Assembly (NCBI GenBank): GCA_903934285.1
Contig: CAIZNN010000170.1
Span: 1-40,618 of the forward strand
Direction of reading: 5' to 3'
Source: Akkermansiaceae bacterium
GTDB lineage: Bacteria; Verrucomicrobiota; Verrucomicrobiia; Verrucomicrobiales; Akkermansiaceae
Length of the DNA stretch: 40,618 nt
Shown here piece by piece: positions 1-40,618 of the stretch. Position 1 is the first letter of the stretch. Every line of letters begins with the position of its first letter. The notes below the pieces were generated by a model. It ran no database searches and was not told the origin of the DNA. It saw only the letters and a program-made list of their open reading frames with translations. Position numbers and translations under genes: made by a program.

Positions 1-5
1 CACCT

Positions 6-31
6 GTGGCGCGGGCATCTTGCCCGCCGCC
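6..31. repeat. REP-like palindromic repeat, copy 1
   Basis: A 26-bp sequence whose core is a perfect 7-bp inverted repeat, GCGGGCA and TGCCCGC, around a 3-base loop. The same 26 bp recur at 29060-29085 with one change (loop TCT here, TCC there). Related half-copies (GGCATCCTGCC, ACATCCTGCC) follow near 76 and 99. The short hairpin with a tiny loop and the dispersed copies resemble bacterial REP elements. The rest of 1-297 shows no convincing gene: an open frame runs through it into the porin, but it has no conserved features. Confidence 0.7.
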
Positions 32-297
32 TCTTCCTGTCTGGTCCCTGTCTCGTCTTAAGCAAACCGTATTGGGCATCCTGCCGGCTGTGTTCGACAT
101 CCTGCCAAGCACTCTTTCTGGAGAGCTTCGGGTCGATGCGGCAGCTTGGGCGCGGAGCAATACCCATGGGTTCATGCATGGCACCGCCATGAGCCATGGC
201 GCCGCCACCAGCGAAATCCCGGTAATGAACACCACGGCCCGGGAATCCCCGCGCAATCCAGCGATCTTAGCCCGAAACACGACAGATTTATCTGGTA

Positions 298-345
298 TCA
301 GGGGCTGCGGCGTGAATCCTGCGGCACCCCGCGAGGGGCCCCTGA
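298..345 (+). promoter_or_regulatory. Leader stem-loop directly before the porin start codon
   Basis: TCAGGGGC at 298-305 and GCCCCTGA at 338-345 are perfect 8-bp complementary arms. The 32-nt loop is GC-rich and contains TGCGG and CCGCG, which could extend the pairing. The 3' arm ends two bases before the ATG at 348, where a ribosome binding site would lie, and no Shine-Dalgarno sequence is visible. A role in translational control of the porin is inference. Confidence 0.4.
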
Positions 346-347
346 CC

Positions 348-1595
348 ATGAAACGCAAATCCATCCTCTTGATAGCCAGTGCCGGCGTGTTGCATGCCGG
401 CGGAGCCGCACCCGCATTGCCGTTGCCAGCAACCACTGCCAGTTGGCTCACGCCGACCCTTGACATCCGCGCCCGCTACGAGTTCGGCGATGTTGACGGC
501 AAAGATCCGTCCAACGCCTTGACGCTGCGGGAACGTGCCGGCTTGAAGACCAATCCCTGGCATGGCTTGAGCGGCCTGGTCGAGGGTGAGTTCACCGAAG
601 TGCCAGGCGCGGATTACTATGCCGGTGCCGGGCCGCAAGCCTATCCCCACGATCGCGCCAATTCGGTCATTGGCGACCCGCGCAATGCCGAACTCAACCA
701 GGCGATGGTCCAATACGACGGATTTGACACCACCGCCAAGGTCGGGCGCCAGCGGATTATTTTCGACAATGCCGCATTCATCGGCAATGTCGGCTGGCGC
801 CAGAACGAGCAAACCTTTGACGCGTTCTCCCTATCCAACAAATCCATCGCCGGCCTGACGCTCAATTATGCCTATCTCAACCAGGTGAACCGGATCTATG
901 GTGCCGAGGCGGATTCGCCGCTCACGACCACGCCCCTGTTTGACAACGTCCAGGATGTGGCCGCCAACGTCAACCTCGTCAATGCCTCGTATACCGGCGT
1001 CAAGGGGGTCAGCCTCGGCGGCTATGCCTATCTGATGGATTTCCAGCACAAGCCGAATTGGAACAACAACACCTTCGGCCTGAGCGCCAAGGGCGACCTG
1101 TTGGGTCTCACGCTCTACGGCGAACTCGCCTGGCAAGACCATGCCGGATTCGCCGCGGACGATGATGCGCTCTACGCCCACCTCATTGCCACCAAGACAA
1201 TCGGGACCCAGACGCTCGAGCTCGGGCTCGAACAACTCGGTGCCGGCTTCAAGACCCCGCTGGCGACCGTGCACAAGTTCAATGGCTTCGCCGACGCGTT
1301 CATCGGGGGCCGGATCGAGGGCAATCACAACGGCCTGACCGACGTCTATGTTTCCCACACGCTGCCGCTGGGCTATGGCATCAAGTGGACCAATGTGCTG
1401 CATGCCTATGGGGACGACGAGATCTCGACCGGTTACGGCTGGGAGTACGATTCGGTGCTGCTGAAGAAATTCGACGAGCACCTCACCGCCATCGCCAAGG
1501 TCTCGCAATTCGAGTCGGAAGGCGACGCGTTTGTCGGTGCCGCCGGGCTGCCCACCACCACCCGCTTCTCGCTGGAGCTGGACTACACGTTCTAG
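348..1595 (+). CDS. Outer-membrane beta-barrel porin (alginate-export-like)
   Basis: A 415-residue secreted protein. Residues 1 to about 25 form a signal peptide (MKRKS followed by a hydrophobic Ala-rich stretch). The rest is a run of alternating amphipathic strands rich in Gly, Asn, Tyr and Asp, such as LDIRARYEFGDVDG near the start and LTLYGELAWQ in the middle. It ends in LELDYTF, with the terminal Phe typical of barrel proteins inserted by BamA. The layout resembles the alginate-export/OprD-like porins common in Verrucomicrobiota and Planctomycetota. It probably forms a diffusion channel, substrate unknown. The frame is open upstream to base 6, but those 114 codons look non-coding, so the ATG before the signal peptide was chosen. 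The stop codon lies inside a dispersed 28-bp repeat. Confidence 0.8.
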   Translation: MKRKSILLIASAGVLHAGGAAPALPLPATTASWLTPTLDIRARYEFGDVDGKDPSNALTLRERAGLKTNPWHGLSGLVEGEFTEVPGADYYAGAGPQAYPHDRANSVIGDPRNAELNQAMVQYDGFDTTAKVGRQRIIFDNAAFIGNVGWRQNEQTFDAFSLSNKSIAGLTLNYAYLNQVNRIYGAEADSPLTTTPLFDNVQDVAANVNLVNASYTGVKGVSLGGYAYLMDFQHKPNWNNNTFGLSAKGDLLGLTLYGELAWQDHAGFAADDDALYAHLIATKTIGTQTLELGLEQLGAGFKTPLATVHKFNGFADAFIGGRIEGNHNGLTDVYVSHTLPLGYGIKWTNVLHAYGDDEISTGYGWEYDSVLLKKFDEHLTAIAKVSQFESEGDAFVGAAGLPTTTRFSLELDYTF

Positions 1596-1619
1596 CAGCC
1601 CGTCGGACGTGGATTTTGA
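1592..1619. repeat. Dispersed 28-bp repeat, copy 1
   Basis: Begins CTAGCAGCC and ends GGACGTGGATTTTGA. It matches 4197-4224 at 26 of 28 positions in the same orientation. The two copies flank the DUF5703 gene, and this copy overlaps the porin stop codon. The sequences outside the 28 bp do not match. Confidence 0.7.
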
Positions 1620-1699
1620 TCATGCGAATTTCCAGCGAGCGGCGTATGAGTCAAGGCTGATCTTAACCGGCGCTGATCACGGAGACACGACCCGGGGCA

Positions 1700-1717
1700 C
1701 GCATTCTCACGAATGCG
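1700..1717. terminator. Hairpin between convergent genes
   Basis: CGCATTC and GAATGCG form a perfect 7-bp stem around the loop TCAC. It sits in the 165-bp gap between the porin and the convergent DUF5703 gene, where it could end transcription from either side. Neither strand has a U-run, so this is only a candidate. Confidence 0.4.
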
Positions 1718-1760
1718 CCTACTAACCAATCAAGCGCCGATGACCGATGCCTGTAGTGCG

Positions 1761-4085
1761 TCATTGTGCGGGCAAAATTTCCACATCCTTGCGGCGGGAT
1801 TCCGGGGTGACCCGCAGCTCAAGGAGTCTGCCATTTTCGACCCGGCCTTCGACGGTGGTGTTGGCCGGGGCGTGGAGTTTGAACGCGGCATTCCAATCCT
1901 TTGGCCAGGCCGGCAGCAGGACGATTTTCCGGCCGTGGGTCTGCATCAACATGGCTTGAATCGTGTTCTGGCAGACGCCGCCATTGTCGAGGTCGGGCAC
2001 CCAGTCGCCGTGGGTATAGAATGCGGGGAAGCGCAGGCCGTCGCTGCGGACGAAGCGGTAGGCTAGGTGGTCGGTGGCCTCCTTGGCGAGGCCGCAATAG
2101 GCGGCGAAGATCGTGTCGTTGGTCCAGCACTGATAGGGGCCGCCCTTGTGCCAGCGGTTGGCATAGGAATCCTGCGCGAGTTTGATTTCGCCGACCGCCA
2201 CGCCGAGGCGCTGGTAGGGCCAGACCGCATAGAGGTGGCCATTTTCGATGTTATGGGTTCCGCCGCGAACGGTTTCCGCGTTGGCGAGGACCGGGGTGTC
2301 GCCCGCTTTGGCCATCGGCAACGGCGGCAATTCACCAAGCACCCGCGTCCACTGCGCTCGCTGCACCTTTGTTGTTAGATTGTCCGGCAATTCCAGCAGG
2401 CCGCGGATCACACAGTTGAGGCCGGCAATTTCGGGCATCGGGTTGACCACGTCCCACATGGTTTCCAGCATTTGTGCCGGTTCGAGGCGGATTTTCCCGT
2501 TAGAATCGCGCTTATAGTGTTGGTCATAGAACGTGACGATTTGTCCGGCGACAGGCAGCAGGGTGGCGGTGGCAAATTCCGGGTCGCGGGTGTGGTGGAA
2601 AAATTCGAGCATCATGGCCGATACTTCGATGCCGCCCTGCCAGTAGCGGCGGATGTAGCCGTTGTCGGTCAGGCCGCGTTGCTTGTTGCGGCGGTCCCAG
2701 CCATAGCCGCAGTCGCCGCTGTTGAGATAGGTCCCCCACAGATACATGGTTTCCGGGAAGAGCGCGCCGTCGTGTTGATAGTAGGCCTGGGACCTGGCCC
2801 GGGCCAGTGGCAGGGCGTCGCAGTACATCTTGAAAAATGGTAGGAACTGGTCGTAGTCGCCGGCTTGCAACATCGGCCAATAGAGATGCCGTTCATTCTG
2901 AAACCAGAAGCCCGGCCCCCAGGCTCTGGCGTCGGCGTTGAGCCCCGGGGACACGCTGCCATCGGCGTCGATGCCATCGACATTGAAGATGGCCCCATTG
3001 AACTTGGCAGGTGCGTTGCCGCGGGCGGTGCAAGCCGTAAGAAAACGATTCATGTGCCAGCCGCGCGTGACGTCGGCGGTGTCCTTGGCGTTGCCACCGC
3101 TGACGTGCACCCAGCTGCGCGACCAGAATTGTTGCCACCAGTGGCGATGCTCGGCGCGGGATTTTTCTAACGACCGAGAGTGCGCCTGCGTCGTGAGTGC
3201 GGCGAGGGTTTCCAACCATGTGGCGGCTTCCGGGGATTGATCCGTGAGCACGCAAATCGCCACATGGCTGGTGGTGGCTGGGGTGGCGGATTTCAGCGTT
3301 TGCGGGTCGCTTGCCAGCCAGCCAGCGGCCATCACGGCACCGCCGAAGGTGCGATTCCTGAGTGGATCCGGCGCGCATTTGGCGGGGTCCAGTTCCTGAA
3401 GTTGCAGGGTCACCGGATGGATGGAAACTTCATTCCGGTGATACCAGGTTAGAGTGTTAGATAGGCCGGGCACCCTGGCCGTGTCCACGATTGTATCGGG
3501 GTATGAGATCGGCGGCTCGGTGGCAGACATGCCATCCACGCCAGACTTTTCCCATTGCTGCTGGAGCGGGCCTTTGGCGCTGCGCCACACTTCCAGTTTG
3601 ACCGATTGGTCGATGGGCGTGGCCGCTTGCGTTTCCACATGGACCACCGGATGGTTGGCATCCACCCACAGGCGCACGGTCACAGCATTGGCACCGGCGC
3701 CGGCACGGAGGGTGATTTCGCCATTCAAAAGATCCAGCTCCTGGCGGAACGGCTGGCCGGCGGCGAATGGGTTGTTAGAGAAATGGACGCGCAGGCGGCC
3801 GAGCTTGAGCAGGCGGCCGCTCTCATCGAAGGCATCGGTCTTGCCGAGGTAAATCATCAGCTCGCCCGCGTCATTCCAGACATTGATGCCGATGTCACCA
3901 TTGCCGATGGGCATCGAGTCCTTGGACGCCAGACTCGGCGAATCCCAGAGCAGATTCTGGGATTTCAGGGAGGTGACCCAATCCGGCGACGAGCCGCCAG
4001 ATGCCACCGATGGCGCATCGGCGGCGATGGCGGCATGGCACAGCATGACGGTTAGAAACCAGGCGGGAAAGTGGCGGAGATTCAT
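1761..4085 (-). CDS. Secreted DUF5703 protein, GH95-like glycosidase candidate
   Basis: 774 residues starting MNLRHFPAWF, with a signal peptide to about residue 21. The early segment (NLLWDSPSL, SMPIGNGDIGINVW, YLGKTDAFDESGRLLKLGRLRV, about residues 45-110) is the hallmark of the DUF5703 N-terminal domain. The rest resembles the alpha/alpha-barrel part of GH95-type enzymes: W-rich helices, an HLYWPMLQAGDYDQFLPFF stretch, then PETMYLWGTY. A small beta domain (PANTTVEGRVENGRL) closes the protein. Such proteins are predicted exported glycosidases, possibly for fucose- or galactose-containing polymers; the substrate is inference. An ATG 24 codons upstream exists, but the one before the signal peptide is better. 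It converges on the porin and is flanked by the 28-bp repeat. Confidence 0.8.
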   Translation of the reverse strand: MNLRHFPAWFLTVMLCHAAIAADAPSVASGGSSPDWVTSLKSQNLLWDSPSLASKDSMPIGNGDIGINVWNDAGELMIYLGKTDAFDESGRLLKLGRLRVHFSNNPFAAGQPFRQELDLLNGEITLRAGAGANAVTVRLWVDANHPVVHVETQAATPIDQSVKLEVWRSAKGPLQQQWEKSGVDGMSATEPPISYPDTIVDTARVPGLSNTLTWYHRNEVSIHPVTLQLQELDPAKCAPDPLRNRTFGGAVMAAGWLASDPQTLKSATPATTSHVAICVLTDQSPEAATWLETLAALTTQAHSRSLEKSRAEHRHWWQQFWSRSWVHVSGGNAKDTADVTRGWHMNRFLTACTARGNAPAKFNGAIFNVDGIDADGSVSPGLNADARAWGPGFWFQNERHLYWPMLQAGDYDQFLPFFKMYCDALPLARARSQAYYQHDGALFPETMYLWGTYLNSGDCGYGWDRRNKQRGLTDNGYIRRYWQGGIEVSAMMLEFFHHTRDPEFATATLLPVAGQIVTFYDQHYKRDSNGKIRLEPAQMLETMWDVVNPMPEIAGLNCVIRGLLELPDNLTTKVQRAQWTRVLGELPPLPMAKAGDTPVLANAETVRGGTHNIENGHLYAVWPYQRLGVAVGEIKLAQDSYANRWHKGGPYQCWTNDTIFAAYCGLAKEATDHLAYRFVRSDGLRFPAFYTHGDWVPDLDNGGVCQNTIQAMLMQTHGRKIVLLPAWPKDWNAAFKLHAPANTTVEGRVENGRLLELRVTPESRRKDVEILPAQ

Positions 4086-4196
4086 CGGCAAGTGATACAG
4101 GGTGAGTGGCAAGAGCCTTTCACCGGCGCGGCGCACCGCGTCCCGGCCTATGCTCACCTGCGGTCAATGCCGCTGCGCGAATTGTTGCCATGGTTG

Positions 4197-4224
4197 CTAG
4201 CAGCCTGGCGGACGTGGATTTTGA
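4197..4224. repeat. Dispersed 28-bp repeat, copy 2
   Basis: The same sequence as 1592-1619, differing at two positions, in the same orientation, 2.6 kb away. It lies between the DUF5703 gene start and the end of the ROK kinase gene. Confidence 0.7.
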
Positions 4225-4294
4225 CAAAGAATTGGCTTTGCGAGCGCTTCAACAGCTGGCCGAGGGACGATTAAAATTCTCCACGTGTCGTGTC

Positions 4295-4311
4295 AGCCCC
4301 AGCCTGGGGCT
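4295..4311 (-). terminator. Candidate terminator of the ROK kinase gene
   Basis: AGCCCCA and TGGGGCT form a perfect 7-bp stem with a 3-nt loop, starting at the last base of the kinase stop codon on the minus strand. A weak AATTTTAAT tract follows about 20 nt downstream instead of an immediate U-run. The position supports a terminator; the missing U-run weakens it. Confidence 0.45.
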
Positions 4312-5276
4312 TATGCTGCCGGGCAAGTCGGAGTGGGGAATTGTTCGTTGAGGAGCCATTCGCCGGCGACCAGCGCGGCGTCGTCGGCGAGGGTGGACGG
4401 TTCGATGCGGACCTGGCCCCATGGGGTGTGGGCGTGGCGGGCGACGTGGGCGCGGATGGCGGGTAGAATCACCGCGGCACTGGCCATGATGCCGCCGCCC
4501 ACAATGACCAGTTCCGGGTCGTAGGCGTGGATGAGGTTAACCACGAGGGTGGCCCAGACCTGAATGCTGTGCTCGCGCAAGGCGAGGGCACACGGGTCGC
4601 CGGCCGCGGCGCGGGTGAACACCGCGGCGAAATCCAACACCGGCTCACGCGCCAGCGGGCTGGTGGCGAAGTCGGCCCGGGCGTGCGCCAGATCGGTTAG
4701 GCAGGCGGTGGACGCCTCGGCTTCGGCGCAGCCGAGGTTGCCGCAGGAGCAGGGGCGGCCGCCGTCGTAGCGCAGCGAGAGGTGGCCGCCGAGGATGCCG
4801 GCCTGGCCGTGTTTGCCGCGCAGCACCTGGCCATTGATGATGGCACAGACGCCGAGGCCGGTGCCGAGGGTCAGCAGGACCAGATCATTGCAGCCCCGGC
4901 CGGCGCCGGCGCGCCACTCGCCGATCAAGGCCATGCGGGCATCGTTGTCGATGGCCAGCGGCAGGCCGAACTCGCGTTGCGCCCAAGCCCGCAGGTCGAT
5001 GCCCATGGCGTCGGCGAACTTGCCATATTCGGCCAGCACGCGGCCGCTTGGCGCATCGATGATGCTGGGAAAGGCGATGCTGATGCCGGCGCAAGCGTCG
5101 GGGGTGAGCTTGAGTTGGGCGAGCAAGTGCAGCCACGCGGCCTTGAGCACGGGCAATTGCGGGGCGAGCCCGAGTTTCGAGTGGGCGGGTGCGACGGTGT
5201 GGGCGAGGACGATGCCATCGCGGACGACACCGATTTTGATGCGGGTGCCGCCGAGGTCACAGGCGAGGACGATCAT
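4311..5276 (-). CDS. ROK-family sugar kinase
   Basis: 321 residues starting MIVLACDLGGTRIKIGVV, the ATP phosphate-1 motif of the ASKHA fold with the DLGGT signature. Near the middle are LGTGLGVCAIINGQVLRGKHGQAGILGGH and then CSCGNLGCAEAEAS. The latter is the ROK zinc-binding CxCGxxGCxE motif, so this is an enzyme rather than a degenerate homologue. There is no N-terminal helix-turn-helix, so it is a kinase and not a ROK repressor. It probably phosphorylates a hexose such as glucose or an N-acetylhexosamine in the cytoplasm; the sequence does not decide which. The frame is open 27 codons further upstream, but that part is Pro-rich and unlike the family. It is divergent from valS across a repeat array. 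Confidence 0.88.
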   Translation of the reverse strand: MIVLACDLGGTRIKIGVVRDGIVLAHTVAPAHSKLGLAPQLPVLKAAWLHLLAQLKLTPDACAGISIAFPSIIDAPSGRVLAEYGKFADAMGIDLRAWAQREFGLPLAIDNDARMALIGEWRAGAGRGCNDLVLLTLGTGLGVCAIINGQVLRGKHGQAGILGGHLSLRYDGGRPCSCGNLGCAEAEASTACLTDLAHARADFATSPLAREPVLDFAAVFTRAAAGDPCALALREHSIQVWATLVVNLIHAYDPELVIVGGGIMASAAVILPAIRAHVARHAHTPWGQVRIEPSTLADDAALVAGEWLLNEQFPTPTCPAA

Positions 5277-5383
5277 GGGTGGGGGGACTGGGAACGGGTG
5301 GGCAGGGAACGGGCGGGGCAGCGCCGGGCATTTTTCAATGAAACGCCAGGCTGTCAAGCGCCCGTTGGGACATGCCCGTCAAA

Positions 5384-5640
5384 CATCATGCCAGCCATTA
5401 TGTAGTTGACAGTGGCGGGTGGCGGATGGGGGGGGGCGAACGGTGCTGGACAAAGCAGGTGCAAACATAATGCCAGCCAATATGTAGTTGACAGTGGCGG
5501 GGTGGCGGTGGCGGGGGGGCGATCGGTGCTGGACAAAGCAGGTGCAAACATAATGCCAGCCAATATGTAGTTGACAGTGGCGGGTGGCGGGTGGCGGGTG
5601 GCGGGCCGGCGGGGGGGTGACGATCGGTGCTGGACAAAGC
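5384..5640. repeat. Three tandem copies of an 83-bp unit with palindromic core
   Basis: The 392-bp gap between the divergent ROK kinase and valS genes holds three near-identical units about 82-83 bp apart. Each has a 19-bp imperfect palindrome (copies at 5384-5402, 5466-5484 and 5549-5567; CATAATGCC, AGC, CAATATG pattern). Each then has GTAGTTGACAGTGGCGGG, a variable G-rich tract, and CGGTGCTGGACAAAGC. The palindrome matches its own reverse complement at 14 of 18 non-central positions. TTGACA matches a -35 consensus, but no -10 element lies 16-18 bp downstream, only G-tracts. Confidence 0.85.
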
Positions 5641-5668
5641 GGGTGGGCTCTGGCATCAGGTGGCACCG

Positions 5669-8353
5669 ATGTCCGAGTTACCGAAAGCCTATGAACCGCA
5701 AGCCGTGGAAGCCAAATGGTATGCCGCGTGGATGGACGGGAAATGTTTTGAAGCCGACCCGAAGTCCGCCAAGGACGGCTATTCGATTGTCATTCCGCCG
5801 CCCAACGTGACGGGCATCTTGCACCTCGGCCACGTCCTCAACAACGCATTGCAGGATATTTTGGCGCGCCGCGCGCGGCAGCAGGGCAAGGAAGTGTTGT
5901 GGTTGCCCGGCACCGACCACGCCGGCATCGCGACCCAGACCAAGGTGGAGCGCCAACTGCGCGATGAGCAGGGGGTGGGCCGCCGCGACCTGGGCCGCGA
6001 CGAGTTTCTCAAGCGGGTGTGGGAGTGGAAGGAGAAACATGGCGGCATCATCATCCAGCAGCTCAAGCGGCTGGGTTGCTCGTGCGATTGGAGCCGCGAG
6101 CGCTTCACCATGGACGCCGCCTACAGCAAGTGGGTGAGCCAGGTGTTTGTCGACCTGTTCAAACAGGGGCTCATTCATCGTGGCAAGCGCATGGTCAATT
6201 GGTGCCCGGTGTCCCTAACGGCACTGTCCGACGAGGAGGTCATCATGACGCCGCAGCGCTCGAAGTTATACACGATGAAATACGAGCTGGCGGATGCGCC
6301 CGGCGAGTACATCGAGATTGCCACCACCCGCCCGGAAACATTGATGGGGGACTCCGCCGTGGCGGTCAATCCCAAGGACCCGCGCTATACCAAGCATGTC
6401 GGGCGCATGGTGAAACGGCCGTTTCCGCCGGCGGACATTCCGATCATCGCCGATGAACACGTGGATTTGGAGTTCGGCACCGGGGCGTTGAAGATCACCC
6501 CGGCACACGACAAGGCGGACTTCGATATCGGCATGCGCCATGGGTTGGAAATCATCGACGTGCTGCACCCGGACGGGCGGGTGCATTGCCCGGCCTGTCC
6601 GGAGCTCGATGGCTTGGACCGGTTTGTGGCGCGCAAGAAGGCGGTGGCCAAGCTTGAGGCGATGGGCTTGCTGCTCAAGGTGGAGGAATACGACAACAAC
6701 GTGGGGTTTTCCGAGCGCGCGCATGTGCCGATTGAGCCGCGCATCTCGATGCAATGGTTCTTGAAATACCCTTGCGTCCAACAAGCGGCGGACGCCGTGG
6801 CCAACGGCGACATCAAATTCCGGCCGGAACGCTGGGCCAAAACCTATGCGCATTGGATGGAAAACCTGCAGGATTGGTGCATCAGCCGCCAATTGTGGTG
6901 GGGCCACCAAATCCCGGTGTGGTATCGCAAGGACAAGTTCGAGGCGTTGCGTGGCGCCGAGGCGCTCGACATGCATGACCTGACGGCCGGCGATATCCAC
7001 GTTGGGGTCGACGCGCCTGCGGATGGCGCCAACTGGGTGCGCGACGAGGATGTGATGGACACCTGGTTTTCGTCGTGGCTATGGCCGTTTGCGACCATGA
7101 CGGAGGTGGGCGAGGCATCCCAGACGCTGCAGAAATTCTATCCGACCAGTGACTTGGTGACCGGTCCGGACATCATCTTTTTCTGGGTGGCGCGCATGAT
7201 CATGGCAGGTTTTCAATTTGCCGGCGGGCTGCCCTTCAAGAACGTGTATTTCACTACCATCATCCGCGACCTGCAAGGCCGCAAGATGTCGAAATCGCTA
7301 GGCAACTCGCCCGATCCGATCGATCTGATGGAGAAATACGGTGCCGACGGGTTGCGCTTCGGCCTGATGCGCATCGCCCCGGTGGGCAGCGATGTGCGCT
7401 TCGATGAGGCATCGGTCGAGGAGGGCCGCAACTTTGCCAACAAACTCTACAATGCCTGCCGCTTCCGGCAGATGGCCGACGAGGGTGGCGAGGCGAGTCG
7501 CGCGCCGCTCACGCAGGACAAGCTGCCGCCCTATCATCTCGATATCATCGCCAAGCTTGATGCCTTGGCCGCGGGGCTGGAGGAGAGCTATGGCGAATAC
7601 CGCTTTGGCGAGATTGCCCAGCGGTTGTATGAATTCCTGTGGAGCGAGTTTTGCGACAAGTTCCTCGAAGCGGTGAAGCTCGACCTGCGGGACAGCGCCA
7701 CGGCGGACGCCCGCGCCGCGACGTTGGGCACCTTCGACGCAGTGATGAGCCGCTACCTGCAACTCATGAGTCCGTACATGCCGCACATCACCGAGGAGCT
7801 CTCGGCGCGCATGGGGTATGTGGGGGAAGGGGAGTTCCTGATGCAACAGCAACTCCCCGCCGCGCCGTTGCTGACGGTCGATGCCAGCGCCGCCCAGGCG
7901 CGGGCCGCCGCCGTCTACGAAGCGGCCAGCCGCATGCGCAATCTCAAGGCGGAGTATAAGATGGGTTCGCGCAAGGATGTGCGCTTCGTCATCAAGTCCG
8001 CTCCGGCCTGGCTCGCCGAGGAGTCCAAGGTGCTGGCGTTGCTGGTCGGGGCCGGCGAAATCATCTTGGATGGCGCGTATGTGGCAACCAAGGGCACGCC
8101 CGCCGCGGTCACCCCGCTGGGCGAAACCTACATGCCGCTGGAAGGCTTGATCGATGTGGCCGCCGAGCGCGTCCGCCTCACCAAGGAAATCGAACGCATT
8201 GAGCTCGAAGTGAAAAAATGCCAGGGCAAGCTGGGCAATGCCAGTTTTGTCGAGCGGGCGCCGCCGGAAGTGGTGGTGCAGGAAACCGCGCGGCTCGCCG
8301 ATTGGCACGCGAAGCTGCAACAACTCGGGGAGATGCTGGCGGCTTTAACATGA
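5669..8353 (+). CDS. valS: Valyl-tRNA synthetase
   Basis: 894 residues charging tRNA-Val with valine in the cytoplasm. Class I signatures are clear: PPPNVTGILHLGH (HLGH at 52-55) and KMSKS at 539-543. The CP1 editing domain is present (TTRPETLMGDSAVAVNPKDPRY), as is the anticodon-binding helical region (around residues 600-760). The C-terminal coiled coil typical of ValRS runs from about 825 (AAERVRLTKEIERIELEVKK). Length and order are normal. The start was placed at MSELPKAYEPQAVEAKW, where the family alignment begins; an ATG 14 codons upstream lies in the repeat array. The upstream triple repeat probably contains or surrounds its promoter. Confidence 0.97.
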   Translation: MSELPKAYEPQAVEAKWYAAWMDGKCFEADPKSAKDGYSIVIPPPNVTGILHLGHVLNNALQDILARRARQQGKEVLWLPGTDHAGIATQTKVERQLRDEQGVGRRDLGRDEFLKRVWEWKEKHGGIIIQQLKRLGCSCDWSRERFTMDAAYSKWVSQVFVDLFKQGLIHRGKRMVNWCPVSLTALSDEEVIMTPQRSKLYTMKYELADAPGEYIEIATTRPETLMGDSAVAVNPKDPRYTKHVGRMVKRPFPPADIPIIADEHVDLEFGTGALKITPAHDKADFDIGMRHGLEIIDVLHPDGRVHCPACPELDGLDRFVARKKAVAKLEAMGLLLKVEEYDNNVGFSERAHVPIEPRISMQWFLKYPCVQQAADAVANGDIKFRPERWAKTYAHWMENLQDWCISRQLWWGHQIPVWYRKDKFEALRGAEALDMHDLTAGDIHVGVDAPADGANWVRDEDVMDTWFSSWLWPFATMTEVGEASQTLQKFYPTSDLVTGPDIIFFWVARMIMAGFQFAGGLPFKNVYFTTIIRDLQGRKMSKSLGNSPDPIDLMEKYGADGLRFGLMRIAPVGSDVRFDEASVEEGRNFANKLYNACRFRQMADEGGEASRAPLTQDKLPPYHLDIIAKLDALAAGLEESYGEYRFGEIAQRLYEFLWSEFCDKFLEAVKLDLRDSATADARAATLGTFDAVMSRYLQLMSPYMPHITEELSARMGYVGEGEFLMQQQLPAAPLLTVDASAAQARAAAVYEAASRMRNLKAEYKMGSRKDVRFVIKSAPAWLAEESKVLALLVGAGEIILDGAYVATKGTPAAVTPLGETYMPLEGLIDVAAERVRLTKEIERIELEVKKCQGKLGNASFVERAPPEVVVQETARLADWHAKLQQLGEMLAALT

Positions 8354-8395
8354 CGGCTTGCCAGCGGCGGGGTTGCGACTAAACTTCACTCAGCG

Positions 8396-9490
8396 ATGAC
8401 GGATTTCAGCAGCATCCATGGGATCGGCAAAACTTCGCGTGAATTGCTCGAGGCGGCCGGGTTTTTTGACGCGGAGGCACTGGCCAAGGCGGGGGTGGAC
8501 GAGTTGTTCATTGAACTGCAACGTGCCAACCGGATTCTACAGATTTCCAAGCGCACGCCCTCGCCGGTCATCATTGGCAAATGGATCGAGGCGGCCCGCC
8601 ACAAGGTGGGTGTCGAGCCGGCGGCGGTGGTGATGCCAGCCATGCCGGTCGATTATGAGGCGACCCCGCAGGTGATGGAGATGCTGGCGGTTGCGCCGCA
8701 GGCGATTCCGCTGCCGGCCTGGCAATTGGTGGAAAATCATCTGGCGGTGTCGGACATTCCGCCGGCCATTTTGCTCAACCGCTATTCCGGCGATCTGGAA
8801 ATCCGCTTCAGCAACCGTGACACCGCGGTGCGCCCGGCACCGCGCGCGCCGCTGGGGGCCTTGCCGCGGCCGTCCTCATCGGGCAATGTGCAGCTAGGCG
8901 AGGCCGGGCAGCAACGCCTGGAGATCGACACCTCGCGGCTCCGGTCGATCGCGGACTTGGAAAAGGTGGGGCAGCGGATTCCGGTTTCAAAGAGTTTGTC
9001 CAACGCCGGGTCCACCCCTGAAAGTGAGCGGATCGCGTTGATCCGGGTGCCGCTAGAGGCGACCAATCGTGGGCGCAATCCACTGTCGCGGAGCTATGTG
9101 CGCGGGGTGTTGCACCCACATCCGGTGGGCATGACGCTCGGCGCGATGGTCACCCTGGCGTTGGCGGCGCTGTTGCCGCTGGCCATCGCGGTTTCGGGTT
9201 TGTTGCTGTTGGCGGTGCTGTTTCCGGGTAAGTTCGGGTGGGTGTCGCCGTGGTTGTTAGTGGTGCCGTGCGGGTTGCCGCTGCTGGGGGTGTTGTATTT
9301 GATTCTTGGCCTCAACGGCCGCTGCCGGATCTGCACGCAGCGCGTGTTTCTGCACCGTGCCTGCCGCAAAAACGTCAAAGCCCACCACCTCCGCGGGCTG
9401 GGTTATGTCATTCCGGTGTGCTTGCACATGCTGTTGTTTCACTGGTTCCGTTGCACCTACTGTGGCACGCCGGTGCGCCTGAAAAAATAG
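8396..9490 (+). CDS. Membrane protein: helix-hairpin-helix N-domain and Cys-rich tail
   Basis: 364 residues, unnamed. Residues 1-65 (FSSIHGIGKTSRELLEAAGFFDAEALAKAGVDEL) look like the paired helix-hairpin-helix fold of DUF4332-type proteins, a fold that usually binds DNA or protein. A long low-complexity linker follows (about 70-235). Two hydrophobic segments come next, about 245-275 and 280-303. The end contains CRICTQRVFLHRACRKNVKAHH, a further hydrophobic stretch with one Cys, and CTYC. The CxxC pairs flanking the last membrane segment suggest a split zinc ribbon. It starts 42 bp after valS and is followed after 15 bp by the lipoprotein gene, so all three may be co-transcribed. The function is unknown. 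Confidence 0.75.
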   Translation: MTDFSSIHGIGKTSRELLEAAGFFDAEALAKAGVDELFIELQRANRILQISKRTPSPVIIGKWIEAARHKVGVEPAAVVMPAMPVDYEATPQVMEMLAVAPQAIPLPAWQLVENHLAVSDIPPAILLNRYSGDLEIRFSNRDTAVRPAPRAPLGALPRPSSSGNVQLGEAGQQRLEIDTSRLRSIADLEKVGQRIPVSKSLSNAGSTPESERIALIRVPLEATNRGRNPLSRSYVRGVLHPHPVGMTLGAMVTLALAALLPLAIAVSGLLLLAVLFPGKFGWVSPWLLVVPCGLPLLGVLYLILGLNGRCRICTQRVFLHRACRKNVKAHHLRGLGYVIPVCLHMLLFHWFRCTYCGTPVRLKK

Positions 9491-9505
9491 CTGGAGGACA
9501 CAAGG

Positions 9506-10477
9506 ATGGGGAGTCGTCGCTGCAGCCAAATTCAATTGATGAAATGCGTGTGGGCAGCGCTGTGGGTGTGGGGTGCCGGGCTGACTGGTTGCGGCTGGCT
9601 CGGGCCGCAGCCGCAACCGGAGAAAACCGACGAGCAGAAGGCGTTCGGTGATAGCGGCATTCCGCCACAGATGCGGGCCAGCGGGGCTGGCGCTGGGGAG
9701 GGCACGGCGGTCACGCCCGGTGGCAACAAGCCGGGAAACGTCGCGAATTTCACCCCCAAGGAGGATATTGTGTTCACCAATCCGGACGATCCGGATGCCC
9801 AGCTGCCCGAGTTGGCCGATTTGCTCGCCGCGCCCAAGTCCAAGAGTTGGGAGGCAAGCGAGACGCTGGCCCGCAGCCGGTCCGCGCGCGAGGGCAAGCC
9901 GCTGTTGATTTGGTTCACCAATTCCCAGAGCAGCCCGATGTGCAAGGCTCTCAACGAAGAACTCTTTTCCACCGGCGATTTTGAAAAATGGGCGGTGGAA
10001 AAGCTCGTGCGGCTGCGCGTCGATGCCGCGGTGCGCGTCAAAGATTCCAACCTTTCGGTCGATGAGGCGCGAAGCCGCGAAATCGATGTCAAGAACTACG
10101 TCGCCGCGCTGAAGAAACGCTACAAAGTCCTCGGCCACCCGACCTTGATTCTACTCAACCCCAGTGGCGAGGTCATCGGGCGCTATGTCGGCTACCAGCG
10201 CGGCACCGCCGATGTCTCATGGGGGCTCATCAAGCATGGCGAGACGGTCTCGACGCGCGCCTACACCACTTGGCGGGCCGGCTTGGAGGCCAAGGGTTAT
10301 CGCGAGTGGCTGGACCGGCGCGGCCGCAAGGTCTTCGCCAGGCTGGTGTCCTACGACAAGGGTGAGCTCATTCTTATCGAGCCGGATGGCGCCCGCGCGC
10401 GCACCCACGAAAACCAGCTCTCCGATGCCGACCGCACCTGGCTCGCAGAGCAGAAACGTCTCCGCGATCTCCCCTGA
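9506..10477 (+). CDS. Lipoprotein with thioredoxin-like and SHD1 domains
   Basis: 323 residues. GGAGG at 9493-9497, 8 bp before the ATG, is one of the few good ribosome binding sites in the window and fixes the start. The N-terminus has RR, a hydrophobic run and the lipobox LTGC, so lipid attachment at about Cys-29 is expected. Residues about 125-245 resemble a thioredoxin fold (GKPLLIWFTNSQSSPMC, then YKVLGHPTLILLNPSGEVIGRYVGY with the cis-Pro). The usual CxxC is reduced to SPMC, leaving one Cys, which argues against a simple disulfide oxidoreductase. The last 60 residues (YREWLDRRGRKVFARLVSYDKGELILIEPDGARARTH in pattern) are an SHD1 domain. Probably a periplasmic binding or thiol-handling protein. 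Confidence 0.75.
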   Translation: MGSRRCSQIQLMKCVWAALWVWGAGLTGCGWLGPQPQPEKTDEQKAFGDSGIPPQMRASGAGAGEGTAVTPGGNKPGNVANFTPKEDIVFTNPDDPDAQLPELADLLAAPKSKSWEASETLARSRSAREGKPLLIWFTNSQSSPMCKALNEELFSTGDFEKWAVEKLVRLRVDAAVRVKDSNLSVDEARSREIDVKNYVAALKKRYKVLGHPTLILLNPSGEVIGRYVGYQRGTADVSWGLIKHGETVSTRAYTTWRAGLEAKGYREWLDRRGRKVFARLVSYDKGELILIEPDGARARTHENQLSDADRTWLAEQKRLRDLP

Positions 10478-10574
10478 GCGGCACCGGCGGCTGGCCGCTT
10501 CCTAACAAAATCCTGGGGTTGCACTGCAGTCTTGCCGGTTCCAGCCGCGACCCGGCTCTAACAAAACCACCGGT

Positions 10575-11438
10575 TCACGGTGCCGCGGCCTCCCTGACGA
10601 ACGACTTGGTGGCCACCAAGCTGATGGGCAGGGTCATTTTGGTGATTTCTCTGACGCGGTCAGTGGTGGAGGTGATGGTGCCTTTGAGGGTCAGCGATTC
10701 GTCGAGCATGGTGGCGAGATTGACGACGACCTGGCCGCTGAGTTCGACCGTGGCGTTGACCTCGCTGCCATCCTTGCGGAAGTCGCCGCCGGAGCTGTGG
10801 ATGGCGATGTCGATCACGGCGGTCTGGGTGGTGGCGGAACTGCGGATCTGGCGCAGGCTCATGGTGCCGATGGTCTTGGCCTTGTCCAAGTCGCGCTCGA
10901 TGATCATCTTGATCCAGGTCGGATCGAATTCCCAGGAGTCGCCGAGTTTGACTTCGCGCGCCGGATACCAGTCGCGTTTCAGATAGACTTGCATTTCCTC
11001 GATTTCGGATTGGATCTGGCTCAATGGCACCGACCCATCGAGTTCGAAGCTCCACTCGCCCTTGGGCGGTTTGGTCATCGAGAACATCTTGCCGGTCAGC
11101 GGGCTGGGGTTGTTGATTGTGTCGGTCTTGCCGTTGATGGTGATTTTCGAGACGGCGGTGAGTTTGGGAACCCGCACCATACCGCGCAGGGTGCCGTCGG
11201 CGGCGGGCTCGCGGAATGTCCAGACCAATTCGCGATCGCGGATGACCTCGATGGTGCCGCGGGTGGTCTTGCCGGCGACGGTTTTTTCGAGGGTGGCGCC
11301 GTGGGTTTCGGAGTGGGCGACCAGCCGCACGCTTTCGCCGGGTTGGCCGCGCACCGGGCCGAAGCTGATGGCGGCACCGGCCGGGGTGAGCAGGGCCAGG
11401 AGGGCAAGTGCGGCGGCGGCTACGGGCGTGGGCTTCAT
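10575..11438 (-). CDS. Secreted protein of unknown function
   Basis: 287 residues. The start MKPTPVAAAALALLALLTPAGAA is a clear signal peptide; the frame extends six codons further, but this ATG fits better. The mature part is beta-rich with Ser/Thr and charged strands: GQPGESVRLVAHSETHG, then WSFELDGSVPLSQIQSEIEEMQVYLKRDWYPAREVKLGDSWEFDP. This pattern is seen in uncharacterised exported proteins that carry a repeated 'product over time' beta fold. I do not recognise the family. It converges on the thioredoxin/SHD1 lipoprotein gene (97-bp gap with no clear terminator) and diverges from the large secreted protein at 11681 across 242 bp, in which I see nothing definite. Confidence 0.7.
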   Translation of the reverse strand: MKPTPVAAAALALLALLTPAGAAISFGPVRGQPGESVRLVAHSETHGATLEKTVAGKTTRGTIEVIRDRELVWTFREPAADGTLRGMVRVPKLTAVSKITINGKTDTINNPSPLTGKMFSMTKPPKGEWSFELDGSVPLSQIQSEIEEMQVYLKRDWYPAREVKLGDSWEFDPTWIKMIIERDLDKAKTIGTMSLRQIRSSATTQTAVIDIAIHSSGGDFRKDGSEVNATVELSGQVVVNLATMLDESLTLKGTITSTTDRVREITKMTLPISLVATKSFVREAAAP

Positions 11439-11680
11439 ACGGCCAGAGAGTTCCACTTCGGCCGCTGCGCGTCAATCCCCGATCGGCTGGTTAGAGAGGC
11501 CGCCCGCTTGGCACATGAGGCCGGCGTGGCGGAATTCCAGCAGTTGCGCGGAGCGTGAGCGAGGCCGCCAATCTATCAATGCCGGCGGCGTCCGGGGCCC
11601 GCCGTGGTATTCAAGGCACCGCATCGCCCCGCAAAATAACTGCTCTTGTCAGTTTTGCCCGGGGTTCCTACAGTCCCGCC

Positions 11681-14557
11681 ATGCGTGCTCCCATTATCCT
11701 GCTCTGCACCGTTGCGTTGGCTTGCGCGGCGGAACCACAACCCGCCGTGACCGTTGTTTGTCCGGCCGACGCGCCGGCCAATGTGAAACTCGCCGCCAAG
11801 GAGTTGCGGCGCTACGTCTATCTGCGCACCGGCGGGTTGTTGCCGATCGCCACCGGATCTAACGGGCCAAGCATCACCCTCGCGATTGATGCCGCGCTTG
11901 AGAAACAACAATACAGCTTGAAATCCGCCGGCGAGTCGCTGGTGATTTCCGGCGGCTCGGATATTGGCGTGCTGTATGGCGCGTATGCCTTCGCGGAGAA
12001 ACTCGGGGTGCGCTTTCAAATCGACGGCGACGTGCTGCCTGATGGCAGAATTCCGCTGGCCCTGCCGCAGTGCGATGAATCCCACAAGCCGCTGTTCCGG
12101 CTGCGCGGGTTGCAGCCGTTCCACGATTTCCCGGAAGGTCCCGACTGGTGGACCACCGATGATTGGAAATCCGTGGCGGCTCAGACCGCCAAAATGCGCA
12201 TGAACTTCATCGGCTTGCACACCTATCCGTTCCATAACAAGGACCTCGGGCCCGAACCCACGGTGTGGATCGGCCTGCCCGATGAGGTCAACGCCGACGG
12301 CACGGTGCGCTTCAGCGCCGAGTCGTCGTGGTACACCACCGCCAAAACCATGCCATACGGGTGCTATGCCCCAGGCAAGACCGGCGACTACCACTTCGGG
12401 GCCGCCCAGTTGTATCCCGCGGATGACTATGGATCGGAAACCAATTGGCCTGACGATTTCCCGTTTCCCAAGACCCCGGCGGCCTGCGTCGCCCTCACCA
12501 ACCGCGTCGGCGTCATGCTCAAGAGTGTGTTCACCACCGCGCGCGGGCGGGGCATCACCACCTGCGTCGGCACCGAGTCGCCGCTGGCTATCCCGGACGC
12601 CGTCAAGCTGCGGTTGCAGGCGCGCGGCATGGATCCGGACGCCCCGGCCACCCTTGCGAAGTTATATGAAGGGATGTTTCTGCGGATCAAGCGCGCCTAT
12701 CCGCTAGACTACTATTGGATCTGGGGCCATGAGGGCGAAATCGACCAGGCGCGCTTCGTGCGCAATATCCAGGCCGCGCATGATGCCCTGGATGCTCTGG
12801 GCAAACCCTTCGGCCTCGGCATCTCCGGTTGGGGCTGGATCACCAGCAATTTCCCCGCGCTCGACCGGGTGCTGCCCGCCGACGTCGCCTTCAGCGCCAT
12901 CAACATGTCACTCGGTCAGACCCCGGTGTCGGCCAATTTCGCCGCGCTGGGCACCCGCCGCACATGGGCGATTCCCTGGCTGGAGGACGATCCCGTCCTT
13001 GGCTCGATCCAACTGCGCGCCGGGCGGACGCGCCGCGATGCCGTGGATGCCCGCGCCTACGGCTGCGATGGCCTCTTTGGGATTTTCTGGCGCACCCGCA
13101 TCCTCTCACCTAACATCGGTGCCCTGGCCCAGGCCGGCTGGCAACAAGGCGCCTGGAGCCTGCCCGCCGCGGCCAAGGAAAAGCCCCGCGCGGTGGTTGT
13201 GGCGGGCGGGACGACGGTGGCCTATCTCAACCACGCGGTGGCCGGCACCACCGCCGGCCCGCTCTATCAAACAATGCGCTACGGCAAGCAAGTCTACCGC
13301 TTCGCCGTGCCCAATGGCACCTATCAGGTGATCCTGCGCTTTGCCGAGCCGGCGTATGCCGCGCCGGGCATGCGCGTCTTCGGCGTGGCCCTGCAGGGCC
13401 GCGCGGTCATTGAGCACCTTGATATCTTCGCCGAGGCCGGCCAATACGCCGCGGTGGACCGGACCTTCGCCGGCATCGTTGTGTCTAACGGCCAATTGGC
13501 CGTCGAGTTCCGCAACGAGGTGGAACACCCGCTCATCTGCGCCATCGAGGTCAGCGGCGCGGGCGTCACCAGCAAAATCAATTGCGGCGGCCCGGCCTAT
13601 CAGGATTACGAGGCGGACGCGTGGGACGAGACGCTGCCGCGCGAGTTGCCGGTGGCTGACTTTTATGACGACTGGGCGGCGGCGCAGTTCGGGCCGCAGG
13701 CGGGGCCGGCGGCGGCGGCGATTTTCGCCAAGCTCGACGGCCAATTCCCGTGTCCCACCGGGTGGATCAACGGGCCGGGAGCGATCGTGATTAACAACAA
13801 GCCCTGGGCCGCGGTGGCGCCACAGTATGCCTTTGTCGGGGACTTCGCCGCACTGCGCCCGCAAGTCGTCGGCCGCGGCTGCCTGGAGCGCTTTGACTGG
13901 TGGTTGCACGCCTTCCAGGCAACGCGCGCAATGGGCGAGGCCGGTTGCCTGCGCGGCGCGCTCGATGCCACCATGCAGGGCCTCGCCAAGGCCACCGACC
14001 CGCAGGCCGCAACCACCGTGGCGCGCGAGGAAGCGCTGCCCATCCGGCTTGCCTTGGTGCTCCAGTTGGCCGAGGTGTCGGCCAACCTCATTGCGATGGT
14101 GCGCAACCAGACGGAACTGGGCACCCTCACCAACGTCGAGCAGCAATCCATGGCGCGCTTGCAATTGCTCACCGCGCACGACGCCGCGTTGCAAGCCGCG
14201 CTGGGGCATTCCTTGCCCGCGGCGGCCCACCCGTGGCAGGACTATCGGGGCCCGGCCCTGCTCACCGTGCTGACCGTGCGCGGCGATGTGGCCACCGGCG
14301 AATCGCTCAAACTGCCGATCATCGCCCTCGCCCCTCAGCCGGTGAAATCGGTGACGGTCCGCGTCCGCCCGTTAGGACAGGACGCGTGGCAGACGCTCGC
14401 CGCCACCCACCTGGCCCGCGCCGTGTGGAGCGCCACCCTGCCTGCCGCCACGCTGGACTTCGAGTACCAGGTCAGCGCCGAGTGTGGCGACGGCACCAGC
14501 CTGACTTGGCCGGCCACCGCGCCGGAAATGAACCAAACCGTTGTGGTCACCGAGTAA
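11681..14557 (+). CDS. Large secreted glycosidase-like protein (GH67N-like, malectin)
   Basis: 958 residues. The signal peptide is MRAPIILLCTVALACA. Residues about 20-115 (NVKLAAKELRRYVYLRTGGLLPIA, then SDIGVLYGAYAFAEKLGVRF) match the alpha-glucuronidase GH67 N-terminal fold found ahead of many barrels. A TIM-barrel-like region follows (FRLRGLQPFHDFP, YYWIWGHEGEI, GISGWGWIT, about 135-480). A malectin-type carbohydrate-binding domain lies at about 500-630 (VYRFAVPNGTYQVILRFAEP). A helical region and a C-terminal Ig/Fn3-like strand domain complete it. It probably acts on a plant or algal polysaccharide outside the cytoplasm; substrate and catalytic residues cannot be assigned. The frame is open 42 codons upstream, but the ATG before the signal peptide was chosen. 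Confidence 0.8.
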   Translation: MRAPIILLCTVALACAAEPQPAVTVVCPADAPANVKLAAKELRRYVYLRTGGLLPIATGSNGPSITLAIDAALEKQQYSLKSAGESLVISGGSDIGVLYGAYAFAEKLGVRFQIDGDVLPDGRIPLALPQCDESHKPLFRLRGLQPFHDFPEGPDWWTTDDWKSVAAQTAKMRMNFIGLHTYPFHNKDLGPEPTVWIGLPDEVNADGTVRFSAESSWYTTAKTMPYGCYAPGKTGDYHFGAAQLYPADDYGSETNWPDDFPFPKTPAACVALTNRVGVMLKSVFTTARGRGITTCVGTESPLAIPDAVKLRLQARGMDPDAPATLAKLYEGMFLRIKRAYPLDYYWIWGHEGEIDQARFVRNIQAAHDALDALGKPFGLGISGWGWITSNFPALDRVLPADVAFSAINMSLGQTPVSANFAALGTRRTWAIPWLEDDPVLGSIQLRAGRTRRDAVDARAYGCDGLFGIFWRTRILSPNIGALAQAGWQQGAWSLPAAAKEKPRAVVVAGGTTVAYLNHAVAGTTAGPLYQTMRYGKQVYRFAVPNGTYQVILRFAEPAYAAPGMRVFGVALQGRAVIEHLDIFAEAGQYAAVDRTFAGIVVSNGQLAVEFRNEVEHPLICAIEVSGAGVTSKINCGGPAYQDYEADAWDETLPRELPVADFYDDWAAAQFGPQAGPAAAAIFAKLDGQFPCPTGWINGPGAIVINNKPWAAVAPQYAFVGDFAALRPQVVGRGCLERFDWWLHAFQATRAMGEAGCLRGALDATMQGLAKATDPQAATTVAREEALPIRLALVLQLAEVSANLIAMVRNQTELGTLTNVEQQSMARLQLLTAHDAALQAALGHSLPAAAHPWQDYRGPALLTVLTVRGDVATGESLKLPIIALAPQPVKSVTVRVRPLGQDAWQTLAATHLARAVWSATLPAATLDFEYQVSAECGDGTSLTWPATAPEMNQTVVVTE

Positions 14558-14559
14558 GG

Positions 14560-14679
14560 GGCTACCTCGCCTGCACCAGCCGCTTGTTGCTCCGCCCGCT
14601 CGCCGTCATCATCCAGAGCACCAGTGCGGCGGGCAAAAGCGCCCTGATGGAAGCCGTGCTCGCCAAAATCCAGGCATGA
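14560..14679 (+). pseudogene. Relic of a mobile-element primase/helicase P-loop domain
   Basis: An unbroken 39-codon stretch ending in TGA, with no start of its own, reading GYLACTSRLLLRPLAVI and then IQSTSAAGKSALMEAVLAK. SAAGKS is a Walker A motif, and the surrounding residues are characteristic of the ATPase part of CHC2/toprim-type DNA primases carried by phages and plasmids. It begins two bases after the glycosidase gene stop. Those proteins run to several hundred residues, so only a fragment remains. The family call is from memory of the motif and was not searched. Confidence 0.55.
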
Positions 14680-14769
14680 GCTACAGTCGTGCCATGGCCG
14701 CAGTCTTGAAAAGTTTTGAGATGCAACAGCGTGGCAAACGCCCCGGAGCATGCTAGCTTCCGTGCGGTG

Positions 14770-14937
14770 ATGACCGCCCTTGAAATTGAAAAGGCCATCG
14801 AAAGACTTCCCGAACCTGAGCAGCGCAAGCTCGCGGGTTGGTTCGAGGATCACCGTCTGATCGTTGAGTCGTCCGCTGTTCTGGCAGCGTTCTACGACGA
14901 CGGGGACGGTGGTGAAAGCCAACTCACCGGGGAATGA
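14770..14937 (+). CDS. Small antitoxin-like protein
   Basis: 55 residues starting MTALEIEKAIERLPEPEQRKLAGWF, a helical pattern typical of short addiction-module antitoxins found upstream of MazF/PemK or RelE toxins. It ends in an acidic tail (FYDDGDGGESQLTGE). Its TGA overlaps the ATG of the next frame (ATGA at 14934-14937), the usual coupling of antitoxin and toxin genes. The partner toxin appears to be internally deleted, so this gene may now be an orphan. GTG three bases upstream is an alternative start; no ribosome binding site is visible. Confidence 0.6.
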   Translation: MTALEIEKAIERLPEPEQRKLAGWFEDHRLIVESSAVLAAFYDDGDGGESQLTGE

Positions 14938-15077
14938 AGCCCGGGGCGTTCGACGCACAGGGACTCGGAACTACCGACACAAGCCACTTCATCAGGTGCC
15001 TGGGGCAAGTGGACAACGCTACTCTGGAGATCGTCGAAGAGCGGGTCCGTATCTGGCTCGGCCTTTCTCGGCCCTGA
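14934..15077 (+). pseudogene. Internally deleted MazF/PemK-type toxin
   Basis: A 47-codon frame beginning MKPG and continuing at once as AFDAQGLGTTDTSHFIRCLG, then ending DNATLEIVEERVRIWLGLSRP. MKPG is the usual first few residues of MazF/PemK toxins. The FDAQ...LG...VEERV..WLGL pattern is the usual end of the same family. The roughly 70 residues between them, which carry the beta-barrel and the catalytic residues, are absent. It overlaps the antitoxin stop by 4 bp. This looks like an in-frame internal deletion that disarmed the toxin. The alternative is an unrelated small ORF. Confidence 0.55.
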
Positions 15078-15157
15078 GGGATTTCCTTCCACTAGCCGCC
15101 CAAAGCCGCTATCACTGCGCTTGGAAGATGGCTTATTTAAACCGTATCGGGCAGCGT

Positions 15158-15180
15158 GCCTGTGGCAGCGCCACTCAGGC
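15158..15180 (-). terminator. Stem-loop at the end of parA
   Basis: GTGGC and GCCAC pair around AGC, extended past a 2-base bulge by GCCT and AGGC. The hairpin starts over the parA stop codon on the minus strand, and a TTTAAATAAG tract follows about 15 nt beyond it. Candidate terminator only. Confidence 0.35.
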
Positions 15181-15972
15181 GGGCTCCGGCTCGCGCGCCA
15201 CGACCATGGCGTGGCGGACGAGGAATTCCTCGGCCAACGCGCGGTAGGATTGGCTGCCGATGCCGGACGCGTCGTGCTCGAAAATCGTCTTGCCGTGGCT
15301 GGGCGCCTCGCCGATGCGGATGGTGCGCGGAATGACGGTGCGATAGATTTGGGCGGGGAAAAAATTATTGACCTCCTCGACGACCTGGCGCGACAGCAGG
15401 GTGCGGCCGTCGTACATGGTCATGACGATGCCTTCGAGTTGGATGTCCACGTTGGCGTCCGAATTGCGGATTTGGTCGATGATGTGGACGATTTTGGCCA
15501 GGCCCTCGAGGCCGAACCACTCGCATTGCAGGGGGATGAGGATTTCATCGGCGGCGGCCAGCGCGGAGGTCATCAGCACGCCTAACGACGGCGGGGTGTC
15601 CAGGATGCAATATTCGAACAAGTCGTTGGGTTTGAGCGCCTGGAGGATGCCGCGCAGCCGGGTGAGGTGGTCATCGCTGCGGGCGAGTTCGATTTCGACC
15701 CCGGCGAGGTCCATTTCGGAGGGCACGAAGGATAGGTTGGGGCGGCCGGTGGGAATAATTTGGTGCGCCACGCTCGTCTCGCCCAGCAACACCGGATACA
15801 GGCTGCAACCGGCGGGAGCCTCGATGCCCAGGCCGCTGGTGCAATTGGCCTGCGGGTCCAGATCGAGCAGCAGCACGCGTTGCCCCCGCTGCGCGAGGGC
15901 GGCGGAGAGGTTGATGGCGGTGGTGGTTTTGCCCACGCCGCCTTTTTGATTGGCGATGGCTACGACTTTCAT
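15175..15972 (-). CDS. parA: ParA/Soj-family chromosome partition ATPase
   Basis: 265 residues. [23 protein letters not shown] carries the deviant Walker A with the signature Lys-10 and Lys-15. [16 protein letters not shown] is the Walker A' region, and [17 protein letters not shown] the Walker B. The length and the absence of an N-terminal DNA-binding domain make it the chromosomal Soj type. It normally moves chromosomal origin regions with ParB bound at parS, but no parB gene adjoins it here. Its neighbour 61 bp upstream on the same strand is ruvC. A MinD-like role is less likely, because the C-terminal membrane helix of MinD is absent. Confidence 0.92.
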
Positions 15973-16033
15973 GGGAAGCGGCAGCAGTGTTCAAGCAAGC
16001 GGCGGGGAATGCAATGAAAACAATCATCCCCCC

Positions 16034-16537
16034 CTAGACCAGCCGCCGGTCGAGCAACTTGGCCTTGAGCGGATCGGCGGCTTGCAGGTGGGCCAGGGCG
16101 ATGGCCAGGGCGTCGGCGGCGTCGGGCGGCGGGGTTTCCGCCAGGCCTAACAACGCGCGCACCATGAAGGCGACCTGGCTCTTGTCGGCGGTGCCCTTGC
16201 CCACCACCGCCATTTTGACTTTGCGCGGGGCGTATTCATACACCCGCAGGCCGTGGTCGGCGGCGGCGATGAGCGCCGCGCCGCGCGCCGCGCCCATGGA
16301 AATGGCCGTTTGATGGGATTGCACATAGATGATGCCCTCGACGGCGACCTCGTCGGGTTGATAGGTTTGGATCACCTTGACTAGATGGGTGCGGATGGCG
16401 GAGAGCGCCGCGGATTGCGCCAGTTTGTTAGGGATGGAGATCACGTCGAAGGTGAGCACCTTGGGGGTGCGGGCCTCGCCTTCGAGGACGGCGTAGCCGG
16501 TGTTTCTAACAGCAGGATCGATGGCCAGGACGCGCAT
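16034..16537 (-). CDS. ruvC: Holliday junction resolvase RuvC
   Basis: 167 residues, normal for the family, cutting Holliday junctions with RuvAB. The catalytic acids are visible: Asp-7 in MRVLAIDPAVRNTGYAVL, Glu in VAVEGIIYVQSHQTAISMG, and the Asp pair in PPDAADALAIALAHL. The conserved GKGTADKSQV loop precedes the last pair. A frame continues upstream for 83 codons, but it is the antisense of the PIN toxin gene and is rejected. No ribosome binding site is visible. ruvA and ruvB are not in the window. Confidence 0.95.
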   Translation of the reverse strand: MRVLAIDPAVRNTGYAVLEGEARTPKVLTFDVISIPNKLAQSAALSAIRTHLVKVIQTYQPDEVAVEGIIYVQSHQTAISMGAARGAALIAAADHGLRVYEYAPRKVKMAVVGKGTADKSQVAFMVRALLGLAETPPPDAADALAIALAHLQAADPLKAKLLDRRLV

Positions 16538-16543
16538 GGGGGG

Positions 16544-16590
16544 AAGACTCAAGATTTGAAGACACAAGACGCAAGAGAAGAGGAAGAGAA
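16544..16590. repeat. Degenerate AAGACNC heptamer array
   Basis: Between ruvC and the PIN toxin gene lies a run of imperfect 7-mers of the form AAGACTC, AAGATTTG, AAGACAC, AAGACGC, AAGAGAAG. The same 7-mer, nearly perfect, forms the array at 39028-39087. There is no coding content. Confidence 0.5.
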
Positions 16591-16616
16591 GAGCGGATGG
16601 AGCGGGACAGGCCGGG

Positions 16617-17051
16617 TCACAGAGGCACCTTGAGACCCGCCGCGGTGGCGAGACGCTTTTGATTGGCGTCGAAGGTGAGGAAATGGGTGGCACCCAGGAT
16701 GGGGGCGGCGGCGACGTGGAGGATGTCGAAACTCCGATGGCCGCCGGTGAGCGTGTGGGCGACGGAGAGGCAGGTGGCCTCGGCAAGAATGTCGGCCAGG
16801 TTGCTGGTTGCTTCGATCAGGCGTCCGGCGGCGATGGCGTTGTGGAACAGGAGCAAGTGGGCTGCGGCCTCGCCAGGTTTGAGGATCTTGCGGAATTCCG
16901 CGAAGCGGAGGGAATTGATCAATTCAAAGCGATTGAGCGGGCTGATGGAAATCGACCGGGAACCTCGTCGGCACCACGCGACAGCATCAGGCGTATGGGT
17001 GTCGTTGCCGTAAAGGGAAAATAGAAAGCTGGTATCGGTGGCGGTTACCAT
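16617..17051 (-). CDS. PIN-domain toxin (VapC-like)
   Basis: 144 residues. The PIN-domain acids are visible: Asp-6 in VTATDTSFLFSLY, Glu in NRFELINSLRFAEF, Asp in SFDILHVAAAPILGATHFLTFDANQKRLA, with the last FDANQ carrying the fourth. Such toxins are Mg-dependent RNases, often cutting tRNA or rRNA. The gene overlaps the upstream antitoxin gene by 7 bp, so translation is probably coupled. All catalytic positions look intact. Confidence 0.85.
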   Translation of the reverse strand: MVTATDTSFLFSLYGNDTHTPDAVAWCRRGSRSISISPLNRFELINSLRFAEFRKILKPGEAAAHLLLFHNAIAAGRLIEATSNLADILAEATCLSVAHTLTGGHRSFDILHVAAAPILGATHFLTFDANQKRLATAAGLKVPL

Positions 17052-17296
17052 CGGCTTGCGGCATCGTGGATCAATTCCGATGATTCCCCGGCGGTGAGGA
17101 CCCGTTCACCCGTGCGGTCACGGGTGATTTCAGGAGCCTCCGCCCAATTGACTTTGGCGGGTTTGGCCGGGTTTTCCGGAATCAGCCGGGCGACGGGTTT
17201 GCCGCGTTGGGTGATGATGATTTCCTCACCCGCACTGATCCAGCCCAGCAGGCTGGTGCAGTGGTTGCGGAGGTCTCCGACGGTGGCGGTTCTCAT
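17045..17296 (-). CDS. Phd/YefM-type antitoxin
   Basis: 83 residues beginning MRTATVGDLRNHCTSLLGWI and continuing GEEIIITQRGKPVARLIP, the classic Phd/YefM DNA-binding N-domain. The C-terminal part (about 50-83, rich in Glu, Thr and Ser) would wrap the PIN toxin. An ATG seven codons upstream is possible, but it would lie in the palindrome; the chosen ATG is directly downstream of the inverted repeat at 17298-17317. Together with the PIN gene it forms a type II toxin-antitoxin pair that should autoregulate. Confidence 0.85.
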   Translation of the reverse strand: MRTATVGDLRNHCTSLLGWISAGEEIIITQRGKPVARLIPENPAKPAKVNWAEAPEITRDRTGERVLTAGESSELIHDAASRW

Positions 17297-17297
17297 G

Positions 17298-17317
17298 GTG
17301 CTACGGATGGGTAGCAC
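17298..17317. promoter_or_regulatory. Operator-like inverted repeat before the antitoxin start
   Basis: GTGCTAC and GTAGCAC are perfect 7-bp arms around the 6-bp spacer GGATGG. CAT and ATG at the outer edges extend the symmetry with one unpaired base. It lies one base before the antitoxin start codon, where Phd-type repressors bind to shut down their own operon. Confidence 0.6.
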
Positions 17318-17365
17318 ATGGAGAGGACGGAGGCAAGGGAGTATTGCGCTCCAGTGCGGGGGGGC

Positions 17366-18562
17366 TCATTTCCGTTTCTTGCCGCCGCCGGTCTTTTTGC
17401 GGCGCACCGGCTTGATCGGGGTCTCATCTAACAAAGCGGTGTAGATATAGGGGAAATTGTCGAGTTTGCGCCGCGGGATTTTCTGGCTGATGAAAAACTC
17501 GACGGCCTTGGCGTAGTCGAGCTCGTCGGCTGTTAGGATGGTGAACGCATCGCCCTCGGCTTCGGCGCGGCCGGTGCGGCCGATGCGGTGGACATAGTCT
17601 TCGGCGTTTTCCGGGACGCGGTAATTGATGACGTGGGAGACATTGGAGATATCGATGCCGCGGGCGGCGACATCGGTGGCGACGAGGATTTCATAGATGC
17701 CTTCCTTGAAACCGGCGAGGGCTTTCATGCGGTCGACCTGGTTGATGTCGGAGTGCATGGCGGCGACTTTATTCTGGCCGGTGGTTTTGATGAGGGAAGT
17801 GATTTGATCGGCCTCCTTGCGGGTGCGGGTGAAGATCATCACCGAGTGGTAATCGGTTTGTTTGAGCAGGTCGAGCAGCAGTTCGTCGCGCTGGTCCATG
17901 GCGACGGGATAGAACGCGTGGGTGACGGTGGTGGGGATTGAGCGGCGGGCGATTTCGATGGTTTCGGGTTCGTGGAGGCACCACTGGGCGAAGGTCTGGA
18001 TGGCCGGGGGCATGGTGGCGGAGAAGAACAAGGTCTGGCGGCCTTCCCACGGGCAGAGGTTGACGATTTTGCGCACTTGCGGCAGAAAGCCCATGTCGAG
18101 CATGCGGTCGACCTCATCGAGGATGAGCACCTTGAGTTCGCCGAAGCGCATGCTGGCGCGGTAGAAATGATCGACGAGGCGGCCTGGGGTGGCCACCACG
18201 ACATCGGCGCCGGCGGCGAGTTGTTCGGACTGGGTGCCCAGACCGACCCCGCCGTAGAGCAGGGCGACCTTGAGGCCGGTGTGTTTGCCGTATTTTTCGA
18301 ACGACTCGGCGACCTGGTGGGCCAGTTCGCGGGTGGGTTCGAGCACGAGGATCTGCGGTTTGCCGAGTTTCTCGAGTTTGGAGAGGGTGGGCAAGGCAAA
18401 GGCGGCGGTCTTGCCGGTGCCGGTCTGCGACGCGCCGATGACGTCCCTCCCTTCAAGAATGAGCGGAATGACCTGCACCTGAATCGGTGTAGGGGTGGTG
18501 TAACCGGAGTCCTCAATGGCTTCCAAGACGGCTGCGGAGAGCCCAAGTGTGTCAAATCCCAT
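17366..18562 (-). CDS. DEAD-box RNA helicase (RhlE/DeaD-like)
   Basis: 398 residues, ATP-dependent RNA unwinding. Motifs in order: Q motif (GYTTPTPIQVQVIP), Walker A (ASQTGTGKTAAF), PTRELAHQ, TPGRLVDH, motif II as LDEVDRMLDMGF, SAT, then in domain 2 VATDVAARGIDI and HRIGRTGRAEAEG. Motif II reads DEVD instead of DEAD. The basic C-tail (RRKKTGGGKKRK) probably contacts RNA. The start was set at MGFDTLGLS, 20 codons inside the open frame, because the family begins there. Likely roles are ribosome assembly or RNA decay; the exact subfamily is not certain. Confidence 0.92.
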   Translation of the reverse strand: MGFDTLGLSAAVLEAIEDSGYTTPTPIQVQVIPLILEGRDVIGASQTGTGKTAAFALPTLSKLEKLGKPQILVLEPTRELAHQVAESFEKYGKHTGLKVALLYGGVGLGTQSEQLAAGADVVVATPGRLVDHFYRASMRFGELKVLILDEVDRMLDMGFLPQVRKIVNLCPWEGRQTLFFSATMPPAIQTFAQWCLHEPETIEIARRSIPTTVTHAFYPVAMDQRDELLLDLLKQTDYHSVMIFTRTRKEADQITSLIKTTGQNKVAAMHSDINQVDRMKALAGFKEGIYEILVATDVAARGIDISNVSHVINYRVPENAEDYVHRIGRTGRAEAEGDAFTILTADELDYAKAVEFFISQKIPRRKLDNFPYIYTALLDETPIKPVRRKKTGGGKKRK

Positions 18563-18660
18563 GCGGCAGCCGTAGTAATGGGGAAAATCTCCCGGGTCAA
18601 GGGGTGATTTTGCCAATGTCACAGCGGCCTGCCCAAGGGGGCGGCACGCACCACGCCAGG

Positions 18661-18705
18661 ACGGGTCGGACGGGTCGGACGGGTCGGACGGGTCGGACGG
18701 GTGGG
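18661..18705. repeat. 9-bp tandem repeat, five copies
   Basis: ACGGGTCGG four times and then ACGGGTGGG, directly next to the stop codon of the small minus-strand gene at 18706. A perfect microsatellite-like array with no visible function. Confidence 0.9.
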
Positions 18706-18939
18706 TCAGCGTAGCGGCCCGGCGTCACTGGTGGGGCTGCCGAAGTCCGGCCAAGGCTCGGTCTGGCGTCCCTCGTTGCGCATGAAGTCGGATAGAATGG
18801 CGGCCGGCGTCATTTTGCCACGGCGTGCGAGTTCGGGGACGATTTCCTCACAGACCCAGCGCTGGTATTGCTCGAAGTTGAGCTTGGGCGGCGGCGGGTG
18901 GCCGGAGAAAGCGGGCAGATCAAGGTGCAGCGGAGTCAT
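18706..18939 (-). CDS. Small conserved hypothetical protein
   Basis: 77 residues starting MTPLHLDLPAFSGHPPPPKLNF and continuing QYQRWVCEEIVPELARRGKMT. The short Pro-rich start followed by a helical segment resembles small uncharacterised proteins of Verrucomicrobiota and Planctomycetota. No catalytic motif or membrane segment is seen. It sits on the same strand as, and about 60 bp after, the ABC-F gene, and may be co-transcribed with it. The downstream end abuts a tandem repeat. The function is unknown. Confidence 0.55.
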   Translation of the reverse strand: MTPLHLDLPAFSGHPPPPKLNFEQYQRWVCEEIVPELARRGKMTPAAILSDFMRNEGRQTEPWPDFGSPTSDAGPLR

Positions 18940-19000
18940 GCAACAGGGCGGATGAGAGCATAGGCGTCGGGGCCGGCAAAGCGCGCGCAAACACGGTTAC

Positions 19001-20611
<1,611 letters not shown>

Positions 20612-20701
20612 GGGGTGGGTGTAGGGGAGGATGGCGCGTTGGGCAAGGAATTCGGCACGGCGGGTGCTGCCAAATTCCAAAATGCCGGTGAAGGAATAGG
20701 C

Positions 20702-20731
20702 TTGACGCAAGAGTGGTTTGGTGGGTTTTAT
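20702..20731 (+). promoter_or_regulatory. Candidate promoter of bamA
   Basis: TTGACG at 20702-20707 and TTTTAT at 20726-20731 are separated by 18 bp and lie about 20 bp ahead of the bamA start. The -35 matches 5 of 6 positions and the -10 matches 4 of 6. This is the only clear sigma-70-like pair in the 140-bp divergent gap. Confidence 0.35.
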
Positions 20732-20751
20732 TGCGCAGCCGAATTACCGAC

Positions 20752-23094
20752 ATGCTTACAATTCCCGTTTCCAAACTATCCATGGCACGCAGTTTTGTGT
20801 GTAGTGCCGCCCTGATATCGCTGGTTTTCGGGGGGTTGGTGGGCGGGGTGTCGGGGCAGGATTTCGAGGGCAAGAAGATTTCGAGTGTGGAGATTCGCTA
20901 CAACGGGCCCAAGACGGTGGATGAGGCGCGGCTGCGCAATTTGATGAGCAGCAAGGCCGACACCAAGTACGCGGCGGAGCGGCTGGATGGCGACGTCAAG
21001 GCGCTCTACGAGTCGGGGTTGGTGGAAGACGTGCGTTTTCTGGCGGAGCCGGTGGGTGACACGGTGCGTCTGGTGGTGGAAGTGACGTCGCGAGCCGAGT
21101 ATATGGCGATCGGGTTTGTGGGCAACTCGGTGTTTTCGGATCAAAAGCTGGCCAAGGAAAGCAAGCTCAAGAGCCGGGGCATTCTCAGTGACGAGGTGAT
21201 TCTGGAAGCGCGCCGCAACATCGAGAAATATTATCAAGGCTACGGCTATCCGGATGTGATCGTGACCCACCGGATGCAACCGACGGCGCAACCCGGCAAG
21301 GCGGACCTCATTATTATGATTGATGAGGGGACGAAGAATGAGATCCGCAAAATTCGTTTTGAGGGCAACCATGCCTTCACCGGTCCGGAGTTGCGCAAGG
21401 AGATGAAGGTCAAGCCCAAGGGCTGGTTTTCGTGGTTGACGAAGTCCGGACGGTTCGAGAGCGGTCAGTTAGACACGGATTTGGATGCGGTATTGGACTA
21501 CTACCGCAGCAAGGGGTATTTGCGGGCGAGCAGTCCGGGGATTCGGCGCGACCCGGTGGGCGACGGCCGGGTGGATCTGGTCATTCCGATTAACGAGGGG
21601 GACAAATACACGGTGGCGTCGGTGAGCTTCGGCAAGATCACGGTGTTCAAGCCCGACGAGCTTTATCCGGCACTCACGCTGGTGGCCAATGACGCCTATT
21701 CCTCCAAGAAGATGCGCGCCGACATCACGATGATCCGCAGCTACTACGGGTCGCGCGGCTACGCGGATGCGGCCGTGAACACCGACATCCGCGATGCCGG
21801 ACCCAACCGGGTGGCACTCACCTACCGGGTGTCCGAAGGCGCGCGGTTCCACGTCGGCCGCGTCAATATCAAGGGCAACACCAAGACCAAGGACAAGGTG
21901 ATCCGCCGCGAGGGCACCCTCAAGCCCGGCGATTGGTTCAACACCGTGGAATTGGATACCACCAAGGCGCGCCTCACCAACCTGCAATATTTCAGCGAGG
22001 TGCAAGTGACTGGCACGCCCAGTGGTGGTGGCTATCGCGATGTGGATATTCTGGTGGAAGAGAAGTCCACCGGGTCGGTGGGTGTGGGCTTTGGGTTCAG
22101 TTCGATCGACAGCATTGTGGGGTTCCTGACCTTGGAACAGGCCAACTTCGATTTGTTCAATCCATGGAACTTCACCGGTGGCGGGCAGCGGTTTTCGATG
22201 AATTTGCGCGCGGGCAGCACCCGCACCGACTTCAGCATGTCGTTGGTGGAACCGTGGTTCCTCGACCGCAAGCTGGCCTTGGGCGGCGAGTTGTTCTATC
22301 GGCAATCCAACTATTTCAGCGACTACTATGAACAAACCAACGCGGGTGCCGCCATTTCCCTGCGCCAGCCGCTGGGCACCCACGGCTCGCTCAAACTCGA
22401 AGGCCGCGTCGAGCAGGTCAGCATTGCTGTGGAAAGCGGCACGCCTGCCGCCTCGGAGTACGTCACGGGCAATGAAGATGGGGATTTCCTGCGCGCCGCA
22501 ATGGCCTTGAACTATCTCTACGACAGTCGCGACAGCATCATCCAGCCGCGCAATGGCCACAAGGTCGACGCCGGGGTGACTCTGGCAGGCGGCGATGTGA
22601 GCACCCTCACCTTCTCGGTGCAGGCGCAGAAATACTGGAACCTCAAGTGGGATTCGATCTTCTCCATCAGCGGTGAGCTGGCGGCGGTGGACAGCTTGAA
22701 TGGCGATGAAGTGCGCGTCTTTGAGCGGATGTTCCTCGGTGGCGGGCGCACCTTGCGCGGCTTTGAATTCCGCGATGTGGGGCCGCGTGACGCGCCTAAC
22801 ACCACCGGCGAGGCCATTGGCGGCAAGTCGCTGGGCTATGCCTCATTCGAATACACGGTGCCGATCATCGAAACCGTGCGGGCCGCCGTGTTCTATGACG
22901 TCGGCTTTGTGAATGCTGCCAGTTGGGACCTGAGCCCGAGCGATCTGTACGGCGATGTCGGCTTCGGGGTGCGCTTGAAGCTGCCGATCAGCCCGATGCC
23001 ACTGGCGCTGGATTACGCGCTGCCGGTCATGAGCCCGGATGACGAAGCGGACAAGGGCGGGCAGTTCAACTTCTATCTGCTCTATCAGTATTGA
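20752..23094 (+). CDS. bamA: Outer-membrane assembly factor BamA
   Basis: 780 residues. The N-terminal signal region covers about the first 35 (hydrophobic FVCSAALISLVFGGLVGGVSG). Five POTRA repeats follow (about 38-440), each ending in a GN or N-x-D type turn, for example FVGNSVFSDQKL, FEGNHAFTGPELRKEM and IKGNTKTKDKVI. The C-terminal 340 residues form the 16-strand barrel with the conserved LRGFEFRDVGPRD lid-lock motif and the end FNFYLLYQY. BamA folds and inserts beta-barrel proteins, including the porin at 348, into the outer membrane. A start at 20782 (MARSF) is a weaker alternative. It converges on hprK across a repeat-rich gap. Confidence 0.96.
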   Translation: MLTIPVSKLSMARSFVCSAALISLVFGGLVGGVSGQDFEGKKISSVEIRYNGPKTVDEARLRNLMSSKADTKYAAERLDGDVKALYESGLVEDVRFLAEPVGDTVRLVVEVTSRAEYMAIGFVGNSVFSDQKLAKESKLKSRGILSDEVILEARRNIEKYYQGYGYPDVIVTHRMQPTAQPGKADLIIMIDEGTKNEIRKIRFEGNHAFTGPELRKEMKVKPKGWFSWLTKSGRFESGQLDTDLDAVLDYYRSKGYLRASSPGIRRDPVGDGRVDLVIPINEGDKYTVASVSFGKITVFKPDELYPALTLVANDAYSSKKMRADITMIRSYYGSRGYADAAVNTDIRDAGPNRVALTYRVSEGARFHVGRVNIKGNTKTKDKVIRREGTLKPGDWFNTVELDTTKARLTNLQYFSEVQVTGTPSGGGYRDVDILVEEKSTGSVGVGFGFSSIDSIVGFLTLEQANFDLFNPWNFTGGGQRFSMNLRAGSTRTDFSMSLVEPWFLDRKLALGGELFYRQSNYFSDYYEQTNAGAAISLRQPLGTHGSLKLEGRVEQVSIAVESGTPAASEYVTGNEDGDFLRAAMALNYLYDSRDSIIQPRNGHKVDAGVTLAGGDVSTLTFSVQAQKYWNLKWDSIFSISGELAAVDSLNGDEVRVFERMFLGGGRTLRGFEFRDVGPRDAPNTTGEAIGGKSLGYASFEYTVPIIETVRAAVFYDVGFVNAASWDLSPSDLYGDVGFGVRLKLPISPMPLALDYALPVMSPDDEADKGGQFNFYLLYQY

Positions 23095-23118
23095 GGCCGC
23101 CGCGCCGCCGCATCACGC

Positions 23119-23176
23119 AGGGCTGGGCAGGGCTGGGCTGGGCAGGGCTGGGCAGGGCAGGGCTGGGCAGGGCTGG
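23119..23176. repeat. GGGCTGGGCAG tandem array
   Basis: About five to six imperfect copies of a 10-11-bp G-rich unit lie between the convergent bamA and hprK stops. The G-runs could form a quadruplex on this strand and may slow transcription from both sides. There is no coding content; the gap is 196 bp. Confidence 0.8.
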
Positions 23177-23290
23177 CGTGGACCAAGCGCTTGAACCCGG
23201 GATTAATGGAATTGACCTTGCCCGGCGTGCAAGTCGATTGGGGCACGTTTGCTGAGTTCTGCAGCGCTTCGCTCGAGCCAAGCGCAGCGC

Positions 23291-24310
23291 TCAGGCGCCA
23301 CGCGGATCGTGGCCGGGCGTGGGGCGGCGTGCCGAGGGCGGGCCGCTTTGCATGGGCCGGTCGCCGGTCATGTGGCTGATGAGGCGCTCATTGAATTCAT
23401 CCGCCATGTTGTAGCCGAGGCTGCGGAGTTGTTGGTCGAGGGCGGCGATGGTGACCATGCGCGCGGTATCGCGGCCGGGACCGACGGGCACCTCGACTTG
23501 GACGACGTGTTGGCCGAGGATTTCGTAGGTGTCTTGTTGCATGCCGCAGCGATCCACTTCGTTGAGGTCGGCACCGGGTTTGAGGAGGACCACCAGGTCG
23601 AGGCGTTTGTCCGGGCGGATCGAGGTGAGGCCGTAGAGGTTGGCGACATTGATGATGCCGATGCCGCGGATTTCCATGTAGCCGCGGGATAGCACCGGGG
23701 CGGTGGCGACTAATTCGCCGCCGACGTATTTGATGCACACCATGTCATCGGCGACCAGCGACGCGCCGCGTTCGATGAGGCCGATGGCGGTTTCGGATTT
23801 GCCCGCGCCGCTGCGCCCGATGATGAGGATGCCGATGCCGCGCATGTCCACCATGCAGCCGTGCACCGTCACGCTGGGGGCAAACTCGTGCTCGAGCCGG
23901 ATGGTGGCCGCATTGAGGAAATTCATCGTCACCATCGAGGTGCCAAACACCGGGATGGCGTGGTTGTTGGCCACCTTCATCAGGTCGTCGCCGAGATCGG
24001 CACCGCGGGCGACGACGATACACGGAATGTCCCGGTCACACATCCGGCGGAAGCGGTCCGAGCGCAAGGCGTCGGGCAATTTCTTGAGGTACGACAATTC
24101 CGAGTTGCCGAGCACCTGGACCCGCTTGGGGGCGAAGTAGGAGAAGAACCCGGCGAGGGCGAGGCCCGGGCGGTTCATGGCGGGTTCACTGATAGGGCGG
24201 TCAAAACCGATTTCGCTGCCCAGCAGGCTCAGATTGAGCTTGTCGGCGTGGTTTTTGAAAAACTCGCCGACCGAAATCGAGGCAACCGTTTTGACGCGTT
24301 GTGGGGGCAT
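23291..24310 (-). CDS. hprK: HPr kinase/phosphorylase
   Basis: 339 residues. Walker A IIGRSGAGKSETAIGL (Lys at about 171), the HprK signature MEIRGIGIINVANLYG at about 215, and an N-terminal domain with RVQVLGNSELSYLKKLP are all normal. The enzyme phosphorylates HPr on Ser-46 and links sugar uptake to catabolite control; in Gram-negative genera it often serves regulatory PTS systems without sugar transport. The C-terminal 25 residues (MTGDRPMQSGPPSARRPTPGHDPRGA) are an unstructured extension. The start was set at MPPQRVKTV, 86 codons inside the open frame. No HPr gene lies beside it. It is 112 bp downstream of the glycosidase-like gene on the same strand. Confidence 0.94.
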   Translation of the reverse strand: MPPQRVKTVASISVGEFFKNHADKLNLSLLGSEIGFDRPISEPAMNRPGLALAGFFSYFAPKRVQVLGNSELSYLKKLPDALRSDRFRRMCDRDIPCIVVARGADLGDDLMKVANNHAIPVFGTSMVTMNFLNAATIRLEHEFAPSVTVHGCMVDMRGIGILIIGRSGAGKSETAIGLIERGASLVADDMVCIKYVGGELVATAPVLSRGYMEIRGIGIINVANLYGLTSIRPDKRLDLVVLLKPGADLNEVDRCGMQQDTYEILGQHVVQVEVPVGPGRDTARMVTIAALDQQLRSLGYNMADEFNERLISHMTGDRPMQSGPPSARRPTPGHDPRGA

Positions 24311-24422
24311 GAGCGGGAGTGAAGCACAACCGCGGCGGCTCGGCACGCAAAAAGTCCGCCGCACCGGCGCCGCGCCAGGGCGGGTGGAAGCGCGGGGCGA
24401 AGCGGCGGGGCGAAGCGGCGGG

Positions 24423-27182
24423 CTAGCCGCGCGGTGTCTCATCGGCGAGGAGCAGCCAGCCCTTGTTAGGTCCGATCGGTATGGCGGCCTCTGGGGTGAA
24501 CACGCTTTCGGCCTGGAATCCCTTGCATTCCGGCGCCCACAACGTCGTCTTGCGTTCCGCCAGGCCAAGCGCCGCCCAATTGATAGAGAGCTTCACCTCG
24601 GTTTTGTGCGGTGCCCAACTGGCCAGTGCGATCAAGGTGCGGCCCTGTTTTCGATAGACCGACGCCTTGACTTGCGGGTTGTCGGTGGTCACCGGGCAGG
24701 CCGCATCCCACCAGCCGAGGTATTCCGCCGTGGCGATGCCGAACTGATCCTCGAGTTGCCAGATGGGGCGCGGGTCGCCGCTCCACGGCCAGCGCGTGCG
24801 CATGCCGAAGACCATGCCGTGCCAGGGGTTGGGTTGATCCAACATCTCACTCATGAGCCCATAGGGGATGCCGGACATTTCCACCAGCATGTACTCGGGC
24901 GACGCGTTGGCATTGAAGCCCTCGCCGTGCCAGAGGCCGTCGTAGTAGGGATAGAGTTCCATGAAGGCGATGGAGCTGTTGCTCCACTTGGCGAGGGCGT
25001 TGAAGTGGTTCCAAGAATGCATGTTGACACGGCGGCCGGGGTTGCCATCGGCGTCGAGGATGCGCCGCGCCCGTTGCATCGACTTGCGGTCCAGCGCGGT
25101 GTCGTCGATGTAGAGCCCGTCGATGCCGGCCTGTTTGACGAGGTAGTCGAGCCCTTCGAGGTAGAAATTGTTCCAGCGTGAATCGGGGGTGGTGATCACG
25201 GCGAGGTCGAGGGATTGGCGGTACTGGGGGAACTTCAGGTTCTCGCGCCAGGCCGGCACGATGTCGGAGCCGACGTGGGCGGTGAGCCACGGGTGGGGGC
25301 CGCCGCTATTGGTCACCGGCCATGCCACGCCCTCTTTGCGCGGCAGAATGATTTCGCCGGCCATGCTCTTGAGGGCGAAAAACTCCGGCAGGTTTTGTGT
25401 CAACTCGCGGGTGGTATAGTATAAGTTGGCGCGCAGGCCGGCGTCGTGCGCCTTGTGCACGAGGTCGAGGAGGTGTGGGAATGAATCCTCGTTATAAGGG
25501 TAATTGATATATGGATTGCAGAGCTGGTTGTGGTGGATCTCGATGATGCTCACGCCTTCCTTCTTGAGTGCGGCGGTGTCTGCAAGCGTCGTGCCCTGGG
25601 TGGCATGGTGGTAGCGGTCGTCGAAGTGTTGCTTTACATTGATGGGTTTGAAGGGGGTGAAATACCAGTCGATGTCGAAGTGGCAGCCGCCCGCCCCGCC
25701 GCCACCGGGCGGCACCGTCTTGGGGCCCGCGCTGGCTGTTAGGGTGGTGGTGGTGTCGGTGGTGTCGAGTCGGATGTTGCCGGCACCCCAGGATGGCGGC
25801 AACGCGAGCGGGAGGAAATCATAGTAGGCGTTGATCAGGGGGCGATGGTAGTTGCTGTCGTCCTTGAAGCGCAGCATCGCGCCGAGGTTCACGTCGCCCA
25901 TCCAGATCGCGTCCTGATGGTTCGACACATCCCACTTCCAATCGAGTCGGTCCGGGCAGCGGCCGCCTTGCAGCCCCAGGCCCATCGCGTAGCGCGCGAC
26001 GTCCTTGCGCCACGGCACCACCAGCCGCAGGTCAGCCACTTGGACCGGCGAGTTGATAGATGAGAGGTTGACGCGGAGTTTGAGGTTGCCGTCGTACTCC
26101 AATTCGCCGCGGACGAGCATGGTCATGCCGCCACCGCGGCTGGCGACGTCCCACTTGACGGTGACGGGTGAGTGCTGCCACGTGATGCTATCGGTCTGCC
26201 AATCGACGGGTTGGCCAGCGACGAGGCATTCGAGTGTTGGGGGTGCGGCGAACGCCTCCCTGCCCGCCGCCAGAATGCGGGTGTTGCTGCCGGAGAAGAA
26301 GCTGGTGAATTGCGCGGGAATGCCGTTAGGAGCGAGGGTGATGCGGCGGCCGAGGATATCTAACGAGCGGGTGGCCTCGTTGAGCTTGATAGGGGTGAAG
26401 GGTCGTGTGACTTCGGTGGTGCTGGTGCCGATGGTGGAATTGAGCCATTTGAGGCGGGCGAGGCGCCAGGCCTCCGCGGTGCCCGAATTAGTCACCGGCG
26501 CGCCCTCGACCTTGATGGTGAAGGTGAGCTGTTCCTGCAGCGGGGCGATGAGGGCCGCCCCGGGGCCATCCGCAGTGGAGGCGTTGCGGAATCGCACCCG
26601 CCCCTCGTAGCTGCCGGCGCGGGCGGTTTGGGGGATTTGGATGCCGATCCAAATCGGCATCACGGGATCGCGCCGTGGTGTGGCATATCGCGGGTCATCG
26701 AAGACCAATCCGAAGTAGGGCTCGGGATCCGATGCATTGGCTGCCAGGTGGCCGGACAGCACGGTGGTTTGCGCGTCCTTCAACGCATCGAAGAGGATCC
26801 CGCACTCAACCTTGGGCTGGGCATCTCCCGGCAGCAACCCCACTTGAAACACATAGAACTCGCCCGGTCGCGCGACACCGTGGAATTGTTGGAATTGGGG
26901 CGCCTCGCCGTCGAACCAATGGGCGGGAATGATGGCGTTGCGGATGGCGAGTTGGCGGTCCTCGCCGAACAGCCAGAACGTGGCCGGGTGTTGCTTTTTG
27001 AAGGCCTCCAGCACCCCGGGTGGCACCGCGGTCTCCATCTTGGCCATGGCCGCGGCGGGCTCAATCAAGGTGTTGACGGCTGCGGGCAGGTCCGAGGTTG
27101 CGGCCGCCGGCGCGAGTATTGGGGCCATGGCACCAATCAGCAACGGCACAAGCAGGGGGCGACGATGAAACATGGGCAGCAT
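24423..27182 (-). CDS. Secreted DUF6067/GH123-type glycosidase-like protein
   Basis: 919 residues with an N-terminal signal peptide (MFHRRPLLVPLLIGAMAPILAPA; MLPM at 27182 or M at 27173 are both possible starts). The N-terminal half is beta-rich with PVMPIWIGIQIP and RAGSYEGRVRFRNAS, as in the GH123 N-terminal fold. The C-terminal half carries barrel motifs: SIIEIHHNQLCNPYINYPYNED, GLYIDDTALDRKSMQRARRIL, AFMELYPYYDGLWHGEGF, IPYGLMSEMLDQPNPWHGMVFGMRTRWPWSG. These match the DUF6067 family of predicted glycosidases. A small beta domain closes it. The likely substrate is an N-acetylhexosamine-containing or host-derived glycan; that is inference. Confidence 0.8.
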   Translation of the reverse strand: MLPMFHRRPLLVPLLIGAMAPILAPAAATSDLPAAVNTLIEPAAAMAKMETAVPPGVLEAFKKQHPATFWLFGEDRQLAIRNAIIPAHWFDGEAPQFQQFHGVARPGEFYVFQVGLLPGDAQPKVECGILFDALKDAQTTVLSGHLAANASDPEPYFGLVFDDPRYATPRRDPVMPIWIGIQIPQTARAGSYEGRVRFRNASTADGPGAALIAPLQEQLTFTIKVEGAPVTNSGTAEAWRLARLKWLNSTIGTSTTEVTRPFTPIKLNEATRSLDILGRRITLAPNGIPAQFTSFFSGSNTRILAAGREAFAAPPTLECLVAGQPVDWQTDSITWQHSPVTVKWDVASRGGGMTMLVRGELEYDGNLKLRVNLSSINSPVQVADLRLVVPWRKDVARYAMGLGLQGGRCPDRLDWKWDVSNHQDAIWMGDVNLGAMLRFKDDSNYHRPLINAYYDFLPLALPPSWGAGNIRLDTTDTTTTLTASAGPKTVPPGGGGAGGCHFDIDWYFTPFKPINVKQHFDDRYHHATQGTTLADTAALKKEGVSIIEIHHNQLCNPYINYPYNEDSFPHLLDLVHKAHDAGLRANLYYTTRELTQNLPEFFALKSMAGEIILPRKEGVAWPVTNSGGPHPWLTAHVGSDIVPAWRENLKFPQYRQSLDLAVITTPDSRWNNFYLEGLDYLVKQAGIDGLYIDDTALDRKSMQRARRILDADGNPGRRVNMHSWNHFNALAKWSNSSIAFMELYPYYDGLWHGEGFNANASPEYMLVEMSGIPYGLMSEMLDQPNPWHGMVFGMRTRWPWSGDPRPIWQLEDQFGIATAEYLGWWDAACPVTTDNPQVKASVYRKQGRTLIALASWAPHKTEVKLSINWAALGLAERKTTLWAPECKGFQAESVFTPEAAIPIGPNKGWLLLADETPRG

Positions 27183-27325
27183 ACGGCCGGGGTGCCGGCA
27201 GTCTTGCGTGTGGCGCGGCGGCAGCGCGGTTTTGCCGGCCAGTGCGTTGCGCATCCGGGCCGCAGCTGGGTTCATCGCGGATTGGCTTTGCGGGCCGGGG
27301 CAAATTTGCATAGGTTGCCCGCGGT

Positions 27326-29215
27326 TTGATTGAAGTCGCTTTTCACCGCGGGTTGCACCTGCCTGAGCTTGACCTGTGGCTTGATCCACAGGACCCGAAG
27401 CCGTGTGCGTTTGTATCGCATGCGCACGCCGACCACGTGGCGCGGCATGATTTGGCGCTGTGTTCGGATGTCACCGCGGGCTTGCTGCGGCGGCGGTTCC
27501 GGCTGCGCGACGGGCAACTCGCAGCGATGGGGTTTCACGTGCCGTGGGAGCGGGACGGATTCCGGTTGCGCCTGTTGCCGGCCGGGCACATCGCCGGCTC
27601 GGCGATGCTGCACGTCACCCGGCTCAAGGATCAGGCGAGTTTGCTCTACACCGGGGATTTCAAGTTGCGCCGCAGCCGCACCGTCGAGCCGGCGGGCTTT
27701 CTAACTGCGGAGACGCTGGTCATGGAAACCACCTTCGGGCTGCCGATGTTTGCCTTGCCCAGCCCGATGGAAGTCGAGTCCGCGTTGCTGCGTTTCGTCC
27801 ATGATGCCATCGCCGATGGCGAGACGCCGGTGCTGTGCGCCTACGCCCTGGGCAAGGCGCAGGAGGTGCTCGCCATGCTCGCCGAGCAGGAAATCCCCGC
27901 CTTGCAATACCCGGCGGTGGCGGCCATGACCCAGGCCTGCCGCGAGTTGGGCGTCGCCTTGCCCGAGCCGCTGGTCTTCGAGGGTTACGCCTTGCCCGGC
28001 CACGTCGTGGTGGCGCCGCCCAGCGCGCTGCGCGCGAATTTGCTGCGCGGCTTGAAAGCCAAGCGCACCGCCATGCTTACCGGTTGGGCGTTGCAGGCGG
28101 GTGCCAAGTATCGTTACCGCGTCGATGAGGTGATTCCGTTGTCCGACCACGCGGACCACCCGGGGTTGTTAGAATGTATCCAACGGGTGCGCCCGCGGCG
28201 GGTCATCACGGTGCATGGGTTTGCCCGCGAGTTTGCCGCCGAACTCCGCGCCAAGGGGCTCGATGCGTGGTGCGCCATGGGCGATGACCAACTCGAACTC
28301 TCCATCGGACAAGTGGCGCAACGGCCGCGCGGCGGCAATGTGCCGCGGCAGGCGCGGCCGATTTGCGCGTTGGCGGACTTCAGCGACCTGTGCCGGTTGG
28401 TCGCGGAAACCAGCAGCCGCGTGGCCAAGACCAAGTTCATCGCCGGCTATTTGCGCGGCTTGGGCAGTGATCCGGAGTTGCGCCTCGCGGTGCGTTGGCT
28501 CAGTGGTCACGCGCTGGCGCCTGGCGCTGCGGCGCGGGCGTTGCGTGAGGGCGGGCTGACGGTGCGCCATGCCATTCTCGCGTTGCCCGGGGCGCGGGCC
28601 GAACGCTATCACGAGTTGTTACTAGCCAACAAAGACGTGGCGCGCAGCGCAAGGCTGGTGCTGCAGGAAATCCCGCTCAAGCCCGAGTCGCTGGACTTGT
28701 CCGGGTTGGAGGCATTTTTCCTCACGCTGGAGCAGACTGCGGCGCCACTGGACCGCATCACGTTGCTGGCCACCCGTGTGGCCACCCTTCATCCGACCGA
28801 AAGCGAAACCCTCATCCGGCTCCTCGGCATCGACCCCCGCCAAGGTGTCGAGGACGGCGTCATCGAAGACGCCCTAGCCGCAGCCTTTGCCGCCGCTCCG
28901 GCTGCGGTCCGCCATGCCCACCGGAGCACCCGCGATCTAACGGAAACGGCGCTGCTGGCGCGCCACGCCCGCCTGGAGCAGGCGGCCGGGTCGCCCGATG
29001 CTGACAGTTTGGCACAGGGTTTGGCAACGGACGGCTCCGGGCAGGAGGCCCGGGCCACGGTGGCGCGGGCATCCTGCCCGCCGCCATTCTTGCTTGCCTT
29101 TCCCGCACTGACAAAACCGCCAGGGTTGGCCGGGTCGCCCACGGTGCCGGCGGTGCCGGCGCCGGCCGATGCCGGCGCAAACGCCGCGGACGACGGGACG
29201 TTTTGCTTGGATTAG
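27326..29215 (+). CDS. MBL-fold exonuclease fused to a truncated ATP-dependent DNA ligase N-domain
   Basis: 629 residues, with a TTG start at the point where the family begins. Residues 1-325 form the ligase-associated exonuclease of metallo-beta-lactamase fold: HAHADH at 32-37, LLPAGHIAGSAML, YTGDFK and SDHADH supply the metal ligands. From about 345 to 560 the sequence (FSDLCRLVAETSSRVAKTKFIAGYLRG, LLGIDPRQGVEDGVIEDALAAAF) fits the DNA-binding domain of an ATP-dependent ligase. The nucleotidyltransferase domain (KxDGxR and OB fold) that should follow is absent. The frame passes through a REP-like repeat near residue 579 and ends in an Ala/Pro-rich tail, and no ligase sequence lies in the next 145 bp. 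The exonuclease may still work; the ligase part cannot. Confidence 0.8.
   Translation: MIEVAFHRGLHLPELDLWLDPQDPKPCAFVSHAHADHVARHDLALCSDVTAGLLRRRFRLRDGQLAAMGFHVPWERDGFRLRLLPAGHIAGSAMLHVTRLKDQASLLYTGDFKLRRSRTVEPAGFLTAETLVMETTFGLPMFALPSPMEVESALLRFVHDAIADGETPVLCAYALGKAQEVLAMLAEQEIPALQYPAVAAMTQACRELGVALPEPLVFEGYALPGHVVVAPPSALRANLLRGLKAKRTAMLTGWALQAGAKYRYRVDEVIPLSDHADHPGLLECIQRVRPRRVITVHGFAREFAAELRAKGLDAWCAMGDDQLELSIGQVAQRPRGGNVPRQARPICALADFSDLCRLVAETSSRVAKTKFIAGYLRGLGSDPELRLAVRWLSGHALAPGAAARALREGGLTVRHAILALPGARAERYHELLLANKDVARSARLVLQEIPLKPESLDLSGLEAFFLTLEQTAAPLDRITLLATRVATLHPTESETLIRLLGIDPRQGVEDGVIEDALAAAFAAAPAAVRHAHRSTRDLTETALLARHARLEQAAGSPDADSLAQGLATDGSGQEARATVARASCPPPFLLAFPALTKPPGLAGSPTVPAVPAPADAGANAADDGTFCLD
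29060..29085. repeat. REP-like palindromic repeat, copy 2
   Basis: The same 26 bp as 6-31 apart from one base, with the same 7-bp stem. Here it lies inside the open frame of the exonuclease-ligase gene, read as VARASCPPP, just where the ligase catalytic domain should begin. Confidence 0.75.
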
Positions 29216-29359
29216 CCAGGGTGCACCGGGATGGCAACGCGGCCGCCTCGGGGCAAGCGGATGGGATCCCAAACTTGGTGCCAGAGCGCTTGCAACAACC
29301 CGTCGTGAGACCGGCCCGCGCAGAACGGGGGACGAGATCCGTGAGCGCGGCGGGCAGGG

Positions 29360-30169
29360 TCACTGCTTGACCGGCAATTCGCTCTTGGTGCCTTCGCCGA
29401 CGGTCTTGATCTCAAGCTTGGCGGCGGGTGCCGGTGGCTCCACCGGCTTGGCGGCCGGCGCTGGAGTGGCCGGGGCTGGAGTGGGCGGGGCTGGAGTGGG
29501 CGGCACCGGCGTTGCGGCGGGCGTTGCGGCGGGCGTTGGGAGCGGGGGTGTTGTGGTTGGGTCTGGCGGGTGGGATGGCTCGCCGGGGGCTGCGGTGGTG
29601 GCGGGCTTGTCCGTTGGGCATGGCGCCGCCTCGGTGCGGATGGCCTGAAACAGCAGATTGTAGTTGTGACGCAACACCGCCGGGTAGGAAACCCGGCCGG
29701 GTTCAACGATTTTTTCGCGCAGCATCTTGGCTGATAGGTCCGCCACCAGGTCGGTGCCGATTTGCACCGCGCGGTCCATGCCGACGAGTTTCTGGCCGGC
29801 GTCGGTGCCGCTGCGGATGAGGTCGGTGGTGATGGAGCGGCCCTGGATGGCGATGGTGGACTGGGCCGATTCGATGTTGCCCTTGGCGCTGACGGTGATC
29901 TCCAACACCGCGTGATCGTCGGAGGCGAGCCACCCGCGCACATGGTCGATGCGCAGGGAGAGGAACAGTCCGCCATCGGGGGTGGGGGACACCTCGGGCT
30001 TGTAGGTGCGGTAGCTGGCACCCGATAGCGGGTATTCCGCAGCTTGGTTGCCGCGCTTGGTCCAGCCGCCGAGACTGGCGCCGAAGGCCTGCTGGTCGAT
30101 GTGCACGGCGGCTGGCGCGGCCAGCACCGAGGCCAGCAGCGCAAGGACAATGATTTTGAGGACGCTCAT
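29360..30169 (-). CDS. Secreted protein with Pro-rich tail, unknown function
   Basis: 269 residues. The start MSVLKIIVLALLASVLAAPAAV is a signal peptide; 16 further codons upstream look non-coding. The folded part (about 25-180) has strands such as QQAFGASLGGWTKRGN and DGGLFLSLRIDHVRGWLASDDHAVLEITVSAKG. After residue 180 there is a low-complexity tail of repeated P-A-T-P units, encoded by short tandem DNA repeats near 29450-29550. No family is recognised. It converges on the exonuclease-ligase gene. A surface or cell-wall location is plausible from the tail. Confidence 0.65.
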   Translation of the reverse strand: MSVLKIIVLALLASVLAAPAAVHIDQQAFGASLGGWTKRGNQAAEYPLSGASYRTYKPEVSPTPDGGLFLSLRIDHVRGWLASDDHAVLEITVSAKGNIESAQSTIAIQGRSITTDLIRSGTDAGQKLVGMDRAVQIGTDLVADLSAKMLREKIVEPGRVSYPAVLRHNYNLLFQAIRTEAAPCPTDKPATTAAPGEPSHPPDPTTTPPLPTPAATPAATPVPPTPAPPTPAPATPAPAAKPVEPPAPAAKLEIKTVGEGTKSELPVKQ

Positions 30170-30221
30170 GGTGGAAGGACACAAAGCCCGTGGGGAAATA
30201 CGCATGGCAGGCGGCAATTAT

Positions 30222-30614
30222 TCATTCAAATTCGGCTGGTGGGGGCGGATCGGGCGACCCTAGCAAGCGGACGACCTGGGCGGCGGCCTTGGCTTTGTGC
30301 ACGTCCTTGACGTAAGCGGCGACCGTGGCGAGGGCGGCTACCAAGGCACCCCAGTCATCGCTGTAGCCGGCGCCAGGGATGATATCCGGGATTAAATCGA
30401 CCGGCAAAATCAGATAGGCGAGGGCGCCGATGATGACGCCTTTTGCCCAAGTTGGCGTGTCGCGATCTTGCAGGCAGTAGAACAGGATCAGGGCGGTGAG
30501 CAAGGTTTTGCGGCCGGCGCTGGCAGCGGCCTTTTTCAAGGTGAGCCAAAGGCTGGAATGCGAATACCCGCGGGTGTTCAGCCGCGGTTCATTGGGGGTG
30601 GGCATTTCTGACAT
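30222..30614 (-). CDS. DUF1232 membrane protein
   Basis: 130 residues. The segment KGVIIGALAYLILPVDLIPDIIPGAGYSDDWGALVAALA holds the LPxDLIPD motif that defines DUF1232 (YkvA-like) proteins, with hydrophobic helices on each side. The N-terminal part is helical and basic, and the C-terminus is Pro-rich. These are small membrane-associated proteins of unknown role. The gene ends 52 bp before the start of the Pro-rich secreted protein, and both are on the minus strand. Confidence 0.85.
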   Translation of the reverse strand: MSEMPTPNEPRLNTRGYSHSSLWLTLKKAAASAGRKTLLTALILFYCLQDRDTPTWAKGVIIGALAYLILPVDLIPDIIPGAGYSDDWGALVAALATVAAYVKDVHKAKAAAQVVRLLGSPDPPPPAEFE

Positions 30615-30913
30615 GGTGCAAGCTTCACAGGCTGACGTTGGGCTTCATGGCGATGGCTTCGGCCGCGGCAAAACCCGCCAGTGCCATGCCGGCCATAGCT
30701 CGTTGTCCGGATTCCTTGAGAGGCGTTTGAGCATGGCCGTTACAAATGGGTTGTAGCCAAGGCTGCCCGCTGATGCAAGTGGAAGCAGTGGGAAGTTTTG
30801 TAAATGACCGGAAATGCGGTGGCTGGCCGGCAGTGGCCCCAGCCGTGGAAGGAGGTCGGGTGATTTGCAACACGGCGGTTGCGCTGGGGCAGGGGAGTCG
30901 CTACCCTCGCCGC

Positions 30914-31888
30914 GTGATCCGCCCGGTCGATGTCCTGCTTGAGTTTCTCCACGCCCAGCAAGCGCGGGGGATGAGCCATTTGCATTTGGATCCCGACGCC
31001 CGCACCGGCCTGCGCGCGTTGAGCGAACGGCTGCGGGCCGGACCACCAAGCGCGCCGGCACCCGCGCCGGGCGTGGCACCCGCGCCGGGCGTGGCACCCG
31101 CGCCGGGCGTGGCACCCGCGCCGAGCGTGGCACCCGCGGCACCTCCTCGCGGCGCGCGGTCGTTGCCACCAGCGGCGGATATGGCGGATATGGCGGATGT
31201 GGCGGATGTGGCATCGCCGCGCCCGCCGGCACCCATGCCGCGGTTGGTCATTGAAGGGACCACGGCTGCCGACCGCCTCGCATCGTTGCGCCGGCAGGCG
31301 GAAGCTTGGGCACCCGCGCTGGCGTTGGGTAGCTTGCGCAAGGTGATGGTTTTCGCCACCGGCAGTCCCGAGGCCCAAATCATGTTCATCGGCGAGGCCC
31401 CGGGCTATGAGGAGGAAAGAAAGCGCGAGCCATTCGTCGGCCTTGCCGGCCAACAGCTCGACAAAATCATCAAAGCCATGGGGTTGGCGCGGACCGATGT
31501 CTATCTTTCCAGCATCGTCAAGTTTCGCCCCGTCACCGCCAACCAAACGACTAACAACCGCCCGCCGACCTCCGAGGAGATTGCCGCCTGCCTGCCCTTG
31601 GTGCGGGAAGAAATCCGCATTATCCGCCCGCAATGCATCGTCGCCTTGGGCGGCAGCGCCGCCGACGGCTTGCTCGGCCCCGGTGGCGACATTCCGTCGC
31701 GGCGCGGGTTATGGCACGATTTTGACGGTGTGGCGGTGCGGGTGACCTATCATCCCAGCCATCTTTTGCGCACCACCAATGACACTCAAACCAAGCGCAT
31801 GGTGTGGGAAGACATGTTGGCCGTGATGGAGCGAGCCGGCTTGCCGATCTCCGAGAAACAACGCGGGTTTTTCCTGCCTAAAACCTGA
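30914..31888 (+). CDS. Uracil-DNA glycosylase superfamily protein lacking most Fe-S ligands
   Basis: 324 residues from a GTG start, chosen because residues before it are unlike the family. Residues 1-40 form a short helical lead (VLLEFLHAQQARGMSHLHLD), followed by a repeat-coded linker. The catalytic part has motif A GEAPGYEEERKREPFVGLAGQQLDKIIKAMGL and motif B TYHPSHLLR, which mark family 4-type enzymes. The four cysteines that bind the iron-sulfur cluster in that family are mostly absent. The KCRPP position reads KFRPV, no CxxC precedes the GEAPG, and only the Cys in EIAACLPLV remains. It probably excises uracil without a cluster. The 299 bp upstream (30615-30913) hold no other gene. Confidence 0.8.
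   Translation: MIRPVDVLLEFLHAQQARGMSHLHLDPDARTGLRALSERLRAGPPSAPAPAPGVAPAPGVAPAPGVAPAPSVAPAAPPRGARSLPPAADMADMADVADVASPRPPAPMPRLVIEGTTAADRLASLRRQAEAWAPALALGSLRKVMVFATGSPEAQIMFIGEAPGYEEERKREPFVGLAGQQLDKIIKAMGLARTDVYLSSIVKFRPVTANQTTNNRPPTSEEIAACLPLVREEIRIIRPQCIVALGGSAADGLLGPGGDIPSRRGLWHDFDGVAVRVTYHPSHLLRTTNDTQTKRMVWEDMLAVMERAGLPISEKQRGFFLPKT
31058..31211 (+). repeat. In-frame tandem repeats in the glycosylase linker
   Basis: Four copies of an 18-bp unit coding APAPGV (31058-31129), then four copies of a 9-bp unit coding ADM or ADV (about 31175-31210). Both preserve the reading frame, so changes in copy number would alter only the linker length between the lead helices and the catalytic domain. 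Confidence 0.85.
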
Positions 31889-31948
31889 TTGCCAAGACGG
31901 GTCGGCACAGGCGCAGGACTGGGCGAAAGTTTGGATTGCATTGCCGGG

Positions 31949-31968
31949 GCGCAGCGTCTTGACTGCGC
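31949..31968. other. Inverted repeat in the kup leader
   Basis: GCGCAG and CTGCGC pair around an 8-nt loop 46 bp before the kup start codon. It does not fit the known c-di-AMP riboswitch, and its role is unknown. It could also be part of a dispersed repeat. Confidence 0.3.
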
Positions 31969-32013
31969 GACCGCACGCCTCTCCCCCCGGAAGCGGCGGC
32001 GTCACCCTCCGGC

Positions 32014-33921
32014 ATGAGCCATCCTACTGAATCGGCATCCCGTCGCAAAGCCCTGCTGGCGCTTGGCGCGTTAGGTGTGGTGTATGGGGATATCGGGACC
32101 AGCCCGTTGTATGCCTTGCGGGAAGCGCTTGGCGGGCATTCCGGCCATGGCGCGCTGGCACCCAGCCCGGAGAACGTGGTGGGCATCCTGTCATTGATCA
32201 TTTGGGTGCTGGTGAGTCTGATCGCCATCAAATACATTTCGGTGGTGATGCGGGCCGATAACGATGGCGAAGGCGGCATGCTCGCATTGCTGGCGCTGGC
32301 GGTGCCGCAAACCACCCAACCCGCCGCCGCGGTGAGCCGGCGCAATCTGGTGCTGGTGGTGTTGGCCTTGTTGGGGACCTCGTTTTTGTTCGGCGAAGGC
32401 ATCATCACCCCCGCGATTTCCGTGCTCTCGGCGGTGGAGGGCTTGAAGGTGGCGGCACCGGGCTTGGAGCGTGCGATCGTGCCGATCACGGTGGCGATTT
32501 TAGTCGGCTTGTTTTCGATCCAACACCGGGGCACCGGGCGGATGGGGACGATGTTCGGCCCGATCACCTTGGTCTGGTTCATCAGCATCGGCGTGTTAGG
32601 TGTGCGCGGCATTTTGATGCATCCCGGCGTGTTGGTCGCCTTCAATCCATGGCATGGGCTGCAGTTTCTGCTGGCTCACCGGATGGCATCCGCCTTCACC
32701 CTCGGCGGGGTGTGCCTAGTCATCACCGGGGGCGAAGCGTTGTATGCCGACATGGGGCATTTCGGCCGCAACCCGATCCGCCTGGCATGGTTTGCCGTGG
32801 TGCTGCCGGCGCTGCTGCTCAACTATCTCGGCCAGGGTGCGCTGGTGCTGGCCGACCCGTCGCCGGACACCCTGATTTCGCCACTCCACCAATTGGCCCC
32901 GGCTTGGTTCAAGATGCCGCTGGTCATTTTGGGCGCGATGGCGGCGGTCATCGCGTCACAGGCGCTCATTTCCGGAGCGTTTTCGCTGGCGATGCAGGCG
33001 GTGCAGATGGGGTATTTGCCGCGTCTGGCCATCAAGCACACCTCCGAGCGCGAGCACGGGCAGATCTATGTGCCGCAGGTCAACCGGGCGATCATGGTGG
33101 GCAGCATTGCTTTGGTCCTGGTGTTTCAAACCTCGAGCAACCTGGCGGCGGCCTACGGCATTGCGGTGTGTTTGACCATGGCCATCACCACCGTGCTGCT
33201 GACGCAAATCGCGCGTTACCGCTGGGGCTGGTCACTTTGGAAAACCCTGCTGGTGTGCGGCGCGTTCATGGCTATCGAGCTGAGTTTCGTCTCCTCCAAC
33301 CTGATCAAAGTCGCCCAAGGCGGCTGGGTGCCCTTGGGAATCGGCGGGGTGCTGCTGCTGACGATGCTGACGTGGAAGCGCGGCCGGGCCGTGCTCGCCG
33401 GCAAATTCGCCGAGATGAGTTTGCCCATCGATGACTTGATCGGCTCACTGGAGCGCGGCGGGGTGACGCGGGTGCGCGGCACCGCCGTGTACCTCTCGAC
33501 CTCGGTCGGGTTCACGCCGCCGGCCATGCTGCACAATTTGAAGCACAATCAGGTGCTGCACCAGATGACCCTCATCCTAACCATCCAGGCGGTGCGCAGC
33601 CCGCGGGTGCATGACGCGGAGCGCTTGGAGGTCATCGAGTTGGGCATGGGCGTGTGGCGGGTGGTGGCGCGCTACGGCTTTATGGAGCAACCGGATGTGC
33701 CCGCCGTGTTGCTGGCGTGTGCGGATTACGGCCTGTCCTGCCGCGCTGACAAGGTGAGCTTTTTCCTCGGCCGCGAGACGATCATTCCCACCCGCCGCAA
33801 TATCCCGCTGTGGCAGGCAAAATATTTCGCGTTGCTCTCGCGCGGGTCTCAAAGTGCCATGGAGTTTTTTAAACTGCCGCCCAACCGGGTCATCGAACTC
33901 GGCACCCAGATCGAAATGTGA
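32014..33921 (+). CDS. kup: Kup-family potassium uptake transporter
   Basis: 635 residues, proton-coupled K+ uptake across the inner membrane. The N-terminal GALGVVYGDIGTSPLYALREAL motif is diagnostic for KUP/HAK/KT. GGEALYADMGHFGRNPIRLAWF, NYLGQGALVL and about twelve membrane segments to residue 450 follow, then a soluble C-terminal domain (about 460-635) with VYLSTSVGFTPPAMLHNLKHNQVLH. The length is typical. The ATG at 32014 begins MSHPTESASRRK, with a basic region before the first helix. No ribosome binding site is visible. It lies 125 bp downstream of the glycosylase gene and is probably independent of it. Confidence 0.95.
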   Translation: MSHPTESASRRKALLALGALGVVYGDIGTSPLYALREALGGHSGHGALAPSPENVVGILSLIIWVLVSLIAIKYISVVMRADNDGEGGMLALLALAVPQTTQPAAAVSRRNLVLVVLALLGTSFLFGEGIITPAISVLSAVEGLKVAAPGLERAIVPITVAILVGLFSIQHRGTGRMGTMFGPITLVWFISIGVLGVRGILMHPGVLVAFNPWHGLQFLLAHRMASAFTLGGVCLVITGGEALYADMGHFGRNPIRLAWFAVVLPALLLNYLGQGALVLADPSPDTLISPLHQLAPAWFKMPLVILGAMAAVIASQALISGAFSLAMQAVQMGYLPRLAIKHTSEREHGQIYVPQVNRAIMVGSIALVLVFQTSSNLAAAYGIAVCLTMAITTVLLTQIARYRWGWSLWKTLLVCGAFMAIELSFVSSNLIKVAQGGWVPLGIGGVLLLTMLTWKRGRAVLAGKFAEMSLPIDDLIGSLERGGVTRVRGTAVYLSTSVGFTPPAMLHNLKHNQVLHQMTLILTIQAVRSPRVHDAERLEVIELGMGVWRVVARYGFMEQPDVPAVLLACADYGLSCRADKVSFFLGRETIIPTRRNIPLWQAKYFALLSRGSQSAMEFFKLPPNRVIELGTQIEM

Positions 33922-34040
33922 GCCCGCCGCCAGCCGGCCCGCCGCCCCATGCCGGCGGTATCGCACAGGGGTTGGCATCGCACCGCTCCGGGCCGTGATG
34001 CGGTGGAAAAATATAGATGGTATTGGTCGGCGGCAACGCT

Positions 34041-34066
34041 AGGTTGGCAACCTCATGAGGAACTTT
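34041..34066 (+). promoter_or_regulatory. Palindromes and Shine-Dalgarno before the SHD1 gene
   Basis: AGGTTGGCAACCT (34041-34053) is a palindrome with one central mismatch, and CCTCATGAGG (34051-34060) is a perfect 10-bp palindrome. GAGGA at 34057-34061 stands 5 bp before the ATG at 34067, which decides that start over the ATG at 34055. Further upstream, TATAGA near 34013 is a possible -10 element. Confidence 0.4.
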
Positions 34067-35311
34067 ATGCATACCCGTGGATTGTTGGCCGTCCTTGGAT
34101 TGGCCATGTCGATAGCTCAGGCGGCGGAACTACGCACTTGGATGTCCCGTAAGGGCGGCACCATCGAGGCGGAATTGGGATCGCTCACTGCCGGGGAAGT
34201 TGTCCTCATCACCAAGGAGGCCAAGGAAATCAAAATCAAGGTCGAGGACCTGAGCCTCGCCGACCGCCAGCATCTGGTCGAATTCGGTGGCGCCGATCCG
34301 TCTATCATCACCAGCGGCGAGCCGGGTTTCCCCGAAAAGGATGTCCGGATTGACGCCGCCACCATCAAGAAGCTCACCGACAAGATGGACTTTGGCGACG
34401 ACAGCCAGTTAGAGTTCGACCTGGTGGAAAGTGCGCATTTCCTGGTGGCCAGCGCCGGCAAGATCCGCGGCCAGGATACTGCGGAGACCGCCGAGCGGTT
34501 GTGGCACGGCATGGCGTTCCAGCACATGAACTTCCGCAAGGACTGGGGCGACAAGCGCATGCTCATCCTGCTCGTCGAGGACCGCAAGGTCTACAAGGCG
34601 CTCGGTGATTGGTATACCGGGTTTCTGGCGAAAGCGGGCGATGCGGACGCCGCGCGGCGCACCAAGGCGATCTGGGACAAGGCCGGCTCCAACCAGATCG
34701 GGCTGCCCGCCGCGACGATTAGCAAATACAACCTGCAACCCAGCGCGGTGCTCTTTAATATCACCGACATCAGCAACTTCACCAAGCCGCTCAGCTCGTT
34801 CCCTACCCATTCCATCGCCAGCGCTGTGCTCGGCAAACAAATGAGCGGGGTCAGTTCCTTCGGCGCCGAGGGCTTCTTCGCCATCGTCACCGGCCATGCC
34901 TATTTCAAGGAAATCAGCCTCACCAAAAAGACCGAAACCCACCTGCTGGACGTGACGGGCACCGGCGCTGACGAAATCAGCTCCAAGCAAGGCTTCCAAG
35001 ACGGCACCTCGTGGGCCAAAACCCTCCGCCCCCTGGTGCGCAAGGGCAAGGTCAAGGTCGAGTTGGAACCCATGCTCAAATGGACCAACGCCGACCTCAA
35101 TCCCGAGCGCCTGGTGCTGATCTATTCGTTCGCCTGCTATATGGAAACCGATGCCAAGCGCCTCTGCTCGTTCGCCAAGATGATCCGCCGCATCGAGTCG
35201 TCCAACCAAATCCCGCCTGCCGACGAAATCGCCAAAATCTTCGACTTCCCCACCGTCGCCGAACTCGAGGCGGATTGGAAAAAATTCATCGTCGAAGGAG
35301 ACTTCAAATAA
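34067..35311 (+). CDS. Secreted SHD1-domain protein
   Basis: 414 residues. The signal peptide MHTRGLLAVLGLAMSIAQA follows a good ribosome binding site. Residues about 20-70 (LRTWMSRKGGTIEAELGSLTAGEVVLI, then KIKVEDLSLADRQHLVEF) form an SHD1 domain. The rest is a helical/beta domain (FDLVESAHFLVASAGKIRGQDTAETAERLWHGMAF, RMLILLVEDRKVYKALGDWY) resembling the zincin-like folds that follow SHD1 in related proteins. The place where an HExxH would stand reads FPTHSIASAVLG, so it is probably not an active metalloprotease. The gene lies 9 bp before the next SHD1 gene, and the two are probably one operon. Confidence 0.7.
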   Translation: MHTRGLLAVLGLAMSIAQAAELRTWMSRKGGTIEAELGSLTAGEVVLITKEAKEIKIKVEDLSLADRQHLVEFGGADPSIITSGEPGFPEKDVRIDAATIKKLTDKMDFGDDSQLEFDLVESAHFLVASAGKIRGQDTAETAERLWHGMAFQHMNFRKDWGDKRMLILLVEDRKVYKALGDWYTGFLAKAGDADAARRTKAIWDKAGSNQIGLPAATISKYNLQPSAVLFNITDISNFTKPLSSFPTHSIASAVLGKQMSGVSSFGAEGFFAIVTGHAYFKEISLTKKTETHLLDVTGTGADEISSKQGFQDGTSWAKTLRPLVRKGKVKVELEPMLKWTNADLNPERLVLIYSFACYMETDAKRLCSFAKMIRRIESSNQIPPADEIAKIFDFPTVAELEADWKKFIVEGDFK

Positions 35312-35320
35312 TTGTTAGCC

Positions 35321-36691
35321 ATGACCCTGACCATTCCGCGCGCCCTCGCGCTTGCCGCCCTACTCGTCTCCAGTGCCCTGGCCCAATCAGTCCCCGACGG
35401 GGGATATCGCGATTTCAAGGGTGGCAACGGAGTGGTGATCCAGGCGGTTCTGTTGGATAAGACGCCCACTGAGGCGGTGCTGCTGCTGCGCACCGGCAAG
35501 CGCTCCACCATTCCGCTCAACCGCCTCAGTGCCGAGGACCAGGCGTATGTGACGGGCTGGTCCAAGGACAAGGCGGTGTTTGTCCAGAAATGTCGCGGGC
35601 TGGCCATCCGGCAGTTGTTAGAACTGCGCGGCTACGAGAGCTTTGAGTTCCGCTTGGTAAACAATTCGATCTTCATCGACGGCAAACTCAACGGCAAGCC
35701 GGCGCGCTTTCTGGTGGATACCGGCGCGGGCACCAGTTTGTTGCACGCACCGTTTGCCACCTCGGTGGGACTGGAAGTCGGGCCACTGACCGAAAAAATC
35801 TTCGGGGTGTCCGGGGAGGCGCCGGCCGGCTGGACGGCGGTGCCGAGCATGCAACTCGGGGAAGCGGTGTTCAAGGACCGGCGGATTCTGGCCACCGACC
35901 TGCTCAAGGACAAGCCGGAGGGTGCCAAGACCCGTGAGGATGTGATTCTGGGCGCGGATTTCATGAGCAAGTTGGATGCGGTCATTTCCTATCAGGACCG
36001 CCGCATTTTCCTCCGCCCCGACCGCTCGGATCAAAGCGATATCAAACCTGCCGAGGGCGAGGAGTCGCTTGCCTTCCGCCTGTTCAAGACCAAGGAGGGC
36101 AAGACGCTGCGCGGCAAGGTCATCTCCAAAACCCCCACCTCCGTCGCAATCCAATTGGTCGATGGTAAAACCACCACCACTTTCATCAATAACCTCGTGC
36201 CACAGGATGAGGAGTATGTGAAAGCCTGGAGTGAGGCCGGCGCGTTCTTCCTGCAACATTGCCAGAGTCTGACCATCAACGAGTTGCTCACCTTGCGCAA
36301 ATACCAGTCGTTCAACTTCGAGCGCCGCGGCAACCATATCTTTGTCGCTGGCTCCCTCAATGATAACAAGGTCACCTACATGATCGATACCGGCGCCGAT
36401 AGCAGCTTGCTGCACATCAATGCCGCCAAAAAATACGGCTGCCAGGTCGGCCTGATGGACCAGGAAGTCTGGGGCATCGGCGGCAAGGCCCCCGCCGGGG
36501 TCACCAACATCGCCAAAGTCACCATGGGCGAAGCCGTTCTAACCAATCGGAAGGTGCTCGCCACCGACATGAATCGCGGCGACGACGATGACAACATGGA
36601 TTACGTCGGCCTCTTCGGCGCGGACTTCATGCGCGAACTCGATGCCGTGATCACCTACACCGAAAACCGCATTTTCCTCATCCAGCGTTGA
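35321..36691 (+). CDS. Secreted protein with two SHD1-retropepsin units in tandem
   Basis: 456 residues with a signal peptide (MTLTIPRALALAALLVSSALA). Each half has the same order: an SHD1 domain (YRDFKGGNGVVIQAVLLDKTPTEAVLLL, and FRLFKTKEGKTLRGKVISKTPTSVAIQL), a helix, then a retropepsin-like aspartic protease domain with the catalytic motif (FLVDTGAGTSLLH and YMIDTGADSSLLH). Both DTG motifs are intact, followed by matching APAG and LGADFM / FGADFM turns. Retropepsins need two such subunits, so the duplication could give a single-chain enzyme. A frame extension with a TTG start at 35312 was rejected in favour of the ATG. It ends 5 bp before the convergent phosphatase gene. Confidence 0.85.
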   Translation: MTLTIPRALALAALLVSSALAQSVPDGGYRDFKGGNGVVIQAVLLDKTPTEAVLLLRTGKRSTIPLNRLSAEDQAYVTGWSKDKAVFVQKCRGLAIRQLLELRGYESFEFRLVNNSIFIDGKLNGKPARFLVDTGAGTSLLHAPFATSVGLEVGPLTEKIFGVSGEAPAGWTAVPSMQLGEAVFKDRRILATDLLKDKPEGAKTREDVILGADFMSKLDAVISYQDRRIFLRPDRSDQSDIKPAEGEESLAFRLFKTKEGKTLRGKVISKTPTSVAIQLVDGKTTTTFINNLVPQDEEYVKAWSEAGAFFLQHCQSLTINELLTLRKYQSFNFERRGNHIFVAGSLNDNKVTYMIDTGADSSLLHINAAKKYGCQVGLMDQEVWGIGGKAPAGVTNIAKVTMGEAVLTNRKVLATDMNRGDDDDNMDYVGLFGADFMRELDAVITYTENRIFLIQR

Positions 36692-36696
36692 TCCGG

Positions 36697-37185
36697 TTAG
36701 ACCGGGATTTCCCGCAGGATGCCGGCGCACCCGTCTTCGAGCAATGCGATGACTTGATCGAAGCCGTGCTGGCCGCCGTAATACGGGTCCGGCACGCGGG
36801 CCGCCTGGTGGGCGCGGCAAAACTCCACCAAGGGCCGGATCCGGGCATGAAACCGGCCGGCGGGATCCAACGCGCGCACGGCCGCGAGGTTGTCCTCATC
36901 CATGGTGACGATTAGATCGAAATGGCCCAGATCGGCGGCTTGGATCTGGCGGGCGCGCCCGGCGATGGTGTAGCCGTTGCGTTGCAGGGTGGCGGCCATC
37001 CGCGCATCGGGCGGCTCGCCGTGGTGGGCGCCGAGGGTGCCGGCGGAATCAATCTCAATGTCCGCGCTGCGTCCGGCGGCGGCGACCAATTGGCGGAAGA
37101 TGATTTCGCCGGCCGGGGAGCGGCAGATGTTGCCCATGCAGACAAACAGGACGCGGAACGGCGGGCGTGGGGTGGCGGGGCTCAT
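36697..37185 (-). CDS. Low-molecular-weight protein-tyrosine phosphatase
   Basis: 162 residues. The P-loop FVCMGNICRSP (Cys-16 to Arg-22) is the CX5R signature, and VPDPYYGG near residue 128 gives the general acid Asp. The rest (EIIFRQLV, DSAGTLGAHHGEPPDARM) fits the family, and the length is normal. It removes phosphate from tyrosine residues in the cytoplasm, and may also act on arginine phosphate. The start was set at MSPATPRPPF, where the family alignment begins, 16 codons inside the open frame. It converges on the retropepsin gene with a 5-bp gap. The upstream region holds the inverted repeat array. Confidence 0.92.
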   Translation of the reverse strand: MSPATPRPPFRVLFVCMGNICRSPAGEIIFRQLVAAAGRSADIEIDSAGTLGAHHGEPPDARMAATLQRNGYTIAGRARQIQAADLGHFDLIVTMDEDNLAAVRALDPAGRFHARIRPLVEFCRAHQAARVPDPYYGGQHGFDQVIALLEDGCAGILREIPV

Positions 37186-37269
37186 GGTTGGTGCCGCCGT
37201 TCTACCTCTTCCGTCCGCCATTGGCCAGCGCATTCAAATGCCCCCAACGCGCCTGCCGCCTCCGCCCTC

Positions 37270-37413
37270 CGCCCCGCGGTGGCAGACAAGAAAACCTGAA
37301 ACCTGAGGGCTGAAACCTGAGGGGAAGACCAGCCCATAGGCACTTCCTTCCTCACTCAGGCTTCAGGTCTCAGGTCTCAGCTTTCATCCCTCTCTGCACC
37401 CGCCCTCCGACCT
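37270..37413. repeat. Heptad-phased inverted repeat element, copy A
   Basis: The left arm begins CCGCGGTGGCAGACAAG and then has two 14-bp units (CTGAAACCTGAGGG type). The centre is GGGGAAGACCAGCCCATAGG. The right arm has three 7-bp TCAGGYN units, then CAGCTTTCATCCCTCTCTGC. The outer GGTGGCAGA and TCTGCACC pair, and the CTGA/TCAG heptads of the two arms are complementary, so the element can fold into a long hairpin. The region 37186-37269 before it holds nothing recognisable. Confidence 0.85.
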
Positions 37414-37421
37414 CCGACCTC

Positions 37422-37610
37422 CGACCCGCGGTGGCAGACAAGAAAACCTGAAACCTGAGGGCTGAAACCTGAGGGCTGAAACCTGAGGGCTGAAACCTGA
37501 GGGCTGAAACCTGAGGGGAAGACCAGCCCATAGGCACTTCCTTCCTCACTCAGGTCTCAGGTCTCAGCTTTCATCCCTCTCTGCACCCGCCCTCCGCCCT
37601 CCGACCTCCA
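37422..37610. repeat. Heptad-phased inverted repeat element, copy B
   Basis: The same element as copy A, but with five 14-bp units in the left arm and two 7-bp units in the right arm. Centre and flanks are otherwise near-identical, including the run of CCTCCGAC-type units at the end. The 10-bp gap to copy A consists of the same CCTCCGAC repeats. Together A and B fill the stretch between the phosphatase and permease genes. The rest (37611-37685) has no gene. Confidence 0.9.
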
Positions 37611-37685
37611 TCTTCCGCCTTCCCCACGGCGGAGAAATCCGCTAATGGATCGTTGCGTCGCGCATTGCCACTCTCGTCCGTTCCC

Positions 37686-39023
37686 ATGTTCCGCCAGTTC
37701 TTCCAACTCCACCGCCATCGCACCACTCCCGGCCGCGAACTGCAAGCCGGCCTGACTACTTTCGCCGCGATGGCCTACATTCTCGCCGTCAATCCCGCCA
37801 TCCTGGCCAACGCCGGCATGGACAAGGGCGCGCTGGTCACGGTCACCGCGCTCACTGCCGCGCTCTCGACCGTGATCATGGCCTGTCTAACAAACTATCC
37901 GATCGTGCTGGCGCCCGGCATGGGCATCAACGCGTTTTTCACTTTCACCATCGTGCTGGGCAAAGGCCTGCCGTGGTCCGAGGCGCTGGGCATGGTTTTC
38001 ATCAACGGCTTGATTTTCCTCGCGCTATCGGTGTCCGGCATCCGTGAGAAAATCATAGCCGCCATTCCCCACCCGCTCAAGACAGCCATCACATGTGGCA
38101 TCGGGCTGTTCATTGCCTTCATCGGCCTCAAGAACGGCGGCATCATCATTGCCAACCCGGTCACCTTCGTCAGTGTCGGCGATTTCACCTCAGGCCCCGT
38201 GGCCCTCTGTCTGGGCGGCGTGCTTCTAACCATCATTCTCGTCGCGCGCGGGGTGCCCGGCGCCATTGTCATCAGCATCGCGCTGGTCACTCTTGCCGGC
38301 CTCGTGGTGCCCGGCGCCGCGGGTGCCAACGTCACCCAACTCCCTGCCAGTCTTGTCGCGTGGCCGCATTCGCCCGCGCCGGTCTTTCTCCAGCTCACAT
38401 TCCATTTCCTAACAAGCTGGGGCGCCTTCGCCATCGCCGTGCCGCTCATTCTCACCCTCTTGCTGGTTGATATGTTCGACAACATCGGCACCCTCATTGG
38501 CGTCACCAAGCGTGCCGGGCTGCTCGCCGCCGACGGCTCGCTGCCCAAGGCTGGCCGCGCCCTGGTTGCCGACTCGCTGGCCACGCTGGTTAGCGCGCTA
38601 TGCGGCACCTCCACGGTGGTGAGTTACATTGAGAGTGCCGCGGGTGTCGAAGCTGGCGGGCGCACTGGTCTGACCTCGCTCACGGCTGCGGTGTTGTTTT
38701 TGCTGGCGCTGTTTTTCACCCCGCTCATCCTCATCGTGCCTGCCGTGGCCACTGCGCCGGCCCTCGTCGTTGTCGGCATCTTCATGATGCAATCTGTCGG
38801 CGAAATCCAGATGGCTGATTTCAAGGTGGCGGCACCCGCCGTGCTCACCCTGCTGGCCATCCCGCTCACGTTCAGCATTGCCGAAGGCATTGGCATCGGC
38901 CTCATCAGTGCCGCCCTGCTGGCCCTCGCCCTCGGCAAACCCAGGTCCTTCACCCTGGTCGGCTACGTGGTGGCCGCTGTTTTCTTCCTGCAATTCTTCA
39001 GGATCTTCCCGTTCAACGGTTAG
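37686..39023 (+). CDS. NCS2/AzgA-type purine permease
   Basis: 445 residues. LAPGMGINAFFTFTIVL, the ITCGIGLFIAFIGLKNGGII region and DMFDNIGTLIGVTKRAGLL match the AzgA-type adenine/guanine/hypoxanthine permeases (usual motif DxFDTVGT, here DNIGT). About 12-14 hydrophobic segments cover the whole chain. It imports purine bases with protons across the inner membrane. The start was set at MFRQFFQLHRHRT, since 11 upstream codons are not conserved. No ribosome binding site is visible. The heptad-phased elements lie upstream and an AAGACGC array directly downstream, with its first bases 5 bp after the stop codon. Confidence 0.93.
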   Translation: MFRQFFQLHRHRTTPGRELQAGLTTFAAMAYILAVNPAILANAGMDKGALVTVTALTAALSTVIMACLTNYPIVLAPGMGINAFFTFTIVLGKGLPWSEALGMVFINGLIFLALSVSGIREKIIAAIPHPLKTAITCGIGLFIAFIGLKNGGIIIANPVTFVSVGDFTSGPVALCLGGVLLTIILVARGVPGAIVISIALVTLAGLVVPGAAGANVTQLPASLVAWPHSPAPVFLQLTFHFLTSWGAFAIAVPLILTLLLVDMFDNIGTLIGVTKRAGLLAADGSLPKAGRALVADSLATLVSALCGTSTVVSYIESAAGVEAGGRTGLTSLTAAVLFLLALFFTPLILIVPAVATAPALVVVGIFMMQSVGEIQMADFKVAAPAVLTLLAIPLTFSIAEGIGIGLISAALLALALGKPRSFTLVGYVVAAVFFLQFFRIFPFNG

Positions 39024-39027
39024 TGAG

Positions 39028-39087
39028 GCAAGACTGCAAGACTGCAAGACGCAAGACGCAAGACGCAAGACGCAAGACGCAAGACGC
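39028..39087. repeat. AAGACGC heptamer array
   Basis: Two GCAAGACT 8-mers are followed by about six near-perfect 7-bp GCAAGAC units. A degenerate version lies at 16544-16590. From 39088 to 39219 I see no gene or clear signal. Confidence 0.9.
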
Positions 39088-39219
39088 GGGAACCGGACAA
39101 TGGATCACGCCCTTCCCATCAAGTGCCGCTGTACCGCCACTCCCCGCGCTCCCGCCCTATCCGTCACCCCTCAAAAAGCCCCGCTAACCCCCCAATTCTT
39201 GACCCATCGAAAAAAACGC

Positions 39220-39247
39220 TTGGCACAATTACATTTTTTTATGTAAA
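39220..39247. promoter_or_regulatory. AT-rich palindrome upstream of the Fic gene
   Basis: TTACAT at 39229-39234 and ATGTAA at 39241-39246 are perfect 6-bp arms around a T-only spacer. TTGGCA at 39220-39225 with TGTAAA 16 bp later could be a promoter. This is the most AT-rich patch in the 397-bp gap before the Fic gene. From 39248 to 39420 the sequence is C-rich with no gene visible. Confidence 0.4.
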
Positions 39248-39420
39248 TCCCTTCGCCCCCCCAGCCACTCTGCGTATGCTGCTCTCCGCCGCGCATCCGC
39301 TCTTTCGCCTCGTTTTCTCCTTGCCATCTAGCAAAAATCTCCAACACTGCCAGCCAATCGCCCGCCGCAGACCATGCACCGCCGCCCGCGCCCATAGCAC
39401 CGCCCCCATTCCTCACCCCG

Positions 39421-40407
39421 ATGTCCTATCAACCACCGCTCACCCTCACGCCGCGTCTGATCGATCTGATCAGCCGGGTCAGTGAAGCCTTGGGTCGATG
39501 GGAAGTGACTGGCGGAGCCATGTCGCCGCGCCTGCGGCGGGAGAACCGCATTCGCAGCATTCACTCGTCGCTTGCCATAGAGAACAACTCGCTCAGTCTC
39601 GCACAAGTCACGGCCATCATCGATGGCAAACGGGTGCGCGGGCTGCCGCGTGAGATCAAGGAAGTGCAAAACGCGTTTGCGGCCTACGAGATGTTGGATT
39701 CGCTGAAGCCCACTTTCCACAAGGATTTTCTCAAGGCCCATGCGGCGCTGATGCAAGGTCTGGCCCCTGAGGCGGGTCGCTTCCGCCGGGGCGGAGTCGG
39801 CATTTATCAGGGGAAGCGCCTGGTGCATCTGGCTCCTCCGGCCGGGCGCGTGCCATATCTGGTCAAGGACTTGTTCGCGTGGCTGAAGCGAACCGACCAG
39901 CATCCGCTGTTGGCCGGTGCCGCGGTACATTATGAGATCGAGTTCATCCATCCCTTCAGCGATGGGAATGGTCGCATGGGCAGGCTGTGGCAAACGCTCA
40001 TCTTGGCGCAGTGGAATCCGCAGTTGGCCTCTCTGCCCATCGAAAGCGTGGTGCATGACCAGCAGGCCGGATACTACAAGGCCCTGGCTGCCTCGGGCAA
40101 ACTGGCTGATGCCGCGCCGTTTGCCGAATTCATCCTGCAGGCGCTGCTGGATGCGCTGCAGGCCACTCCCATTACCGACCAAGTAAGCGACCAAGTAAGC
40201 GACCAAGTAAAACGTTTGCTAAGAGCGTTCAAGGGTAACGGGGCTGTGGCTGCGGTGGAACTGATGCAGCGTCTCGGCCTCAAGCACCTGCCAACCTTCC
40301 GCCGGAATTATCTCAAACCCGCCATTGCCGCTGGGCTCATTTGTCTGACCCAACCGGACTCGCCGCGCAGCCCCACGCAACGGTATGTGTTGAGTCCGAG
40401 GGCTTGA
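39421..40407 (+). CDS. Fic-family AMP transferase with inhibitory helix
   Basis: 328 residues. The Fic core HPFSDGNGRMGRLW begins at His-177 and supplies the catalytic His and the anion-binding loop. Upstream, SSLAIENN (Ser-50 to Asn-55) fits the (S/T)xxxE(G/N) inhibitory motif, so this is a self-inhibited class II Fic protein that normally adds AMP to a target protein. Near residue 250 a DQVSDQVSDQVK repeat, coded by a 12-bp tandem repeat, leads into a C-terminal winged-helix-like domain. The start ATG at 39421 follows no ribosome binding site. The target is unknown; a phage-defence or toxin role is possible. Confidence 0.9.
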   Translation: MSYQPPLTLTPRLIDLISRVSEALGRWEVTGGAMSPRLRRENRIRSIHSSLAIENNSLSLAQVTAIIDGKRVRGLPREIKEVQNAFAAYEMLDSLKPTFHKDFLKAHAALMQGLAPEAGRFRRGGVGIYQGKRLVHLAPPAGRVPYLVKDLFAWLKRTDQHPLLAGAAVHYEIEFIHPFSDGNGRMGRLWQTLILAQWNPQLASLPIESVVHDQQAGYYKALAASGKLADAAPFAEFILQALLDALQATPITDQVSDQVSDQVKRLLRAFKGNGAVAAVELMQRLGLKHLPTFRRNYLKPAIAAGLICLTQPDSPRSPTQRYVLSPRA

Positions 40408-40462
40408 AAATGAATCACGAGCGGGTCGCCCGCGCCCCTCTTGATGCGCCCTCCCTGACCTC

Positions 40463-40618
40463 TGACCCGCGGTGACAGACAAGAAAACCTGAAACCTGAG
40501 GGCTGAAACCTGAGGGCTGAAACCTGAGGGCTGAAACCTGAGGGCTGAAACCTGAGGGCTGAAACCTGAGGGCTGAAACCTGAGGGCTGAAACCTGAGGG
40601 CTGAAACCTGAGGGCTGA
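40463..40618. repeat. Heptad-phased inverted repeat element, copy C (cut by window end)
   Basis: The same left arm as copies A and B (GACCCGCGGTGACAGACAAG and then 14-bp units), with at least nine units before the window ends. It lies 55 bp after the Fic gene, so copies A/B and C bracket the permease and Fic genes. The right arm, if present, is beyond the window. Confidence 0.85.

Follow-up and report, generated by a model that had tools for sequence, protein, structure and literature searches.

A putative DNA nuclease that keeps a ligase DNA-binding domain, probably derived from a nuclease-ligase fusion, in a genus of Akkermansiaceae

In a contig of an Akkermansiaceae bacterium (CAIZNN010000170.1 of assembly GCA_903934285.1), one open reading frame joins a nuclease to the DNA-binding domain of an ATP-dependent DNA ligase and ends in a tail with a palindromic repeat, where the catalytic domain of the ligase would be expected. 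The window, by which we mean the whole analysed stretch of 40,618 nucleotides, raises the question of whether this is a broken gene, one half of a split enzyme or a nuclease that can do without its ligase. We consider it likely that its product is a functional DNA nuclease which still carries the DNA-binding domain (DBD) of a ligase and derives from an ancestral fusion that lost the ligase catalytic domain. Because the nuclease and DBD part appears to be kept by selection in relatives, the protein probably works in repair as a nuclease, and the gene is probably not a broken one.

The coding sequence (27326..29215, + strand, stop codon included) is open throughout from a TTG start and encodes 629 amino acids. 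It comprises a nuclease domain of the MBL/beta-CASP type (aa 1-328, 27326..28309, +; delimited by TIGR04122, RMMBL and a confident model), an all-helical N-terminal ligase DBD (PF04675, aa 346-553, 28361..28984, +; Pfam, model and omega) and a tail (aa 554-629, 28985..29212, +) in which the model pLDDT is below 50 from aa 558. In the Pfam search, RMMBL matched aa 263-312 with 30.7 bits (cut-off 21.6) and DNA_ligase_A_N (PF04675) matched aa 350-518 with 38.7 bits (cut-off 24.6), so that the open frame and Pfam confirm the preliminary description, which had placed an MBL exonuclease and a ligase DBD in one frame. Among the Pfam domains that define the LigB class, the window protein carries the N-terminal DBD and lacks both the adenylation domain PF01068, which bears the KxDG motif I, and the OB domain PF04679.

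The NCBIfam profile of ligase-associated exonucleases, TIGR04122, matched with 198.5 bits, which is below its curated family cut-off of 325. All ten nuclease residues examined (H32, H34, D36, H37, H88, D111, D274, H275, D277 and H297) are present in the window protein, and they are shared without exception by the reduced or dead homologues (14 of 14) and by the longer ones (25 of 25). They include HxHxDH (32-37), H88, D111, H275 and H297, which we take to be the metal-binding residues of MBL/beta-CASP enzymes. A model of the window protein, built with 23 sequences, is for the most part confident in the nuclease fold and in the helical fold of the DBD, and has a disordered tail. Its nuclease half resembles CPSF73-type and SNM1A/Apollo structures (Foldseek E of about 1e-11 to 1e-15 among the matches listed); the nuclease domain dominates the matches, and no ligase DBD occurs among the best 50 listed. 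To our knowledge, nucleases of the SNM1A/Apollo and CPSF73 types carry no ligase DBD. Two neighbouring frames in the window were also recorded. A large frame for a GH123-type glycoside hydrolase (24423-27389, -; PF19543, 730 bits), taken as an open reading frame, extends over the beginning of the nuclease gene, and a uracil-DNA glycosylase (30746-31888, +; PF03167) has an Ala/Pro repeat region ahead of its catalytic domain.

A fusion from Opitutus terrae was reportedly described by Ejaz and Shuman in 2018. Full-length metallonuclease-LigB fusions from Opitutus terrae and from Dry Valley metagenomes are already in print; according to the accessible parts of that source, the ligase half was active, the nuclease half was insoluble, and what the nuclease does in the LigB pathway, whether fused or free, was stated as not yet determined (PMC10140301). 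Like these proteins, the window protein has an N-terminal RMMBL/MBL nuclease followed by DNA_ligase_A_N, but it is without the adenylation and OB domains, whereas the accessible parts of the source treat full fusions only (PMC10140301). By profile, the nuclease is also of the same family as the TIGR04122 exonuclease of the LigB/Lhr/phosphoesterase operon, from which it differs in its score below the cut-off, in having no intact ligase with it, and in its genome, where no TIGR04121 (Lhr helicase) match exceeded the cut-off. A linkage to this helicase was considered and dropped: TIGR04121 scored over its cut-off in four of 16 genomes, two with a reduced gene (G072, G078) and two with an intact one (G069, G077), and showed no pattern. 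Titles and abstract openings of the open-access papers listed in our searches mentioned neither reduced or pseudo-ligase forms nor clamp binding for these fusions, which is weak evidence of absence.

The genus lies within the Akkermansiaceae near Luteolibacter, and its named near relatives are Akkermansiaceae including Luteolibacter pohnpeiensis. At E<=1e-20, 46 of 73 genus genomes, the one of the window included, had a hit (33 of the 48 more complete ones), and 27 of 73 had none (15 of 48). Among the 46, an intact fusion is encoded in 23, with all four motif signatures examined in the catalytic half (for G093, the contig stops short of the 5' end of the gene); in the full-length relative G062, Pfam finds RMMBL, A_N, A_M and A_C in that order. 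One genome, G022, has an intact motif I and is missing most of the OB domain; a 29-residue stretch from near the end lies in another frame past the stop, and this OB loss may be an assembly error. Three further proteins (G075, G030 and G033), here called pseudo-ligases, have no OB match and lack the signatures of motifs I, IV and V, and the DGE signature is absent in G075 and G030 as well. Nuclease and DBD only are found in 11 genomes (G000, which is that of the window, G087, G019, G029, G072, G091, G086, G080, G078, G082 and G016), and the nuclease alone in three (G007, G070 and G073), with no ligase in the gene-flanking stretches searched. Five genes were left unclassed, four of them at or near contig ends (G060, G064, G008 and G027). 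The fifth, from G010 (L054:7338-10030, G010:C71), is a fusion with a frameshift that breaks it in two near residue 478, either an assembly error or a pseudogene.

The proteins of nuclease and DBD end at 562-582 aa, with the exceptions of the window protein and of G016 (716 aa), and the sister frames of the window protein measure 562 aa (G019 and G029) and 575 aa (G087). In G016, a Holliday-junction resolvase domain of the RuvX kind (PF03652, 125.5 bits) follows nuclease and DBD in a single frame (L045:8424-10571, -), which may be a fusion or an overlap. A tblastn search downstream of the stop in the 14 genomes with reduced or dead genes recovered no ligase remnant in 1549-4000 bases each, or in the 369 bases present after the stop in G075. 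A sample of the order had a hit in 155 of 239 genomes; frames outside the genus, taken from among the matches listed, included G112 with 760 aa and G222 with 640 aa and two stops. The preliminary description was right in seeing a nuclease-ligase fusion without its former ligase catalytic half, and the break is common to sister species, with 11 genus genomes in two clades ending after the DBD. An assembly error and homologues with a natural end at this position had both been considered as ways in which the description could fail. Such homologues exist. Because the sister genomes also stop just after the DBD, the truncation is not an assembly slip in the genome of the window.

A tree was built from 43 nuclease-DBD sequences of 51 extracted rows, with G022 grouped as full-length despite its OB deletion. 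The 11 reduced proteins form clade A (the window protein, G087, G019 and G029), which adjoins the pseudo-ligase G075, and clade B with the other seven. Support is 100/100 for clade A with G075, 85/53 for clade A without it and 97/80 for clade B. Since clades A and B as a single clade without G075 are rejected (p-AU 5.4e-6), two or more separate deletions of the catalytic domain are probable, with a count that is uncertain because clade A without G075 is weakly supported. Clades A and B and G075 together make up one side of a weakly supported branch (70/95.6), and inactivation may predate both deletions. G030 and G033 represent separate inactivations, and three changes are forced for the dead group. 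The nuclease-only proteins of G007, G070 and G073 fall within clade B in a quick nuclease-only tree (SH-aLRT 99; nine rows, no bootstrap, long branches), in which G064, from a contig end, also carried the nuclease-only label.

Selection was analysed by purpose-written codon models on 39 of the 51 rows, again with G022 among the full-length proteins. The omega of the DBD was 0.126 on clade-A branches and 0.131 on clade-B branches, where omega=1 costs 129 and 219 log units, respectively; both sets of branches take in stems that are possibly older than the loss, and the clade-B value is rough because synonymous change is near saturation there. The background in full-length proteins was 0.061-0.065. 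For the pair G019/G029, which lies wholly after the loss, omega was 0.131 and neutrality was rejected by 26.6. Estimates from IQ-TREE were similar (0.139 for A, 0.148 for B), and five full-length sets ranged from 0.029 to 0.124, the highest being close to A. The nuclease gave 0.083 (A) and 0.073 (B) versus about 0.055 in the background. Judged from these substitution patterns, nuclease and DBD are still under purifying selection after the loss of the ligase.

The DBD nevertheless tends to look relaxed, as it evolves faster than in full-length proteins. Between 42 and 54 of the 69 sites that are near-invariant in the DBD of full-length proteins are kept in the reduced ones. Clade A and some clade-B proteins show erosion of the ligase motif TGDLRIGL (aa 501-508). 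Because of this faster evolution and the erosion of the motif, DNA binding by the DBD may be altered or lost. A rival explanation goes further and holds that only the nuclease matters, the DBD staying for solubility or folding with its DNA binding gone. It would account for a DBD omega about twice that of full-length relatives, for the eroded motif and for the nuclease-only relatives within clade B, but it fits poorly with an omega far below 1 and with the number of near-invariant sites retained, and we regard it as rather unlikely.

The same signs of relaxation could mark a decaying pseudogene, a gene on its way out after the loss of the ligase, and the whole gene is dispensable given the three nuclease-only genomes in clade B and the 27 hit-free genomes of the genus. 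A pseudogene would, however, hardly have kept its frame open across a long divergence in 11 species, together with all ten nuclease residues examined and a strong rejection of omega=1 that includes the post-loss pair, and this explanation is improbable. In the three pseudo-ligases, foreground omega was 0.118, 0.24 and 0.05 (neutrality rejected by 10.0, 5.0 and 14.5). Since the foreground branch covers time on both sides of the inactivation, these values are no proof that the dead domain is under selection. Omega was 0.021 and 0.104 on control branches of active relatives, and G030 alone clearly exceeds its background (dlnL 5.5).

On the preferred reading of a working nuclease with a retained DBD, an ancestral nuclease-ligase fusion would have lost its catalytic domain; stepwise intermediates are seen in G022 and in G075, G030 and G033. 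The sequences show nuclease and DBD under purifying selection after the loss, with the nuclease residues intact, and an in-frame repeat in the disordered tail in the genome of the window, which the other members of clade A lack in their genes. The DBD might guide the nuclease to DNA that is duplex or damaged, and gaps left by the nuclease might be sealed by the NAD+-dependent LigA, which is present in all 11 genomes with nuclease and DBD. More speculatively, the beta sliding clamp could bring the family to DNA, by way of a DLF loop in full-length proteins and of a motif at the C-terminus in clade B. Such a genus, with a ligase half in stepwise decay and continued selection on nuclease and DBD, is a natural experiment. 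It points to a nuclease able to act on its own, and further supplies clamp docking as a testable route and a set of pseudo-ligases.

The preliminary description had offered, as one possibility, that a gene at another locus supplies the ligase half as a separate partner of the window protein, and an adenylation domain without its N-domain was sought accordingly. The sole PF01068 match in the genome of the window is a small ligase of 332 aa on another contig, with no N-domain match (L001:414-1964, -, G000:C69; it adjoins a frame that by eye resembles RadC), and short PF01068 frames occur in G019, G078, G087 and G072. These findings leave room for a split enzyme, but six of the 11 genomes with nuclease and DBD (G029, G091, G086, G080, G082 and G016; 90-96% complete), the sister G029 among them, have no PF01068 match at E<=0.001. 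A partner is ruled out at this threshold for those six; a separate ligase partner is unlikely judging from the gene content, and a split enzyme as the explanation of the window gene is very improbable.

The palindrome itself starts just past the DBD. It had been placed at 29060-29085, which is its second arm only: the core spans 29033..29085, with arms at 29033-29058 and 29060-29085 that are 85% complementary. It belongs to a dispersed repeat whose long form, delimited by genome copies of varying length, is inserted in frame at 28992..29117 (+; aa about 556-598). The description of the repeat is based on its copy number and in-frame placement, as assembled. In the genome of the window, the palindrome gave 88 alignments at E<=0.01, the query itself counted; after merging, these amount to 52 distinct places spread over 37 contigs, and the best other copy is a 90% match to 28992-29117. 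In the same frame, the repeat also lies within the PHP domain of DnaE2 (L265, G000:C241), where it is an insertion relative to G072, within the SNF2 domain of an SNF2-family helicase (L270, G000:C101) and within a glycosyltransferase (L267, G000:C107), and the peptides read from the in-frame copies are near GGGQDARATVARASCPEPS. A 13-base direct repeat at 28984..28996 (+) and 29128..29140 (+) has a spacing of 144 bases, or 48 codons; the two copies may belong to longer copies of the element, so a target duplication is unproven. Palindromic elements inserted in frame are known from Rickettsia as RPEs. The likeness lies in a dispersed palindrome read in frame within protein-coding genes, but the genome of the window belongs to another phylum.

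The genes of G087, G019, G029 and G075 are free of the repeat, and G029 has one copy about 3.2 kb downstream of the gene. A deletion of the catalytic half linked to the repeat, as first suggested, does not hold, since G087, G019 and G029 end at the same place repeat-free. A deletion of this kind or an assembly error in the genome of the window alone, suggested by the palindrome right after the DBD and by an assembly in 282 contigs, is extremely improbable in view of these three relatives and of the lack of ligase remnants in the DNA searched downstream of the 14 stops. Because the sisters end there without the repeat and a second clade lost the same half, a later insertion in frame is the simplest reading. 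Most likely, the protein had been shortened before the repeat arrived in its tail, and the frame stayed intact.

A further idea concerns the sliding clamp. The motif that binds the bacterial clamp is given as QL(S/D)LF (PMC9690074) and as Q-L-x-L-F, usually C-terminal (PMC4549789), in the accessible parts of these sources. In 71 distinct full-length Verrucomicrobiota sequences, the tripeptide DLF is near-invariant (D in 67, L in 70, F in 71), 23 of them having the form QxDLF. It sits in an adenylation-domain loop that is variable and rich in gaps. In the G062 model the tripeptide lies within 662-679, one of eight stretches with pLDDT <50, and all three dead ligases keep it. Among six DnaE-type frames, QVS[LM]F, presumably the clamp site of DnaE, occurs in the four complete DnaE and is absent from one cut frame and one DnaE2. 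The tails of clade B are otherwise without clear likeness, and five of seven contain [QE]L[SP][LF] (G072, G091, G086, G080 and G082). Shuffling of 10 of the 11 tails, G016 being excluded as its frame runs on into RuvX, gave P 1.5e-9 for [QE]L[SPDA][LF] and 1.6e-6 for the form starting with QL (three of 10 tails), where the patterns were chosen post hoc and the tails are kin by descent. G019, G029 and G016 have no clamp-like tail motif, and G078 has DLGVF. The C-terminal TFCLD of the window protein (29198..29212, +; TLSLD in G087) fits QL(S/D)LF poorly and bears a weak resemblance only, so that its tail has no convincing motif.

Tentatively, the fused nuclease-ligases of these Verrucomicrobiota might be clients of DnaN, the full-length proteins through a QxDLF-like disordered loop of the ligase domain and clade B through a new C-terminal motif, with selection acting to keep the nuclease recruited to the clamp rather than to keep ligation; from the motifs this is possible, but on balance doubtful. 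If true, the dead ligases G075, G030 and G033 would be pseudo-enzymes retained as docking platforms.

An observation apart concerns LigA, which has an in-frame insertion after TGDDxTHNVRTIRS in G091 (L271:153-3113, -), G087 (L272:1-3054, +) and G078 (L273:175-3111, -). Compensation by this insertion for the lost ligase half was considered and rejected, as it occurs alike with reduced and intact fusions. LigA matches that are split at the same place within one frame suggest the insertion in 16 of 37 genus genomes searched, and in G091 and G087, the two that were scanned, it matches Kinase-PolyVal (PF18762) with 41.3 and 34.4 bits.
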